Assembly: GCA_963921195.1 (NCBI GenBank)
Contig: OY992537.1
Coordinates: 98,476,736-98,540,735 of the forward strand
Source: Pegoplata infirma
Taxonomy: Eukaryota; Arthropoda; Insecta; Diptera; Anthomyiidae
Direction of reading: 5' to 3'
Length of the DNA stretch: 64,000 nucleotides
The notes beneath the pieces were generated by a model. It saw only the letters and a program-made list of their open reading frames with translations. It was not told the origin of the DNA and made no database searches. The translations under genes and the position numbers were made by a program. Positions 1-64,000 of the stretch are shown here, piece after piece (position 1 is the stretch's first letter; each line of letters opens with the position of its first letter).

Positions 1-1130
1 TGCAATATCATCATGTGTTTTTCGAAGGGTGTGTCCAATCCAATTCCATTTTCGCCTTCGTATTTCAAGATCGACTGGGGTTAGCGATGTGATTGTACCA
101 CAGACCATATAGACATGCAACACGAGTGCTTATTTTGGTACTTTCAATATGGACGCATACAAAATACTACTCAATTTACTTCTCTGCCTAGAATACGTGT
201 GCCTGTACGTGTGAGCATTTGCATCTGTATTTTCGTTGTTTGTTTACGTTTTGTATGAAACGTCAAAAGTTACACGCGCGTGCCGTCACTAATCCATACA
301 CATATGCGAAACTTGTTCGTTTCACCCCTATGGATTGTACACAGCCTTGAGTTGGAGATGGTATTCGGCCAGAAAATTTTGAGAATTTTTCGCAAACATC
401 TATTAACAAAGATTTGTATTGAACCAAAGTCGCGGGGGCCGCATTCCAGGTTTCACACCAATACAGCATGATGGACTTAACGTTAGAATTAATTAGTTTA
501 ATCTTCACATGGCGGGATAGTGTTGTAGATTTCCTTACATTACCAAGGCGACCAAATGTTTGCTTAGCAGTTTTAATTCTATTTGCTATATCCGCGCTAG
601 ACCCTCCAGATTTTGTCAGGATACTACCTAAGTAGCAGAAAGAGTCCACATCTTCAATGACTCTGTCCTGAACTATAAATTCCTCTGATACATCTGAGTT
701 TATGCGTAATACCTTGGTTTTGGACACATTGACCCTTAGAACTGCTGCTGCTGTTGAGTTGGCGATTGCTTCAAGCCTGTTCTGCATATCTGTGAAACTA
801 TGAGATAACAGACAGATGTCATCGGCATAATCAAGGTCCTCTAGTCGCGATTGTAGGCCCCACGTTATTCCACGTCCTTCTCTTGTGGCTCCTTGTCTTA
901 CACCTTTATTAACAGATATCTTCCTTCTTAAGCTGTTTTCATGCAAGATTCGACAACTAGATTCCTTATATAGCACTTTAATAAGAGATATCAGCTTTAT
1001 GGGAACTTGTTTACATTCGAGGGAGGACCAAATAACTTCATGTGGCAAATGTATCATGTATCAAACGCCTTCTCAAAATCTATAAATATGAGGTATAGGA
1101 AATACTCCAAGATATTTGGCACCATCAAAG
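1..1130 (-). pseudogene. Non-LTR retrotransposon (LINE) reverse transcriptase, C-terminal part, degenerate (type R)
   Basis: A minus-strand open frame at 263-1057 (264 codons) is the palm and thumb of a LINE reverse transcriptase, which copies element RNA into DNA at a nicked target. Visible motifs: a motif-A relic (IDFEKAFD) near 1067-1093, now out of frame; VNKGVRQGAT (motif B region) at about residues 49-58; the catalytic YADD box at residues 77-80 (818-829); then the thumb signature YLGSIL and an LLYGCETW-like LYWCETW. After the stop near 263 the C-terminal signature RRRKWNWIGHTLRK continues in pieces between about 1 and 90, so the copy runs off the left edge. Frameshifts and stops show it is dead. 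The thumb style resembles RTE/CR1-like elements; the clade is not settled. No endonuclease domain lies in the window. Confidence 0.85.
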
Positions 1131-1179
1131 AAGGTTATTATTGTTTCGATCAAAAAAATCCAGGAATCTTATAATTCCA

Positions 1180-1243
1180 AATTGTCACAACGGACTCGTG
1201 GTGTGACAACAACCCTTTTGCAGCCACTTCCAACCTAACCTAT
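1180..1243 (+). mobile_element. 3' tip of a type-A LINE with (AACCT)n tail
   Basis: The sequence GCAGCCACTT followed by CCAACCTAACCTA matches the last bases of the better preserved type-A LINE ends at 11880-11912 and 57780-57806. Only about 60 bases are recognisable, so this is an extreme 5' truncation or a decayed copy. Confidence 0.55.
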
Positions 1244-2040
1244 ACTTCCTTATAAGCCACACGGTTTCGGTCTTACTGTGATTTACTCTCGCCACAGTTT
1301 CCTGCCCTCTAGCCCTTCCGCTCGATGAGATTTAGTTCATCATTGCCTTTAAATATGGCAATCTAATAAATTCCGATCAGCCAAATAAATTATACCAAAA
1401 CCCATGAATTTATTTCTTAATGTTAAGCTCAAAGATGATATAATAAAATCCTAAACAGATGGAAAAATTCCATTTGTCATGTAATATTTATTTGCGGTAA
1501 AAATAATTTGGTTAGACTACAAAATGAAATCACCCAGTTAAACCTCCAAAAGAAGTTCATGGAAATCCTTAATTTTTTTTATTACGGTTTGTTATTTGTT
1601 TTTTGCAAACAATGAAAACAATAACAACAATAACTGAGCACATAATGCACTTGGTGGTTAGGTTAAGTAGACCTGTCTTCTCCAGAAAAAAATATAAATG
1701 TATATAAGTACAATAACAAAAAAAAAACTAAACTAAAACCAAATCTTAATAAACCAAATAAAAAAACAACAAACTGGTTTAACAATCGACCGGTTAATGT
1801 CTCTTGACTTTGTATTTTTAAACGGAGGAGCATATAAACATGAATGCGCCAAAAAAAAAAATATATAAAATATTTTTTTTTTTGGTAAATACAAAAAAAT
1901 TGTTAACAAACTTGAAATGCCATTGAACAATCAAAACAGCCCAGGCCAAAACCAAACTACCAAAAAAACAAAATCAAGCACATGCATGTAGAGTTTAATG
2001 TACGTGAAGTACACGGTAGATGGTTTAAACAGGGTGCAGT
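1244..2040. other. Stretch without recognisable gene
   Basis: AT-rich DNA with A-runs. The only element-like mark is GGTTAGGTTAAG at 1655-1666, which has the (AACCT)n tail sequence in minus orientation and could be the displaced 3' tail of the type-B LINE starting at 2063. The small open frame at 1733-1930 (minus) is lysine/phenylalanine-rich low-complexity translation, and I do not support it. Confidence 0.4.
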
Positions 2041-2044
2041 TAAA

Positions 2045-2740
2045 ATTTGTATAAACGAAATCTTATGACTGATAAACTCTATATAGTTCTGCTTTGGATT
2101 GAAAAAAATAGTGGAGAGCATTGGTGAGTGCATGTTGCACTACTTTACATCTATCAAAGTCTCGAACTGTGAACTCATTATAATTGAGTCGAGTTCGTGC
2201 CAAAGCCGGGCAGTGACACATGATGTGTTCAATGGTCTCCTCGACGCCTGGTGTCTCGCATCTTTTGCAGCTTGCGTCCGTAATAAGGCATGGCATGTTT
2301 CCTGTCAAGACAGTGTCCCGTAATTAAACGTACTACATTCTATTCTCGTAAGTGAAAGTAAGAATTTAGTTCCTACTAAATCATAGCATGACCACAAAAT
2401 TCTGCTTATACGACTTGTTCCAAGTTCCCTCCATCTTCGATTTGCCTTGGCGACAGTAAGGGAATTTCGTTTTAGGTTGTAATGCTGGAGTGGCGGTGAA
2501 AGCATTATGTCGCAACCTATGTCATCTGCTCCAAGTTTTGCGAGTTCATCTACTTTCTCGTTTTCTTCTATTCCTTCGTGCCCTGGTACCTATAATAAGG
2601 TAACCTTATTATTAAAGCACAGTTGTTTTAAATTTTCGTAACACTTCAAAACCGTTTTTGATTTAATTTGGTAGCTCAAGATTGTCTTTAGAGCAGCTTG
2701 ACTATCGACGAAGAAACAGTCAACCAGTGGAAAAGTTTAT
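2045..2740 (-). pseudogene. Type-B LINE 3' end: RNase H domain plus CCHC motif, degenerate
   Basis: Read on the minus strand from 2740 down, the fragment shows an RNase H fold signature. VDSQAALKTIL at 2682-2709 holds the second catalytic Asp region. It is followed by VPGHEGIEENEKVDELAK at about 2530-2590, where the final Asp of ..VDELA is the last catalytic residue. A tryptophan/arginine-rich linker comes next (2305-2505, containing RWRELGTSRISRIL). The C-terminal C-x2-C-x10-H-x2-C knuckle (C14, C17, H28, C31 of the frame at 2063-2308) ends in HCPALARTRL. RNase H would remove the RNA strand during reverse transcription; the knuckle presumably binds nucleic acid. A frameshift near 2305 splits the protein. 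The RNase H plus CCHC order fits the I/Loa-type superfamily. The same type lies at 8456-8951. Confidence 0.85.
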
Positions 2741-2819
2741 CCTCAGCGTCTTATATTTTTTGTTCCGATCTAATAGATGCAAAGTAGTACGGACGTGTTG
2801 AATTAGAAGTTACTGCTAA

Positions 2820-3718
2820 AGCTTCTAGAATAACATCTCGAAAGGATTATGTTATTTTAGTCCCTAAATTCGAAGAGACAAGACAGCTTGAACGACAGAT
2901 AAACGAACCTTTTCCGTAATGTGATGTGCGATCAACTGGACAATCGACAACAAATGGTTGTGATCTACTATACAACCGAGTGTTTTAAACAAAAACTCAG
3001 ACCCTGGGACATCCCACATTCCGACAATGCTCTAATGAGTCAATAGAGTCCGGTACCCTATTGTCATTGCTAAGCATCAATACACAATACCTTCGCACAC
3101 GGTTCAAAATATCCAAACTAGACTTTGAAGCCCGTGCCTATTCATAATAGTTGTATTCCATCTTCGGTCGGATATAAGTGGTATAAATAGTAAGGAGATC
3201 GGATGAGGTGAAAAACTTCTTAAAACGGTTTAAAAAACCGAATCACTTGAATGCTTCTTTCGACACTTGAAAAAACGAACTTATTTAGGTTAGGTTAGGT
3301 TAACCTAACTTATTTAACGGACCTCACACTTATTTTAATGCCCAGAACATTAAGAGTGTCCGATTCCCCAATACTTATACGACACATATGCACAGATGAC
3401 GCTGTTCGATCCACAGTCCTGTGGGTAAACATACAGCATTAGGTTGACTTTATTCGCAAGACCCTACTCTGACATTGTCAAGAGGTCTTGGTTAAGATTA
3501 TATTTGATAATCTGTCGCTTGCCCTTAACCTCAACAAGGTTTGGACTACGATCAATGGAAAATTAATGACAAATGTTGCTGTCATCTGCAAAAGAGTCGA
3601 TAGGATTTGAAGTTCGACTTAACAGGTCGTTAAGAAAAAGAGTAGGAGAAAGAGCAGAACTTTGCGGTATCCCTGATTGAAGCCGACACTTGTTCGATGA
3701 GAACCCATCTATACAAAC
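2820..3718 (-). pseudogene. Jockey-like LINE reverse transcriptase (type J), degenerate, with a 20-bp tail insertion
   Basis: Minus-strand translation from 3718 down gives the core of a Jockey-type RT: LNDLLSRTSNPIDSFADD (catalytic F/YADD at about 3570-3580) followed by SNICH, then VEVKGKRQI, a segment reading ESDTLNVLGIKIS near 3340-3380, then YPTED near 3160. The C-terminal thumb has SLDILNRV near 3110 and the tail motif VDCPVDRTSHYGKGSF near 2900. These parallel the plus-strand copy at 7300-11370 motif by motif. Multiple stops and frame changes make it a pseudogene. A 20-bp insert flanked by a 9-bp direct repeat interrupts it at 3278-3315 (separate entry). The 5' side abuts a type-A LINE fragment at about 3720. 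Confidence 0.85.
3278..3315 (-). mobile_element. 20-bp (AGGTT)n insert flanked by 9-bp direct repeats
   Basis: AACTTATTT occurs at 3278-3286 and again at 3307-3315. Between them lie the 20 bases AGGTTAGGTTAGGTTAACCT. Outside the repeats the Jockey-like RT sequence continues on both sides. The simplest reading is a LINE insertion truncated so far that only its pentameric tail was copied, with a 9-bp target-site duplication. Confidence 0.7.
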
Positions 3719-3719
3719 A

Positions 3720-3985
3720 CGTTTTTTTTAGTAACTCTGGCAAAAGAAATTTGACTGCACATTAATCTCAGCTCAGCGTGTTTTCCTATAAAGCAGTGTC
3801 CGGAAATTACAGTATCCACTGTCGAAATCTCTTCCCTTGAAAGCTATATGAGCGCACTTGTACACTTCTGATTAAGAGAAGGTCAAATCTGTCGTTTAGT
3901 CACACACGTTCATCCATGTACCTATCTCTGATCAGTTTTCGTCGCAAAACAAAGACGCTTATTTGCTTGCAAGTTTCTAGAGGCA
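3720..3985 (-). pseudogene. Type-A LINE fragment (RNase H linker region)
   Basis: Minus-strand sequence begins at the MPLETCKQ codons (near 3985) and continues through the linker, with NQK..TS at about 3850 and a decayed ITGHCLIGKHA-like box near 3790. It stops at 3720 where the Jockey-like RT begins. Its 5' edge directly abuts the (AACCT)3 tail of the next copy (3985-4001), so the copies are head to tail. Stops and frameshifts throughout. Confidence 0.7.
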
Positions 3986-5400
3986 TAGGTTAGGTTAGGT
4001 TATAAGTGGCTGCTGACTTTAAACTCTGAGGTCCGTTGTTATACCATGGGACCGTAATAAGTTCCCCTACTAGTCCCTGCCGTTAAACAAATTTGAGCTC
4101 CTTATGAAACTCCTGAGACATTGAATTTTGACATCCGACAAATCAGAAAGATCGTGCAGCTGCCTAAATCCCAGTAAAGCAAGTCACTGACAAGAAAGTG
4201 CCGGGCAATGGCAGATAAAGTGTTCGAAAGTATTCAACTCCTCCTCAAAAATTCGTTTGCCGGCATATTTAATCGCTATGCGTGCTTTCCTATAAGACAG
4301 TGTCAGGTAATTACAGCAACCATCGTTGAAATGTGTGTTTTGGGACCCATACAAATCGTATGTCAAACTTAATCATCTTATTCAAAGAAGTTGACTGTCG
4401 GAATAGATGTTTATTGTGGTTGTAGAGAAGATATTGCAACTCAACCAGTCAGCCACTTCCTTTATTGGCAGCATCTTTGCCTAGTAAAAACTGCAATGAT
4501 CTGACAATCTTCGAGCTAGGCTCAACCCAAGCTCTTCAGGAATAGACTACGAAGCCCACTAATTCGTGTAGCTTCGGTCCATCCGTGTAAAAATCCATTG
4601 AATCTCCACCACCCGGAATGCCCGACTCCCCGTGGGAGTCATACCATCACATTCCATAGAGGCATACCGACACATTCCAATTCCATTGGAACCTGTAAGG
4701 TAGTTCCCAGTTTTACAAGCTAATCGGCTTTGCAATTCCCTAAAACGTCTCTTTGCCCTGGGACCCACATGATTCGTAAGTCAAACAGCTTGGCCATCCA
4801 ATTCAAAGACGGACAGCAGTTAAGGGCAGATATTGATTTAGATCAATATCTGGGACTTGACCGCGACTTGACTGTTGGAATAAATGTTGACTGCAGTTGT
4901 GGACAAGACATTTCAACTTAACCAGTCAGCCACTTCCTATTATTTCATTTTTGCTGCTGGAGACGACGTGGCATCGTCAAGATTTCTCTATTGTCAAAAT
5001 ATTATGCATCAATGTCTTCATAAGAAGCTACGGACGATTAGGTCAGTTAAGAGCAGATCTTGTTTTCAGAAATACTTGGACGCGGCTTGACTTTCGGAAT
5101 AGATGTTGACTGCGGTTGTAGACAATACATTGCAATTCAATCAGTTAGCCACTTCCCTTATTGCCAGCATCTATGGTTAACACTGCAATGATCTGGCAAT
5201 CCACGAGCCAGACTCAACCTAAGCTCTCCCGAATAGACTCCGAAGCCCACTTATTCGTGTGATTTCGATTTACTTGTGTAAAAAAATTATAGAAGCTCCA
5301 CTACCAGGAATGACCTTCATCCAAGACTCCTTGGATGGTATTATAGTGGTATAGTGACGCTCAAAAAGACTCTTAAGGGAACACAGTCCACATTTTGTGA
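3985..5400 (-). pseudogene. Tandem, truncated type-A LINE 3' ends (RNase H plus CCHC), at least three restarts
   Basis: On the minus strand the N-terminal part of an RNase H domain (TDG..., GFGVYS, DHCSVF, YSDSQAA) restarts near 5350, near 4960 and near 4640. Between them are RNase H C-terminal pieces (MWVPGQRD near 4760, GNCKAD near 4735). The last copy runs to EELNTFEHFICHCPALSCQ (4184-4260) and then to the family 3' UTR ending in (AACCT)3 at 3987-4001. Each copy is broken by stops. Repeated restarts on the same strand point to local tandem duplication or repeated insertion rather than a single element. They are too decayed to encode protein. Confidence 0.75.
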
Positions 5401-5439
5401 TATTGTTATCTTTTTCAAGATTTAATATCGCTTACCAGA

Positions 5440-5906
5440 TGGCACTGCCGTATACTCACTAAAGTGATCACCGGGCACTGACTTATAGGTTATCATAGAA
5501 AGAAAATGGAAATCCGATGACAGCTGTAGAAGGTGCGATGAACCTAACACTGAGGAAACTGTCGACCATATTCTTTGCCAATGTCCTGCTTTGGCCAGAA
5601 CCCTACTGTACATATTGGGCAGACATGACTTCGGGAGCTTGGAAAGTCAAATAGTACAATTCGCGATGAGGACAAACGCGATCTATCAGCGTCGCTAAGG
5701 AATTATTGTGGTTTCGCTCTGGACCGGCTTTGGCCAGAACTCGACTGCACATATTGGGCAGATATGACTTCGGGAGCTTGAATAGGACATTTTGCGATGA
5801 GGACAAACGCGTTCTATCAGCGTCGCTGAAGAATTATTGTGGTTTCGCAATGGACCGTCCGGTCCATGTGAGGAGTCTTTGTATTAACAAAGAAACCTCA
5901 AAATAA
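5440..5906 (+). pseudogene. Type-C LINE 3' end (CCHC region) with internal 139-bp tandem duplication
   Basis: Plus-strand reading gives a VITGH box, then CRRCDEP (the C-x2-C), TVDHILCQCPALARTLL (H-x2-C followed by CPAL) and a conserved tail similar to HILGRHDFGSL. This is the C-terminal knuckle of an RNase H-bearing LINE. The block starting CTTTGGCCAGAA at 5589 repeats at 5728, so the segment encoding CPAL to the stop is present twice, about 139 bp apart. A related and longer copy lies at 18967-19520. Not functional. Confidence 0.8.
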
Positions 5907-7260
5907 ACCTCATTTCGCCGGCAGATTTCAAATATCAGACTACATCAAACTTCGTTTAAACTTAGCCCAGATTCCAAAAAACTCTGTCAATGCCCTCCTT
6001 AAAATCATTTTCGGTCTTTACAGGACTTTTTACAAATTTTAACTGAACACTGGTGACACCAAATGCAGTTTCATCGTCATTATCGCACACATATTTGCTT
6101 TTGTTGTTGTTGTCGTCGTAACCGTCATCATAGCATCGCAAGAAGAACAGTTTGGAAAATGTTAACTTAACCAAAAATAAAACCGAAATTTATGGTAAAG
6201 TCATCTTGTTTAACGGCTTACAAAACAATGTTGCCTTGTATCACACAAATTCGTGTATTTCGATTTACGATTATATGGGTATTTATGCTTTTTTGTTTTT
6301 TTGTTGTAGTTGTTTGGCTTTCATTCGGCTCGTACGACGTCTTCCTTTAACTTGTTTCAAGATGTTGTTGATAGTTTTGGCTTTTAAATATTTTGAATGG
6401 TTTTTGGTTGTCATTTACATTTAGACTTTTTGAAGGAAATATAGTAAAAAAAAGCAAAAAAAAAACGAATAAAGGCTAGACTTTTGGCGGGACAATAACC
6501 AAACAGCATACAATGTACGCAGCAAAATGCTGGTTGATGTTTGGAAATGTTTGAGTGGCCAAAAAAAAAAAAAGTTAAGCGTTTCTACCGAAATACTATA
6601 TCTTACACATGCTTGAAACACAAATCTTGTCTTCTTGGAAAAACGAAAAAAAAAAATCGTAAACCAGACATAAAGTTGTATACAATGCTTGTTTTTTTCT
6701 TGCTGTATTTGGTTAAAATCATACTACACATACCGCCTAAGAGCCAGCCAGTCAGTCGTCCCAAGTCTGGTGGTTTTTGGCCGGCCGACTGTCATCACTG
6801 CATGCAATTTTAGTACGAACAAGGCAAACAACAAACAAAAACAACTGGCAACCAGGCGACTTAAATCGTGTTTCAAAAGTTTTTTTTTCTGCTTTTAATA
6901 TTATATGGAATGGATTTTTTTTTAAGTTTTTCTGCCATTCTTGAAATCTTTATGTGTGTTTTTAGTATTTATTTTTGGACTTTTAACCTGATACTTAACA
7001 TTTTTTTGTGTTCGGTGTGCTACAAAAAAAAAAAAATGCAACAAACCTTAATTATGGTCGGCTTAAAGAAGTTGACTTTGCACAGAAAAAAAATTGTATT
7101 TGTGGTTGTTAAGTAGTTTTTTTTTAAGGAAATACCTTTAAATTACTGAAATGTTAATCTGAAGTTGGGTATTTAGAAAAAGAATATTTGAAATTTTTTG
7201 TAAATTTTTTAATGTTTTTAAGAACTTATGTTGAAATTTATTTTTGTGAGTCATATTAAC
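5907..7260. other. Gene-free AT-rich stretch
   Basis: No domain-bearing frame. The minus frame at 5962-6174 (70 codons) encodes a D/N-rich run driven by a TTGTTGTCGTCG-type microsatellite at about 6098-6125. It could be a piece of a low-complexity exon, but it has no recognisable family and I do not annotate it as a gene. Frames between 6421 and 7116 are phenylalanine/lysine-rich translations of T and A runs. Confidence 0.5.
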
Positions 7261-7299
7261 TGGTATTAAAGATTTTGGGACGAAATTTTCTTCAGTGTC

Positions 7300-7431
7300 T
7301 CTAGGTATCTAAAGGCTAACTTACGTTTAAATGATCGACAGTATATTTTTCGTAGAACTCGTTCTACTGGAGATCTGTTGGCGTTCCTTTGGGAACGTTG
7401 GAGTCCACCATTTTCGTGAGAGTAAGGTTGG
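7300..7431 (+). pseudogene. Jockey-like LINE RT (type J), N-terminal RT segment (part 1 of a split copy)
   Basis: Plus-strand translation shows FRRTRSTGDLLAFLWERWS near 7350-7405, the conserved block upstream of RT motif A in Jockey-type elements. The same block occurs on the minus strand near 22240. The frame stops at about 7431, where a type-R LINE fragment intrudes. The next Jockey segment (LDMSKAFDCV) begins at about 8137. Confidence 0.75.
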
Positions 7432-8136
7432 AGTATGAAATGCGCCTTTAACGCGGGATCTGTAGAACCCCTTAACTTTCTACAAACTTCAGTTGAACGT
7501 GTTAAAGAATTCCAATATGTTGGCAGCATAATTACAGAAGAAGGTGGAACTGAAAAATATGTGTACAGTCGTATAAAAACCCCTAGGTGCGTTTACACAA
7601 CTGCACAAGGTTTGGAACTCTTCCTCATATAGGGTAAAAACTAAAATTGATATATTTTGTTTTATCCGTACTGCTTTATAACTGTGAGACATGGTCTGCC
7701 ACAGAAGCGGTACAAAATAAACTTCGAGTCTTCGTCAACCGATCTCTTCGGAGAATTCTTAAAATATTTTGGCCCCGCACCATCACCAACGAAGAATTGT
7801 GGGCAAGAGCAAACGTAAGAAACGTTAATATGGAAGTCCGTAGAAGAAAATTTTGGTTGGATCGGTCACACCCTTCGCAAGCCGCCTTGAAGAAGTTAGC
7901 AACTACGCTCTTGTCTGCAACCCACAAGGAAGTAGAAAACGGGGTCGGCCAAAAAACACCTGGCGACGATCTACAATGCAAGAAATAATTTCCATATCAG
8001 ATTGTTTTGGGACACAACTCCGGAAAGCTCAAAGATCTGGCCGAACATCGACAGAGATGGAGAGAAGTTATAGACATCCTATGTCCAGTATAGATGCAGC
8101 TCCGACTCAACCGAAGACGAGCAAGGCAATTGGTTG
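7432..8136 (+). pseudogene. Type-R LINE 3' end (RT thumb and C-terminus), inserted in the Jockey-like copy
   Basis: Shows VKEFQYVGSIITEEGG (7501-7550), LYNCETWSATEAVQNKLR (7675-7730), RSLRRILKIFWPR, ELWARANVRNVNMEVRRRKF (7795-7855), a WIGHTLRK relic (about 7858-7880) and a GRPKNTWRRS block near 7940-7975. It ends with a stop at about 8134. This is the same type as 1-1130 but on the opposite strand. Three frame changes break it. AAGGT flanks the fragment on both sides (about 7424 and 8141), consistent with a short target-site duplication in the host LINE. Confidence 0.8.
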
Positions 8137-8456
8137 ATTGAAGGTGGTTCCTCTAGATATGTCCAAGGCATTTGATTGTGTGCGGTACGGTGCGCTCATA
8201 TCTAAGCTTAATGCCTTTTGGTGTTAGTAATGACTTCTCTCGATTTTTTTCGAGTTTCCGCAGAGATCGTTCTAGTGTTGTTATAGATGGGTTATCATTA
8301 AATGAGTTTCAGCTCCAATCAGGGGTACCTCAATGTTCCAATCTTTCTCTTACCCTTTTTCTTATTTCTCTGAACGACCTTCTAAGTCAAACTTCAAATC
8401 CTATATACTCTTTTCCAGATGACAGCAACATTTGTCATTAATTTTCCTTTCGATCA
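8137..8456 (+). pseudogene. Jockey-like LINE RT (type J), motifs A to C (part 2 of the split copy)
   Basis: Reads LDMSKAFDCV (motif A with its catalytic Asp, near 8152-8182), then FGVSNDFSRFFSSF, VVIDGLSLNEFQLQSGVPQ (motif B), LTLFLISLNDLLSQTSNP and PDDSNICH. In the last, the catalytic F/YADD box has mutated to FPDD (near 8413-8424). The loss of the first Ala and the decayed C-terminal frame mean no activity. A type-B LINE interrupts it at about 8456. Confidence 0.85.
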
Positions 8457-8951
8457 AACTCGCGAAACTTTGAGCAGATGGCACAGGTACCACCATAATG
8501 CTTTCACCGCCACTCGAAAATGGAGGGAACATGGGACAAGTCGTATAAGCAGAATTTTGTGGTCATTCTATGATTTAGGAATGACACAATTCTTACTTTC
8601 TATTACGAGAATAGAATGTCGAATGTTGACAGGTTTAATAACGGGGCACTGTCTTGTCGGTAAACATGCATGAATCTTATTACGGACGCAAAGTGCGAGA
8701 CACTAGGCGTTGAGGAGACATTGAACACATCCTGTGTTACTGCCCGGCTTTGACGCGAACTCCACTATCAATTATAGGCAGTTCATAGTTCGAGACATTG
8801 GAGAAAATTACGAGTATAGTCCTGAAAAGTTTAAAGCAATTCGCAATGAAGGTTAATGTATTTAGTCGATAATCAGAAAAAGTTTTCTTGTACCGCTATG
8901 GACCAATTGGTCTATGAGGAGTACCGTTCTGCCATTGCCACCCTAACCTAA
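8456..8951 (+). pseudogene. Type-B LINE 3' end inserted into the Jockey-like copy
   Basis: Begins inside the RNase H domain at the codons for ELAKLGADD. It continues through WREHGTSRISRIL (8521-8560) and LTGLITGHCLVGKHA (8625-8670), then a decayed C-x2-C / HILCYCPAL block (8690-8760), and ends in CCACCCTAACCTAAC at 8938-8952. GATC-containing flanks (TTCGATC before, TTTGATC after) resemble a diverged target-site duplication, and the Jockey-like frame resumes right after. Same family as 2045-2740. Confidence 0.85.
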
Positions 8952-9194
8952 CTTTGATCGTAGACCAAGCCTTGTTGAGCTTGAGGGCAAAAGGCAGATT
9001 ATAATGGCAAAATTACGACTTGTTGACAGTTTCTGAGTGGGGTCTTACGAACACGGTTTAGTTTAATGCACGCAAGACTCAATGTTGTATGTTGACCCCT
9101 CAGGAATGTGGTACCAACAGAGTCCTCTGAACATATGGGTGTTGTAAGTATCGACGAATCTGACACTCTTGATGCTCTAGGCATGAAGATTCAA
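8952..9194 (+). pseudogene. Jockey-like LINE RT (type J), segment after motif C (part 3)
   Basis: Reads DRRPSLVELEGKRQI, then FNARKTQCCMLTPQ (about 9060-9100) and a region corresponding to SIDESDTLDALGMKI (9150-9186) with frame changes. This follows the FADD box in the minus-strand copy at 2820-3718. The protein-like sequence ends where palindromic satellite DNA begins. Confidence 0.8.
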
Positions 9195-10690
9195 TGACAA
9201 AAAATGGACCTAATTGTCAGTAAAATGAAGTCAAATCTTAAAAAACAATGTCTCAGAATCGTACTCTTTTCTAAAAAAATTCTCAGAATCTAAAACTTTC
9301 TATAAGAAAAATGTCTGAGAATCTAAGACTTTTTTATAGTAATAATGTCTTAAAATATTGGCCTTTTTCTCAGAATCTATGACTTTTTCTATAGGAAAAA
9401 TGTCTCAGAATCTGAGACTTTTTCTATAAAGAATTCACAGAATCTGAGGCTTTTCTATTTGAAAAATGTTTCAGAATTTGAGAACTTTCTGTAGAAATAA
9501 TGTCTCTGGATCTGAAAAAATGTCTTAAAATCTGAGATTTTTTCTACAAAAAAATTCTTAGAATCTGGGGCTATTCTATATGAAAAATGTTTTAGAATCT
9601 TAAAACTTTCTGTAGGAAAATTTCTCAGAATTTTTCTTACAATCTTTGAAAATGTCACTGAATTTTATACTTTTTTTACGAAAAATGTCTCAGAATCAAC
9701 AAATTTTACTTAAGGAAAATTATCTCTAAATCTAAGATTTTGTGTATAGGAAAAATGTCTCATTTTCAGAGACACAAGCTGAGACTTTTGGTACAGAAAA
9801 ATGCTCAAAATCTGAGACTTTTTCTATTGTAAAAATATATTTTTGTATAAGAATAATGTCTCAAGATCAGAGTATTTTTCTATGGGAAAAATATTTCAGA
9901 ATCTGAGACTTTTTCTTTAGGAAAAATATCTTCCGAAGCTTTTTTTATATGAAAAATGTTTCAGAATCTGACAATTTCCTTTTTCTATTGTAAAAATATA
10001 TTTTTCTATAAGAATAACTTCTCAGAATCTGAGTATTTTTCTATGGGAAAAATTTCTCAGAATCTGAGACTTGTTCTATAGGAAAATGTCTAAGAATTTG
10101 AATTTTTTTCTATAGGACAAGTGTTTAGGCATCTGAGACTTTTCGAAAAAAAATGTCTCAAAATCTAAGAAATTTTCAATAGAAAAAATGTCTGAGAATA
10201 TAAGATATTTTCTATAGGAAAAATGTCGAAGAATCTGAGAATTTTGCTATAGGAAAAATGTCTTAAGAATCTGAAAGGAAAAATGTCTTAGAATTTTAGA
10301 CTTTTTCTATAGGAAAATTTTCTCAGAATCCGAGAATTTTTCTTTAGGAAAAAGGTTTTAGAATCTCAGATTCTGAATTATTTTTCTTATAGAAAAAGCG
10401 AAGATATTCTCAGAATCTAAATCTTTTTGTGTAGAATGTTTCAAAATCTGAGTAAATGTGCTAGACTAGAAAGATTTCAGATTCTGGGAAAATGTCTTAC
10501 AATCGGAGTTTTTTCTTTTGGAAAATAATTTTATGAATATGTTTACAGAATCATTTTTTAAAATGACTTTTTCAAGAGAAACGTTTTCCATTGGAAATAT
10601 GATTTAGAGTCTTTGACTTTTTCTATAACAAAAACAGTCTTAACTGGAAATTGTCATAAAATCATAGACTATTCTTTAAAAAAAAATCAG
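9195..10690. repeat. Palindromic satellite array, about 35-bp period (locus 1)
   Basis: Roughly 40 diverged copies of a unit alternating two near-palindromes: GTCTCAGAATCTGAGAC and TTTTTCTATAGGAAAAA. Adjacent well-preserved units (for example at 9368-9420) are 35 bp apart. Both strands read almost the same because each half-unit is self-complementary. The array lies inside a Jockey-like LINE. Related arrays are at 35530-35870 and 54230-54920. Confidence 0.9.
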
Positions 10691-10950
10691 ATGTTGATAA
10701 TCTATTTTGTTAAAATGTTTCAGCATCTGATACAATTCACATTTTAAAAAAAATCTTTCAAAAAATTTTAAAATATTAAAAAAATTTTTTTTTTTTTTTT
10801 CAGTTTTAAACTTACACAAAAATGAAGAATCTGATTGTGATACATTCAGTTTAAGGAAAAGATCGAGAAAAATTCTTAAACATGTGCTGTTATGTAAATT
10901 TTTTGTAAAAAAAAAATTTAAAAAATGTTGGGCCCCCACCGAAATAAAAT
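10691..10950. other. AT-rich continuation of the insert
   Basis: Homopolymer-rich T and A stretch after the satellite and before the Jockey-like LINE resumes near 10951. The frames here are phenylalanine/lysine-rich and I do not support them. Confidence 0.5.
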
Positions 10951-11370
10951 CCTGGATACGCACCTGCCACCTACATCCGACCGAAGATAAAATACAACTC
11001 CCATATATGGGCAGGGGCTTTAAAGTCTATTTTGGATATCTTGGACCGTGTACAAAGGAGGGCGTTGATGCTCATCAATGACAATGGGGGAATTCAACTC
11101 TATTGACACATATGGGCAACGTCGGAATGTGGGTTAAGTGATTCAGTTCCATCGATATTACCATGGAAAGTGTTTTGCTGAAATAAGTGAAGTTAATACT
11201 AGAGCCCGAGTTTTTGTTCGCAACACTCGGTTATCTGGTATATCCCATCCGTTTTTTGTCGATTGTCCAGTTAATCGCACAGCGCATTACAGAGGAGGTT
11301 CGTTTATCAATCGAACTAGCCGTATGTGGAATAATCTCCCGCATAACCTATTTTCTTGATATTAACACAA
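10951..11370 (+). pseudogene. Jockey-like LINE RT (type J), C-terminal thumb (part 4)
   Basis: In shifting frames: YIRPKIKYNSHIWAGALKS (10972-11030), LDILDRVQRRALMLIND (11033-11083), then FHRYYHGKCFAEI, ARVFVRNTRLSGISHPFFV and NRTSRMWNNLP up to the stop at 11357. This is the usual end of a Jockey-type RT, so the split copy spans 7300 to about 11370 with three insertions. The sequence from 11371 to about 11450 is probably its 3' UTR. Confidence 0.85.
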
Positions 11371-11454
11371 TGCACTGCATTAATAGGGGCATCCCCAATT
11401 AGATCAACAATTCAAATACAATGAAGTATAGGAAAATGACAGAAAACTGACGAA

Positions 11455-11912
11455 GATAAGCAAGACTGGGAAGTTTCGTACAGTTTGCTAAGAAAATCGA
11501 ATGTATTGACATGCCTCCGGAAAACATTACATTGCACTTTGACTTTTTATTTCGTCGGTGGTTGCTATAATTACCGGACACTGTCGTATAGGGAAGCACT
11601 CAAAGCGGTTAAATGTGCCGTCGAATGACTTTTTCCGGAGTTGCTTGGATGAAGAGGAGTTGGAAACTATCGAACACTTCATCTGCCATTGCCCGGCACT
11701 TTCTGGTCAGAAACTTGCTTCACTGGGATCTAGAGTGCTGCACGATCTTTCTGATTTGTCGGATGTCAAAACTCAATATCTAAGGAGTTTCATAAGAAGC
11801 TCAAATTGGTTTAACAGTGCCGTGGTATCACAATGAACCTTAGAGTCTACGTGTGTTGATGTTTTACGTCAACACAACACAACACAGCAGCCACTTACAA
11901 CCTAACCTAATC
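11455..11912 (+). pseudogene. Type-A LINE 3' end (end of RNase H plus CCHC) with (AACCT)n tail
   Basis: Starts near the codons for DELARLG and MPPEN (11500-11522) and continues VVAIITGHCRIGKHSKRLNV (11556-11615). The knuckle follows: FRSCLDEEELETIEHFICHC, giving x-x-x-C...H-x2-C-H-C with the first Cys altered. Then PALSGQKLASLGS and RSFIRSSNWFN. The 3' UTR carries GACGTTTTACGTC-like sequence and GCAGCCACTT and ends AACCTAACCTAA at 11899-11910. The frame at 11558-11836 is intact over the last 92 codons, so this is one of the younger copies. Confidence 0.85.
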
Positions 11913-12129
11913 TTGACTTTATACCGATAGGAATACAAATTGGGTATGATAGACTTAAAATTTGTTCATTAAAAGTTGAAAAGATTTCGATTCAAGCTAA
12001 TAAAGGAATAATTCTTAATGAACATAAAGATTCAGATAGAAATTTTGTTTAAATAATTTTAAGGATGTGGCGCCCAATCAGGGGCCGGCTTCCAATTCGC
12101 ATAGCAAAAACAATTAACCACCGCAAATA

Positions 12130-12884
12130 AGGGAGAATCAGGTAAATTTTACAAAAAACGATGCAACAATATGAAAGCAAACATTGAGTATCGATTTAAA
12201 TGAATTCGCTTCGAATTCCAGGAATACCAACTGTAGGACGAATTAAGATTGAGTACTACCAGATGGTTAGGTTGGATGGGCGTTCGCCATTCGTCGAATT
12301 CATTTGGAGGCCAAAAGGCCAATTGTGATTCCCCTAATAATATTTCCCTACTCCTCCTCTGATACAAAGTTCTACTTCTTAAACCACCCCGATTCCCTAA
12401 GGTATTCTCCTAGAGATGTCAATTAGACACCGCTTAGGCAATCCAGGTCATCGAAAAATCTTTGCCCCAAATGCTTAAGGCTGCTTCTCATTAGACCAGG
12501 ATATTCGCATAGCAAGTGCTTCACTGACTTCTCCTCCTCCACTTCCCCACAACTTCTACAATAGTCCCTATCAGAAATTCCCATACGCACGGCCATCTGG
12601 CCAATCATACATTGTCCTGTGAGTACTCCTACTAATAGGCTAACAGTCCGTTTGCCAAAAGTAAAAAGATTAGCTTGATTACATTTGACGAAGGGATTGT
12701 ATACAATTCCTAACTATACCAGATTTTATAGTGTTTGATTCTAAGGCCTTCAGAGCTGCAAGACTATCCACGAAAATGTTAATGACGCAAGTACGAAGGT
12801 CCCTTGTCATAATTATCTGCGAGGCTTTATATATTGCAAGTACCTCAGCCTAGAAAACACTATACTACTATCGGATACTACCCG
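12130..12884 (-). pseudogene. Type-D LINE 3' end (RNase H plus CCHC), degenerate
   Basis: Minus-strand reading from 12884: AEVLAIYKASQIIMTRDLR followed by IFVDSLAALKAL (about 12740-12850, RNase H middle). The C-terminal frame at 12423-12608 reads MIGQMAVRMG, YCRSCGEVEEE, KHLLCEYPGL and LGQRFFDDLDCLSG. The C-x2-C and H-x2-C spacing matches the knuckle of types A-C, but the sequence is clearly a different family. The 5' side ends at the mariner relic. A lone TGGCGCCCAATC at 12067-12078 resembles a tRNA-Lys primer-binding motif. Confidence 0.75.
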
Positions 12885-13400
12885 TTATACGTTGCACCGA
12901 TTTAGATAGGGCCGGGTTTTCCGATAAAAAACAGACCACCATTTGCTTCGAAGTAAATCAAGTCCCAACGACTTGGAAGACCCATAAACCCCATAAAAAA
13001 TGTTTAATTTCGGGCTCATACACGTATACCTACGATTCGTCACCTGTCACGATATTATACACATTTTTTAAAGCAATATAATCGTATGTTTTGGGCATTT
13101 TTTGCGACTAACTGATACGAGCCTTATTTTGAGCGATTGTTAAATTATGTGGGATCCAACGCGAACAAATATTTTCTACAGCCAAATGTTGCTGCAATAT
13201 TGAATTATTGCTTATTCCATTATTGTCTGAGGTTACCTCAATCTCACGATACGTGAGATTTACGAACAGCATACATTTTTTTCAAAACAACATCCAATTT
13301 TGGACGACCTTCACAAAACTCGTCGTTGAGCGAACTACGGCCACAATTGAATTCATTTGTATGCTATATGAAGTTGCACACGGACCAAGGGGATTGGGAA
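12885..13400 (-). pseudogene. mariner-family transposase, degenerate and truncated
   Basis: Minus-strand translation reads GRSSLNDEFCEGRP near 13302-13345, then YREIEV, HLAVENICSRWIPHNLTIAQ (13115-13185) and NVYNIVTGDES (13034-13065), whose Asp is the first catalytic residue of the DDD triad. It continues VYVYEPEIK and SKQMVVCF (about 12930-12950). This order is diagnostic for Tc1/mariner transposases, which cut and paste DNA at TA sites. In-frame stops (for example after GDES, where a Trp is expected) and loss of both ends make it inactive. The N-terminal helix-turn-helix and the last catalytic Asp are missing. Confidence 0.85.
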
Positions 13401-13622
13401 ATGATGTTTTGTCGTCACGCCCCCTTTTGGGGGCGTGATTATAGAAACATCGTATGATAAAATTTTATTATTTAAGCATAATTATTTTAATAAACTGTTA
13501 AACTTTCCTGGCGGTGAGTAAGCTATTCCCACCAAGTCCCCTAGAAACATCCCAGTCATTTTTTTTTACATGTTGGAGTGTATAAAAGATTCGGCACAGT
13601 CCAATTTAAAACTCTAATTTGC
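13401..13622 (-). mobile_element. mini-me/DINE-like element, stem-loop end fragment
   Basis: TACATGTTGGAGTGTATAAA then GATTCGGCACAGTCC and TTTAAAACTCTAATTTG (13567-13620) match the end of the longer copy at 29374-30300. The terminal hairpin is decayed here (CGGCACAGTCC instead of CGGCACAGCCG). Confidence 0.65.
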
Positions 13623-14749
13623 ATTTTTAATAAATACAAATTCCCCCACCTCTTTCCCAATAACACGATTTCCAAATTGCATGTCCACACAAATCTTTGT
13701 GACACAAATCCACCTAGAATTTCCACTTATAATACCCACAAACTATTAAATTGACTATAAAGTAATTATTTAATTGTACGTTTTTTAATCTTGGGTTAGC
13801 AACAAAATACTATTTAAAAAAAATTATATAGAACAGAAAAAAAAACACAATTCTAAACACAAAAACTTTAATGCTATTTAAAACTTTGCTAATCAAAGAA
13901 GGAACAACGGCAGCGGAAAATAAAAAAAAACACCAACTACATGGTTCGAACAACAAAATGACAATTTCCGATATTTGAAAGAACAACAACAGCAAAGAAA
14001 AAACAACAATAACAACAATAGCACATATGTTTTTGTTTAAAATACTCATACATATATTTTTACAATGTTTGTAGTAAAACGACAACAATTCAGCATCACC
14101 TTTTGGGGTCAATGAGCAAATATGGCAAAAAAAAGACAAGTAAAATTAGGTAAATTCCGCTTAGTCGAATCTATGAATACCCTCTTTAATGTTTAAAACG
14201 TTTAAAGCAATAGGAAACTTTCCAGGGCTAAAAAAAAGATGTATTACCAGCATCAGTAACCCCGAATTTGTGTTTGGGAAGTTAGCTTGATTTTAACAGA
14301 CAGATGGACATAGGCTAAAATGACTCAAAACCGAAAGATCAGGGCATACTGATATAATTTACAATATTTCCATGAGTGACAAACGGAATGACAAACATAT
14401 TTAATGACATACATAAGTGAAGGGTATAAAAACAGAATCGTAGACACGGTTTTGGAGACTTAACTTAAAAAAAAAAAAAAAACAAGAGACATAGCCTGAT
14501 AGACAGAAAGATAGACAAACGAATAGACAGACGAAAAATTATATGTACATAGTATGTACGAGCTTATGAGGAGTGTTTTAATGCTAAACGAGTGTAATCG
14601 ATTTATACGAGTTAGTTTGTTTGTAGACTTTACAAAATTGTGACAGTTTAAAATATACATACACGAAAAACTAATAACACAAAAAACAACACGAATAAAT
14701 GTAGAATACAATTACAAATAGAATTTATTTGAAGAAAGAGAATAGGGTA
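13623..14749. other. AT-rich stretch with one mini-me/DINE-like 3' fragment
   Basis: No coding sequence recognised. Positions about 14280-14435 (plus) carry the conserved core of the mini-me/DINE-like family: CAGACAGATGG, TGACAAACGGAATGACAAAC, then AGGGTATAAAA. The rest is A-rich. The minus frame at 13810-14139 is a hydrophobic F/V/L-rich translation of A-rich DNA with no family likeness. Confidence 0.5.
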
Positions 14750-15920
14750 AGTAGGAGAGACATATCCAATTGGGGACCTAGAGACATTTATTGGATTTAT
14801 ACAGCAGTGGTGCGTCCAATCATTGTTTGATGGACTGCTTTAGAGGCTAAAAGAAACTGTGTCTTTTTCACATCGATGTGCATCACTGGAGCTCTTTGTT
14901 TTTCACCTACAACTGCATTAGAAATCCTCCTTCCTCCTACCATTAGACATATAGGGTAGGCAGCATGCGGCAACGTCGGCTATTCGAATTAATAGCACAC
15001 TGAAATGGAAGAGCAGCGATTGTATCCATAGCGGGATCTTAAAAAGATATTGAAACAACAAAGTCGTGACTGTGCTTACTCTATGAGTCTTCTTGAGCGC
15101 TCCTGGTGGTGGAGTCTATAAATTTTTACACAGATGTATTGAACCTACACGAGCAAGTGGTCTTCGGAGACTATTCGGAAGACCTTGGTTTTAACATGGC
15201 TGAAAGATTGCCAGATCATTGATGTGTTTACCAGGCGGGGAAAGTTGCTGACTGCTTGGGTGGCTATGTCTTGTCTACAACCGCGCTCAACATCTATTCC
15301 TATAGTCAAGCCGCGTTCAAGTCCCTGGTGTTAATGTTTCTGAAAGCAAGATCTGGCCTTAACTTAAATAAGTTTGACAGACGACTCATATGGGTCCCAG
15401 TTCACAAAGACATTCCATGGAATTGCAAAGCCGATGAGCTTGCATGTTTGGGAACTAACTTATAAGTTGCAATGGAATTGGAATGTTTTGGTATAGCTCT
15501 AGAAACTTGCAAGCAATATATAAAATAGACTTAACAGTGGTAGGCACATGGTTTTCTCTTAATCAAAAGAACACAGTGAGCTGATATCGCTTCCAAGAGG
15601 AGATATTTCGACGATGGTTTGTTTTAATTAGCGTTCAAATGTGCATTAAAATGACTTTTGTCGGAGTTGCATGGATAAGGAGGAGTTGGAAACTATCGAG
15701 CACCTTATCTGTCATTGCCTGGCACTTTCTGGTCAGAGATTTGCTTTACTGGGATCTAGGGAACTGCACAATCTTTCTGATTTGTCGTAAGTCAAAATTC
15801 AATATCTTAGGAGTTTAATATGGAGGTCAAATTGGTTTGCCGGCAGGTACTAGTAGGGAAACCTATCACATTACAACGGGCCTCAGTGCCCATGTGCCTC
15901 ACAATCTAACCTATCTATTC
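14750..15920 (+). pseudogene. Type-A LINE: RT C-terminus, RNase H and CCHC
   Basis: The longest type-A copy. An RT thumb piece (YWIYTAVVRPII, near 14785-14825) precedes RNase H, whose start is marked by FYTD near 15120 and YSQAA near 15297-15320. The frame at 15256-15465 ends RRLIWVPVHKDIPWNCKADELA, which holds the final RNase H Asp. Knuckle codons for CRSCMDKEELETIEHLICHC lie near 15655-15720. The 3' UTR ends AATCTAACCTA at about 15904-15914. Stops and a deletion after 15465 disable it. Confidence 0.8.
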
Positions 15921-16500
15921 ATAATGTCAAGCCGCGGTCAAGAAGTCCCTGGAGTCAATGTTTCTAAAAACAAAATCTGCCCTTAAATACAAAGCCGATA
16001 AGCTTGCAAAACTGGGAACTACGGAATTGGAATGTGTTGGTATGCTTCTAGAAACTTGGAAGCAAAATAAACGGATTTGTTCCGCGACGGAAATTAATCA
16101 GAGGTGGGCACATGAATGGACGTGTGAGACTACACGACGGATTTGGCCTTCTCTTATTCAGAAGCGCACAAGCGAGCTGATATCGCTTCTAAGACGACGG
16201 TGTTTGCTGTGATTACCAGACACTGCCTTATAGGAAAGCACGCTGAGTGGTGAAATGTGCCGTCAAATGGCTTTTGCCAGAGCTGCATGAATGAGGAGTA
16301 GTTGCAAATTATAGAACACTTTATCTGCCATAGCCCGGCATTTTTGGTCAGAGACTTGCTTCACTGGAATTTAGGAAGCTGCACGATCTTTCAGATTTGT
16401 CAAATGTCAAAATTAAATATCTTAGGAGTTTCATAAGGAGATCAAATTGGTTTTAGTCCCGTGGTATCTCAACTAACCTCATAATCCTTGTGTGCTGACG
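15921..16500 (+). pseudogene. Type-A LINE 3' unit, tandem copy 2
   Basis: Restarts right after the previous tail at codons for a decayed SDSQAAV (GTCAAGCCGCGGTC at 15926). It continues through the frame 15958-16212 (KADKLAKLGTTELECVGMLLE, WAHEWTCETTRRIWPSL, TSELISLLRR), then the knuckle region near 16260-16340 and a degraded 3' UTR. A short deletion removes the W(V/I)PGH block. Confidence 0.8.
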
Positions 16501-17210
16501 TCAAGCGTCCTATCTTTTCCGACAGTCAAGCCGCGGTCGAGTCCCTTGAGTCAATGTTTCTTAAAAAAAATTGCCCTTAAATGCAAAGACGATTAGCTTG
16601 CAAGACTGGAAACTTACGGAATTGAAATGTGTTGGTATGCCTCCAGAAACTTGCAAGCAAATTATACTGCTTTGTTACATGACGGAGACTTATCAGAGAT
16701 AGGCACATGTATGGACGTATGAGACTACTCGGCAAATTTGGTCTTCTGTTAATCAGAATCCTACAAGTGAGCCGATATCGTTTCCAAGAGGAGAAATTTC
16801 GACGGTGGTTCTGTAATTACCGGACACTACCTTATAGGAAAGCACGTTGAGCGGTAAAATGCGCCGTTAAATGACTTTTGCCGGAGTTGCATGGATGAGG
16901 GGGAGTTTTATGTTATAAAACACTTTATCTGCCATTTCACGTCACTTTCTGGTCTGAGACTTGCTTCAATTGTAATTTAAGGAGCTGCACGATCTTTCTG
17001 ATTTTTCGCAAGTTAAAATCTAATATCTTAGGAGTTTCATAAGGAGCTTAAATTAGTTTAACGGCTGGGACTAGTAGGGGAGCCCCTTAACCTTTCCGTG
17101 GTATCGCATTCATAAGGAGCTTAAATTGGTTTAACGGCAGGGACTAGTAGGGGAGCCCCATTACCTTTCCGTGGTATCGCAACGGACCTCAGAGTCTTTG
17201 TCGACCTAAT
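16501..17210 (+). pseudogene. Type-A LINE 3' unit, tandem copy 3, with a terminal short duplication
   Basis: Restarts at GTCAAGCCGCGGTC (16525), 599 bp after copy 2. Passes through MPPETCKQ-like codons (16638-16665), a knuckle near 16870-16935, then the tail. The segment CATAAGGAGCTTAAATT...GTGGTATCGCA is duplicated in tandem at about 17038-17110 and 17111-17185. Many stops. Confidence 0.8.
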
Positions 17211-18450
17211 GATTTTAACAACTCCAAATAATAATACTCCTTATTAGAAAGTCTTCGTTACTATACTACTTACAAGTGATCTTCGAGTTATTAAAATAAT
17301 AACTAAAGAAATAAGCTGATGTCAAACCTTTCACGAATTTAATTTTATTCATTTATTGGACTCAAGAGTCTATCAAGGTCAGCATAAAATGGAAATAAAA
17401 TTGAAGAAGCTGACTACCATTTGTTCTGACAATCACGCTCCTGTTAAGTGCCTGAAACCAAAGATAGGCACATGAATCGACCTGTAATTACATGGCAGAT
17501 CTTATACGAATCAAAAACCTACAAATGCGAAGTTGTCGCTCCCCGTCAAATGATTACTGCTGAAGCTGCATGGATAAGAAGAGAGTGTAATACTTTTTCT
17601 AACATTCACTGACCTTATATGGATCAAAAGGCTACAAATGCGATGACTTCGCTCTCAAGAAAAAATATTTTGACGATAATGTTTGTGATAATATGGCTAT
17701 GTTTAATAAGTAAATGCTATCAAATGATTACTGCCTAAGCTGTATGAATGAGGAGAAAGTGTAAATTATTAAACACTTTCTCTGACATTATCCTGCGCAT
17801 TCTAACCAAGTATTTGTTTCATTGGGATCGGAAATGTTACTGAGGTAAATGTTCCTGAAATTAATATCTGCCATTAACTGAAGCACGTTTTAAAATATGA
17901 TGGCCAAGCAATTTGCCATACGACTCATATGGGTACAGGGGCATTTCAGGACACTACAAACCCGATGAGCTTTTAAGATTAAGAACTACATTACTGGTTC
18001 CTTCGGAATTGGAATGTGTTTGCATGCCTCTTGAAACTAACAAGCTAAATTTTAAGCTTTGTTTCGAGAGTGAAACTAATCGAAGAAGCGTAAGATGGTA
18101 TCGCGCACAAGTAAGATGGTATCGCTCCCAAAAGGAGATATTTTGACGGTATTTGCTGTTATTACCGAACACTGTCGTATAGGAAAACACGCTGAGCGAC
18201 TTAAAGTAACCATCAAATGACTACAGCCAGAGTTGTATGGATAAGGAGTTGAAAACTATCAAACACTTTCTAAATAGAGACACTGTTCTGAAATGGCACA
18301 GCGCACACTGAGTCTATGTGTGATGACCTAAAGCATTAGCAACTAATTCAAACGTAATATAGTATCTGTACAATTGCTTGATCTTTCCGATTTTTCGTCC
18401 CTGCTATCACAACCGAACTTAAAAGTCTATAAATTTGGACGTAAAGCGTT
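17211..18450 (+). pseudogene. Strongly diverged type-A LINE fragments
   Basis: From about 17455 onward, pieces of the linker and knuckle codons recur on the plus strand (near 17465-17590, 17610-17770 and 17880-18290). The frame 17913-18146 includes ELECVCMPLETNKLN, the same segment as MPLETCKQ in other copies. A VITEHCRIGKHAERL-like box lies near 18160-18200. The 17211-17455 interval shows nothing I can identify. Confidence 0.65.
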
Positions 18451-18966
18451 AGCAACCACTTTAAACCTCATATTTTAAATTAAAAACAATACAAGTTTCT
18501 TTGAACCTTCCAATAAGCACTAAACTGTTAACTGTTTCAAATTTAAAAGGATTCAAAAATTCCTTCTTACATAATGCAATAACTCCAGAGCTGGAAGAAA
18601 ACACACCACAAATCTACTATTTTTGCATTTATTTCTCTCCGTGTATTTCATTTAAATACTATCCAATTTTACTAGTGATATGTAAATTTGACACACCAAA
18701 CGTGGAAAATGCAAGTTTAACTATTTGAAATCACTACACTCTTAATGACATGATAATTATTAAACAACAATTTGATTTGTTTGAGTTGGCGTCAAATAAA
18801 ATTTAAACATATGAAAACAATATTAAAAATGACATTTAATAACTAACACGATACGACAAGTGGTGTAGACACACGTGTGTGTGTGATGATAACACCTAAA
18901 CGTAGTTTGTAAGTACCCAATAAACACAACAACGATAAGTAATAGGAAAAATTGTGACACCAAGGT
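18451..18966. other. Gene-free stretch
   Basis: AT-rich, with a short (TG)n run near 18874-18884. The 75-codon frame at 18501-18728 has no recognisable family and no codon pattern that distinguishes it from chance. Confidence 0.4.
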
Positions 18967-19520
18967 GAAACTAATATGGTTACCATGTCACTTAGCTATT
19001 CAAGGGAATGAGAGAGCGGACGAGCTCCTACAACAAGGCGCTGATGGTATTGGTATTATTGTACATATCGATCGACAAATCTAACACTTTAGATCTCTAC
19101 GAGAGAGCTAACAACAAGTACGATCAGAAGAAGATCTGAACAATCTGAAGAACACTAAATATTTACTCTGAACAGAGGGAACTGCTGTACACTTACTGGA
19201 GTGATCACCGGGCACTACCTTATAGGTTATCGTAGAAAAAAATGGGACTTATCTCCGATGCCAGCTGCAGGAAGTGCGATGAACCGAACACCGAGGAAAC
19301 GGTCGAACATATCCTTTGACAGAACCCGTTTACACATATTGAGCAGACATGTTTTCGAGAGCTTGAAAACGGTTTCGAATGTCGACCTAATGCAAATAAT
19401 ACAATTCGCGATGAGGACTAACGTGTTCTATCAGTATTGCTAAGGAGTTATTGTAGTTTCACAATGGACCATCCGGTCTATGTGAGGAGTCTTTGACTTT
19501 GCCTCTGTTAACTTAATCTA
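18967..19520 (+). pseudogene. Type-C LINE 3' end (RNase H plus CCHC), degenerate
   Basis: Begins with the RNase H C-terminal block VKLIWLPCHLAIQGNERADE (18967-19025), whose last Asp is catalytic, followed by QQGADG. The VITGHYLIGY box is at 19200-19230, and the C-x2-C region at 19265-19290 is frameshifted. TVEHIL is at 19300-19315, but the CPAL codons are deleted. The tail SLKTVSNVDLMQIIQFAMRT ends at the stop at 19441. Same family as 5440-5906 and more complete at its 5' side. Confidence 0.8.
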
Positions 19521-20954
19521 GGTAAAACCGTTACGATAACATAATCGAAAATCAAAAGATTATATTATCTTTTGAGCTAGAAATCTTGATAGCGAAACCA
19601 ATATCATATTTTCGTAGGAAAACGATATTAGGAAAGGTTTATCATAGATCGAAAATACGATAACATTTTCTAAAATTAAAAGATTTTATTATATTTTGAG
19701 CTATTGGGTAGAACTTGTAACACGAGTGCGATAAGTTCAATAGGGCTCCAATAAACGAAGCATGCTTCTTCAATCATCAATTAAATATTATATAAAAAAA
19801 AAAAAATGTCATAAAAAACTCATAGCCGTTGTGTTATTATGATGTGTGAATGTCTCTTCATTTGAACGTTCGTTTTCTTTTTCTGTATGTTTTTACTTTT
19901 TTTTATTTATTTATTGATGAAGTCTCACTGTCTGTCAGACATTATTGAGATCAGACAACCGCAGCAGCAGTAGTAGTCGTAAGTATGCAGTAGTTTGTCG
20001 TCGTTCTTTATGAGCAAACAGAGACATGTGTTTAGTTTGACAAGCCACCATATAAGGTGCCGTTAATACATTTAACTCAATTAAGTCGTAAATATCTGAT
20101 GATCATAAAAAATCGATTTAATTGTTATTAAATCTTGATGATAATTTCAAATACGTCGTTGTTTTTTGTATGGAGTCTTCATAGTTTTAAAGCAACAAAC
20201 AAACAAAAAATTAGAAGAGACAAATTTAAAAGATTTTATGACCGTATGTCTGTTGATTTGTCGATTTTAATTATGGAAAGGTCAAATGTTACAAATAGGA
20301 AATAATTCATTTAAATTCCTTATAGCGAAAATTACCCCAGGACGTACTGAAATATCTTTCTAAGGGCTGAATAATTTAAACTCTTTTACGTTTGGAATCT
20401 GCAAAAGAGTTTGAATTTGAAAAAAACTATTCATCTATGAAATAAAGGAAATGTAAGCATGTGTTTTATCTTCATAATATTCCTGCTCGGAAAGCTCGCG
20501 ACAACGGTATAATTGTCGATGCTCTTCGTTTCCTTTACATTCAAAAAGCTTTTGCAGAAATCATTAACATAGACTTTTGGGCATTAGGTAGTGACCGGTT
20601 ATTACAGCCAACACTGCTAAAAATGTATCTCTCCCTCTGGGCAGTGAAAGGGGTAAATGTCGAGACTATACATTTACCATTATCAGCGACAATGCATTAT
20701 AGTTTTGTAGAAACATTAAAGATCGTTTCCAATCTTGCGGGCTAATGAGCCTAACAGTTACCTAAAAAAATTCCTAGGACCTATAGGTGTGCGACAGTAA
20801 ATTGACAGTTGGAGTTTTAAGGAATATCAATAACAGGAATCATACCAACACTTTTCTGTCAAACTTGTAGTTTCGGCTGTATCACCAGTTAAGAACTCAA
20901 AAAAATAAGAGGTTACAATATTTAGACATTAATAAGGAGAATATATCAGCGTCA
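19521..20954. other. Gene-free stretch with a two-copy local repeat
   Basis: A segment starting CGATAACAT and containing TTTTGAGCTA occurs twice (about 19531-19585 and 19650-19705). The plus frame at 20461-20745 (94 codons) has a fairly mixed composition but no motif I recognise. Without homologues I leave it unassigned; it could be a decayed element or chance. Confidence 0.45.
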
Positions 20955-21128
20955 ATTCTGTTAGGAAGTGGAATTAAATGTTTCCTCTGAAAACTCAAAA
21001 CAAAATATTTCACTTCCAATTAATCATATCGAATTCACTTTTGTTACTAAAATTTATTTCATTCCTTGGAAATATTTCCTTCTACGTTTTCAGAGCAAAC
21101 ATTTAATTCCACTTCTGAACAGAAAAGA
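20955..21128. mobile_element. Short inverted-repeat (MITE-like) element
   Basis: AAGTGGAATTAAATGTTT followed by CTCTGAAAAC near 20965-20995 is repeated in reverse complement near 21087-21120, with one or two differences. The arms can be extended outward to TTCTGTT on both sides. Total length about 170 bp. Neither target-site duplication nor superfamily is clear. Confidence 0.65.
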
Positions 21129-21179
21129 GTATGTGAAATACCTGTAGATTTTTTTTTTCAATTCATCTTGTGATGAATT

Positions 21180-22340
21180 ACTTGTGTTCGATTAATTCCG
21201 ACGTAATGTTGCACCAGATCCAACACGATTCTTTTACAAATACCGAAAAAATCATTATTCAAAAGTCCAGTTTTCAGATCCCGAAGTGTGTGGTTTATTC
21301 GCTTGAACTCACTTAGAGATTGTCAGAAGGTCCTGATTGAATGTGTCATTCATATATTGCCGCATGCATTCAATCTCAAGAAGGGCTGGCCTATGATCAA
21401 AGGAAATTGAATAACTAACAAGGAAGGTCTCCTTGGTGTCACCCGCCGATCTTTATGGAATTGGTTTTATTTTGTAGAGCAGGTATTTTTTTTTTAGCGG
21501 CCCAAATTCATATTTAGGGGGTGAAAATAAGGGGGAAAGAAACGGAAATTTTTCAGTTTTTTGCGTTTATCTCCAATATTTTACAAAACAACCTATTCAT
21601 GTTACATACCAAATGAAAGGTCTTTTGAAAACCTATCTTCGTGTGCAAAGAACGTGTCCAAACATACACAACTTTCCGTCATATTGAATAAAATACCACA
21701 ATTTTAGGACATTTTTGTTAATAAGTCGAAAATTATTAACTTCTTTGGCCCGTTGTTAGCACCACGAGATTGGTATTTTTAATACTTTTAATCTGATATG
21801 ACATATGCCTATATTAATTTTGTATAAATAGGCGTAAATCGTAAAAATCTGAAAAAAGTCAATTTCGCCCCTTACAAATCGAATCCCCCTAAAAATTAGT
21901 TTGGGCCGGTTAAAAATATGTTTCGAATTAATTTTCGTTCTTAACAACATATCCAAATTTCATGAAGATCGGAGGGTGAAATCAGGGAGACTTCCCCTGT
22001 AAGTCTGACCCAAAAGGTCCTAAATAAAGATAAGGAATAGAGTGGGGAAAGAACAGAGCCTTGCGGTAAGCCTGCGTTTTACTGAAATTAATTAGATTAG
22101 ATCCGATCTATAACAAGAATGATATCTGAGAAAACTCGATAAAAATTGAGAGAGTTCTTAACCGACACTAAAAGCATTAAGCTTCACCAAAACTGTTAAT
22201 GCACCGACTTCAACGTTCCTATAGAAATGCCATCAGGTCTCCCGTAGAACGATTTTTAAGGGAACCATGCTGCCGAGCATGAAGTTAGTTAGAGTCCAAA
22301 TAATTTGCAATATGGTAGTTAACCATGCTCTACAACCGGT
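21180..22340 (-). pseudogene. Jockey-like LINE RT (type J), degenerate, with an internal foreign segment
   Basis: Minus-strand reading shows KNRSTGDLMAFL (near 22225-22260), a decayed motif-A region, AGLPQGSVLSPL (motif B, near 22045-22085), then after a gap DHRPALLEIECMRQYMNDTF and LLTISK (21310-21410). The interval from about 21480 to 22000 does not read as RT. It contains GGGGGTGAAAATAAGGGGG-like sequence and is probably a separate insertion. Same family as the split copy at 7300-11370. Dead by many stops. Confidence 0.75.
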
Positions 22341-22547
22341 GACATGACATAATTCCTACGGAACCAATTCCTATTTCCGTTATGGGATTATGACTAAAAT
22401 TACCGAAAAAATTTGGGAATAATAACAATAAAAATGGACATAATTCCCAGATTTATGGGAAAAGATTTATTTCATTTTTTTCTCCGACGTTTCGTAGGAG
22501 CTCTTTTATTTTGGACTGCACATAAAATGTTTTAAAATCAATCCTGG

Positions 22548-22648
22548 ATCAATAAAAAAAATACTTAATGGGGTCCCTGACCAATATTTCGATGCGTTAC
22601 ACACGGAATGGCAAAGTGAGTTAGAGGGTATAATAAAAGAGATGGGTT
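22548..22648 (+). mobile_element. mini-me/DINE-like element, 3' core fragment
   Basis: Conserved core TGGGGTCCCTGACCAATATT, then TTTCGATGCGTTACACACGG, then GGCAAAGTGAG and AGGGTATAATAAAA. Matches the cores at 29395-29460 (minus), 32040-32127 and 63685-63770. Confidence 0.75.
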
Positions 22649-22654
22649 ATTTTT

Positions 22655-23660
22655 TTTTTTGCGTCCAACCTGGAACACCGATCGAAAGACTTACGTTTTT
22701 TAAGACTATTGATTTAATTTTCTTTTAATTTTTCTTTTTTACATGAATTTTGAGCTTTCCTTAGTTTATAGAAATTTAAAATTTTTGGCGCCCAACCTGG
22801 GGCCGCACTCAATATTTGATTTTTCGAGATATTGAGAAATATTTTTCTATTTATAAATGATTTCACCAAATGGCTCGTCTGCAAAGCATTGCTTTGAATT
22901 AATTAAAAAATATATTTTTTTCAATATTGGTAATTTAGAAATTTATCGAAGCTTTATCTTATTATTGATTAAATTTTCTTTTATTCAAATCTTTTTTATA
23001 GGAATTTTGAGTTTTCCTAAGTTTATAGAAATTTCATATATTTAAATTTGTTTAGGGCCCTGCCTGGGGCATCACTCAAAATTTGCATTTCGAGATCTTG
23101 AGAAATATTTTTCTGTTTATAATTGATTTCACCAATCGCTTGTCAGAAAACATTGCTCTGAATTAATTATTTTTTTTCAATTTTGTTAATTTCGAAATTT
23201 ATTGAAGCTTTATCTTATTATTGATTAAATTTTCTTTTATTTAAATCTTTTTTACAGGATTTTTGAGCTTTCCAAAATTTATAGAAATTATATGTATTTA
23301 AATTTTTTGGCGCCCAACCTGAGGCCCTACTCAATACTTGCTTTTTCGAGATCTTAAGAAATGTTTTTCTATTTATAATTGATTTCAGAAAAACGGCCGT
23401 CTGCAAAGCATTGCTCAGAGTTAATTAACGAAGTATTTTTTTTTTTCAATTTTGTTAATTTCTAAATTTAACGAAGTTTCATCTTTTTAATTTTTTTTTA
23501 CGCCCAACCTGGGCTGTCATTGAAAGACTTGCACTTTTATAGATTAAGAATTTTATATGTTTTTTAAAGGTGTTTTTTTTAATTTATGGAAGTTTCATCA
23601 CCTTATTTTTTTTTTGGCGCCCAACCTGGGGCGACTCTCGAAAGACTTGTGTTTTTGAGT
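22655..23660 (+). repeat. Irregular tandem array carrying a tRNA-Lys-like primer-binding motif
   Basis: TGGCGCCCAACCTGGGGC occurs exactly at 22786-22803 and 23615-23632, with one change at 23308-23325. Weaker forms lie near 22660, 23053 and 23499. Between them, blocks with TTTTCGAGAT.TTGAGAAAT, ATTGATTTCACCAA and GCAAAGCATTGCT repeat with spacing of about 255-267 bp in the middle of the array. The motif differs at one position from the complement of the 3' end of fly tRNA-Lys(CUU), TGGCGCCCAACGTGGGGC, used by some LTR retrotransposons to prime minus-strand synthesis. Probably the decayed, tandemly copied leader region of such an element; no gag or pol was found. Confidence 0.7.
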
Positions 23661-24348
23661 TTTTAAGGAATATATATAGCACCGAAACAATCTTGACGTA
23701 ACTTTTGAGAGAAATCCAGTCTCGAAACTATCAGGACATTGTAAAGAATTCAGTTAAGGAGAATATAATATTTTTTTTTTTTCAATTTCCTTAAAAAACA
23801 ACAAAACTTCGCTTGCAAATCGCAAACTTAAAAATTAAATATCTCTTGATATTGACTTGATCTGGCAAAATGGAGTATGACACTGTGTTTTATGACCCAA
23901 AAATAAGTTTACGTGTTTCGGTGTTTTAGTGTATCAATTTCACATTAGATAGCAAAAACCGCGTAGAAAGTTCCAAACAAACTTCACCTTACTTTTGAGT
24001 GAAATCCAGTCTCTATATTATCAGGACATGGAGTGGAATTTATTATGTCCTTTTATTTATTTTATCCCTATAACTATCCGAATTTTATCTGCTCAAAGCT
24101 TATAGTGTAAACCTGATATTCCAATACAGAGAAATTGCGGTTAAAATCCGAATTCCAACAAGTAGATCCAGAAATATTTGCAAACCAGTTCAAAATTCCG
24201 AAAAAAACTCACAGATTTATTGTACACAAAATTTTTTTCTCTTACTATTTTTCCCCCTTTTTAACGATTTTACATTTTTTTATTCTTAACACTTTTTTAT
24301 ACACTTAACTTGATCTCTAGATAGCGGACTTATTTTAATTAACAACTT
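23661..24348. other. Intron-like DNA downstream of the Snoo exon
   Basis: Contains two copies of a block with GAAATCCAGTCTC and TATCAGGACAT (about 23708-23740 and 23999-24030). Positions 23830-23945 resemble one arm of the foldback element at 43338-44265. On the minus strand this is the start of the intron following the Snoo exon. Confidence 0.5.
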
Positions 24349-24357
24349 TCAATGCAA

Positions 24358-24363
24358 CCTTAC
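24358..24363 (-). promoter_or_regulatory. 5' splice site of the Snoo exon
   Basis: Minus strand reads AAAG then GTAAGG, a strong donor. The preceding codon AAG is complete, so the intron is phase 0. The coiled-coil heptads (LDELKEVEMKEQLKAQQEI) are clearly interrupted here, which supports splicing rather than a real C-terminus four codons later. Confidence 0.85.
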
Positions 24364-25677
24364 CTTTCTTTTTAAATAATTTATCTCCTGTTGCGCCTTC
24401 AGCTGTTCCTTCATTTCCACCTCCTTCAACTCATCCAATATTTTTTGATATTTTTCACGATTCTCCACATCCAAGGCAACATGTAGATAATCATGCCAAT
24501 TCCTCGAATCAAAACCCCAATGACAAGTACGATTTTCCACTTTACGATGCACATGACCAACAAATTTCTGTGGCGAAAACCATCCCTTACATTCCAAGCA
24601 CATAATGCAAGTTGGCTTCTGATACGAATACATATCCGGGGTACATATACCCTCACACTTGCCAAAGCAACGATGATAAACCTTAAATGAAATAGCTCCT
24701 TTGGGTATATCCTCCACATTAATGTAACTATTGCGATCGGAACGATGCAAAAGTATAGCACATAGACGTTCGGCATCGGTGCGTGTTATCAAACCGGATG
24801 ATTTAACGTCCGAAGGTAAAATTTTAGCGGCCTTAAATTCCATTAACTGATCAGGAGTACACTGGGAACAAAATACGCCCAAATCATCAAAACTACGATT
24901 GATTTGTTCTAAAGAGAACTCAGCCAAGACATTATTTAAAAATTGTGGCAAACAAAGACGCATTTCACCGCCCAATGAAAAACAACCTATAGTTTTACCC
25001 TCTAAACGTGTTTCATACAGTTCTCCGGAACCCGAATCGGCCGAAGAGAGTATAGGTTGTGATACCTCGGGTGGAGGAGGTGGCATTATTTTAATAGAGG
25101 GTGGTACGACAACGGGACCTTGTATGGAGGAAGGTAACGATGGTAACTCTAAAGGGAGATCATGTGGTGGTGGTGCAGGTTCTGGCGAAGTCATTATTTC
25201 TTTTTTTATAAGAGGCAAGGCAGGATTAATGTTAATTGTTGATGACAACGACGATGATGATAATGAAGTTGGTAAAATTGTTGTTTGTTGTTGATGGTGT
25301 TGTTGTTGTGTTGGTGGTGGCGGCGGTTGCAGTGTTGGCATATTATTATGTATTGCATTTGTGTTAAGAGGGCAGTGAGCCGTTTTAATAACATCACAAG
25401 AACTATTACGCATTGTAACCAATCCATGATGCATTTCCTGTACCAATGATCCGGATGAGCCATTATTAAGGCTTACATCTAACGGACAGGAAAAATTTGT
25501 ATTTGTTTGTGCTTGTAAGTTGCCCGTTAAGGTTACCGCTACAGCTGATGAAGACGACGACGACGACGATAAGGAATTGGAATTTAAAGAGTGACCAGGA
25601 CCTTGTAAACTTTTGGGAGCACTTGTTTGATATTTTTTCAACACTGTGTGTATATTGGGCGTAACGTATTCGGTCAT
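24364..25677 (-). CDS. Snoo: Snoo (Ski/Sno family Smad co-regulator), first coding exon, partial gene
   Basis: Encodes 438 residues of the fly Ski/SnoN homologue, a nuclear co-regulator that binds Smads and tunes TGF-beta/activin versus BMP signalling. Residues 5-30 (TPNIHTVLKKYQTSAPKSLQ...) resemble the R-Smad-binding N-terminus of Ski. 31-210 is low complexity: Ser run 37-44, Pro 118-122, Gln/His 124-131, Pro-rich 163-203. About 213-312 is the Dachshund-homology domain (GCFSLGGEMRLCLPQFL, CSQC at 270-273, LITRTDAERLC). About 326-402 is the SAND-like Smad4-binding domain with zinc-type Cys/His (C337, C341, C357, C360, H375, H377, C385). 405-438 begins the coiled coil. The ATG is fixed by an in-frame TAA three codons upstream. 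The exon ends AAAG|GTAAGG, phase 0, at 24364; reading on gives a false stop after VRLH. Later exons were not seen. Confidence 0.93.
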
Positions 25678-28600
25678 GTTGAGTTAAGCGCCACCACAAA
25701 AAATAAGGGAAGTATATTTTTTTATAATAATAAAACTTCCGTTATTATCGAGAAAAACCAATTAAATAAATGATTATTTTAAGACTTTGCACTCTTTATT
25801 TTTAATCAATTTCAAAAAGATTTAGCTTTTTGTTTAACTGTTTAGTTAAGTCAATTTCTTAAGAAATTGTATAATTTTATTTATAGATAACATTTTTTTG
25901 GGGTTTTTAAATAATTTTATTTAGGAAATTTTATTTAATTTGTTTAAATTTTATAAATTTTTATAAACTTTTTTTGGATTTTATTTAAAATTTTCTTTGA
26001 TATTTTTATTTACACATTTTTCATTAAATTTTTCGATTATTTTTTTGTAATAATTTGGCACGTTTAATAAAAATATTTTTTTTTTTGTAAATTTTTCACA
26101 CTTTGATTTGCATTTATGCCGTCGGCATTTTTTTTTCTTTACTTATTTCTTGCACCTTATATTTTGTTTTAAGAATATTTTTTTTGAATTTTTCTTATTA
26201 ATTTTTGCTTACATTTTTAGATTTTCAGCACCAAAATACAACAAATTTTACGTACTTTTTCTTTTTTTTCTTTCTTCTTAAATTTGTGACAATTTTGTTT
26301 GTTATTTTCTTGAATTCAGGCTCTTTTTTTAAATTTTTTGCTTAAAAAAAAAAAAATTTTTTTTTTTTTTTTTTTTCGTTTTTTTTTTTTTTTTTTTTTT
26401 TTATTCACACAAATTTAACTCTTTTTTTTTGTTAATATTGATTGTGTTATTCACGCAATTTTTTTAAAGGAAAAATACTTTTTTTTCCAAGATAAGATAA
26501 TCACTTTTTATTCACATTCTTTTTAATGGCGAAAAAAAAGCCGACGGTTTAGTTGAAAAAAGCTTTTTTCGTACTAAAAGGTTTTTTTTTTGCATTTATT
26601 GGTTTGTTTATTTTTGTTATTGAAATGGAATTAGTGATGAGAGACAATGAAGAAGAAGAAATGTCAAAACAAAATTCCAATTAGGTTTTTTTTGTTGTTG
26701 TTTTTGTTTATATTTATTATAATTTTGGTGTTCGTGTGTCAGCGTTTTTTGAAGTATTAGATGATGAGTTTTTTTTTTGTCTAAAGATGCAGATACTAAT
26801 GCTTCTTCTTTTTGGTGTTTGACATGAACATCATTGTTATTGTTTTGTTTTTTTAAATAACGGTGTGTGTTTTAGGTTAAACGAGAGAGACCAGCCAACA
26901 AACACACTGTAAATTTTAAGTGGAGATATTTTATAGAGAGCGCAAACATTGCACAGATATCAAAAAGAGAGTTATTTTTATTTATTTTATTTGTGTAGTA
27001 GTTATTGTTGTATTGTGGCGCGTGTTTTGCTCCCCCTGTTTGGCGTTTTAATAATTTATATTATGTACATTACATATTTATCTATTTATTACTCGTGTTG
27101 TTGTATATTGTTGTAAAAAAAAATCCACTAAACATTTGATTAGGTGTAGACATAAAACGAGACGTTAGTTAGCAGAAACCGCGTAGAATTTAGAAGAAAA
27201 ACAGAAACACCCAAACAAACTTCACGTTTTTTTTTTTTTTAACACAAAACGTGTAAATGTCTGGCGATTTTTTTTGTTGTTTTACTCATGCGTTTAGTAA
27301 CTCATCTTCTGTGAGTTTTTTTTTTTTAGAGATCGTAATAAAACGCGACGTAAAAACTTAAACACAAAAAAAAAACAATAAATCCCAACGCAAAGAATTG
27401 TTCTTCTTTAAAAAATCTTTCTTTCTAAATTTAAATCTTTACAAAAACATCTAAAAAAAACAGAAAATCTTTAAATATTTTTCTTCCTCCAATTTGTTGT
27501 TAGAGTATTATGCATTTTGTTTTTCTTTTTGTAGCCTGTGTCGCCTATTTTGTTTTATTTTATTTGTTATTTGCACAAATTCTTAAAAAAAGCATTTAAT
27601 TTCAAACACATTTTATATATATATATTTGGTGTTGTTGTTGTTAAGCAAATTTTTTCTTCTTTTTTTTATTATTTTTTTAAATTTTTATTTTGCATTTTT
27701 TTTGCAATTTTTTCCTCTTCTTATCATTTTTATTTTCTCTTGCTTTACACTTTAAAAATACTCAAGATTTTTTTCTTTTTGTTACGCTTTTTCATTACTT
27801 TTTTTATATTTTTTTCTTGTATAAATTTTGCAAAATATTTAAAATTTTTTATAATTTTCTTCATTCACTTTTATATTTCACTTTTTCCTTTTATTTTATT
27901 TAATTTGCAAAACGTCAAAAATGCTTAATTTTCATCATTTTATTATTGTCGTTTTATTATATTTTCATTATTTTTCATTATTCTTGTATTATTTTTATCG
28001 TCAAGCTTCTTTTTATTCATACACTCTTCAACACTTCTCATGTACAATACATTTTATAAAAAAAAAAAACTATATAATATTTTTTCAGATACACACGCGC
28101 TGCGCTTCCGCACGTTGCTTTTTTGTCGACGGCATACGTTCGATTAAATTATTGCGAATGTTAAATTTTGCCACTTGCTCAATTTTTTTTATTTCTTCGA
28201 AAGATTTATGTTACTCTCTCTCACACCCTCTTTTCTTGATTTGGCCACAAAAAAAAGCTCGTTTCTCTTGTGTGAAAATGGTGGAAACTGTCAAACACAC
28301 ACAAAAAACATCAAAACAATAGCAACGAAATGTCATCAAAGCATAATGTGAAAAAAGCTTTGTATATAAGTATTGCCATACAGATGTTTTATTTACAGTT
28401 ACTTATGCAACACTGGGTCTTAAGCTTTTTTTTTAAAGTTGCCAACTTAACGTAATTAATTAGTTTGTAGGATAAAATTAATTTATGTGGAGTTCATAAG
28501 TACTTACGACCTTAAACAAGTTGTTTAACAAAACACCAGTAACAGAATAAAAACGCAACGGAAACAGAACAAAGACTTTTTTAAACATGTTGCTCTTGAA

Positions 28601-28767
28601 CACTCAGAAACAGCAAGTGTGAACCCCGCTTTAGATTGATTTAAAAATTAATATGTAACGCATTACCAGGTAATGTATATCCCTTATTTGTAGCATTATT
28701 TTAGGATGTCTAACCAAAAATGAAAAATAATTTTTTGCTAATAACTTATTACGTAATGCATGATTAA
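25678..28767. other. Upstream flank of the Snoo coding exon: very AT-rich, no second gene
   Basis: Holds the presumptive 5' UTR or upstream intron of Snoo on the minus strand. It includes a near-continuous T-tract at about 26345-26402 and a (TA)n run at about 27613-27625. A block AGCAGAAACCGCGTAGAA at 27171-27188 is nearly repeated at 23951-23968, on the other side of the exon, both followed shortly by AAACAAACTTCAC. All open frames here are translations of T-rich DNA. I cannot place the transcription start or an upstream splice acceptor. Confidence 0.5.
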
Positions 28768-29373
28768 ATTAAAATGCATTATAATACATATCCCAGCAGA
28801 AATTTTGCTGAACTGGCAGCAGCTTTTGGAAAGGAAACTCGAGTCAAGGAGCGCATCCAAACCTGCTGAATTCATGCATGATTCTCTAAGGCGATGTCAC
28901 ACTTTAGAGCGCTAGTTGGATACACCGAAAAAGCGCTCTTAAGATGCTCTGAATTCACATCTCTTTAGAGCGTTGAAAAAATCGCTATAAAGATGCAGTG
29001 AATTCATGTATCTTTTTAGAGCTGAATTAAGCAGAATAAAGATGAAGCACATTTGACTATTTCTGAAATACAAATTACAAAATCTGAAATACAATTGACT
29101 ATTTCTGAATAGAATTGGAAAATCTTAAATACAATTGACTAATTCTGAAAATCATTTGACTCCCTGCAAGCATTTGGAAGAAATATCGCCTAAGAGATCC
29201 AATTACATTTAAAAAATTTCCAATTATATTTCGAAAATTTCAAATTATATTTCAGAAACTTCAATTTATATTTCAGATATTACCATTTATAACCAAAAAA
29301 TTTTTAATTGCATTTCAATCTAATTGGACATTTTTAAATATAATTGGAGATTCTAAAATATGATTGGACATTT

Positions 29374-30300
29374 GTATACCATCCAACTACAGTATGGGGG
29401 TATACTCACTTTGTCATTCCGTGTGTAACGCATCGAAATATCGGTCGGGGACCCCATAATGTATATATATTATTGATTAGTGATCGATTCTAAGACATTC
29501 TTCTAGCGATGTCCGTCCGCCTGTCTGTAAATGGCACGATGTAGTCCAAAATAAAAGAGCTAGACCCCTCAAGTTTGGCATGAATATGTCTTATGGTCCT
29601 AGGCAGGTTAAGTTTGGAAATAGGCCAAATCGGACTAGGGGGAATAAAGTTCCTCCTTGAAGAGTTTAACCAACCTCTTAAAAATGGCAATTTTTTTGAC
29701 GTTTTTCTGTATTTTTGTGAAACAAATCAAACATTTTTATGTACGCAGAAGTTCATAGTCCTGTGCTTGGACCCAGGGGATAAAAAATTATGTTTGTTTG
29801 CCCTCCCTTCTTTTAAGGGCGTGGATAAAAAAATTGTTTAAATAATTAACCAGCTAAATTTTCTGTTCCAAATAATCGGTTCCAGAACGCATCAAATTAC
29901 ACTGCAACCGGTTCTACTTAACATTCCAGAATCAATGATTTTTTATTGAAATTGTCCCAATAGCAATCGTTTTTTTTGAGCAAGTAGTTATTTTGAAAAA
30001 TAATTTTGCATAGAAAATTTTGTTGTGTTTACCGTAGAATATATTCAAGAATCTATTGAACCAGGAATTTGTTCCAAAAATTTTTCCTGGGTATAAAGCT
30101 ATTATAATTCAGTGCACAAAGCAGACAAAAATGAACTTGTAAACATATACCGCGAGGGCCAAGGAGTCCCCCAGCTCACCGACCCCTCCCTCCACCTTGC
30201 CCCCTCCCTAAAAAACGCCCCTGTACTATTTTTTTTTTATTTTTTTACATGTTGGAGGGTATAAAAGATTCGGCACAGCCGAATTTAACACTCTCACTTG
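29374..30300 (-). mobile_element. mini-me/DINE-like (Helentron-type) non-autonomous element, near full length
   Basis: Minus orientation: terminal hairpin ATTCGGCACAGCCGAAT at 30268-30284, set in from the end at CACTTG (30295-30300). At the other end is the conserved core with GTCCGTCCGCCTGTCTG (29513-29529), a (TA)n stretch and GATATTTCGATGCGTTACAC in complement at about 29419-29440, ending in a GGTATAC-like terminus at 29374. Other copies in the window: 31501-32127, 63400-63770 and fragments. A smaller TIR element is inserted at 29856-30096. Confidence 0.75.
29856..30096 (-). mobile_element. About 240-bp TIR element (copy 1), nested in the mini-me/DINE-like element
   Basis: Begins AGCTAAATTTTCTGTTCC, contains AATAATCGGTTCCAGAACGC and CAACCGGTTCTACTTAACAT, and ends TTCCTGGG. 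The reverse complement of almost the whole segment recurs at 55698-55942 inside an unrelated element, which proves that it moves. Confidence 0.8.
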
Positions 30301-30754
30301 TTTGTAATATAATTTGAATTTTCTGAAGCTAAAGAAGATGGTGTACTAATTTTTTTTTTTTTTTTCATTTAAAATGTGTTAAAGGTTATATGATTGAAGC
30401 ACTCTTTGCAGCGCTGATTAATGCGCAATAATAATGCAGTGAAATCATGTGTCTTTGTCCAAAACTCATGGTTTTTTATTCAAAAAGTGTTAAATATATT
30501 TAAAAGGAAAGCATGTTTGAAATTTTATCAAAATATAATTTTATATTTTAAGTTTTATATAAAAATCTTAACAAAAATTTTAAAGTTTTTCCCCTTACTT
30601 TTACTGCATCCTCAAGAGCGCTCTTTGGATGCGCTACGGTATGCTATAAAAAGATGCTGTGTCGCCAAAATCTCTATTTATTTTTGCTGGGATAATGCAT
30701 TTTAATAACATAAAAAATAAATATATTATACAAAAATGCATAAGTTTAAACTAC

Positions 30755-32227
30755 ACTCAAAATAATACATTAGTAGATTCACTATTTTTTTTTTTTTTGC
30801 TAATGCTAGTTAGCTAACTTTTAGCAAATTTTTAGTTGAAATTAGCATGTTAGCAAAAATATCTTGTAAACTTCATTTAGCGCATTAGCAATTTTAAACA
30901 AAATTTGAACTAATTTTTTTTTTGCTAAATTTAAAATTGAGTTGAACAAATTTTTAGAAGCATTTTTGCAAATATTAGCAAAAATATATGGTAATTTTTT
31001 TTTTTTAGAAAACTTAAAAGGCGCTATCTCGGAAACTAAGCCAAATAGAGCAAAATAGAGGCCATTTTTGGTTCTCGGGCTCACCACAGTATCGCCGGTC
31101 CTCTTAACATGTGTGGACCCTAATGGGTCCTAACTTTGGATCAAAAAAGTTAGCATTCCCGAAAATTTTAAAATGCTCATATCTGGGTAAATATTGCCGA
31201 CACAACAAAAAGTCCAAAACCATTTTTGTAGCTCAAGAACAAGACCGCAAAATAATCAAAAGCTCTCCGAGTAATATTTTTAAAGTTATCGAGTTTTTTA
31301 ATTCACAAAACCCCAGTGGTCCCTAAAATCAAGTATCTCAAAAACTAAGCAAGGTAGAGCGAAATGGACATAAATTTTGGATCAAAAGCTATGACGATTT
31401 TTAAGGAACCCAAATAGGTCTAGGCCCATCGGGGTCTGGACCTATCGGGTCCGAACCCAATGGGGTCCTCAAATGTGTATGAGCTAAATTGAAATAAAAA
31501 CAAGTAAAAAAGTTAAATTCGGCCTTGCCGAATGTAGTGATACCCTCCACAATTTCAAAAAGATTATTGCAAAAAACTTTATTTAAAAGGAAATTACTTT
31601 TGAAAAAAAAAAATTTTTTGAAAAAAAATTTCCGCGAAAAAAAATTTTGGTAAAAAAAAAACCCGCGATTTTTTCTTTTTTTGTAAAAAAATATGTTCGT
31701 ACTTGTTTAAATACCATTTGATGTTCAATTATGTTCACATATGTCAACCAGAAGCCGAATTAAAGCATTTTGTATTTTTAGGTTATGTTTAATGTACTGA
31801 AATTTTTGAGGTGTGCTTACATTTTCGTTCATAACTTTTGAACCGCTGAACCGATATCGCTCAAATGCAATACCAAACTTCTCGGGAGAACTTCCAATAA
31901 ATATGTTAAGTTTCAGTCATCTCTGTGCAATATTTTGTCCGCGACAGCATTTGCCACAGACAGACAGACAGACAGACGGACAGACGGACATCGCTAGAAT
32001 GTCTTAAAATCGATCGGGCATCATGAATATATATACTTTATGGGGTCCCAGATCGATATTTCGATGAGTTACAAACAGAATGACAAACTTATATATACCC
32101 TCTATCACTAAGTGGATGGTATAAAAATTAAGTGTACTAATTTTTGGCAAAACATTTTTGCGAACTTTACCAAAAAAAATGTGGGTTCAAAATCAGCAAA
32201 ACATTACAGTTTTTTTTTTGTGTAGTT
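30755..32227. mobile_element. ACACTC-type TIR element, split by a mini-me/DINE-like insertion
   Basis: Left terminus ACACTCAAAATAATACATTA (from 30756), right terminus rich in T followed by GTGTAG (about 32210-32227). The interior has repeated TTAGCAAA boxes and a GC-richer part (31020-31490) with phrases such as GGGTCC and AAACTAAGC. That part recurs inverted in the element at 34434-35115. The mini-me/DINE-like element occupies 31501-32127. Confidence 0.55.
31501..32127 (+). mobile_element. mini-me/DINE-like element, best preserved copy
   Basis: Starts CAAGTAAAAAAGTTAAATTC, with the hairpin ATTCGGCCTTGCCGAAT at 31517-31533 just inside. The interior holds CATTTTCGTTCATAACTTTT (also at 43102). 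A (CAGA)n run follows at 31959-31990, then CATCGCTAGAATGTC, (TA)n, TATGGGGTCCC and the core GATATTTCGATGAGTTACAA, ending GGATGGTATAAAAAT. The proto-microsatellite CAGA/TCTG, the TA run and the conserved core are the hallmarks described for dipteran mini-me elements, now linked to Helentron-type non-autonomous transposons. Confidence 0.8.
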
Positions 32228-32362
32228 GGTCTTGGTAGTACATTCTGTATAAAAAATTTTATTTGTTCTGAAATATCGAAGAAATTGCGAAGAATATCTA
32301 AAGGATATTTAAAAAAAAATACTAATGAAAAAAAATTTAGATTTTTTTTTTATTATATCGAG

Positions 32363-33902
32363 GGCCTATATTCAAAACCCTCTATCTAAACAAACACAAC
32401 TTTTCAGGAGAGCCAAAAAATCTGTTTATTTCTCGTATTATTAGAGTAATTAAAATTCGATATTCTACAATATTTTTTTTTAAATCAACTACTGAATCTC
32501 ACATATGATTCGTTTTTAAAATTTTGCACTATTGGGGGTTTAAGAGGATAGATAGAGGGTTTTGTTTCTCAAAAATATTAAGTACACTCAAAAAAAAAAA
32601 CTGTAAAGTTAACAAAAAATTTAGTTAAATTTAACTAAAAAAGCACCTGATTTTGGGCCAACTAAATTTTTAGTTAATTTAACTAAAAATATTTAGTTAA
32701 CTTTTCGTAGAATGAATTTAGCAAAAAAAAACCGTAACTTTATCTAAAAATTTAGCTGAAATTTCGTAACGTTTTTATGTACATATATTAACAAAAAAAT
32801 TAGTTGAATTCAGCTAAACTTTTTGTTACTTTTCGTAAACTAAAATTTAGAAAATATTTTGTAAAAAATTAAAAGTTTATTTTTTATATTTTTTCATCAG
32901 CTTAAGTAGAACTTATGAGATTTGCATAGGAGGCTTCACAAGAAATTCCACTTAACAAATTTGTTACGAAAAATCAGCAAATTAATTAGTAAAAATTCGT
33001 AAACTCAGTTTTGAAGTCAACAAAAAAAATTAATACAAAATTTGTTCAAAACTAGTATTTTCGTAAATTGAACTTAACTAAAAAAAGTAGTTAAAACGCT
33101 GATTTTAACTAAAAATTTGCTAAAAAGCCAGTAAACTCGAGTTAACAAAAAAAATTTGTTAACTTTACAGTTTTATTTTTTTGAGTGTACATGAATGAAA
33201 ATGATCAGATAGAGGGTTTTGCATTTTAATAAAAATTGATTATTATGATTTCATTTACGACATCGTTAAATTTTTAACGTAATTTATTAATGATAACGGC
33301 TTATAAAAAATTCCGAAATCGCGGTTTTGGTCCACAGATGCGGATTTTTAAGACAAAAATTATGTTTTTACCGAATACGTCTCAAAAGTTGACAAACTGT
33401 TGAGTATGTTATGTAAAAAATAGTAAAAAAATTAAAAACGCGATTTTGGTCCACAGATGCTGATCAGCATCGGGATTTTTAAGATTAAAATTTTTATTTC
33501 ATAATGTACACAAGACATCCAAATTTTGAGCCATATTTTTCAAAAAAGTCAAACAAGAATTTTCAGAAAAAATTAGCATCAGTGGACCAAAATCGTGGTT
33601 CTGGAATTTTGTTGACAAATTCATGTGCAGCATGCAAAAATTAGTATGAAAACATGTAATGCATGATGAAATTATTCAAAAAAAATATTTATGAATTAAT
33701 TATTTGAAAAGATAGAGGGTTTTGCATTCAGAAAAATTAATTGTGTAAGAGATAGAGAAAACCAAAAATGCAAATAAAAAAGCAAAAAAAAATATTTTTG
33801 TTCTGAATTTTACACCATAGATGAGGGCCGTTTTGCTGAATATTTTGCCATCAAAAAGTCGTTTTCGTGAAAATGGAATATAGAGGGTTTTGAATATAGG
33901 CC
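32363..33902. mobile_element. TIR element with perfect 23-bp ends and repeated subterminal boxes
   Basis: Left end 32363-32385 (GGCCTATATTCAAAACCC plus TCTAT) is exactly reverse-complemented at 33880-33902. The motif GATAGAGGGTTTTG recurs inside at about 32551, 33213 and 33714, and GGTCCACAGATGC recurs at 33328-33458 with an inverted copy near 33583. Subterminal arrays of the terminal motif are typical of transposase-binding sites. An ACACTC-type element (32583-33188) is nested inside. No transposase frame was seen. Confidence 0.75.
32583..33188. mobile_element. ACACTC-type TIR element (MITE), nested
   Basis: ACACTCAAAAAA then ACTGTAAAGTTAACAAAAAA on the left. The right end is AAATTTGTTAACTTTACAGT, a T-run and GAGTGT. 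The inner sequence is built of TTTAGTTAA/TTAACTAAA boxes, so most of the element can fold on itself. Confidence 0.8.
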
Positions 33903-34433
33903 TTCGATATATTTTTTTTTTCTTAATAAGCTAATCAAGTAAAATTATTATAAAAAATACAAAAATATAAATTTTTGGTTTTCGCCGCTTGTAAACGTTG
34001 TTACCAACAAATAAAAAATTTTAAGCGGAATATATTATCAAGACGAACTAAAACCCTATTACGTAAGCTTATCAAAACTAAAAAAAAAATCTTAAAAAAT
34101 TTTTAGAATTAGACCCTAACCAACCTAAAATTTTTTTTCATGGTCACTTTTGGAACTGAAATACTTGTAGGACCAAAATGAAACTTTTTGTCATTAAAAA
34201 GCTAATCAAGGTAAATTATAATAAAAATGAAAAAAAAATAAAAACATATTTTTTTTTTTTTTTTTCATTTTGTGAACTATTTTTTTAGACCCAATGTTCG
34301 GTAGCGACCCCTAAACCTTAATCAAAAATTCTGAAAAAAAACCACGTGTTATTTTCTCACGGTGCTTAATATATATTCCGGGTGGCCCGTACAAAAATCC
34401 AACTTTTGTTTTTATGAACCACCCTACTTACTA
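33903..34433. other. AT-rich stretch, no gene
   Basis: Contains two similar blocks with AAGCTAATCAAG (33937 and 34199 areas), each followed by TAAAATTATTATAAAAA-like sequence. Nothing coding. Confidence 0.4.
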
Positions 34434-35115
34434 TACACTCAAAAAAAGTGTACTAAACTCTGGGAAAATTAACAAAATTTTATGAATAAGAGGAAATGAT
34501 TTGGCTACAAAGATTTTTTTTCTTGGTTTTAGTTAATAATTTGCTCAAAAATGAGGAAAACAAAGTTATTTAATTTTAAGCCAATTTTAACTAGAAAATG
34601 GGAAAAATTATATTACACTTTAGTTCATTTACAGTTTTGAACTAGATTGGATCTAGACCCTGGACCCATGGGTCCAACCCCTGTTAACTCGAGATCCCTT
34701 TGGGTCCTTTAAGGGTCCCCATAGATTTCGCTTTATCTGGCTTATTTTTTGAGATACGGTAATAAGGGGTCTTGAAAATCTTAAAAACTGGATAACACAA
34801 AAACTATTAATCGGAGGGCTTTCAGGTATTTTGCGGAAGTGTTCTACGAGCCAAGAGCTACAAATGCCGTTGGACCTTTTCTCGTGTTGGCAGTATTTAC
34901 CGAGATATGTGCATATATAAAATCTCGGTAATTAAAAATTAGATCTAAAATTAGGGTCTTGAGACCCCGACAGATATGCAGAGCTAGGCTATTCCAAATT
35001 TGTTTTGTAGTCTTTTAATCCGTTTCGCTCTATCTAGCTTAGTTTTCGAGATATCGCCATTTTGAATTTTTAACTAAATTCTTAGAAGTCATTTACTAAA
35101 TTCTCAAAAAATATT
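34434..35115. mobile_element. ACACTC-type element, second copy of the GGGTCC-rich family
   Basis: Begins ACACTCAAAAAAAGTGTACT (34436). The interior 34650-35070 carries GGACCCATGGGTCC (34667-34680) and CGAGATATCGCCATTTTG, inverted relative to 31020-31490 of the element at 30755. The right end reads TAAGAAGTACAC, where another element appears to begin. Confidence 0.5.
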
Positions 35116-35529
35116 AACTAATTTCTAAGAAGTACACATAGAAAATAGATTCAGTTGTTGCAACTGAATTGTTTGCCAACTGAATTTTTGCGGTTGCACC
35201 AACTATCACAATATTCAGTTGCCTCTACTGCCAATTCAGTTGTCTCTACCGTTAAATATCTATTATAAGAACCGAATATTTTTATGTTAAAATTGACATT
35301 GGTTAGAGTGATCGAATTTTAAAAAGCGTTATATAGTTGTACCAATTAATATTTTTTAAAATTGTTTCTTTTGAAATAAAAATTTTTAATATTTTTTTCA
35401 AGCAATTTTACTAATTTATTTGATTGTAAAAATTTTAAAATTTAAAAAGTGAAATAAATACATACAATAGAAAAATAAATTAAAACTGGAAATAAATAAA
35501 AAATAAAATAGAAAAAATTTAACATCTAA

Positions 35530-35870
35530 GAATTTTTCTAAAAAAAAAAAATGTCTCAGAATCTGAAAGACTTTCTAGAGCAAAAATAAATCTAAGTCAA
35601 AATATATCTCTTAAGAAAACATGTCAATGAAAAAAACAAAAAAATATCTCAGACTTCTAGAATTTTTTCATGGAAACATATATCAAAATCCTAGGATTTT
35701 TTAATAAAAAAAAAGGAAAAGTCTCAAATTCTGAAATTTTTCCTACAAAAAATATCTCTGATTTGGAGAAAAGGTTTCAGGTTCTGAAAAATTTTCCCAA
35801 AGAAAAAGTCTCAGATTTTGAGTAATTTTTCCTATAGAAAATGTCTCCGATTCTGAGAATAGTTTTGGAT
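35530..35870. repeat. Palindromic satellite, locus 2 (short, diverged)
   Basis: About ten diverged units with TCTCAGAATCTGA / TCAGATTTTGAG and TTTCCTATAGAAAA. Orientation seems to switch inside the patch, as expected for a self-complementary unit. Confidence 0.75.
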
Positions 35871-36210
35871 GAAACTTTTTTAATTTCAATATTCTGGCAT
35901 TTACAAACCTTAAATTTGTTACAACTCTCTGGACACTTTGGACTCTAAGGATTTCTTGGAAACTGCATCAAAGTTTTTTATAGTTGGCTCAAAAAACGAT
36001 TTTATTGTCGACTTCTGGGTAAAATATCATCTTTAGCATCTGCATTAAAGTTGCGTGTGCAAATACCTAAAATAAGATTTATTAATTTAAATTGATTGTA
36101 TTTCGGCAGTGGTATCAACTTACCGTCAACATTTGTAACATTTTTTACGAAATTTTACATGAATTTTATTTAAAAATTTAAAAAACGTCTGAACACAATA
36201 ACATTTTAGT

Positions 36211-37686
36211 TTTAAATGATTACTTCTGATTAATTTTTATTAAAAAATAAAAATTGTTTTATTCGACCTTTAAAATATTATATTTTGAGGATGTTTATTC
36301 TGGCTCGAGGTCATTATTTTCTTTTACTAATTAAAACCATGATATTCTCATAGAATAATTTTCAAGAAAAATTATTTTTGTTTTAAATTTATTTATGTTG
36401 GTCATTTTTGCAAGACTTAATCGACACGTGTTTCGGAATTTGTCAAGATTCCATTGTCAAGATTATTTAGCAAAAATAGAAACGATTTACTACAAAGTAG
36501 CAAACGAGTCTAATGACAAATCGTTTAGTGCACAAACTAGCAAATTAATACATATTCGCCTCTATTCGCAATGAGAATTAGAAAGACGAAGAAATTGTAC
36601 CATACTAATAAAAAATTTTTATTTTTTAATAAAAATTAATCAGAATTTGAACATAATGGTTGGCACGCCATGTGATGAATAACCCTAATATGGAGTATTT
36701 GTTACAACAAAAACACAAAAAACATATTGTTGTAGTCCAATGGACTATCGTATGTAAAATTGTTTTAAATATTTTTGTTGGTTATTGATAATCGTTGCCT
36801 TATTAGTATGGTACAATTTCTTCGTCTTTCTAATTCTCATTGCGAATAGAGGCGAATATGTATTAATTTGCTAGTTTGTGCACTAAACGATTTGTCATTA
36901 GACTCGTTTGCTACTTTGTAGTAAATCGTTTCTATTTTTGCTAAATAATCTTGACAATGGAATCTTGACAAATTCCGAAACACGTGTCGATTAAGTCTTG
37001 CAAAAATGACCAACATAAATAAATTTAAAACAAAAAATAATTTTTCTTGAAAATTATTCTATGAGAATATCATGGTTTTAATTAGTAAAAGAAAATAATG
37101 ACCTCGAGCCAGAATAAACATCCTCAAAATATAATATTTTAAAGGTCGAATAAAACAATTTTTATTTTTTAATAAAAATTAATCAGAATTTGAACATAAT
37201 GGTTGGCACGCCATGTGATGAATAACCCTAATATGGAGTATTTGTTACAACAAAAACACAAAAAACATATTGTTGTAGTCCAATGGACTATCGTATGTAA
37301 AATTGTTTTAAATATTTTTGTTGGTTATTGATAATCGTTGCCTTATTAGTATGGTACAATTTCTTCGTCTTTCTAATTCTCATTGCGAATAGAGGCGAAT
37401 ATGTATTAATTTGCTAGTTTGTGCACTAAACGATTTGTCATTAGACTCGTTTGCTACTTTGTAGTAAATCGTTTCTATTTTTGCTAAATAATCTTGACAA
37501 TGGAATCTTGACAAATTCCGAAACACGTGTCGATTAAGTCTTGCAAAAATGACCAACATAAATAAATTTAAAACAAAAAATAATTTTTCTTGAAAATTAT
37601 TCTATGAGAATATCATGGTTTTAATTAGTAAAAGAAAATAATGACCTCGAGCCAGAATAAACATCCTCAAAATTTAAATGATTACT
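36211..37686. mobile_element. Inverted plus tandem duplication (P-S-P'-S-P'), flanked by a 14-bp direct repeat
   Basis: Arm P (36228-36605) is the reverse complement of P' (about 36806-37187). Spacer S (about 36606-36805, containing GGTTGGCACGCCATGTGATG) follows P. S and P' are then repeated as a tandem copy 543 bp further on (CAGAATTTGAACATAATGG at 36641 and 37184), the second P' ending at 37672. TTTAAATGATTACT occurs at 36211-36224 and 37673-37686, just outside the structure. The copies are nearly identical, so the duplication is recent. No coding frame. Confidence 0.85.
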
Positions 37687-38277
37687 ATTTTCATTTTTTT
37701 TGACGCAAAACGTTTTGTAATTGAAATGAAATCCTAACGACCAATTATTAGTTAAGACCAATACAAATTTATAATTTAGTAAAATTTTTCAAAAATAAAA
37801 AGTTATTCAAAATTTGGTTAAGTTAACCAACATTTTCAGTTGTGGATACTATTACCTAATGTTTTTGGAATTTTTTAATTTAAACAAATGATAATTGGTC
37901 GAGATGAAAAATAAGGACTAAAAGAAACGGTTGTACTTACTAAATATTTTTCAAAAACTTTATTAGTTTTTAGTTTGGGTATATTAACCAAATTATTAGT
38001 TGTTGATACATCCATTCGGTCACGATTGAAAATTAATTATTACTACTGTTATTTATTTGGTATGGTGATAAAAAATTAACAATCACAACTAAAAATGTAT
38101 AAGATTTATCAAAATTCCGTTTTCATAATGGAATTCCAACTAAAAATTTTTCTGTGTGTACACTTCCTGAACTAAAAGAAGAGAAATACGATAATGTTCT
38201 TTTTAGTAAATTTTAACTAAACTTTAAGAAACTATATGATGTTTACATATGAGAAAAAATGTTTTTTAATGGATATC

Positions 38278-39997
38278 TACACTCAAAATAATCACTCTGT
38301 TAAATTACAGAGATACTCTGCTGAGCCAGCAGAAAATACCATAGATTTCCAACCAGCAAGATTTTTTGTTATTTTACGAAGAAAACTCTGTAAAATGATT
38401 TCGATAAAAAAAACTGTAGATTTACAGAATTATCTGTAAAATGTAGATAAAAGCGACCAGGATTTTACCAGGAAGCATGGATAGTAATAACTTGACACAA
38501 AATAAAGTCAAATGCTATAATTTAAATGCGCCTGCTTAAATGTTTCGCACGCGAATATTTAACTTTGTAGAAATTATTTATAAACTCGCTGGATGTTCTC
38601 ACGGTTTTTTTTAAATAAACTTCTCATTTTCAGTTCCACATTTGAGCGGGGTCATTCCAGTAAACACTTTTATAAAATTAAAGGGAAATCGTTTAAGAAT
38701 GCCTTGACTTTATTGTATATCTTTTAAATGCGCTTGATATGGCTTTACCACAATGGTCCCTATTTGATTCCTGATAAATTTTTCCTTCCTTAATGTGCAA
38801 GTTGTTTTCAGAATTGGGAAATGCCATCATGTAAATTTGCCCGCTTTAATGCTTCCAAATTGTAAATTAACTTTTTTTTTGTGAAAATTACGAGTTCCTT
38901 TAATTTTGCACTACACCTCGTAAAATTTAGCATATTTTATTGCAATTTAAGAAGCTTTTTAAAGAGGGGTTGAAATACTTGGACGTTTTTAAAGAGATTT
39001 TAATTTGAAAACCGTATTACAGAGTAATAGTAAAATAACAGATGAAATTTAGTATTTTGGTTACGAGAAAATAACAAAATATTTTTCTAAAATCTGTACA
39101 CTCAAAATAATTACTCTGTTAAAAACTCTGTAAAATGACTGTAATCTCAATTCGACAGATATTTGACAAAGTTATCTGTCGAAATACAGATTTTAAGAAT
39201 ATACTTTGTATTTTCTTGTAACCGAAAAACAAAATTTTATGTGTAATTCGACTTTTTACTTTGTATCTCCATTTTACAGATAATAAACATAGTTTTTTGT
39301 TAAAATACAGATTTTATAAAAAACTTGTGTTTTTTTTCTCGTAACCAAAATACAAAATTTCAACTGTAATTTTACTTATTGCTCTGTAATAATAAAACCA
39401 GGTAAATTTTACAAGGATGTCGTGTAAAATTGGAGGTACTCGTAAAAAAACTTTCACAAAAATAAAAAAAAAGTTAATTTAGATTTTGGAAGCATTAAAG
39501 CGGGTAAATTTACTCGATGGCAGTTTCCAATTGTCAACACTACTTGCACATTAAGGAAAGATAAATTAATTAGAAATCAAATAGTAAATAAAATAGTCAA
39601 ATTCTGGTCGCTTTTATCAATATTTTACAGATAATTCTGTAAATTTACAGTTTTTTTATCGAAATCATTTTACAGAGTTTTCTTCGTAAAATAACAAAAA
39701 ATCTTGCTGGTTGGAAATCTATGGTATTTTCTGCTGGCTCAGCAGAGTATCTCTGTAATTTAACAGAGTGATTATTTTGAGTGTATTTTAACAAAAAATC
39801 CCTATTTATTATCTTTAAAATAGAGATTACAAAGAAAAAAGTGAAATTACAGATACAATTTTGGTTTTCGGTCACAAGAAAATACAAAGTATTTTCTTTA
39901 AATCTGTATTTCGGCAGATAACTTTGTCAAATATCTGTCGAATTGAGATTACAGTCATTTTACAGAGTATTTAACAGAGTAATTATTTTGAGTGTAA
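38278..39997. mobile_element. Interleaved inverted repeats X-B-X'-B' with ACACTCAAAATAAT ends
   Basis: X starts TACACTCAAAATAATCACTC at 38278, and its reverse complement ends at 39787. The pair includes TATGGTATTTTCTGCTGGCT and CTTTCCTTAATGTGCAAG on the matching arms; the left arm has an extra stretch of about 300 bp near 38460-38750. B starts TACACTCAAAATAATTACTC at 39097, and its reverse complement ends at 39997. B forms the loop of the X hairpin, while B' lies outside X'. The small open frames 38236-38439 and 39645-39887 are the same sequence read from the two arms and are not genes. Confidence 0.8.
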
Positions 39998-40089
39998 GGG
40001 TGGCATGATCTTGTAAAAATTCGGCTTTGTTAAATATTTTTTTATGAAAATGCGTAAATTTTGGGGGGTCTTTATGTGAAGGCATAGAC

Positions 40090-40488
40090 CTACACTAAGA
40101 AAATTATGTCATTAACTGTTTGTAGGTTATTTTAAAAAGTTATCAGTAAAGTCATTTTAAAAGAAAAATCACTTATTTTATAAAGGATTTAATTTTTTTA
40201 CTGTTTCTGTAGTTTAAAAAAAATAATTTACTGTATTAAAAACGAATTTTCTGTTACATTTAATTTCGGCAGTAAAAAATGTCTTCTATAGTTTTACTGT
40301 TTTTCAATACAAAATAACTGAATATTCACTTGTTTTTTAATGTTTTGGTTAGTCATTAAATTAACATTTAAAATTGACTGTAATGTATTTTTGTTTTAAA
40401 TGAAAAAACAGTGGAATGGTTTTTAAATAAAATTTCATTTGTTTTAAGTGAATATTCAGTGGAATTTTCCTACATAATTCTTTGAGTG
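40090..40488. mobile_element. ACACT-type MITE
   Basis: Left end CTACACTAAGAAAATTATGT (about 40090), right end CCTACATAATTCTTTGAGTG plus TA (40467-40488). The interior is made of ACTGTAAAA/TTTTACTGT and AAATGAAAAAACAGTGGAAT boxes. About 400 bp, non-coding. Confidence 0.65.
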
Positions 40489-40556
40489 TACGATATCCAT
40501 ATGAATACGAAATAATCTTTATTAAATTTAAGTCGACACGTATTTTTGCTTTAGAC

Positions 40557-41025
40557 TAGTGCCTGCGGTCAGTACCGTAGTACCGGGAATACCGGTATTA
40601 CCGGTTCTTGAATTATTCCCGGGAATACAGGTATTCCCGGTTCCGGTTCTGGCGGTATTCCCGGGACTACAGGTATGCATATTTTTTAAAATTTTTTATA
40701 ATTAAAATTTTTTCTTCGCTTTTACCAAAAAAAAAAATATGAAAAAACACCATTTTCATTTTTTTATGAATTTAAGAAAAAAATATTTACATGATTTTTA
40801 AATAATTTTACAAACACAACTAAATATTTCTGAAATACTGATTAAATGGTGTAATTTAAATATTTTTTGGTATAGTATTTTTTTTATTTTTTGAGAACTG
40901 GTACCAGGTTCAGAACAGGGAATACCGGTATTCCCGGGAATATATCTAGAACCGGGAAACCGGTTCCAGAACTGGGAATACCGGTATTCCCGGGAATACC
41001 GAGAACCGGGAAATGGGGAGCACTA
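40557..41025. mobile_element. hAT-like MITE with 8-bp target-site duplication
   Basis: CTTTAGAC at 40549-40556 and 41026-41033 flanks a 469-bp element that starts TAGTGCC and ends GCACTA. Both ends contain arrays of self-complementary boxes such as GGGAATACCGGTATTCCCGG, making them very GC-rich against an AT-rich centre. Eight-base duplications with TAGTG-type ends are typical of the hAT superfamily. No transposase. Confidence 0.8.
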
Positions 41026-41409
41026 CTTTAGACGATATACCTGTTAGTTCCGGAGGTATCGAAATTTTCCCGAAGGTCCACATTGTTTCATAAGGGGACG
41101 ACGAAAGTTTTAAACACTGATATGTCCGATTAAGGGTACTTTTCACTATCACACATTTCCATTATACAAGCGTAATTTCACCATGTTAGCGAAATATTTT
41201 TTTAAAAAATTTGGCCAGAAATTGTTCACTTATTAGATACGACTAGGTTTTAATCAAAAAAGAATCCAAAAATCTTTGGGAAGTTGGTAAATTTTGATGT
41301 GTATAATGGAAAAGTGTGATAGTGGAAAGTACCCTTAAGCTGAGACACCCCAACCTTAAAATCGTCTCTTTTATATATATTTTAAGTTTCAGGCAAATCG
41401 GTTCATAAA

Positions 41410-43010
41410 AAAAAACTAAAATGGCATTTTGTGGCTTAACTAAAAATGCTAGAGCAAAAATTAGGGGATCATTCCTTTAAATTTCCAAAAATCCATTTTT
41501 ATAGGACTTTATAAGGGTTTCTAAATTCCTGTTGTTTTTCTAATTCCAATGAAAGCGTGTCTTGTTTTTGTAAAATAGTTTTCTAATGATTTATTTTCCA
41601 CAATTCTGAAGATATTTATAGCTTATTCGCAACCGGATTTCCTGCAATTGAAATAAGAAGATAATCATACGCCCTGTTGGCCAAAGTTACTATTATTGAA
41701 TATTAATGTACATTAGACTGATTTTTTGTTTGTATGAAAAATATTTTTTTTTTTTTGGAATTTCAAAAAAGTGTAGGCGGAATATAGTAAAACTAGGTCA
41801 AATATAGTAAAACTAGGTCAAAATATACGATTCTGAAATTTTTTGCCAAATCGGACCACGGGATCACGAGGCGCATCGCGGTCAAAGTTTCAGAACCCTA
41901 GAGCAAATCGAAAAAAAATTACATACTTAAGACTTTTTATATCATGCGCCTCGTGATCCCGTGGTCCGATTTGGCCAAAAATTTCAGAATCGTATTTTTT
42001 GACCTAGTTTTACTATATTCCGCCTACACTTTTTTGAAATTCCAAAAAAAAAATAAAAAAAATCAATCTATTGTACATCAGTGCGTATGATTATCCCCGT
42101 ACATGTATAAATTGCTGGATCCGCGGCTAGTTTAAGGCATCTGTGCATTATTTTCGATTATTTAAAGAAATATCAGTCTTTAAATTTAAATGTTTATCTT
42201 TTAAAAATTAAAATCTTATGAAATTATAAGCATTTTTTTAAAAAACACTAATTGCATTTTATTGCTTAACTAGAGGTGCTAGAGGAAAAAAGCTAAACTT
42301 GGGGATCATCCCCATAATATTTCAAAAAACATTAATTGCATTTTGTGGTTTAACTAGAGATGCTAAAGCAAAAAATTAGAAATTTGGGATCATCCCCATA
42401 AAAATTTCAAAATTCATTTTTATATAACATCACTACAAAAATTTATTTTAATATAATTTTTATTATGCAATCTTAGATAGAGGTGCTAAAGCAAAAATAT
42501 TTTAATTTGGGGATAATCCCTATAAATATCCATTTTTCTGTATTTTTTTTTTAAATGCAATGGTGCTAGAGCGAAAATACTAGAAACTAAAGATCATCGG
42601 TATAAATTTCCAAAAATCCATTTTGATGTTTTTTTTTTCTTAAAAAAAAAACTTTAATTGAATTTTTTGGCTTAACTAAAGGTGATAATTTAGTTAAGTT
42701 AGAGCTAAATTATCATAAAAAAAATTATTTGCGTTTTGAAGCTTAACTAGAGGTGATAGAGCAAAAAAATCTGAATTTAAAGATCATACCAAAATAAATG
42801 TTTTCCCCAATTTGTGATTTAACTAGAGGTGCTAGAGCAAAACTAACAAAAATTGGGGGTCGTCGCTTTTTTGTATGATTTTATTCTAAAAAATGTTCAT
42901 TGCATTTATGGCTTTTACTAGAGGTGCAAGAGCGAAAATAGCTAAATTTGTGGATCATCCATTTACATTTAAAAACTAAAAATCCATTTTTTTATTTTTT
43001 TGTTTTTCTA
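41410..43010 (+). repeat. Tandem repeat of about 90-110 bp, interrupted by a foldback element
   Basis: Units share TTGCATTTTGTGG, CTTAACTAGAGGTGCTAGAG, CAAAAA and GGGGATCATCCCCATAA. Copies occur at 41420-41510, then 42240-42960 with spacing of about 90-110 bp. Units are diverged, so the array is old. GGGGATcATCCCC is itself palindromic. Confidence 0.75.
41655..42096. mobile_element. Foldback element with arms of about 120 bp and GC-rich stem
   Basis: Left arm 41757-41872 (GTGTAGGCGGAATATAGTAA, then CGGACCACGGGATCACGAGG) is reverse-complemented at 41941-42045. The arms can be extended out to TGTACATTAGACTGATTTTT (41707) and AATCAATCTATTGTACA (42061-42077). Outermost GATAATCATACGC (41660) and GCGTATGATTATC (42083-42095) also pair. 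A 21-bp block with AATATAGTAAAACTAGGTC is duplicated in the left arm. It sits inside the tandem array 41410-43010. Confidence 0.8.
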
Positions 43011-43019
43011 AACAAACAT

Positions 43020-43337
43020 AAATTTGCATTTGTGAACGAATTAAAGCATTTTGTATTTTTAGGTTATGTGGAGTGCACAAAAATTTTGGAAATGTCTTAC
43101 ATTTTCGTTCATACATTTTGAACCACTAAAACGTTATCGCTCAAATGCAGTACCAAACTGACAATAAAACGTAAATATGCTACTTACTGAATAAAATTTA
43201 ATTATTAAAAATAAACCACTGTCCAACGTTGCGTATGATTGTTATTTAAAGGTAATAACAATATTAAGTATACGCCACTTATATAGTTTTTAAGTAATTA
43301 CACTGTAAGTTAAATTTAAACTTTTGAAATAACAGAC
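43020..43337 (+). mobile_element. mini-me/DINE-like interior fragment plus a shared unknown block
   Basis: GCATTTTGTATTTTTAGGTT, CATTTTCGTTCAT and CGCTCAAATGCAGTACCAAA match 31765-31880 of the better copy. The following block, with AAGTATACGCCACTTAT and AGTTTTTAAGTAATTA (43263-43300), recurs at 62750-62785, so a second dispersed repeat is present. Confidence 0.65.
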
Positions 43338-44265
43338 AAAAACGCCGAGACACCCCAACTTATTTTTGGGGCATAGAGTCCAGTGGTATACTCCGTTTTA
43401 GATCAAAATAACGAGATATTTCGATTTTAAATTTGCAAAAGAAGAGTAAAAATTTAATAAATCCAAAAAAAAATTATAAAATGCATCAAAATAAGAGCCA
43501 GTCCATAAATTTTGACAAATAACAAGTTTTTAACAATTTTTTTTTTTTAATTTTTTCATTCAAATAAAATCAAAAATCGCATTAAATCTACTACACTCAA
43601 AAAAAACCTTGTAAAATTATAAGAAAAGCTTGTAACTTTTTTTTTTTTGCTAAATCACATTTGACAAAAATTCCTAGTAATTTTACAAGCTTTTTACCAA
43701 TAAATTTGTAATTTTACAAGGTTTCTACCAATAAAATTGTAAATTTACAAATTTTTTGACACGAAAAAATTTACGGAGGTTTCGTAACTTTACTAGATTT
43801 TTTGTTACCTCCTATTTTACGAGAATTCCTAGTAATTTTACAAGCTTTTTACCAATAATTTTGTAAGTTTACAAGCTTTTTACCAATAAAATTGTAAATT
43901 TACAGTTTTTTTTGACGCAATTTAAATTATAAGGAATTTTCGTGAATTTACAATTTTTTTTTTTTTTGTAAAATTATCTTGGAAGTTTATAAAATTACAA
44001 AAAAAAAAAAAATTGTAAAATTACAAAAAAAAAGGTAAAGTTCGATACAAATTTGTTTTTTAAAAAACAAGGAAAACTGTCAAATATTGGTAAAATAGGA
44101 TTACGAGGCTTTTCCTAGTAATTTGACAACGTTTTTTTTTTTTTGTGTGTACAAATTTAAAATCGAAATATCTCGTGATTTTGAGCCAGCTTTTCAAAAC
44201 GGGGTACACCACTGGATTCTACGACCCAAAATTAGGTTGACGTGTCTCGGCGTTTTGGTGTGTCA
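43338..44265. mobile_element. Foldback element with a nested ACACTC-type MITE
   Basis: Left arm 43338-43440 (AAAACGCCGAGACACCCC, CAGTGGTATACTCCGTTTT, CGAGATATTTCGATTTTAAA) is mirrored at 44155-44265 (TTTAAAATCGAAATATCTCG, GGGGTACACCACTGG, TGTCTCGGCGTTTT). The centre is a MITE (43594-44152). One arm of the same family occurs alone at about 23830-23945. Confidence 0.75.
43594..44152. mobile_element. ACACTC-type MITE of the TTGTAAAATTAC family (copy 1)
   Basis: Starts ACACTCAAAAAAAACCTTGT, ends AATTTGACAACG, a T-run and GTGTGT. Filled with GTAATTTTACAAGCTTTTTACC boxes in both orientations. A second copy lies at 55433-56158. Confidence 0.75.
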
Positions 44266-44382
44266 TTTTCACCTAAGGCCTTTTTTGTTGGCATAATTAT
44301 CAGTGTTCTACCATACAAAGCTCACGTGAGTGTTAACGCTCACAATTCTAGAAGTTAAAAATTAACTTGCATACATTGTGAA

Positions 44383-45271
44383 TAGGGTTGCCAGATACTT
44401 GACGTCAAATAACTGGACATTTGAAAAAATTCAGCTGGATTTTGAAAAAATAACTGGATTTTTTTAATAACTTAAAACAAATCAACCGATTTCCAAATGT
44501 GAAATATTTTTGTTTTGGGCTACTTTTCGAATATAACATCAATTAAATGGTCACCTCTTATTGGCCGCGGCAAAATGTGCCCTTTTTAAACATTTCCATT
44601 ACTTCTTCGATCATCTCGAAATGTTGATGTTTTCTTTTCAAAATGTCCGGAGTGGTCAAATATGGAAATCTGGGTGGCCATCTAAAATTTTCTGGACGTG
44701 GACTTCAAAAAAGGTCAACAATAACTGGACCTCATTTGCAGATTTGACCCCTCAGGACTTATTTTTGTGTGGTTATTTACTTTTTTATTCTTGAAGTGAT
44801 TAATATATAGAGGGTTATTCATAATACTTAAAGTAGGTTTACTTGACAATTATTCATGCAATATCAGTCAAATAAACCTACTTTAGATTTAATTTACTCA
44901 TTTTGAATAACCCATATAATATTTGAAAAGCAAAATGTACACCAAACAATCCACAGATCATCGAAAATCTCCAGAAAAACATTCGTGCCGAACAACACTA
45001 GACTGCCCAAGATGCTTGAAAAGGTAATTATAAAAAATTAATAAAAATTTAGCAAAAACAGCGCATTTTCAAGTAGCCAAAAGAGGCAGCTATTTTATTT
45101 ATGTTCTGTTCAAAAAGCATTAAAAAAAATTTAAAATATATTTAATAAAAAAGTAATTGTTAAAAAAAAAGAAATTCTTTTTAACTGGAAAAATTCTCTT
45201 TTAACTGGAAACTGGACCAGACCCAAAATAACTGGAAAATCCAGGCCATTCCCGGCCGTCTGGCAACCCTA
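44383..45271. mobile_element. hAT-like non-autonomous element with 8-bp target-site duplication
   Basis: ATTGTGAA at 44375-44382 and 45272-45279 flanks an 889-bp element whose ends are TAGGGTTGCCAGA and TCTGGCAACCCTA. ATAACTGGA boxes repeat near both ends. The frame 44561-44794 (77 codons) may be a remnant but shows no hAT dimerisation motif I can name. TIR sequence and duplication length fit the hAT superfamily. Confidence 0.88.
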
Positions 45272-45444
45272 ATTGTGAATGATTCTCTTATTGTTAATGA
45301 CTCTCTTTGGTATTAATAAAAAAAGATAAATGTTTTTGTGTTGCTTTCAAGCTAAATTGCATTTAATAAGCTAATTTTATCAATATTTCATCGAAAATGT
45401 GTAATATTTTACAAAACTATTCCAAACGACGCTAAATTAAACTA

Positions 45445-46162
45445 ATACGGAGTTCACACTACCGACTTTAAACATCTCATGAGTGTTTAAGCGCTAAACA
45501 ATCAAAATTTGACTTGTTCCCCCATACATTTGGTTGTTTAGATAAACAATCAAATTCGACTTGTTTCCCTGTTGAACATTTCGCTAAACATTTCAAACGC
45601 AGGGTTCGGTATATTTCCTTTAAATTTTTCTTTATTCTATGCCAAAAAAAAAATATTTCATAGCAACCAGCTTCTGTATCTGTCTGCAATTTTCTTAGCA
45701 AAACATTGGAAAATTGAGAAATTATAAATATTTAAAAAACTAATAAAAACTACTGAAAATTCAGAAAAAAGTGTGTGTTTTATTTATAATTATATTGGAA
45801 AAGCTGCACTAATAGTGAATTTTGCCTTCCATCGAAGTATAAATATGCAAACAGCTTCGGACAGGTCCGGAACAAAAAACAGAAAAATCTTCCTATTTAC
45901 TTGGAATGAGTCAATAAAAAGGTGTTCCGTGTAGTGGTGTTATGTAAATGTTATAAAAAAATTAAATATCTTGTCTTCCGCCAAAGTTTAAAAGGTTTTT
46001 AGAAATATTTTTGCAAATTTTTTCAGAATTAGGTTATGTACGTTTGTTTACAAACGTTAAACACTCAAAGTTAAACGCGCAAAATGTAGTGTGAACGATT
46101 TTGTTTACTTTTTTAAACAAGTGGCTTAAACGAGTAGAAATTCTCTAGTGTGAACTCCGTAT
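45445..46162. mobile_element. TIR element, 718 bp, perfect 17-bp ends
   Basis: ATACGGAGTTCACACTA (45445-45461) and TAGTGTGAACTCCGTAT (46146-46162) are exact reverse complements. The interior has GTTTAAGCGCTAAACAATCA and the similar GTTTAGATAAACAATCA near the left end, and TTAAACAAGTGGCTTAAACG near the right. The target-site duplication is ambiguous because the ends are flanked by TA-rich DNA. The 74-codon minus frame inside has no recognisable domain. Confidence 0.8.
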
Positions 46163-46559
46163 AAGAAATTTATGGAAGTTAACGTTTCGTTTTTTTCGTT
46201 TTGACCAGGCTTCGTATTTGCTCACTCTTTTTCTTTCAGTTTCATGAAACTCTAAAATGAAAATAAAAATTGTATATCTCACTCATGAACTATGAAATAA
46301 TTTGATTGTTTTCATTTTTCGTTGCTTGTGTGTGTGCAGTGAAAGAAGAAGTAATCAAACGAGAATTGAATGAATGAAACTTTTAAATAATTTTCATTCT
46401 CATTTTAGGCAAATGAGACTTTCATTTCGTGAGAATTTTTATTTTATTTTCAGTCTCACGAAAATGAAATGAAAGTTAGTTTCAGCGTATTTCAGTTTCA
46501 TGCACACGGATTAAATATTTTTTTCTTTTATTCAATAGTTTACGATTTTGGTTGTGCCG

Positions 46560-47690
46560 AAGCTAATTTTTCAAAAAAGTTTAATATTTTAAAAAAAGTA
46601 AATTTTTTTTAAAAAACTTCAGTTTTTCAAAAAAAAAAGCTGAATTTTTCAAAAAAAAACATAATTTTTTAAAAAAGTTGATTTTTTTAAAAAAAAATAA
46701 TAGTTTTTTGAAAAACTTTAATTTTTCAAAAAAAGTTGATTTTTTCAAAAAAAAGTTAATTTTTTCAAAAAAGATGAATTTTTCAAAAAAAAGATAAATT
46801 TTTCAAAAAAAAAATAATTTTTTTTAAAAAGTTGATTTTTTCAAAAAAAATTTAGTTTTTTAAAAAACTTTAATTTTTCAAAAAAAGTTGATTTTTTCAA
46901 AAAAAAATTGATTTTTTCAAAAAAAGTAGATGTTTTCAAAAAAAGTTGATTTTTTCAAAAAAATAAAATTTTTCAAAAAAAGTTAATTTTTTCAAAAAAG
47001 ATGAATTTTTCAAAAAAAAGCTAAATTTTTCAAAAAAAAAAATAATTTTTTTAAAAAGTTGATTTTTTCAAAAAAAAATTTAGTTTTTTAAAAAACTTTA
47101 ATTTTTCAAAAAAAGTTGATTTTTTCAAAAAAAAATTGATTTTTTCAAAAAAAGTTGATTTTTTCAAAAAAAGTTGATTTTTTCAAAAAAAGTTGATTTT
47201 TTCAAAAAAATTAAATTTTTCAAAAAAAAGTTAATTTTTTAAAAAAAATTTAATTTTTCAAAAAAGTTGAAATTTTAAAAAAAAGGTTAAATAAGTTAAA
47301 TTTTTAAAAAAGTAAATTTTTTTTTAAAAACTTCAGTTTTTCAAAAAAAAAACTGAATTTTTCAAAAAAAAATAATTTTTTAAAAAAGTTGATTTAAAAA
47401 AAAAAAAAATAGTTTTTTGAAAAACTTTAATTTTTTTAAAAAAAGTTGATTTTTTCAAAAAAAAAAAATAATTTTTCAAAAAAAAGTTAATGTTTTAAAA
47501 ACATTAACATTGTTAAGAAAACAATTTTAAATATTTCAACTTTATTTAAAAAAAAAAATAAATTAAAAAAAAAAATATTTTTAAAAAAAAATTAAAAAAA
47601 GTGTAATTTTTCAAAAAAAATCAAAAAAGTTGAATTTGAATGAAAAATATGTTTTTTTTTTTGGAAAAAATGTGTTTTTTTAATTTTTTT
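46560..47690. repeat. Short T/A-rich tandem repeat, left arm of the giant palindrome
   Basis: Unit about 18-22 bp of the form GTTGATTTTTTCAAAAAA with variants (GTTAATT, AAATTTTTC). TTTTTTCAAAAAA is close to a palindrome. A higher-order period is visible: the block 46735-46930 recurs with few changes at about 46980-47160. Confidence 0.85.
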
Positions 47691-47699
47691 TTTTTTAAA

Positions 47700-49597
47700 T
47701 TTAAAAACTAGCGAAGATAAAATTGATCTATGATCGCTAAAGAGGTTATGAAGTGAAAAAAAATAACAAATTAACGTTCTTTTGCTTGTATCTTGATTAT
47801 TTAAAAATTTATTCGCAATTTAAAAATCTAGCAAAGAAAAATTGATCTGGGGTCGCTAAAGGGGGTTATGAATGGGTAAGAATGATAAAAAAATATCATA
47901 AATTTTTCTCTATCCTGATTATTTTTTGAAATATAATTAAAATACCAAATTAACGTCGTTTTGCTTGTATTTTAATTATTTAAGAAGTTATTCGCAATTT
48001 AAAAATCTAGCAAAGAAAAATTTGATCTGGAACCGCTTAAGAGGTTACACAGGGGTGAAAATGACAAAAATATCATCCATTTTGCTCTACATCGATTAGT
48101 TTTTAAGATATAATTAAAATACCAAATTAACGTCCTTTTGCTTGTATTTTAATTATTTAAGAAGTTATTCGCAATTTAAAAATCTAGCAAAGAAAAATTT
48201 GATCTGGAACCGCTTAAGAGGTTACACAGGGGTGAAAATGACAAAAATATCATCCATTTTGCTCTAAATCGATTAGTTTTTAAGATATAATTAAAATACC
48301 AAATTAACGTCCTTTTGCTTGTATTTTGATTATTTAAGAAGTTATTCGCAATTTAAAAATCTAGCAAAGAAAAAATTGATCTGGAACCGCTTAAGAGGTT
48401 ACGCAGGGGTGAAAATGACAAAAATATCATCCATTTTGCTCTACATCGATTAGTTTTTAAGATATAATTAAAATACCAAATTAATGTCCTTTTGCTTGTA
48501 TTTTGATTATTAAAGAAGTTATTCGCAATTTAAAAATCTAGCAAAGAAAAATTTGATCTGGAACCGCTTAAGAGGTTACGCAGGGGTGAAAATGACAAAA
48601 ATATCATCCATTTTGCTCTACATCGATTATTTTTTGAGATATAATTAAAATACCAAATTAACGTCCTTTTGCTTGTATTTCAATTATTTAAGAAGTTATT
48701 CGCAATTTAAAAATCTAGCAAAGAAAAATTTGATCTGAAACCGCTAAAGAGGTTACGCAGGGGTGAAAATGACAAAAATATCATCCATTTTGCTCCACAT
48801 CGATTATTTTTTGAAATATAATTAAAATACCAAATTAACGTCGTTTTGCTTGTATTTTAATTATTTAAGAAGTTATTCGCAATTTAAAAATCTAGCAAAG
48901 AAAAATTTGATCTGGAACCGCTTAAGAGGTTACACAGGGGTGAAAATGACAAAAATATCATCCATTTTGCTCTACATCAATTAGTTTTTAAGATATAATT
49001 AAAATACCAAATTAACGTCCTTTTGCTTGTATTTTGATTATTTAAGAAGTTATTCGCAATTTAAAAATCTAGCAAAGAAAAATTTGATCTGGAACCGCTT
49101 AAGAGGTTACACAGGGGTGAAAATGACAAAAATATCATCCATTTTGCTCTACATCAATTAGTTTTTAAGATATAATTAAAATACCAAATTAACGTCCTTT
49201 TGCTTGTATTTTGATTATTTAAGAAGTTATTCGCAATTTAAAAATCTAGCAAAGAAAAATTTGATCTGGAACCGCTTAAGAGGTTACGCAGGGGTGAAAA
49301 TGACAAAAATATCATCCATTTTGCTCTACATCGATTATTTTTTGAGATATAATTAAAATACCAAATTAACGTCCTTTTGCTTGTACTTCAATTATTTAAG
49401 AAGTTATTCGCAATTTAAAAATCTAGCAAAGAAAAATTTGATCTGGAACCGCTTAAGAGGTTACGCAGGGGTGAAAATGACAAAAATATCATCCATTTTG
49501 CTCTACATCGATTATTTTTTGAGATATAATTAAAATACCAAATTAACGTCCTTTTGCTTGTACTTCAATTATTTAAGAAGTTATTCGCAATTTAAAG
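47700..49597 (+). repeat. 177-bp tandem repeat, left arm (about 10.5 units)
   Basis: Units contain AAATTAACGTCCTTTTGCTT, TATTCGCAATTTAAAAATCT, GATCTGGAACCGCTTAAGAG and AAATGACAAAAATATCATCC. ACCAAATTAA begins at 48121, 48298, 48475 and 48652, i.e. exactly 177 bp apart. The outermost two units (47700-47950) are the most diverged, as expected if homogenisation is strongest in the middle. Confidence 0.95.
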
Positions 49598-51470
49598 ATC
49601 AAATTTTTCTTTGCTAGATTTTTAAATTGCGAATAACTTCTTAAATAATTGAAATACAAGCAAAAGGACGTTAATTCGGTATTTTAATTATATCTTAAAA
49701 ACTAATCGATGTAGAGCAAAATGGATGATATTTTTGTCATTTTCACCCCTGCGTAACCTCTTAAGCGGTTCCAGATCAAATTTTTCTTTGCTAGATTTTT
49801 AAATTGCGAATAACTTCTTAAATAATTGAAGTACAAGCAAAAGGACGTTAATTTGGTATTTTAATTATATCTTAAAAAATAATCGATGTAGAGCAAAATG
49901 GATGATATTTTTGTCATTTTCACCCCTGCGTAACCTCTTTAGCGGTTTCAGGTCAAATTTTTCTTTGCTAGATTTTTAAATTGCGAATAACTTCTTAAAT
50001 AATTGAAGTACAAGCAAAAGGACGTTAATTTGGTATTTTAATTATATCTCAAAAAATAATCGATGTAGGACAAAATGGATGATATTTTTGTCATTTTCAC
50101 CCCTGCGTAACCTCTTAAGCGGTTCCAGATCAAATTTTTCTTTGCTAGATTTTTAAAATTGCGAATAACTTCTTAAATAATCAAAATACAAGCAAAAGGA
50201 CGTTAATTTGGTATTTTAATTATATCTTAAAAACTAATCGATGTAGAGCAAAATGGATGATATTTTTGTCATTTTCACCCCTGTGTAACCTCTTAAGCGG
50301 TTCCAGATCAAATTTTTCTTTGCTAGATTTTTAATTTGCGAATAACTTCTTAAATAATTAAAATACAAACAAAAGGACGTTAATTTGGTATTTTAATTAT
50401 ATCTTAAAAACTAATCGATGTAGAGCAAAATGGATGATATTTTTGTCATTTTCACCCCTGTGTAACCTCTTAAGCGGTTCCAGATCAAATTTTTCTTTGC
50501 TAGATTTTTAAATTGCGAATAACTTCTTAAATAATTAAAATACAAGCAAAACGACGTTAATTTGGTATTTTAATTATATTTCAAAAAATAATCGATGTGG
50601 AGCAAAATGGATGATATTTTTGTCATTTTCACCCCTGCGTAACCTCTTTAGCGGTTTCAGATCAAATTTTTCTTTGCTAGATTTTTAAATTGCGAATAAC
50701 TTCTTAAATAATTGAAATACAAGCAAAAGGACGTTAATTTGGTATTTTAATTATATCTCAAAAAATAATCGATGTAGAGCAAAATGGATGATATTTTTGT
50801 CATTTTCACCCCTGCGTAACCTCTTTAGCGGTTCCAGATAAAATTTGTCTTTGCTATATTTTTAAATTGAGAATAACTTCTTAAATAATTAAAATACAAG
50901 TAAAAGGACGTTAATTTGGTATTTTAATTATATCTTAAAAACTAATCGATTTAGAGCAAAATGGATGATATTTTTGTCATTTTCACCCCTGCGTAACCTC
51001 TTTAGCGGTTCCAGATCAATTTTTTCTTTGCTAGATTTTTAAATTGCGAATAACTTCTTAAATAATTAAAATACAAGCAAAAGGACGTTAATTTGGTATT
51101 TTAATTATATCTCAAAAAATAATCGATGTAGAGAAAAATGGATTATATTTTTGTCATTTTCACCCCTGCGTAACCTCTTTAGCGGTTCCAGATCAAATTT
51201 TTCTTTGCTTGATTTTTGAATTGCGAATAACTTCTTAAATAATTAAAATACAAGCAAAAGGACGTTAATTTGGTATTTTATTTATATCTCAAAAAATAAT
51301 CGATGTAGAGCAAAATGGATGATATTTTTGTCATTTTTACCCTTGCGTAACCTCTTTAGCGGTTCCAGATCAAATTTTTCTTTGCTAGATTTTTAAATTG
51401 CGAATAACTTTTTAAATAATCAAAATATAAGCAAAGGGACGTCAATTTAGTATTTTAATTTTTTTTTTTA
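49598..51470 (-). repeat. 177-bp tandem repeat, right arm (about 11 units, inverted)
   Basis: The same unit in reverse orientation. A variant unit marked by CGTCG and GCTCCACATCG in the left arm (about 48790-48845) has its mirror (CGACG, CGATGTGGAGC) at about 50540-50600, displaced by roughly one unit plus the central spacer. The two arms are therefore true inverted copies, not independent arrays. Confidence 0.95.
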
Positions 51471-52260
51471 AAATTAAAACTTTTTGAAAAAATTTTACTT
51501 ATTTTAAAAATTAAAACTTTTTTTGAATTTTTTTTTTTAAAAATTCAACTTTTTTTAAAAAGTCAGCTTTTTGTAAACTTTTTCTGAAAATTAAAGTTTT
51601 TTGAAAAAATTAAGACTTTTTTTAAAAAATTTAACTTTTTTGATTTTTTTTTTTAAACAAACTTTTTTGGAAAACTTCAATTTTTTTATGAATTCAACTT
51701 TTTGGTGAAATTTTTTTTTTTTTTAAATTTAAGTTTTTTGAAAAGTTTTCACTTTTTTAAAAAATTTACAACTTTTTGAAAAAATTTGACTTTTTTAAAA
51801 ATTAAAACTTTTTTGAATTTTTTTTTTTTTTTTTTGAAAAATTAAATTTTTTTGAAAAAGTCAACTTTTTGAGTTTTTTGAAAAAGTAGACTTTTTTAAA
51901 AAATTTTTTACTTTTTTGAAAAACTTTAATTTTTAAATTCAACTTTTTGTGATTTTTTTTTATTTAAATATAAGTTTTTTGAAAAAATTTTACTTTTTTG
52001 AGAAATTTTGTTAATTTTGAAAAATTAAAATTTTTTTAAAAAAATTCGATTTTTTTTGAAAAATTAAATTTTTTTTTTAAAAATTCGATTTTTTTTGAAA
52101 AATTAAAATTTTTGTAAAAAATTTAAATTTTTGTAAAAAATTAAAATTTTTTGAAAAATTAAAGTTCTTTGAAAATATCATATTTTTTTAACTTTTTTGA
52201 AAAATTCAACTTTTTATGAAAAATTTGTTTTTTTTTGAAAAATTAAAGTTTTTTGAAAAA
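51471..52260. repeat. Short T/A-rich tandem repeat, right arm of the giant palindrome
   Basis: AAAAAATTCAACTTTTT and TTTTTTGAAAAATTAAA type units, reverse complement of the left-arm units but more diverged and about 300 bp shorter. Confidence 0.8.
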
Positions 52261-52807
52261 TTATTTGTTCTAAATGGCTTGGTTTCCAAAAAAAAAAAAC
52301 AAAATCGTTAAATATTAAATTTTCCGTTAAAAATGTTTTTCCGTGAGAATGAAGCTGAAATGCAGATGAAACTGTCTCATTTCGTGCGCCACTTTCGTGT
52401 GCACGGAATATAAAAATCTCAAGCACACGAAAATGAAATATAAATGAAAATGAAATAATAAATGAAAATGAAACTTTTTTTTTAAGTTTCATTCATTCAT
52501 TCTCATTTGATTACTTCTTCTTTCACTGCACACACACAAGCAACGAAAAATGAAAACAATCGAATTTTTTCAAAGCACATAAAATGAAATGAAATTAAAA
52601 ACAAACAAAATTCATTTTCAAAAAATGAATGAATGTGCCAAAATGAAAGCTTCTTTCGTGAGCAAATACGTACTCTGGTTTTGACGCATGCTAACACTCA
52701 AAGTTTGCCAACAAAAAAGGCCTCTACTTACAGTGTTATTATTGTAATTATAATAAAAGTTCACCAACTTCAAATGCGTGTAAAAAAAAATCTAGCACCG
52801 ATATTTG

Positions 52808-53475
52808 GACATTCACTCAAAAAATTATGTTAGTAAAATCAACTGAAAATGTCAGTTAAAATAACTACTTTGTAAGTTGTTTTGGGGTCAACCACTTTTT
52901 CAGTTAAATCAACTAACAATGTTAGTTATTTTAACTGACAAAAAACAACTGACTTATGTAGTAAAAACAACTTACATTTGTAGTCAAAACAACTAAAATG
53001 TAGTAAAAATAAAAAAATCTATAAATATTTTTTTTTTTCAAAAAATTTTTCAGAAAAAAAGTTGTGAAAAATAAAAAAAAACGAAAATTAAAAATTTTCT
53101 TCACTGGTCTCGAATAAATCCACATTAAAAATAATCTTTAGAAATACAATGTTATCTTCTTCAATCACAAAACCCTTAATAAAAAAACAGAAATGGCATA
53201 CGCCGATAAACACACTAAAAAATTTATTTTTATTTTTTGGAAAAAAACTTTGAAAATTTTTCAGAGATAAAAAAAATAAAATTAACTACTTTAAATAACT
53301 GTTACTACATCACAGTACTGTTTTGTTAGTTATTCAAAAAAAGTACTTTAAATAACTAACAGAAATAGTTGTGTGATATTTTTCATACAAAAACAACTGA
53401 CTTTGTAGTTGAAAATAAATAACTACTGTAAAATATACAAACTAACATGTAGTAACTTACATATTTTTCCGAGTG
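52808..53475. mobile_element. CACTCAAAAAATTATG-type MITE (copy 1)
   Basis: Left end CACTCAAAAAATTATGTTAG (from 52814), right end GTAGTAACTTACATATTTTT then CCGAGTG at 53469-53475. The interior consists of GTTAGTTATTTTAACTGAC and AACTACTTTG boxes in both orientations. Confidence 0.75.
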
Positions 53476-53555
53476 TTGGAAAAAAAGTGTAAAAAAAATT
53501 TTTTTTTGACCTGTAAATTTTTTTTAATGTTTTTTTTATTTTGCTTGTGTTTCCA

Positions 53556-54050
53556 ACACTCAAAAAATTATGTTAGTAAAATCAACTGAAAATGTCAGTT
53601 AAAATTACTACTTTGTAAGTTGTTTTGGGGTCAACTACTTTTTCAGTTAAATCAACTTACAATGTTAGTTATTTTAACTGACAAAAAAAACTGACTTATG
53701 TAGTAAAAACTACAAACATTTATAGTCAAAACAACTAACATGTAGTAAAAATAAAATAATCAATACATCATTTTTTTCAAAAAAATTTTTCAGAAAAAAA
53801 TTTGTACACCAAATTTTTTCCAAGTTTTTTTTTTTTAAAAAAAAAAAAGTTGTGAAAAATATAAAAAAAAATGGAAAAAAACTTTAAAAATTTTTTAGAG
53901 ATAAAAAAAATAAAATTAACTACTTTTAATAACTGTTACTACATTACAGTATTTTTTTGTTAGTAGTTCAAAAAACGATTTAAAATAACCTACAGAAATA
54001 GTTGTTTGATATTTTTTACTTCGAAAAAAATAAATAAATTCATCTTTGTT
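53556..54050. mobile_element. CACTCAAAAAATTATG-type MITE (copy 2, 3' end eroded)
   Basis: The first 200 bases are almost identical to 52813-53010, including GTTGTTTTGGGGTCAACTAC. The start is 743 bp after that of copy 1. No clean right terminus; the likeness fades near 54010. Confidence 0.7.
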
Positions 54051-54229
54051 GGACTAGCAAAAACAGAAACACGTTTTTTTTTTTGCAAAAAAAGTAATGT
54101 AAAAGCTATTAAATCTACAAATTTATTAGTTTTTGCCTAAGGAGGTTTGTTTTTCATGATCATATTTCGTTTAGATAAATTTTACTGAGAATTTTTCAAT
54201 ATAAGAAATTCTTGCTACATAGAAAATAT

Positions 54230-54920
54230 TGGATGTTGAGACGTGAAGAAATGATTTTTTATAGGGAAAATGTCTTAGAATCTAAGACTTCTTTTTTACG
54301 AAAAATGTCTCAGAATATAAGACTTTTTTCGCATAGAAAAATTTTCAGATTCTAAGAACTTTTTTCCACAGAAAAAGTCTCAGATTCTGTGACCTTTGAC
54401 TATAGAAAAAGTCTCATATTTTAAAGCATTTTTGAGGAAGCATTCCTACAGAAAGGCCTGAAATTATTAGATTTGTTTTGTACTAAAAAAGTTTTAGATT
54501 CTGAGACCTTTTTTCTATAGAAAAATTATCAGATTCTTAGACCTTTTTCCAATAGAAAAAGTCTCAGATTCTCAGAAATTTTTCCTAAAGAAAAAGTCTC
54601 AGATTCTGAAACCTTTTACTGTAGAAAAAGTCTCAGATTCTAAGACTCTTCCTAAAAAAAGTCTCTGATTCTGAGATATTATTCCTATAGAAAAAGTCTA
54701 AAATTCTGAGGTTTTGAGTCCGTATTCCTATAGAAAAAATCTTACGTTCTGAGACATTTTTCCCATAGAAAATGTCTCCGATTCTTTGAACTTCTTCCAA
54801 TTGAGTAAGTTTTAACATCTGAGACTTTTTTTCAACAAAAAAGACTCAGATAAATAAGTCTCAAATTCAGATATTCTAAGACCGTTTTCCTATAAAAAAA
54901 GTCTCAGAGTCTTAGCCCTT
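54230..54920. repeat. Palindromic satellite array (locus 3)
   Basis: About 18 units with GTCTCAGATTCTGAGAC and TTTTCCTATAGAAAAA, the same two palindromic half-units as at 9195-10690. Here the predominant reading (AAAAAGTCTCAGATTCTGAG) is the reverse complement of the locus 1 form. Confidence 0.88.
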
Positions 54921-55432
54921 TTTCCTATCGATTTTCGCGATTTTCATCATGATGGTCCATACAACATAGATGTTTTTTGTCCACTATTCGTAGTGTCATT
55001 GACGCCTTTATGATCCACAAAATGGAAGTTTTTATCAGAGACCAATTTAGCGGTTAATTTCGCGAAAACTTAAAAAAATGAAGAAATCCGCGAATTTAAG
55101 GGCTTAAGATGAAAATCTTTAAACCAAATTTATATTATAAATATTGCTACAAGTTATATCTATGTTTTCCATTCCATAAAATTTAGAAAGCATTAGCTTT
55201 GGATTTTTTTTTTGTTAAAAAAGCAGCTGAAAATCAGCAAATCTTTAATGACATTTTACAAGAAAACTGTACCATACATCGAAAAACGGAGTACGCCATT
55301 CGATTCAGCATGTCCGAAATATATTGAAATGATGGTCGTACCTCTTGTTTTCTAAAATAGTGGTTAGTTTTGTCACGCAGTGTAATTAATTGAAAATTTT
55401 TTTTATTCAAACATTTTTTCGATTTTGATCAC
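54921..55432. other. Gene-free stretch
   Basis: Mixed-composition sequence with no coding frame, inverted ends or tandem pattern that I can defend. Confidence 0.4.
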
Positions 55433-56158
55433 ACTCAAAAAAAAACTACAAGAAAAGTTTGTAACTTTTTTTACCAATAATTTTGTAATTTACCAAAGTT
55501 TTTACCAATAAAATTGTAAATTAACAATTTTTTTGACATGATAAAATTTACAAGCAGGTTTCGTAACTTTAGTAGATTTTTTGCTAACTTCTATTTTACG
55601 AGAATTCCTAGTATAAATTATGAGTTTTTTTTTTGTAATTTTACAAGCTCTTTACCAATAAAATTTTAAATTTGCTACTTTTTTGCGCAATAAAACTTAT
55701 AAGGAGTTCTCCCAGGAAAATTTTTTGGAACAAATTCCTGGTTCAATAGATTCTTGAATATTTTCTACAGTAATCACAACAAAATTTTCTATGTAAAATT
55801 AATTTTCAAAAAAACTACTTGCTATAAAAAACGATTGCTTTCGGGACAATTTCAAACAAAAATCATTGATTCTGTAGAACCGGTTGCAGGGTAGTTTGAT
55901 GCGTTCTGGAACCGATTATTTGGAACAGAAAATTTGCTGGGCTCGTGAATTTACTAGATTTTTTTTCTAAAATTATCTTGGAAATTTGTAAAACTACAAA
56001 AAATATGTAAAATTACAACAAAAAAAATTGTAAAATTACAAAAAAATGTAAATTTCGATCAAAATTTTTTTATTGAAAAACAAGGAAAACTGTCAAATAT
56101 TGGTAAAATGGGATTAGGAGACTTTTTTAGTAATTCGACAAGGTTTTTTTTGTGTGTA
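55433..56158. mobile_element. ACACTC-type MITE of the TTGTAAAATTAC family (copy 2), with a nested insertion
   Basis: Starts ACACTCAAAAAAAAACTACA and ends AATTCGACAAGG, a T-run and GTGTGTA. Collinear with 43594-44152 except for an extra block of about 245 bp at 55698-55942. Confidence 0.8.
55698..55942 (+). mobile_element. About 240-bp TIR element (copy 2)
   Basis: Starts CCCAGGAAAATTTTTTGGAA, contains GATGCGTTCTGGAACCGATT and ends GGAACAGAAAATTTGCTGGG. Reverse complement of 29856-30096. The uninterrupted host sequence is visible in the sister MITE (AAGGAATTTTCGTGAATTT at about 43931-43949), so the insertion point lies between GGAGTTCT and CTCGTGAATT. Confidence 0.85.
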
Positions 56159-56894
56159 GTCAATCAAAATAATTATTGATTTTACGAGTCAATTGTAAGG
56201 TTATGACAAAATTATAAAAAAATTATCTTTTTTGCTTACCAATATTTTGCCACCAAAAAAAATAAGTAAAATCCGATTATTTTGTATATTTTTGAATTAA
56301 CTCTATTCAAATAAATTAAAGAGAAAAAAATCTGGTATGTTGAAAATTTGTAATTCGACAGTTAAAGAAAATAAGAAAAATTTTAATCAAAACACTGATT
56401 GACTCATTTAAATTTTGTTGATCAATAGATTTAATTAATTTAATTAATTTAAATTTAATTTTTAGTCAATAATTTTTTCAGTGTACTTAACGTTTTTATT
56501 ATCAATCGACTATTATTTAAAAAAAATAAATCGAAAGCTTTAAGTTAAGCTTGATAGCACCAGATTAAGCAAATAAAAGATGAGATATGAGAGTCCCGCT
56601 GGAAAATGAAATTATTTTTAGACATTTTTTGGAAAATTTTTAAAAAATATATTTAAGTCGATTTTTCCAATTTCAAACATTAAAATTTAAATTTTAAAAA
56701 TAGTCCAATAGTTTTTATTTAGTTATCAGCGAATTTTTTCAACAACCTTAACGATCAATGAAATTATTTAAGTGCCCTAAAAGAGATCCATATTTTTTGA
56801 CCTCCAATTCTTTTCACCACCAATTTTTTGTAGGCAAGGAAAAATTTAAATTAGTTTAATATATCATTACTACTTATACACTACGCACAATATG
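56159..56894. other. AT-rich stretch, no gene
   Basis: TTAATTAATTTAA-type repeats near 56430-56460; otherwise nothing recognised. Confidence 0.4.
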
Positions 56895-57045
56895 TGCGGT
56901 TGCCAACCACAGTATGGGGTATACTCACTTTATCATTCCCGTGTAACTCTTCGATACATTAATATGGGATCTTTTAAAATTTGTATACTATTGATACTTA
57001 ATCGATTCTAGGTATATCCTTCCATTCTTCAGTCTATATAAAGTA
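56895..57045 (-). mobile_element. mini-me/DINE-like core fragment
   Basis: CACAGTATGGGGTATACTCA then CTTTATCATTCCCGTGTAAC and ATCGATTCTAGGTATATCC match the minus-oriented core at 29388-29510. Terminal part only. Confidence 0.7.
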
Positions 57046-57049
57046 CGTT

Positions 57050-57806
57050 GCAGTCCAAGCCAAATTATATAATCCCTCAACATCTATTGTGACAGTCAAT
57101 GTTTCAATGTTTCTGAAAACAAGATCTGCCCTTAACTGCTGCACGTCTTTAAATGAGATGTCCAAGCAGTTTGACATACGACTCAGAGACATTCTATGCA
57201 ATTGCAAAGCCGATGCTCTTGCAAGGCTGGGAACTATCTTACAAGTTCCAAAAGAATTGGAATGTGTTGTTATGCCTCTAGAAACTTGCAAACAAAACCT
57301 ACGGCTTTTTTCCGCGACGGAGACAAATCAAAGATGGGCAAATGGATGGACGTGTGAGACAACACAACAGATTTGGTATTCTCTTAATCAGAAGCGCACT
57401 AGTGAGCTGATATCGCTTCCAAGAGAAGAGATTTCGACGGTAGTTGCTATAATTACCAGACGCTGTCTTATAGGGAAGCACGCAGAACGGTTGAATGTGC
57501 CGTCGAATGACTTTTGCCGGAGTTGCATGGATGAAGAGGAGTTGGAAACTATCGAACACTACATCTGACATTGCCCGGCACTTTCTAGTCGGAGACTTGC
57601 TTCAGTGGGATCTAGGGAGCTGCATGATCTTTCTGATTTGTTGGATGTCAAAATTCAATATCTAAGGAGTTTCATAAGAAGCTCAAATTGGTTTAACGAC
57701 AGGGACTAGTAGGGAAACCTATAACAGTCCCGTGGTATAACAATGGACCTCAGAGTCTACGTGTGTTGACGTTAAACGTCAGCAGCCACTTACAACCTAA
57801 CCTATA
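57050..57806 (+). pseudogene. Type-A LINE 3' unit, best preserved RNase H-CCHC copy, with (AACCT)n tail
   Basis: The open frame at 57089-57568 (159 codons) covers RNase H from SALNCCTSLNEMSKQFDIRL to CNCKADALARLGT (the W-V-P-G-H block is deleted), then ELECVVMPLETCKQ, WANGWTCETTQQIW, TSELISLPREE and TRRCLIGKHAERLNV. The knuckle FCRSCMDEEELETIEHYI follows with both Cys intact and the His present; a TGA falls before the last Cys. The 3' UTR has GTTGACGTTAAACGTCAGCA (a TTGACGTTAAACGTCA palindrome) and ends ACAACCTAACCTA at 57793-57805. The unit begins at AACATCTATTGTGACAGTCA, the same codons where the tandem copies at 15.9 and 16.5 kb begin. Confidence 0.88.
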
Positions 57807-58023
57807 ATCACTAAAAGGCTGTAGGCAAAATCGCCCAAAAATTTTTATGAAAAATCGCCCAAATGCAAAATCGCCCAAAAAATATGAAAAATTACCCAAA
57901 AAGAAAAATACGAAACTTCGCCCAAAATTAACGAAAAAAAGCACAAAAAAGAAATGAAAAATGGCCTAAAATAAAATAAAAAAAGGTTTTTTATAACACA
58001 TTTTTTCCAAAACACATAATACA

Positions 58024-58117
58024 CAGAAAAGCTTTCTTTTGCGGAGAGGGTGGGTCTAATGCATGGAGTTTGTAATCCTTAAGCCCGGCCGAAGGCCGGC
58101 TACGCAGAAGAACTTTA
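58024..58117 (-). repeat. Single unit of the 133-bp repeat
   Basis: ATGGAGTTTGTAATCCTTAA, GCCCGGCCGAAGGCCGGC and TACGCAGAAGAACTTT are the reverse complement of the unit amplified at 59820-60690. Confidence 0.8.
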
Positions 58118-58187
58118 AGATAAAAACAAAAACTTTTAAAATAAGACCATAGGTTACGTGCTTATTATTTATAGATCGTTGTTTTGA

Positions 58188-58240
58188 GAATACGACCAAC
58201 AAATTTTAACAAAAAATCGCGTGATTTTTTGTAAAAATTT
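58188..58240. repeat. Long hairpin
   Basis: ACCAACAAATTTTAACAAAA and TTTTGTAAAAATTTGTTGGT pair around a central AATCGCGTGATT. Imperfect stem of about 25 bp. Confidence 0.75.
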
Positions 58241-58317
58241 GTTGGTAAAATTTTTCGCCTGCGGCGCTTTGATCGGAGTTGCATGCTGTTTTTAATTTTA
58301 TTACATTTGATTAATAT

Positions 58318-58395
58318 ATAGCTTTTGATAAGTATATAGCTTGGTAATCTGCATATAAGAGCAGGAGTTTTGGGTTCCATTCCCACCAGAGCCTT
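58318..58395 (+). ncRNA. tRNA-like (SINE- or pseudo-tRNA-type) sequence
   Basis: TATAGCTTGGTAATCTGC resembles a box A, and GGGTTCCATTCCCACC resembles a T arm with box B (two changes from GGTTCGAATCC). The distance between them suits a tRNA. No complete acceptor stem was found, so I regard it as a tRNA-derived fragment captured inside the Mutator-like element. Confidence 0.4.
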
Positions 58396-59164
58396 TGTAT
58401 GTTAGCAACAACGGAACGGTTTTGCTTCAGCTTATTATTGGTTAGTTAAATATATAATTTATAAAAAAAAAACACGATATGCGTTTACTGTTTCTAAAAA
58501 TAATAATATACTGATTTATTGTGACATACATATTTCAATTTTGACTTTTTAAGATTTTGACAAAAAATAAAACCAAAATAAAATTGGGCAATTTTTCATA
58601 AATAATTTTTGGGTAATTTTTCGTAATGAAAAATCACCCAATTTTTAATTTAGAAATTTTGCCCAAAAACTATGAAAATTTGCCCAAAAATGTTGGGTAA
58701 CATTTCATATGAAATATGACCCAAATTTGTATGAAAAATTTTTGGGCGAATTTTCGTTTTCTAATTTGGTCCATTTTTCTTTGGGCGATTTTGCCTACAG
58801 CCTCACTAAAAGTTTACTAGAATTCTATAAATTGCAAGGAGCGAAACTTTGGGCGCATGTGTATTTTTTGTTCATCTGTAAAAATCTAATGAAACTTTGG
58901 GCATCGAATAAGAGCCACATCAAGTGGCGGGTTACCAGTCTGGGGCCATAGGATATACCTCATACAATACTGGTACAAGGTCAGGTAATTGAGGCAACTA
59001 GAAAAGAGTGTATCTGTTCTATACAACACCAGCAACAAAAAAAAAATACCTTATTTAGCAAAACCGATGTAGGCACAGTTTGAAATCGCTTAACCCTTCC
59101 GAAAAGCTGTTCCGTAATTCATTTTATGAAATCAATTAATAAACCTAATGTTAAGACTTACCTT

Positions 59165-61139
59165 GGAACTTGTTAAGATGGCGGCCTTGACCCTAAATTT
59201 GATAAAATTTTGTGGGTTGGTAGAGGGGTCAAAAATACATCGAGTGGTACCAATTTCAAGGAGCGGTCACGCCCCCTTTCGGAGGGGCGGGGCTTCAAAG
59301 TTAAAAATTCTTTTGTAAATATCTTAAAAACTACTTGTCCTATTTGGACGAGATTAGTTGCATTCGAAAGCTTATACAAATACCTTTCAATAATGTCGAA
59401 GGTGTGACTCAGTTTAGTTAACCCCTTAAGTGCCAAAACCCGCTTTAAAAGTTTTTTGTCATGACTTTTTTTTAAAAATGGTTGATATCTCAAAACTGCA
59501 CGTATATAAGTACAAATTTAGACCAAACAGATTGGTAGCCAAGATATTAAGCTTTAATTTGAGCCAACCACTGGCGTTGTAGCTCTAAAATTAACCGAGA
59601 TATTAAAGGTCAAAGTTAGATTTTTTTTTTTTTGTTATGTTAAGAATTGATTTTACACTACTCTATTCTACTGGCATTGCTTCAATTTTTTTCTGCTGAA
59701 AACGGTTTTTTTTTGTTTTAATCTGACAATATACTGTAATAGCATAAATAAATTTCTTAAAACATGTTTTAAAACTTAAGTGAGAATAGACCTTAACCTT
59801 AGCGTACAAACTTAATAGGTTAAGCCCAAACGGCTTCGCTAAATAAAGTTTTTCTGCGTAGCGGCCTTCGGCCGGGCTTAGGGATTACAAACTCCATAGA
59901 TCCCTTTAGCGGCTTCGCTAAAGAAAGCTTTTCTGCGTACAAACTTTATAGGTTCAGCTCAAACGGCTTCGCTAAATAAAGCTTTTCTGCGTAGCGGCCT
60001 TCGGCCGGGCTTAGGAATTACAAACTCCATAGATTCCTTTAGCGGCTTCGCAAAAGAAACCTTTTCTGCGTACAAACTCCATAGGTTCAGCCCAAACGGC
60101 TTCGCTAAATAAAGCTTTTCTGCATAGTGGCCTTCGGCCGGGCTTAGGGATTACAAACTCCATAGATTCCTTTAGCGGCTTCGCTAAAGAAAGCTTTTCT
60201 GCGTACAAACTCCATAGGTTCAGCCCAAACGGCTTCGCTAAATAATGCTTTTCTGCATAGCGGCCTTCGGCCGGTATTAGGGATTACAAACTCCGTAGAT
60301 TCCTTTAGCGGCTTCGCTAAAGAAAGCTTTTCTGCGTACAAACTCTATAGGTTCAGCCCAAACGGCTTCGCTAAATAAAGTTTTTTTACGTAGCGGCCTT
60401 CGGCCGGACTTAGGGATTACAAACTCCATAGATTCCTTTAGCGGCTTCGCTAAAGAAAGCTTTTCTGCGTACAAACTCCATAGCTTCAGCCCAAATGGCT
60501 TCGCTAAATAAAGTTTTTCTGCGTAGCGGCCTTCGGCCGGGCTTAGGGATTACAAACTTCAGCCCAAACGGCTTCGCTAAATAAAGCTTTTCTGCGTACG
60601 GCCTTCGGCCGGGCTTAGAGATTACAAACTCCATAGATTCCTTTAGCGGCTTCGCTAAAGAAAGCTTTTCTGCTGGTTCAGCCCAAAAATTAGCACCAAA
60701 AATTTAACCCTTTATATCTCTGGTGTTAGAAGAGTTAGAGATTCGAATAAAAGACAAAATGAAAGCTTAGGAACTTGGCTACACACCTATGTGTTCCTTG
60801 TATGACCTTATATACGTAACATTTGTGAGATATTTAAAAATTAAAAAAAAAAAAATTAAAATCGCGTTTTGGTGCTTAACGGGATAATGAAATTTTTTTA
60901 TGTAAAGGAATGTTCGAAAGGAATTTCATCAAGCTTTCGAATGATACCAATTTCATTCAAATCGAATAAGTACTTTTTAAGATATTTAAGAAAAAAGTTT
61001 TAACTTTGAAGGCCCGCCCACTCGAAAGAGGGCGTGACCGCTCCTTGAAATTGGTGCCACTCGATGTATCTTTGACCCCTCTACCAAACCACAAAATTTT
61101 ATCAAATTAGGATCCAAGGCCCTAATCTTAACATATGCC
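59165..61139. mobile_element. Long-TIR element with 8-bp duplication, carrying the 133-bp satellite
   Basis: CTTACCTT at 59157-59164 and 61140-61147 flanks a 1975-bp element starting GGAACTTGTTAAGAT and ending ATCTTAACATATGCC. The arms (about 59165-59620 and 60690-61139) are inverted copies of about 450 bp, sharing ATTTGATAAAATTTTGTGG, CAAGGAGCGGTCACGCCC, TTAAGTGCCAAAAC and GTAGCCAAG. The tandem array occupies the centre. No transposase frame; the minus frame 59173-59493 lies in the arm and has no known domain. Confidence 0.85.
59820..60690. repeat. 133-bp tandem repeat (about 6.5 units)
   Basis: Each unit has two related halves. One is GGCTTCGCTAAATAAAGCTT...CGGCCTTCGGCCGGGCTTA, the other GGCTTCGCTAAAGAAAGCTT...TACAAACTCCATAG, so the unit itself arose by duplication. 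The hairpin CGGCCTTCGGCCG recurs near 59862, 59997, 60130, 60263, 60396, 60528 and 60601; the last interval is a short unit. The repeating 65-codon minus frames (60011, 60144, 60277, 60410, each 133 bp apart) are a by-product and not a protein family: 133 is not divisible by three, so the frame shifts every unit. Confidence 0.93.
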
Positions 61140-61925
61140 CTTACCTTTTATAAAATATAATCTGGAATCCGCAATCCAATACAAATTATTGTGATGAGTT
61201 AAACGACGCTCATTAATACCTTTTGTAACACTTTATGGCTAAAGTGAACTTTACGGGGCACACTGGACCTAGAGAGACCAAGGAGCACCAGCCCCAATAA
61301 ATTTGAATTTCAGTTTTTTTCTTTCTTTTTTTTTTTAATTTGTGTGTGCTCCGTAAACTGCACTTTTGCCCACTTTATTTTATAAAACACTAAAACACTT
61401 TTGCCCACTTTATTATATAAAACACTGAAACAACGTTATATTTAAATTATATTTATCAAAGTTAATAAATCCATTGATTTTTTATTAATATTTAACACTT
61501 TTATCAAGAAATACAAAATTTTCACTACTAAAATTTTTTTCTAGACATAACGGTTTAAGCACAGAGTTGCAACTGGCGTCAAGAAGTAATTTGTTTGGTG
61601 ATGCCAGATTTAACTTATAAAAAAATGACGTAGAAGTGTTTCTTTACAATGCAGCAGCAAGCAGAAAAGTCAAAGCAGCAGCAAAATCAAATAAAAAAGA
61701 AATCGAAAAAAAGAAAGAAAAAAATATTTTGCCCAGCGCTTGGGACGAATCAGGTTAACCAATATTTTCTGTAAAATTGCACTTTACGGACACAAACATT
61801 TTGGCGGGGAAAAAATTTGACCGCCTCTGGAATTAAAAAATAAACGAAATTAAAATTAAAAGGGGCTGGGCCCGAGGGCCCCCTGGAGCCAAAAAAACAC
61901 CCCACCCACCTACAGGTTTGTGTTG
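61140..61925. other. Non-coding stretch with a short duplicated block
   Basis: CTTTTGCCCACTTTATT followed by TATAAAACACT occurs twice, 35 bp apart (about 61363 and 61398). AGTGAACTTTACGGGGCACA near 61239 and GCACTTTACGGACACAAAC near 61779 suggest a further decayed element. The 40-codon ATG frame at about 61650-61770 is K/Q-rich and unsupported. Confidence 0.4.
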
Positions 61926-62075
61926 GTACTAGGGCTGTCAAACGGGATCGGTTTTTTGAAATCCCGGGATTCGGGATTTGAAAATCAAAATCCCGGGATC
62001 CCAGGATTTTTCGGGATCAAGGGATTTTTCGGGATCCCGGGATTTTTCGGGATTTTGCGGAATTAAATTGCTTTG
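61926..62075 (+). repeat. GGGATTTTTC short tandem repeat
   Basis: AGGGCTGTCAAACGGGATCG is followed by repeated ATCCCGGGAT and GGGATTTTTC boxes. The start resembles the end of a hAT-type element, but I found no partner end or duplication. Confidence 0.6.
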
Positions 62076-62132
62076 TTATAAAAGAAAAAAAATAGTAGAC
62101 TCTTTATGTTTCAATTTTATTGCGCATATTAA

Positions 62133-62213
62133 GGGGGCTACTGTGGGTTAGTTGGAAGCGTGCTAGCCTATTAAGCAGGGAGTCGTGGGTTTGATTCCCA
62201 CGAAAACCCTTGG
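62133..62213 (+). ncRNA. tRNA-like gene or tRNA-derived repeat head
   Basis: GTGGGTTAGTTGGAAGCGTG (62143-62162) fits a tRNA box A and D arm. GTGGGTTTGATTCCCAC (62185-62201) is a perfect 5-bp T stem with a seven-base loop and box B GGTTTGATTCC. GGGGGCT at the start does not pair fully with the expected 3' acceptor strand (AAAACCC), and the anticodon stem is weak. A T-run follows at 62231-62252 and could end pol III transcription. I favour a decayed tRNA or a tRNA-headed SINE over a working tRNA. Confidence 0.5.
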
Positions 62214-62819
62214 GTCGATTTCGCTACAACAAAATTATTTTTTTTTTTTTTTTTTTAGTATTTTATTTATTTCATTTTCTATAACCTAGCCCATTGGCCA
62301 TAATCGGTTACTAATTTCTACTTACAAAAATTTCTACTTAAAAAAGTTATTAATATAAAAATAAAAATATGAACACAGAAGAACTTATATGTATATATAA
62401 ATATAAATAATAGGCATAAACCAATTATTAAAAAATAAAAAATAAAGTAAAGAGAAGCAAAAATAGCAATTAACCGATCCCAAGGTAGTTTAAATGTTAA
62501 AATATAAAAAAAATATGTAAAAGCTTTAATTTGTAACCAATCTAGATAAAAAAAAAAAAATATATATATATATTCATCATGTTATAAAACATCATTATGC
62601 GACATTACATCAAATAGTTTTTTCCTGAATGTATCAACGGAAAAATCAAACGTTTTTAATGTTTCCGGTAATTTATTGAATACACGGTAATTTATTAAAA
62701 AAAATATTTCTAATTACTCTGATTGTTATTTAAGGGCAATTAAAAAATTAAGTATACGCCACTTATGCAGTTTTTAAGTAATTATTATTATTAAATATTT
62801 GGCTATGAACTAAAAAAGC
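62214..62819. other. AT-rich stretch, no gene
   Basis: Includes a T-run, a (TA)n run near 62560-62572, and the block AAGTATACGCCACTTATGCA (62751-62770), which is shared with 43263 onward. Confidence 0.45.
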
Positions 62820-62827
62820 CTTGAGGG

Positions 62828-63924
62828 CAGAGATGCCAACTATTTGAGAGCAAAACGCGCACAAAAATTTTATAAACGGGTAAAAACGCGTAAATTTGCT
62901 TGAAAAAAAGGGTAAAAAAGCACTGGACTGATTTTGTAAATAGATAAACAAAGTAAAAAAAATATTTTTATTCAAACAAAATTTTTGATAAGTTTGTTGG
63001 TTAAAATTTTGAGCAACCGATATAAATCGTTGTACAATTTTACATGGTCTGCATTTTCAGCTTCAAAAGCCAAATTTAGTCTTTGAACTTCATCCAGAAC
63101 AGAATTCTAATATTAAACCAAGGCCTCTGTTCTGTCTTTCACAACTTTTCAATTCCCATGAAAATTTCCGAATCACATGAAATCAAGTTTAGTGTTTTGT
63201 TGATCACGGTTTCATTCGAAGTTGAAATCGAATAATTAAAATTTAAAAATTTTTATTGAAAAAAGTGCATTCGTTTTACTTTCACCAAATTTTATTTATG
63301 TGAAACAAAACGATAAAGAAATTCGGATGTGAAATCTAGAACACCAAAAAAATTCGGAAATTTTAATTTTTACATTTTTTATGTGAATTACTTTTTTTGG
63401 AACAGCGGCCCAAAATAAAAAAAAACCTTCAATGAATGGTGTTTTTTAGAGGTTGGTTTAGTTCCTCAAGGGAAAACATTTTCCCTTAGTCCGATTTGCC
63501 CATTTTTCCGAACTTAATACGACCAATGGTCATTGAACATTATAAAATATTCGTTTCATATTTCAGGCGTCTAGCTCTTAGTTTGAACTGCATACTGCTT
63601 TCCACAGACAGACAGACAGACAGACAGACGGGCATTCAAGAAATGTCATTTAATTGATCGTAAAACAATAAAATATATACTTTGTGGGGTCTCTGACTAA
63701 TATTTCGATGCGTTACACTCGAAATAACAAAGTAAGTATACCGCCAAACTTTGTTTGGAGGCTATAAAAATTAATTTTAAAAAGCACTAAAAGCACCAAC
63801 TGAAAATTTAAAAAGCACCAAGTTAGTGCTTTTTTCTAATTTGGCACTAGGCCAAAAATTTTCGCGTTTTGATACATCAAAAAGCACTAGATCTAGCGCG
63901 AAAAGCACTAAGTTGGCATCCCTG
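62828..63924. mobile_element. hAT-like non-autonomous element with 8-bp target-site duplication and a nested mini-me/DINE-like copy
   Basis: CTTGAGGG at 62820-62827 and 63925-63932 flanks a 1097-bp element with ends CAGAGATGCCAAC and GTTGGCATCCCTG (one mismatch). AAAAGCACTA and AAAACGCG boxes repeat near the ends. CAGGGATGCCAAC-type ends plus an 8-bp duplication are typical of hAT elements. No transposase. Confidence 0.87.
63400..63770 (+). mobile_element. mini-me/DINE-like element, 3' part, nested in the hAT-like element
   Basis: Carries TTTTAGAGGTTGGTTTAGTT, the block AGTCCGATTTGCCCATTTTT, a (CAGA)n run at 63606-63632, TTTGTGGGGTCTCTGACTAA and the core ATATTTCGATGCGTTACAC, ending GGCTATAAAAATTAA. 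Parallels 29388-29700 read on the minus strand. Confidence 0.75.
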
Positions 63925-64000
63925 CTTGAGGGGTTTGTTATGGAAAATGACACATTTTATTTGCTTTTGGTTTCATCCCATTCCGATTTTGGTTGTTGCA

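Follow-up and report, generated by a model that had tools for sequence, protein, structure and literature searches.

A palindromic hAT-superfamily transposon copy in Pegoplata infirma, very probably derived from a gene-bearing form by internal deletion

A palindromic transposon copy of 6,472 bp (46206-52677) lies in a 64,000-nt stretch of the genome of the calyptrate fly Pegoplata infirma (assembly GCA_963921195.1, contig OY992537.1, forward-strand positions 98,476,736 to 98,540,735), referred to here as the window, and is enclosed by a perfect 8-bp target site duplication, GTTTTGAC (Table 1). An earlier note, made from the letters of the window without database searches, had placed the element at 46190..52700; the element is indeed present, and the 8-bp duplication moves its true limits to 46206 and 52677. 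The mirror-image arms described there were confirmed in the sequence (unique end, AT-rich block of ~19-20-mers, 177-bp array), as was the central spacer, estimated at about 25 bp and found to be 24 bp between perfect 33-bp inverted repeats. The two arrays adjoin at 49596/49597 with 1-bp microhomology, consist of 95% matches according to Tandem Repeats Finder, and show 96.5 and 97.0% identity to the consensus of the 177-bp unit. The unique ends are 75% identical over 284 aligned columns and the AT-rich blocks are of unlike length; the palindromic match is thus close within the arrays and weak beyond them.

Table 1. Features of the window element and its target site (positions within the window)
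Feature	Positions	Strand	Remarks
Target site duplication, left copy, GTTTTGAC	46198..46205	.	perfect 8 bp
Left terminus CAGGCTTCGTATTTGCTCAC	46206..46225	+	start base of 22 of 40 scored genome matches
Left end, unique, 354 bp	46206..46559	+	99.7-100% identity in 17 other complete copies
AT-rich block, ~19-20-mers, left arm, 11% GC	46560..47697	+	1,138 bp
177-bp tandem array, left arm, degenerate first unit	47698..49596	+	
Variant 177-bp unit, left arm	48650..48826	+	equals 50569-50745 on opposite strand
Perfect central inverted repeat, left arm, 33 bp	49564..49596	+	
Central spacer, 24 bp, itself right-array sequence	49597..49620	.	
Perfect central inverted repeat, right arm, 33 bp	49621..49653	-	
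177-bp tandem array, right arm	49597..51460	-	
Variant 177-bp unit, right arm	50569..50745	-	one unit out of register
AT-rich block, ~19-20-mers, right arm, 11.5% GC	51461..52262	-	802 bp
Right end, unique, 415 bp	52263..52677	-	99-100% (gaps aside) in 17 other complete copies
Right terminus CAGAGTACGTATTTGCTCAC	52658..52677	-	start of 22-mer counted 69 times genome-wide
Target site duplication, right copy, GTTTTGAC	52678..52685	.	

The variant 177-bp unit reported at mirrored positions in both arms is borne out: the two units differ by 0 mismatches, their neighbors match too, and the symmetry is offset by one unit from the physical center. A permutation test on shared variants, allowing any offset, gave p = 0.002; when all mismatches were scored more crudely, p was 0.0076 with the offset fixed but only 0.086 when the best of seven offsets could be chosen. 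As single-stranded DNA, the central 621 nt folds with a z of -58 against 20 shuffles. A search of the ends for short motifs brought out nothing firm, and IMG/VR contained no exact match to a 36-base stretch taken from the 177-bp unit.

The window element belongs to a family dispersed through the genome. In the 1.38-Gb genome, 69 occurrences of the right-end 22-mer were counted, against 0 of its backwards control. Among the best 40 of 241 candidate matches to the left terminal segment, 22 start exactly at 46206 (query position 17), 17, including that of the window element itself, enter the flank by 2-16 bases, and one starts at query position 20. The sample drawn from these 40 comprised the window element, 20 long stretches, and, for 16 of the 19 others, the flanks; C1:101378816, C3:157298085, and C493:89350 had no exact right end listed and were left out. 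The long stretches initially yielded 17 complete copies, and L020, L023, and L027 were completed later; L001-L008 are short stretches around left ends already in the sample, eight in all, with L001 being the window element, and do not count as extra copies. Since sampling proceeded from the top of the left-end match ranking, it is biased toward similar, probably young copies. The earlier note had staked its reading on further copies of the terminal segment in a terminal inverted repeat (TIR) arrangement; such copies exist, so that objection falls away.

Perfect 8-bp duplications flank 34 of the 37 copies with both flanks read. All 18 complete copies have one; the 19 further copies comprise 16 perfect cases, one with a mismatch, one without a duplication (L049, the only copy among 36 scored whose flanks do not match), and one unscored because of a damaged left end. 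The hAT pattern nTnnnnAn is enriched in the duplications as a preference, not a rule: T2 or A7 is present in 49 of 70 half-sites from 35 duplications (p = 8e-9 at a base frequency of 0.36) and both in 17 of 35, a test that supersedes an earlier one on 18 copies (p = 0.0018). The termini start with CAGGC... and CAGAG..., and termini starting with CAG are a trait of hobo and Hermes. The phase at which the arrays are entered is likewise fixed, being 175 in 16 of 17 left arrays and 171 in all 18 right arrays.

At least one relative carries a gene. The 12.7-kb copy at C3:217240140-217252815 shares its ends and its inverted 177-bp arrays with the window element, and between the arrays lies a 5,363-bp middle in which a gene of three exons is predicted, coding for a 612-aa, Hermes-like hAT transposase. 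Three open frames joined at splice signals underlie the gene model. PF05699, the hAT dimerization domain, was matched within the middle and again in the spliced product (E 2.9e-8), which also aligns to Hermes transposase structures (E 1e-11 to 7.5e-11) and to a Teleopsis protein (48% over 99%). Its BED zinc finger match is weak and under the curated cutoff; of the DDE residues, the glutamate motif aligns with that of Hermes, and the aspartate motifs were placed by eye only, unaligned by the program. The transposase-bearing relative that the earlier note proposed to look for between similar arms therefore exists, as a hAT rather than a P-type element. Of 27 copies with middle or center read, it alone has the gene, which the window copy lacks.

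The centers of the palindromic copies, where read, differ. Twenty junction types were distinguished in the 25 copies with the center read (13 types in 17 copies, five in six more, and two in a further two), counting separately two pairs with near-equal phases that may be related (window element/L009 and L014/L070). Scraps of the gene-bearing middle lie at the center of five copies: 21/21 nt of transposase exon 2 in L026, 47 nt in L012, 67 nt in L019, 164 nt (98.8%) in L021, and 163 nt (99.4%) in L025. Loss of the middle thus made at least those junctions; the other 20 of 25 centers, that of the window element included, are without such scraps. In three copies (L018, L012, and L019) the center is flipped, with L018 matching the reverse complement of L017/L024/L028 at 92.5-98% and the same direction at 47-48%. 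What is seen among the copies is loss of the middle and, in these three, a flipped center.

We conclude that 46206-52677 is, very probably, a non-autonomous, internally deleted hAT-superfamily transposon copy. Internal deletion of the gene-bearing form best accounts for the palindromes as a group, and the window copy itself presumably once had and lost such a middle. The parent would be ordered left end, AT-rich block, 177-bp array, transposase gene, inverted array, AT-rich block, and right end. The relative's transposase, which we infer to have moved the window element, would recognize the left and right ends, different as they are, and move the copy by cut and paste, which produces 8-bp duplications. 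When an element leaves its site, the gap may be refilled from a sister template; should two-sided copying stop early and the ends be joined, the middle would be lost and the inverted arrays would become neighbors, with the resulting palindrome center at a random place within the arrays. Arm-to-arm recombination could also flip the center. Abortive gap repair appears the likeliest deletion step, and the data are compatible with deletion by gap repair or by later breakage at an unstable palindrome center.

The most serious competitor keeps the same hAT family and lets the varied centers arise after insertion, the palindrome extruding and breaking centrally before being trimmed and rejoined, a course of events known for long palindromes. 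The distribution of variation suits this reading, as the outermost array units are positionally common to many copies and the inner units and centers vary. So do the 17 junctions examined, three of which show 1-8 nt of microhomology, one is blunt, and 13 contain fillers of 2-179 nt, and the perfect stems near the center of L014 (411 bp) and L026 (400 bp). It does not by itself explain the loss of the 5.4-kb middle, of which five centers keep scraps, and junctions shared between copies at different sites (L017, L024, L028, and L072; also L021 and L025) predate the insertions. We regard it as possible, although clearly the less probable course.

The remaining readings concern what kind of sequence this is. 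Membership in the P superfamily as a Galileo-like element is very improbable: long tandem-repeat arms and gene-less palindromic copies are described for Galileo (PMC4168063, PMC3573991), as are 8-bp duplications in three D. willistoni copies, but every one of the 34 perfect duplications here is 8 bp long and none follows GTANTAC, the sole transposase found between such arms is a hAT, and the scanned frames of the C3 copy have no match to P-type or THAP families at E up to 0.1. Foldback FB and Mutator elements are known for a 9-bp duplication and a Mutator-type transposase; membership there was rejected on the 8-bp duplications and the hAT transposase. What stands of the earlier description as a Foldback-like element is a mobile element with tandem-repeat TIRs and a foldback-like shape; its family is hAT, neither Galileo/P nor FB. 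An assembly artifact, which the same note had named as a possible refutation, is similarly hard to credit, whether as a folded-back read or as a collapsed array. Assembly often produces inverted duplications and long arrays in error, but here the arms differ, with ends 25% apart, the duplication of the window element is exact, and the same ends recur at 36 other loci, nearly all with exact duplications and with different centers where read. Least probable of all, to the point of being negligible, is an immobile satellite array inverted by chance; the 177-bp units are satellite-like, but the outer ends and array entry phases are fixed and target duplications are present.

Arm-to-arm homogenization, also anticipated in the earlier note, was not seen within copies. 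Across 341 full units, the mean distance within a copy is 0.0480 in the same arm and 0.0495 to the other arm; the between-copy means, which exclude pairs of copies with a common junction, are 0.0485 and 0.0511. Units are thus barely closer in one copy than between copies, and such homogenization was rejected. As a raw count, 35 of the 341 units have their nearest neighbors solely in their own copy.

It is often hard to tell how foldback elements or palindromes of several kilobases originate, since no parental form is at hand; the foldback element Tetris is a case in point (PMC4079207). Here the gene-bearing form coexists in one genome with copies derived from it, a few of which have remnants of the middle at their centers, and the 20 natural junctions in 25 copies make palindrome formation, flipping, and stability directly testable. 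The family also adds a hAT case to foldback shapes known with other transposases. A broader proposition, on which we judge the odds to be even, is that the element acts as a palindrome generator: because the gene is enclosed by inverted arrays that are kilobases long, every excision followed by failed gap repair would yield a new palindrome with a new center, arm recombination would keep flipping centers, and the hAT transposase's need for unlike ends would keep the outer ends distinct. If so, foldback architecture would be a repeatable outcome that evolved separately in hAT, P, and Mutator lineages. The family may also bear on chromosome inversions, which cod hAT elements (PMC12368964) and Galileo are said to cause.

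Internal deletions of Ds elements reportedly arise during abortive gap repair (Rubin and Levy 1997, as cited in PMC4678618), and the refilling of gaps proposed here is alike. The Ds parent is not known to have long inverted arrays, so Ds deletions would form no palindromes. Among known systems, Hermes of Musca domestica and hobo share the 8-bp nTnnnnAn duplications (PMC10368747), and Hermes transposition is described as needing unlike left and right ends, which the present family also has. The 612-aa transposase can be aligned, although distantly, to structures of the Hermes enzyme and has a weak match to the BED zinc finger. Unlike the 17-bp terminal repeats given for Hermes, the arms here are kilobases of inverted tandem repeats. 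Galileo, of the P superfamily in Drosophila, resembles the family in its long, internally repetitive terminal repeats, in gene-less two-arm copies, among them one of 9,021 bp with two long arms and ~140-bp repeats, and in sequence exchange, as suggested by its authors (PMC4168063, PMC3573991). It differs in transposase superfamily, in duplications that are mostly 7-bp GTANTAC (PMC4168063), and in having tandem repeats in some copies only. Tetris of Drosophila virilis, compared by description, has arms in which a unique flank is followed by tandem repeats of ~220 bp (here 177 bp); its duplications are 8-10 bp, and it carries no gene (PMC4079207). Its authors found no transposase-bearing copy and suggest Mutator membership; the family of the window element, in contrast, includes a transposase-bearing copy. 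Similar in build is gadMor-hAT-1784 of Atlantic cod, a hAT-derived, gene-less element with ~600-bp inverted repeats of 167-169-bp tandem units; it is a vertebrate element with shorter arms, and the passages on it in PMC12368964 mention no gene-bearing partner. The foldback-like architecture of the window element is a shape and not a lineage.

Both arms of the element at 46206-52677 run in mirror-image order, so that the palindrome claimed by the earlier note stands, with limits and a central spacer (put there at about 25 bp) refined as in the table. The variant 177-bp unit said to occupy mirrored positions matches exactly between the arms, one unit out of register. Across seven neighbouring units the succession of variants corresponds between the two arms better than shuffled orders do (p = 0.002 at any offset; in a cruder test, p = 0.0076 at the fixed offset and 0.086 over offsets). 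Stop-to-stop frames of at least 110 aa were not found within the element, the longest listed being 92 aa. Elsewhere in the window, which spans C2:98476736-98540735 of a 1.38-Gb assembly, the part of a Ski/Sno gene has its best named match in Lucilia cuprina (76% identical), followed by other calyptrates, and the host is therefore taken to be a calyptrate fly; the arrays of a nearly palindromic unit of ~35 bp are possibly another dispersed repeat family.

Coordinates of the element, of other window features and of selected family copies
Feature	Position	Description
Window element	46206-52677	6,472 bp, flanked on both sides by GTTTTGAC; termini CAGGCTTCGTATTTGCTCAC and, on the opposite strand at the other end, CAGAGTACGTATTTGCTCAC
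Unique ends	outermost	354 bp (left), 415 bp (right); 75% alike
AT-rich blocks of 19-20-mers	inside unique ends	1,138 bp (left), 802 bp (right)
177-bp unit arrays	innermost	inverted orientation, left versus right arm
Array junction	49596/49597	microhomology of one base
Centre		perfect inverted repeat, 33 bp per arm, 24-bp spacer
256-bp tandem repeat	22707-23427	2.8 copies
Ski/Sno gene part	24349-25683	
~35-bp unit arrays	9239-10370, 35767-35859, 54255-54785	unit TCTCAGAATCTGAGA
133-bp tandem unit	59802-60599	six copies, 92% matches
Gene-bearing copy	C3:217240140-217252815	12,676 bp; duplication GTTATAAT
Copy with unmatched flanks	C3:153052716-153059857	flanks L049, L050
Copy with central insert	C1:321750700-321753900	L068
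Very long copy	C5:150508211-150529867	21.7 kb; L076-L078; perfect duplication
Very long copy	C1:182691824-182702447	10.6 kb; L079; perfect duplication

Other genomic copies of the terminal segment, anticipated in that note, are present: a search with the left end (40 scored of 241 candidates) returned 40 matches at 97-100%, of which 22 start exactly at the equivalent of 46206, 17 (the window's own included) extend 2-16 bases into the AT-rich flank and one starts three bases later. The right-end 22-mer occurs 69 times in the genome (backwards control, 0). Perfect 8-bp duplications flank all 18 complete copies (3.8-8.6 kb, the window's included). Nineteen more copies were examined, 18 of them with a printed length (5.6-21.7 kb); 16 of the 19 have perfect duplications, and the other three show a single mismatch, no duplication (stretch L049) and a damaged left end (L057), respectively. 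In 49 of 70 half-sites (35 duplications; p = 8e-9) position 2 is T or position 7 is A, and 17 of the 35 have both, which is the pattern of hAT elements. The family is hAT and has been mobile in the past. Mean differences among the 18 complete copies are 0.16% at the left end and 0.48% at the right, figures too low for the whole family since these copies were picked by left-end likeness. The copy L013 has lost its left array yet retains a perfect duplication; the palindrome may thus be dispensable for movement, provided that the array was not lost after insertion.

The outermost right-arm units form two classes, type W first versus N-J-T first in our letter code, with L009, L011, L017, L018, L022, L024 and L028 set against the rest, which suggests two subfamilies. 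The copy with unmatched flanks has recognisable ends and could have arisen by recombination between two copies, in which case it may mark a rearrangement breakpoint. Foreign inserts were observed in four copies (L011, element positions 2105-4718; L012, 6675-7038; L016, 1434-1756; and C3:132846337-132858982); other mobile elements seem to accumulate in the arms. The L011 insert has two open frames (319 and 178 aa), and one of the inserts has a gag-pol-like frame. At the exact palindrome centre of L068, between the arrays, lies an insert of ~770 bp that has inverted ends of its own, apparently another small transposon.

The earlier note had suggested looking for a relative encoding a P-type, Galileo-like transposase between similar arms. 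A relative with a transposase between such arms was found, but the transposase is of the hAT type. The gene-bearing copy possesses the ends and both arrays of the family, with 5,363 bp (the middle) between the arrays, within which splice signals connect three open frames, in register, into a predicted protein of 612 aa. The matches of this protein include the hAT dimerisation domain (E 2.9e-8), structures of the Hermes transposase (E 1e-11 to 7.5e-11) and a protein of Teleopsis dalmanni (48% over 99% of its length); a BED zinc finger match falls under the curated cut-off. Its catalytic-glutamate motif aligns with Hermes, and two aspartate motifs, not aligned by program, look present by eye. 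A genome search with the dimerisation domain independently matched inside this copy (E 7e-7). Such domains are plentiful in the genome, with 150 matches scored out of 946 candidates.

The left array of the gene-bearing copy stops at phase 116 of the 177-bp unit, and its right array starts at phase 138. Of the middle's left edge, L021 retains 164 nt (98.8%) and L025 163 nt (99.4%), both at that phase 116, and L019 retains 67 nt in reverse orientation. From the opposite edge L012 keeps 47 nt together with phase 138, again reversed, and L026 retains 21 nt of transposase exon 2, exact. These scraps show that the five copies arose when the middle was lost. At the remaining 20 centres that were read, that of the window copy among them, no scrap was found; fillers shorter than about 20 nt cannot be placed. 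Junctions, separated by unit phases and by eye, comprise 20 types in the 25 copies with a centre read (13 in 17, 5 new in 6 and 2 in 2), counting as different the window/L009 and L014/L070 pairs, which are almost identical in phase and may be related. Of the two copies that added the last 2 types, C2:89613434-89623002 has four array runs of alternating orientation. L017, L024, L028 and L072, which sit at different sites, have a single junction in common; a junction can therefore predate the insertions that carry it. In L018 this junction is turned round (92.5-98% against the reverse complement, 47-48% in the same direction). The family thus displays many different centres as well as flipped ones. 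Array runs also switch orientation within the stretches read of the two very long copies, and these stretches yielded no transposase.

The window copy would share the origin of the five deletion derivatives, and the 612-aa protein would move such gene-less forms. The deletion step is probably abortive gap repair, reportedly named for Ds by Rubin and Levy in 1997 (a reference in PMC4678618). Deletion of the middle shortens an ordinary element; here it leaves a palindrome because the gene sits between inverted arrays. Later breakage at an unstable centre may add to the variety of centres, but one assembly cannot separate it from deletion at gap repair. Hermes with two left ends has little activity left and with two right ends none, according to PMC10368747, and a similar need for two different ends here would account for the distinct outer ends, the arrays being interchangeable.

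Arm-to-arm homogenisation, also envisaged earlier, does not occur within copies at a visible rate, since units are hardly closer within one copy (0.0480 and 0.0495) than between copies (0.0485 and 0.0511). Outermost units are common to many copies by position, and inner units are shuffled. Mirrored variants are probably better explained by exchange through flipping. Perfect stems lie near the centre of L014 (411 bp) and L026 (400 bp); they extend to 2.1 kb (70 mismatches) and 1.5 kb (58 mismatches), respectively, suggestive of recent arm copying in both.

Foldback shapes occur with other transposases, P in Galileo and Mutator in FB. Among the open-access papers listed (titles and abstract starts), no hAT foldback family with a gene-bearing form in a fly was seen. 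The arms of an element of cod derived from hAT are short and built of 167-169-bp units (PMC12368964), compared with 177-bp units here. Tetris has nearly the same arm plan, with units of ~220 bp and without a known parent (PMC4079207).
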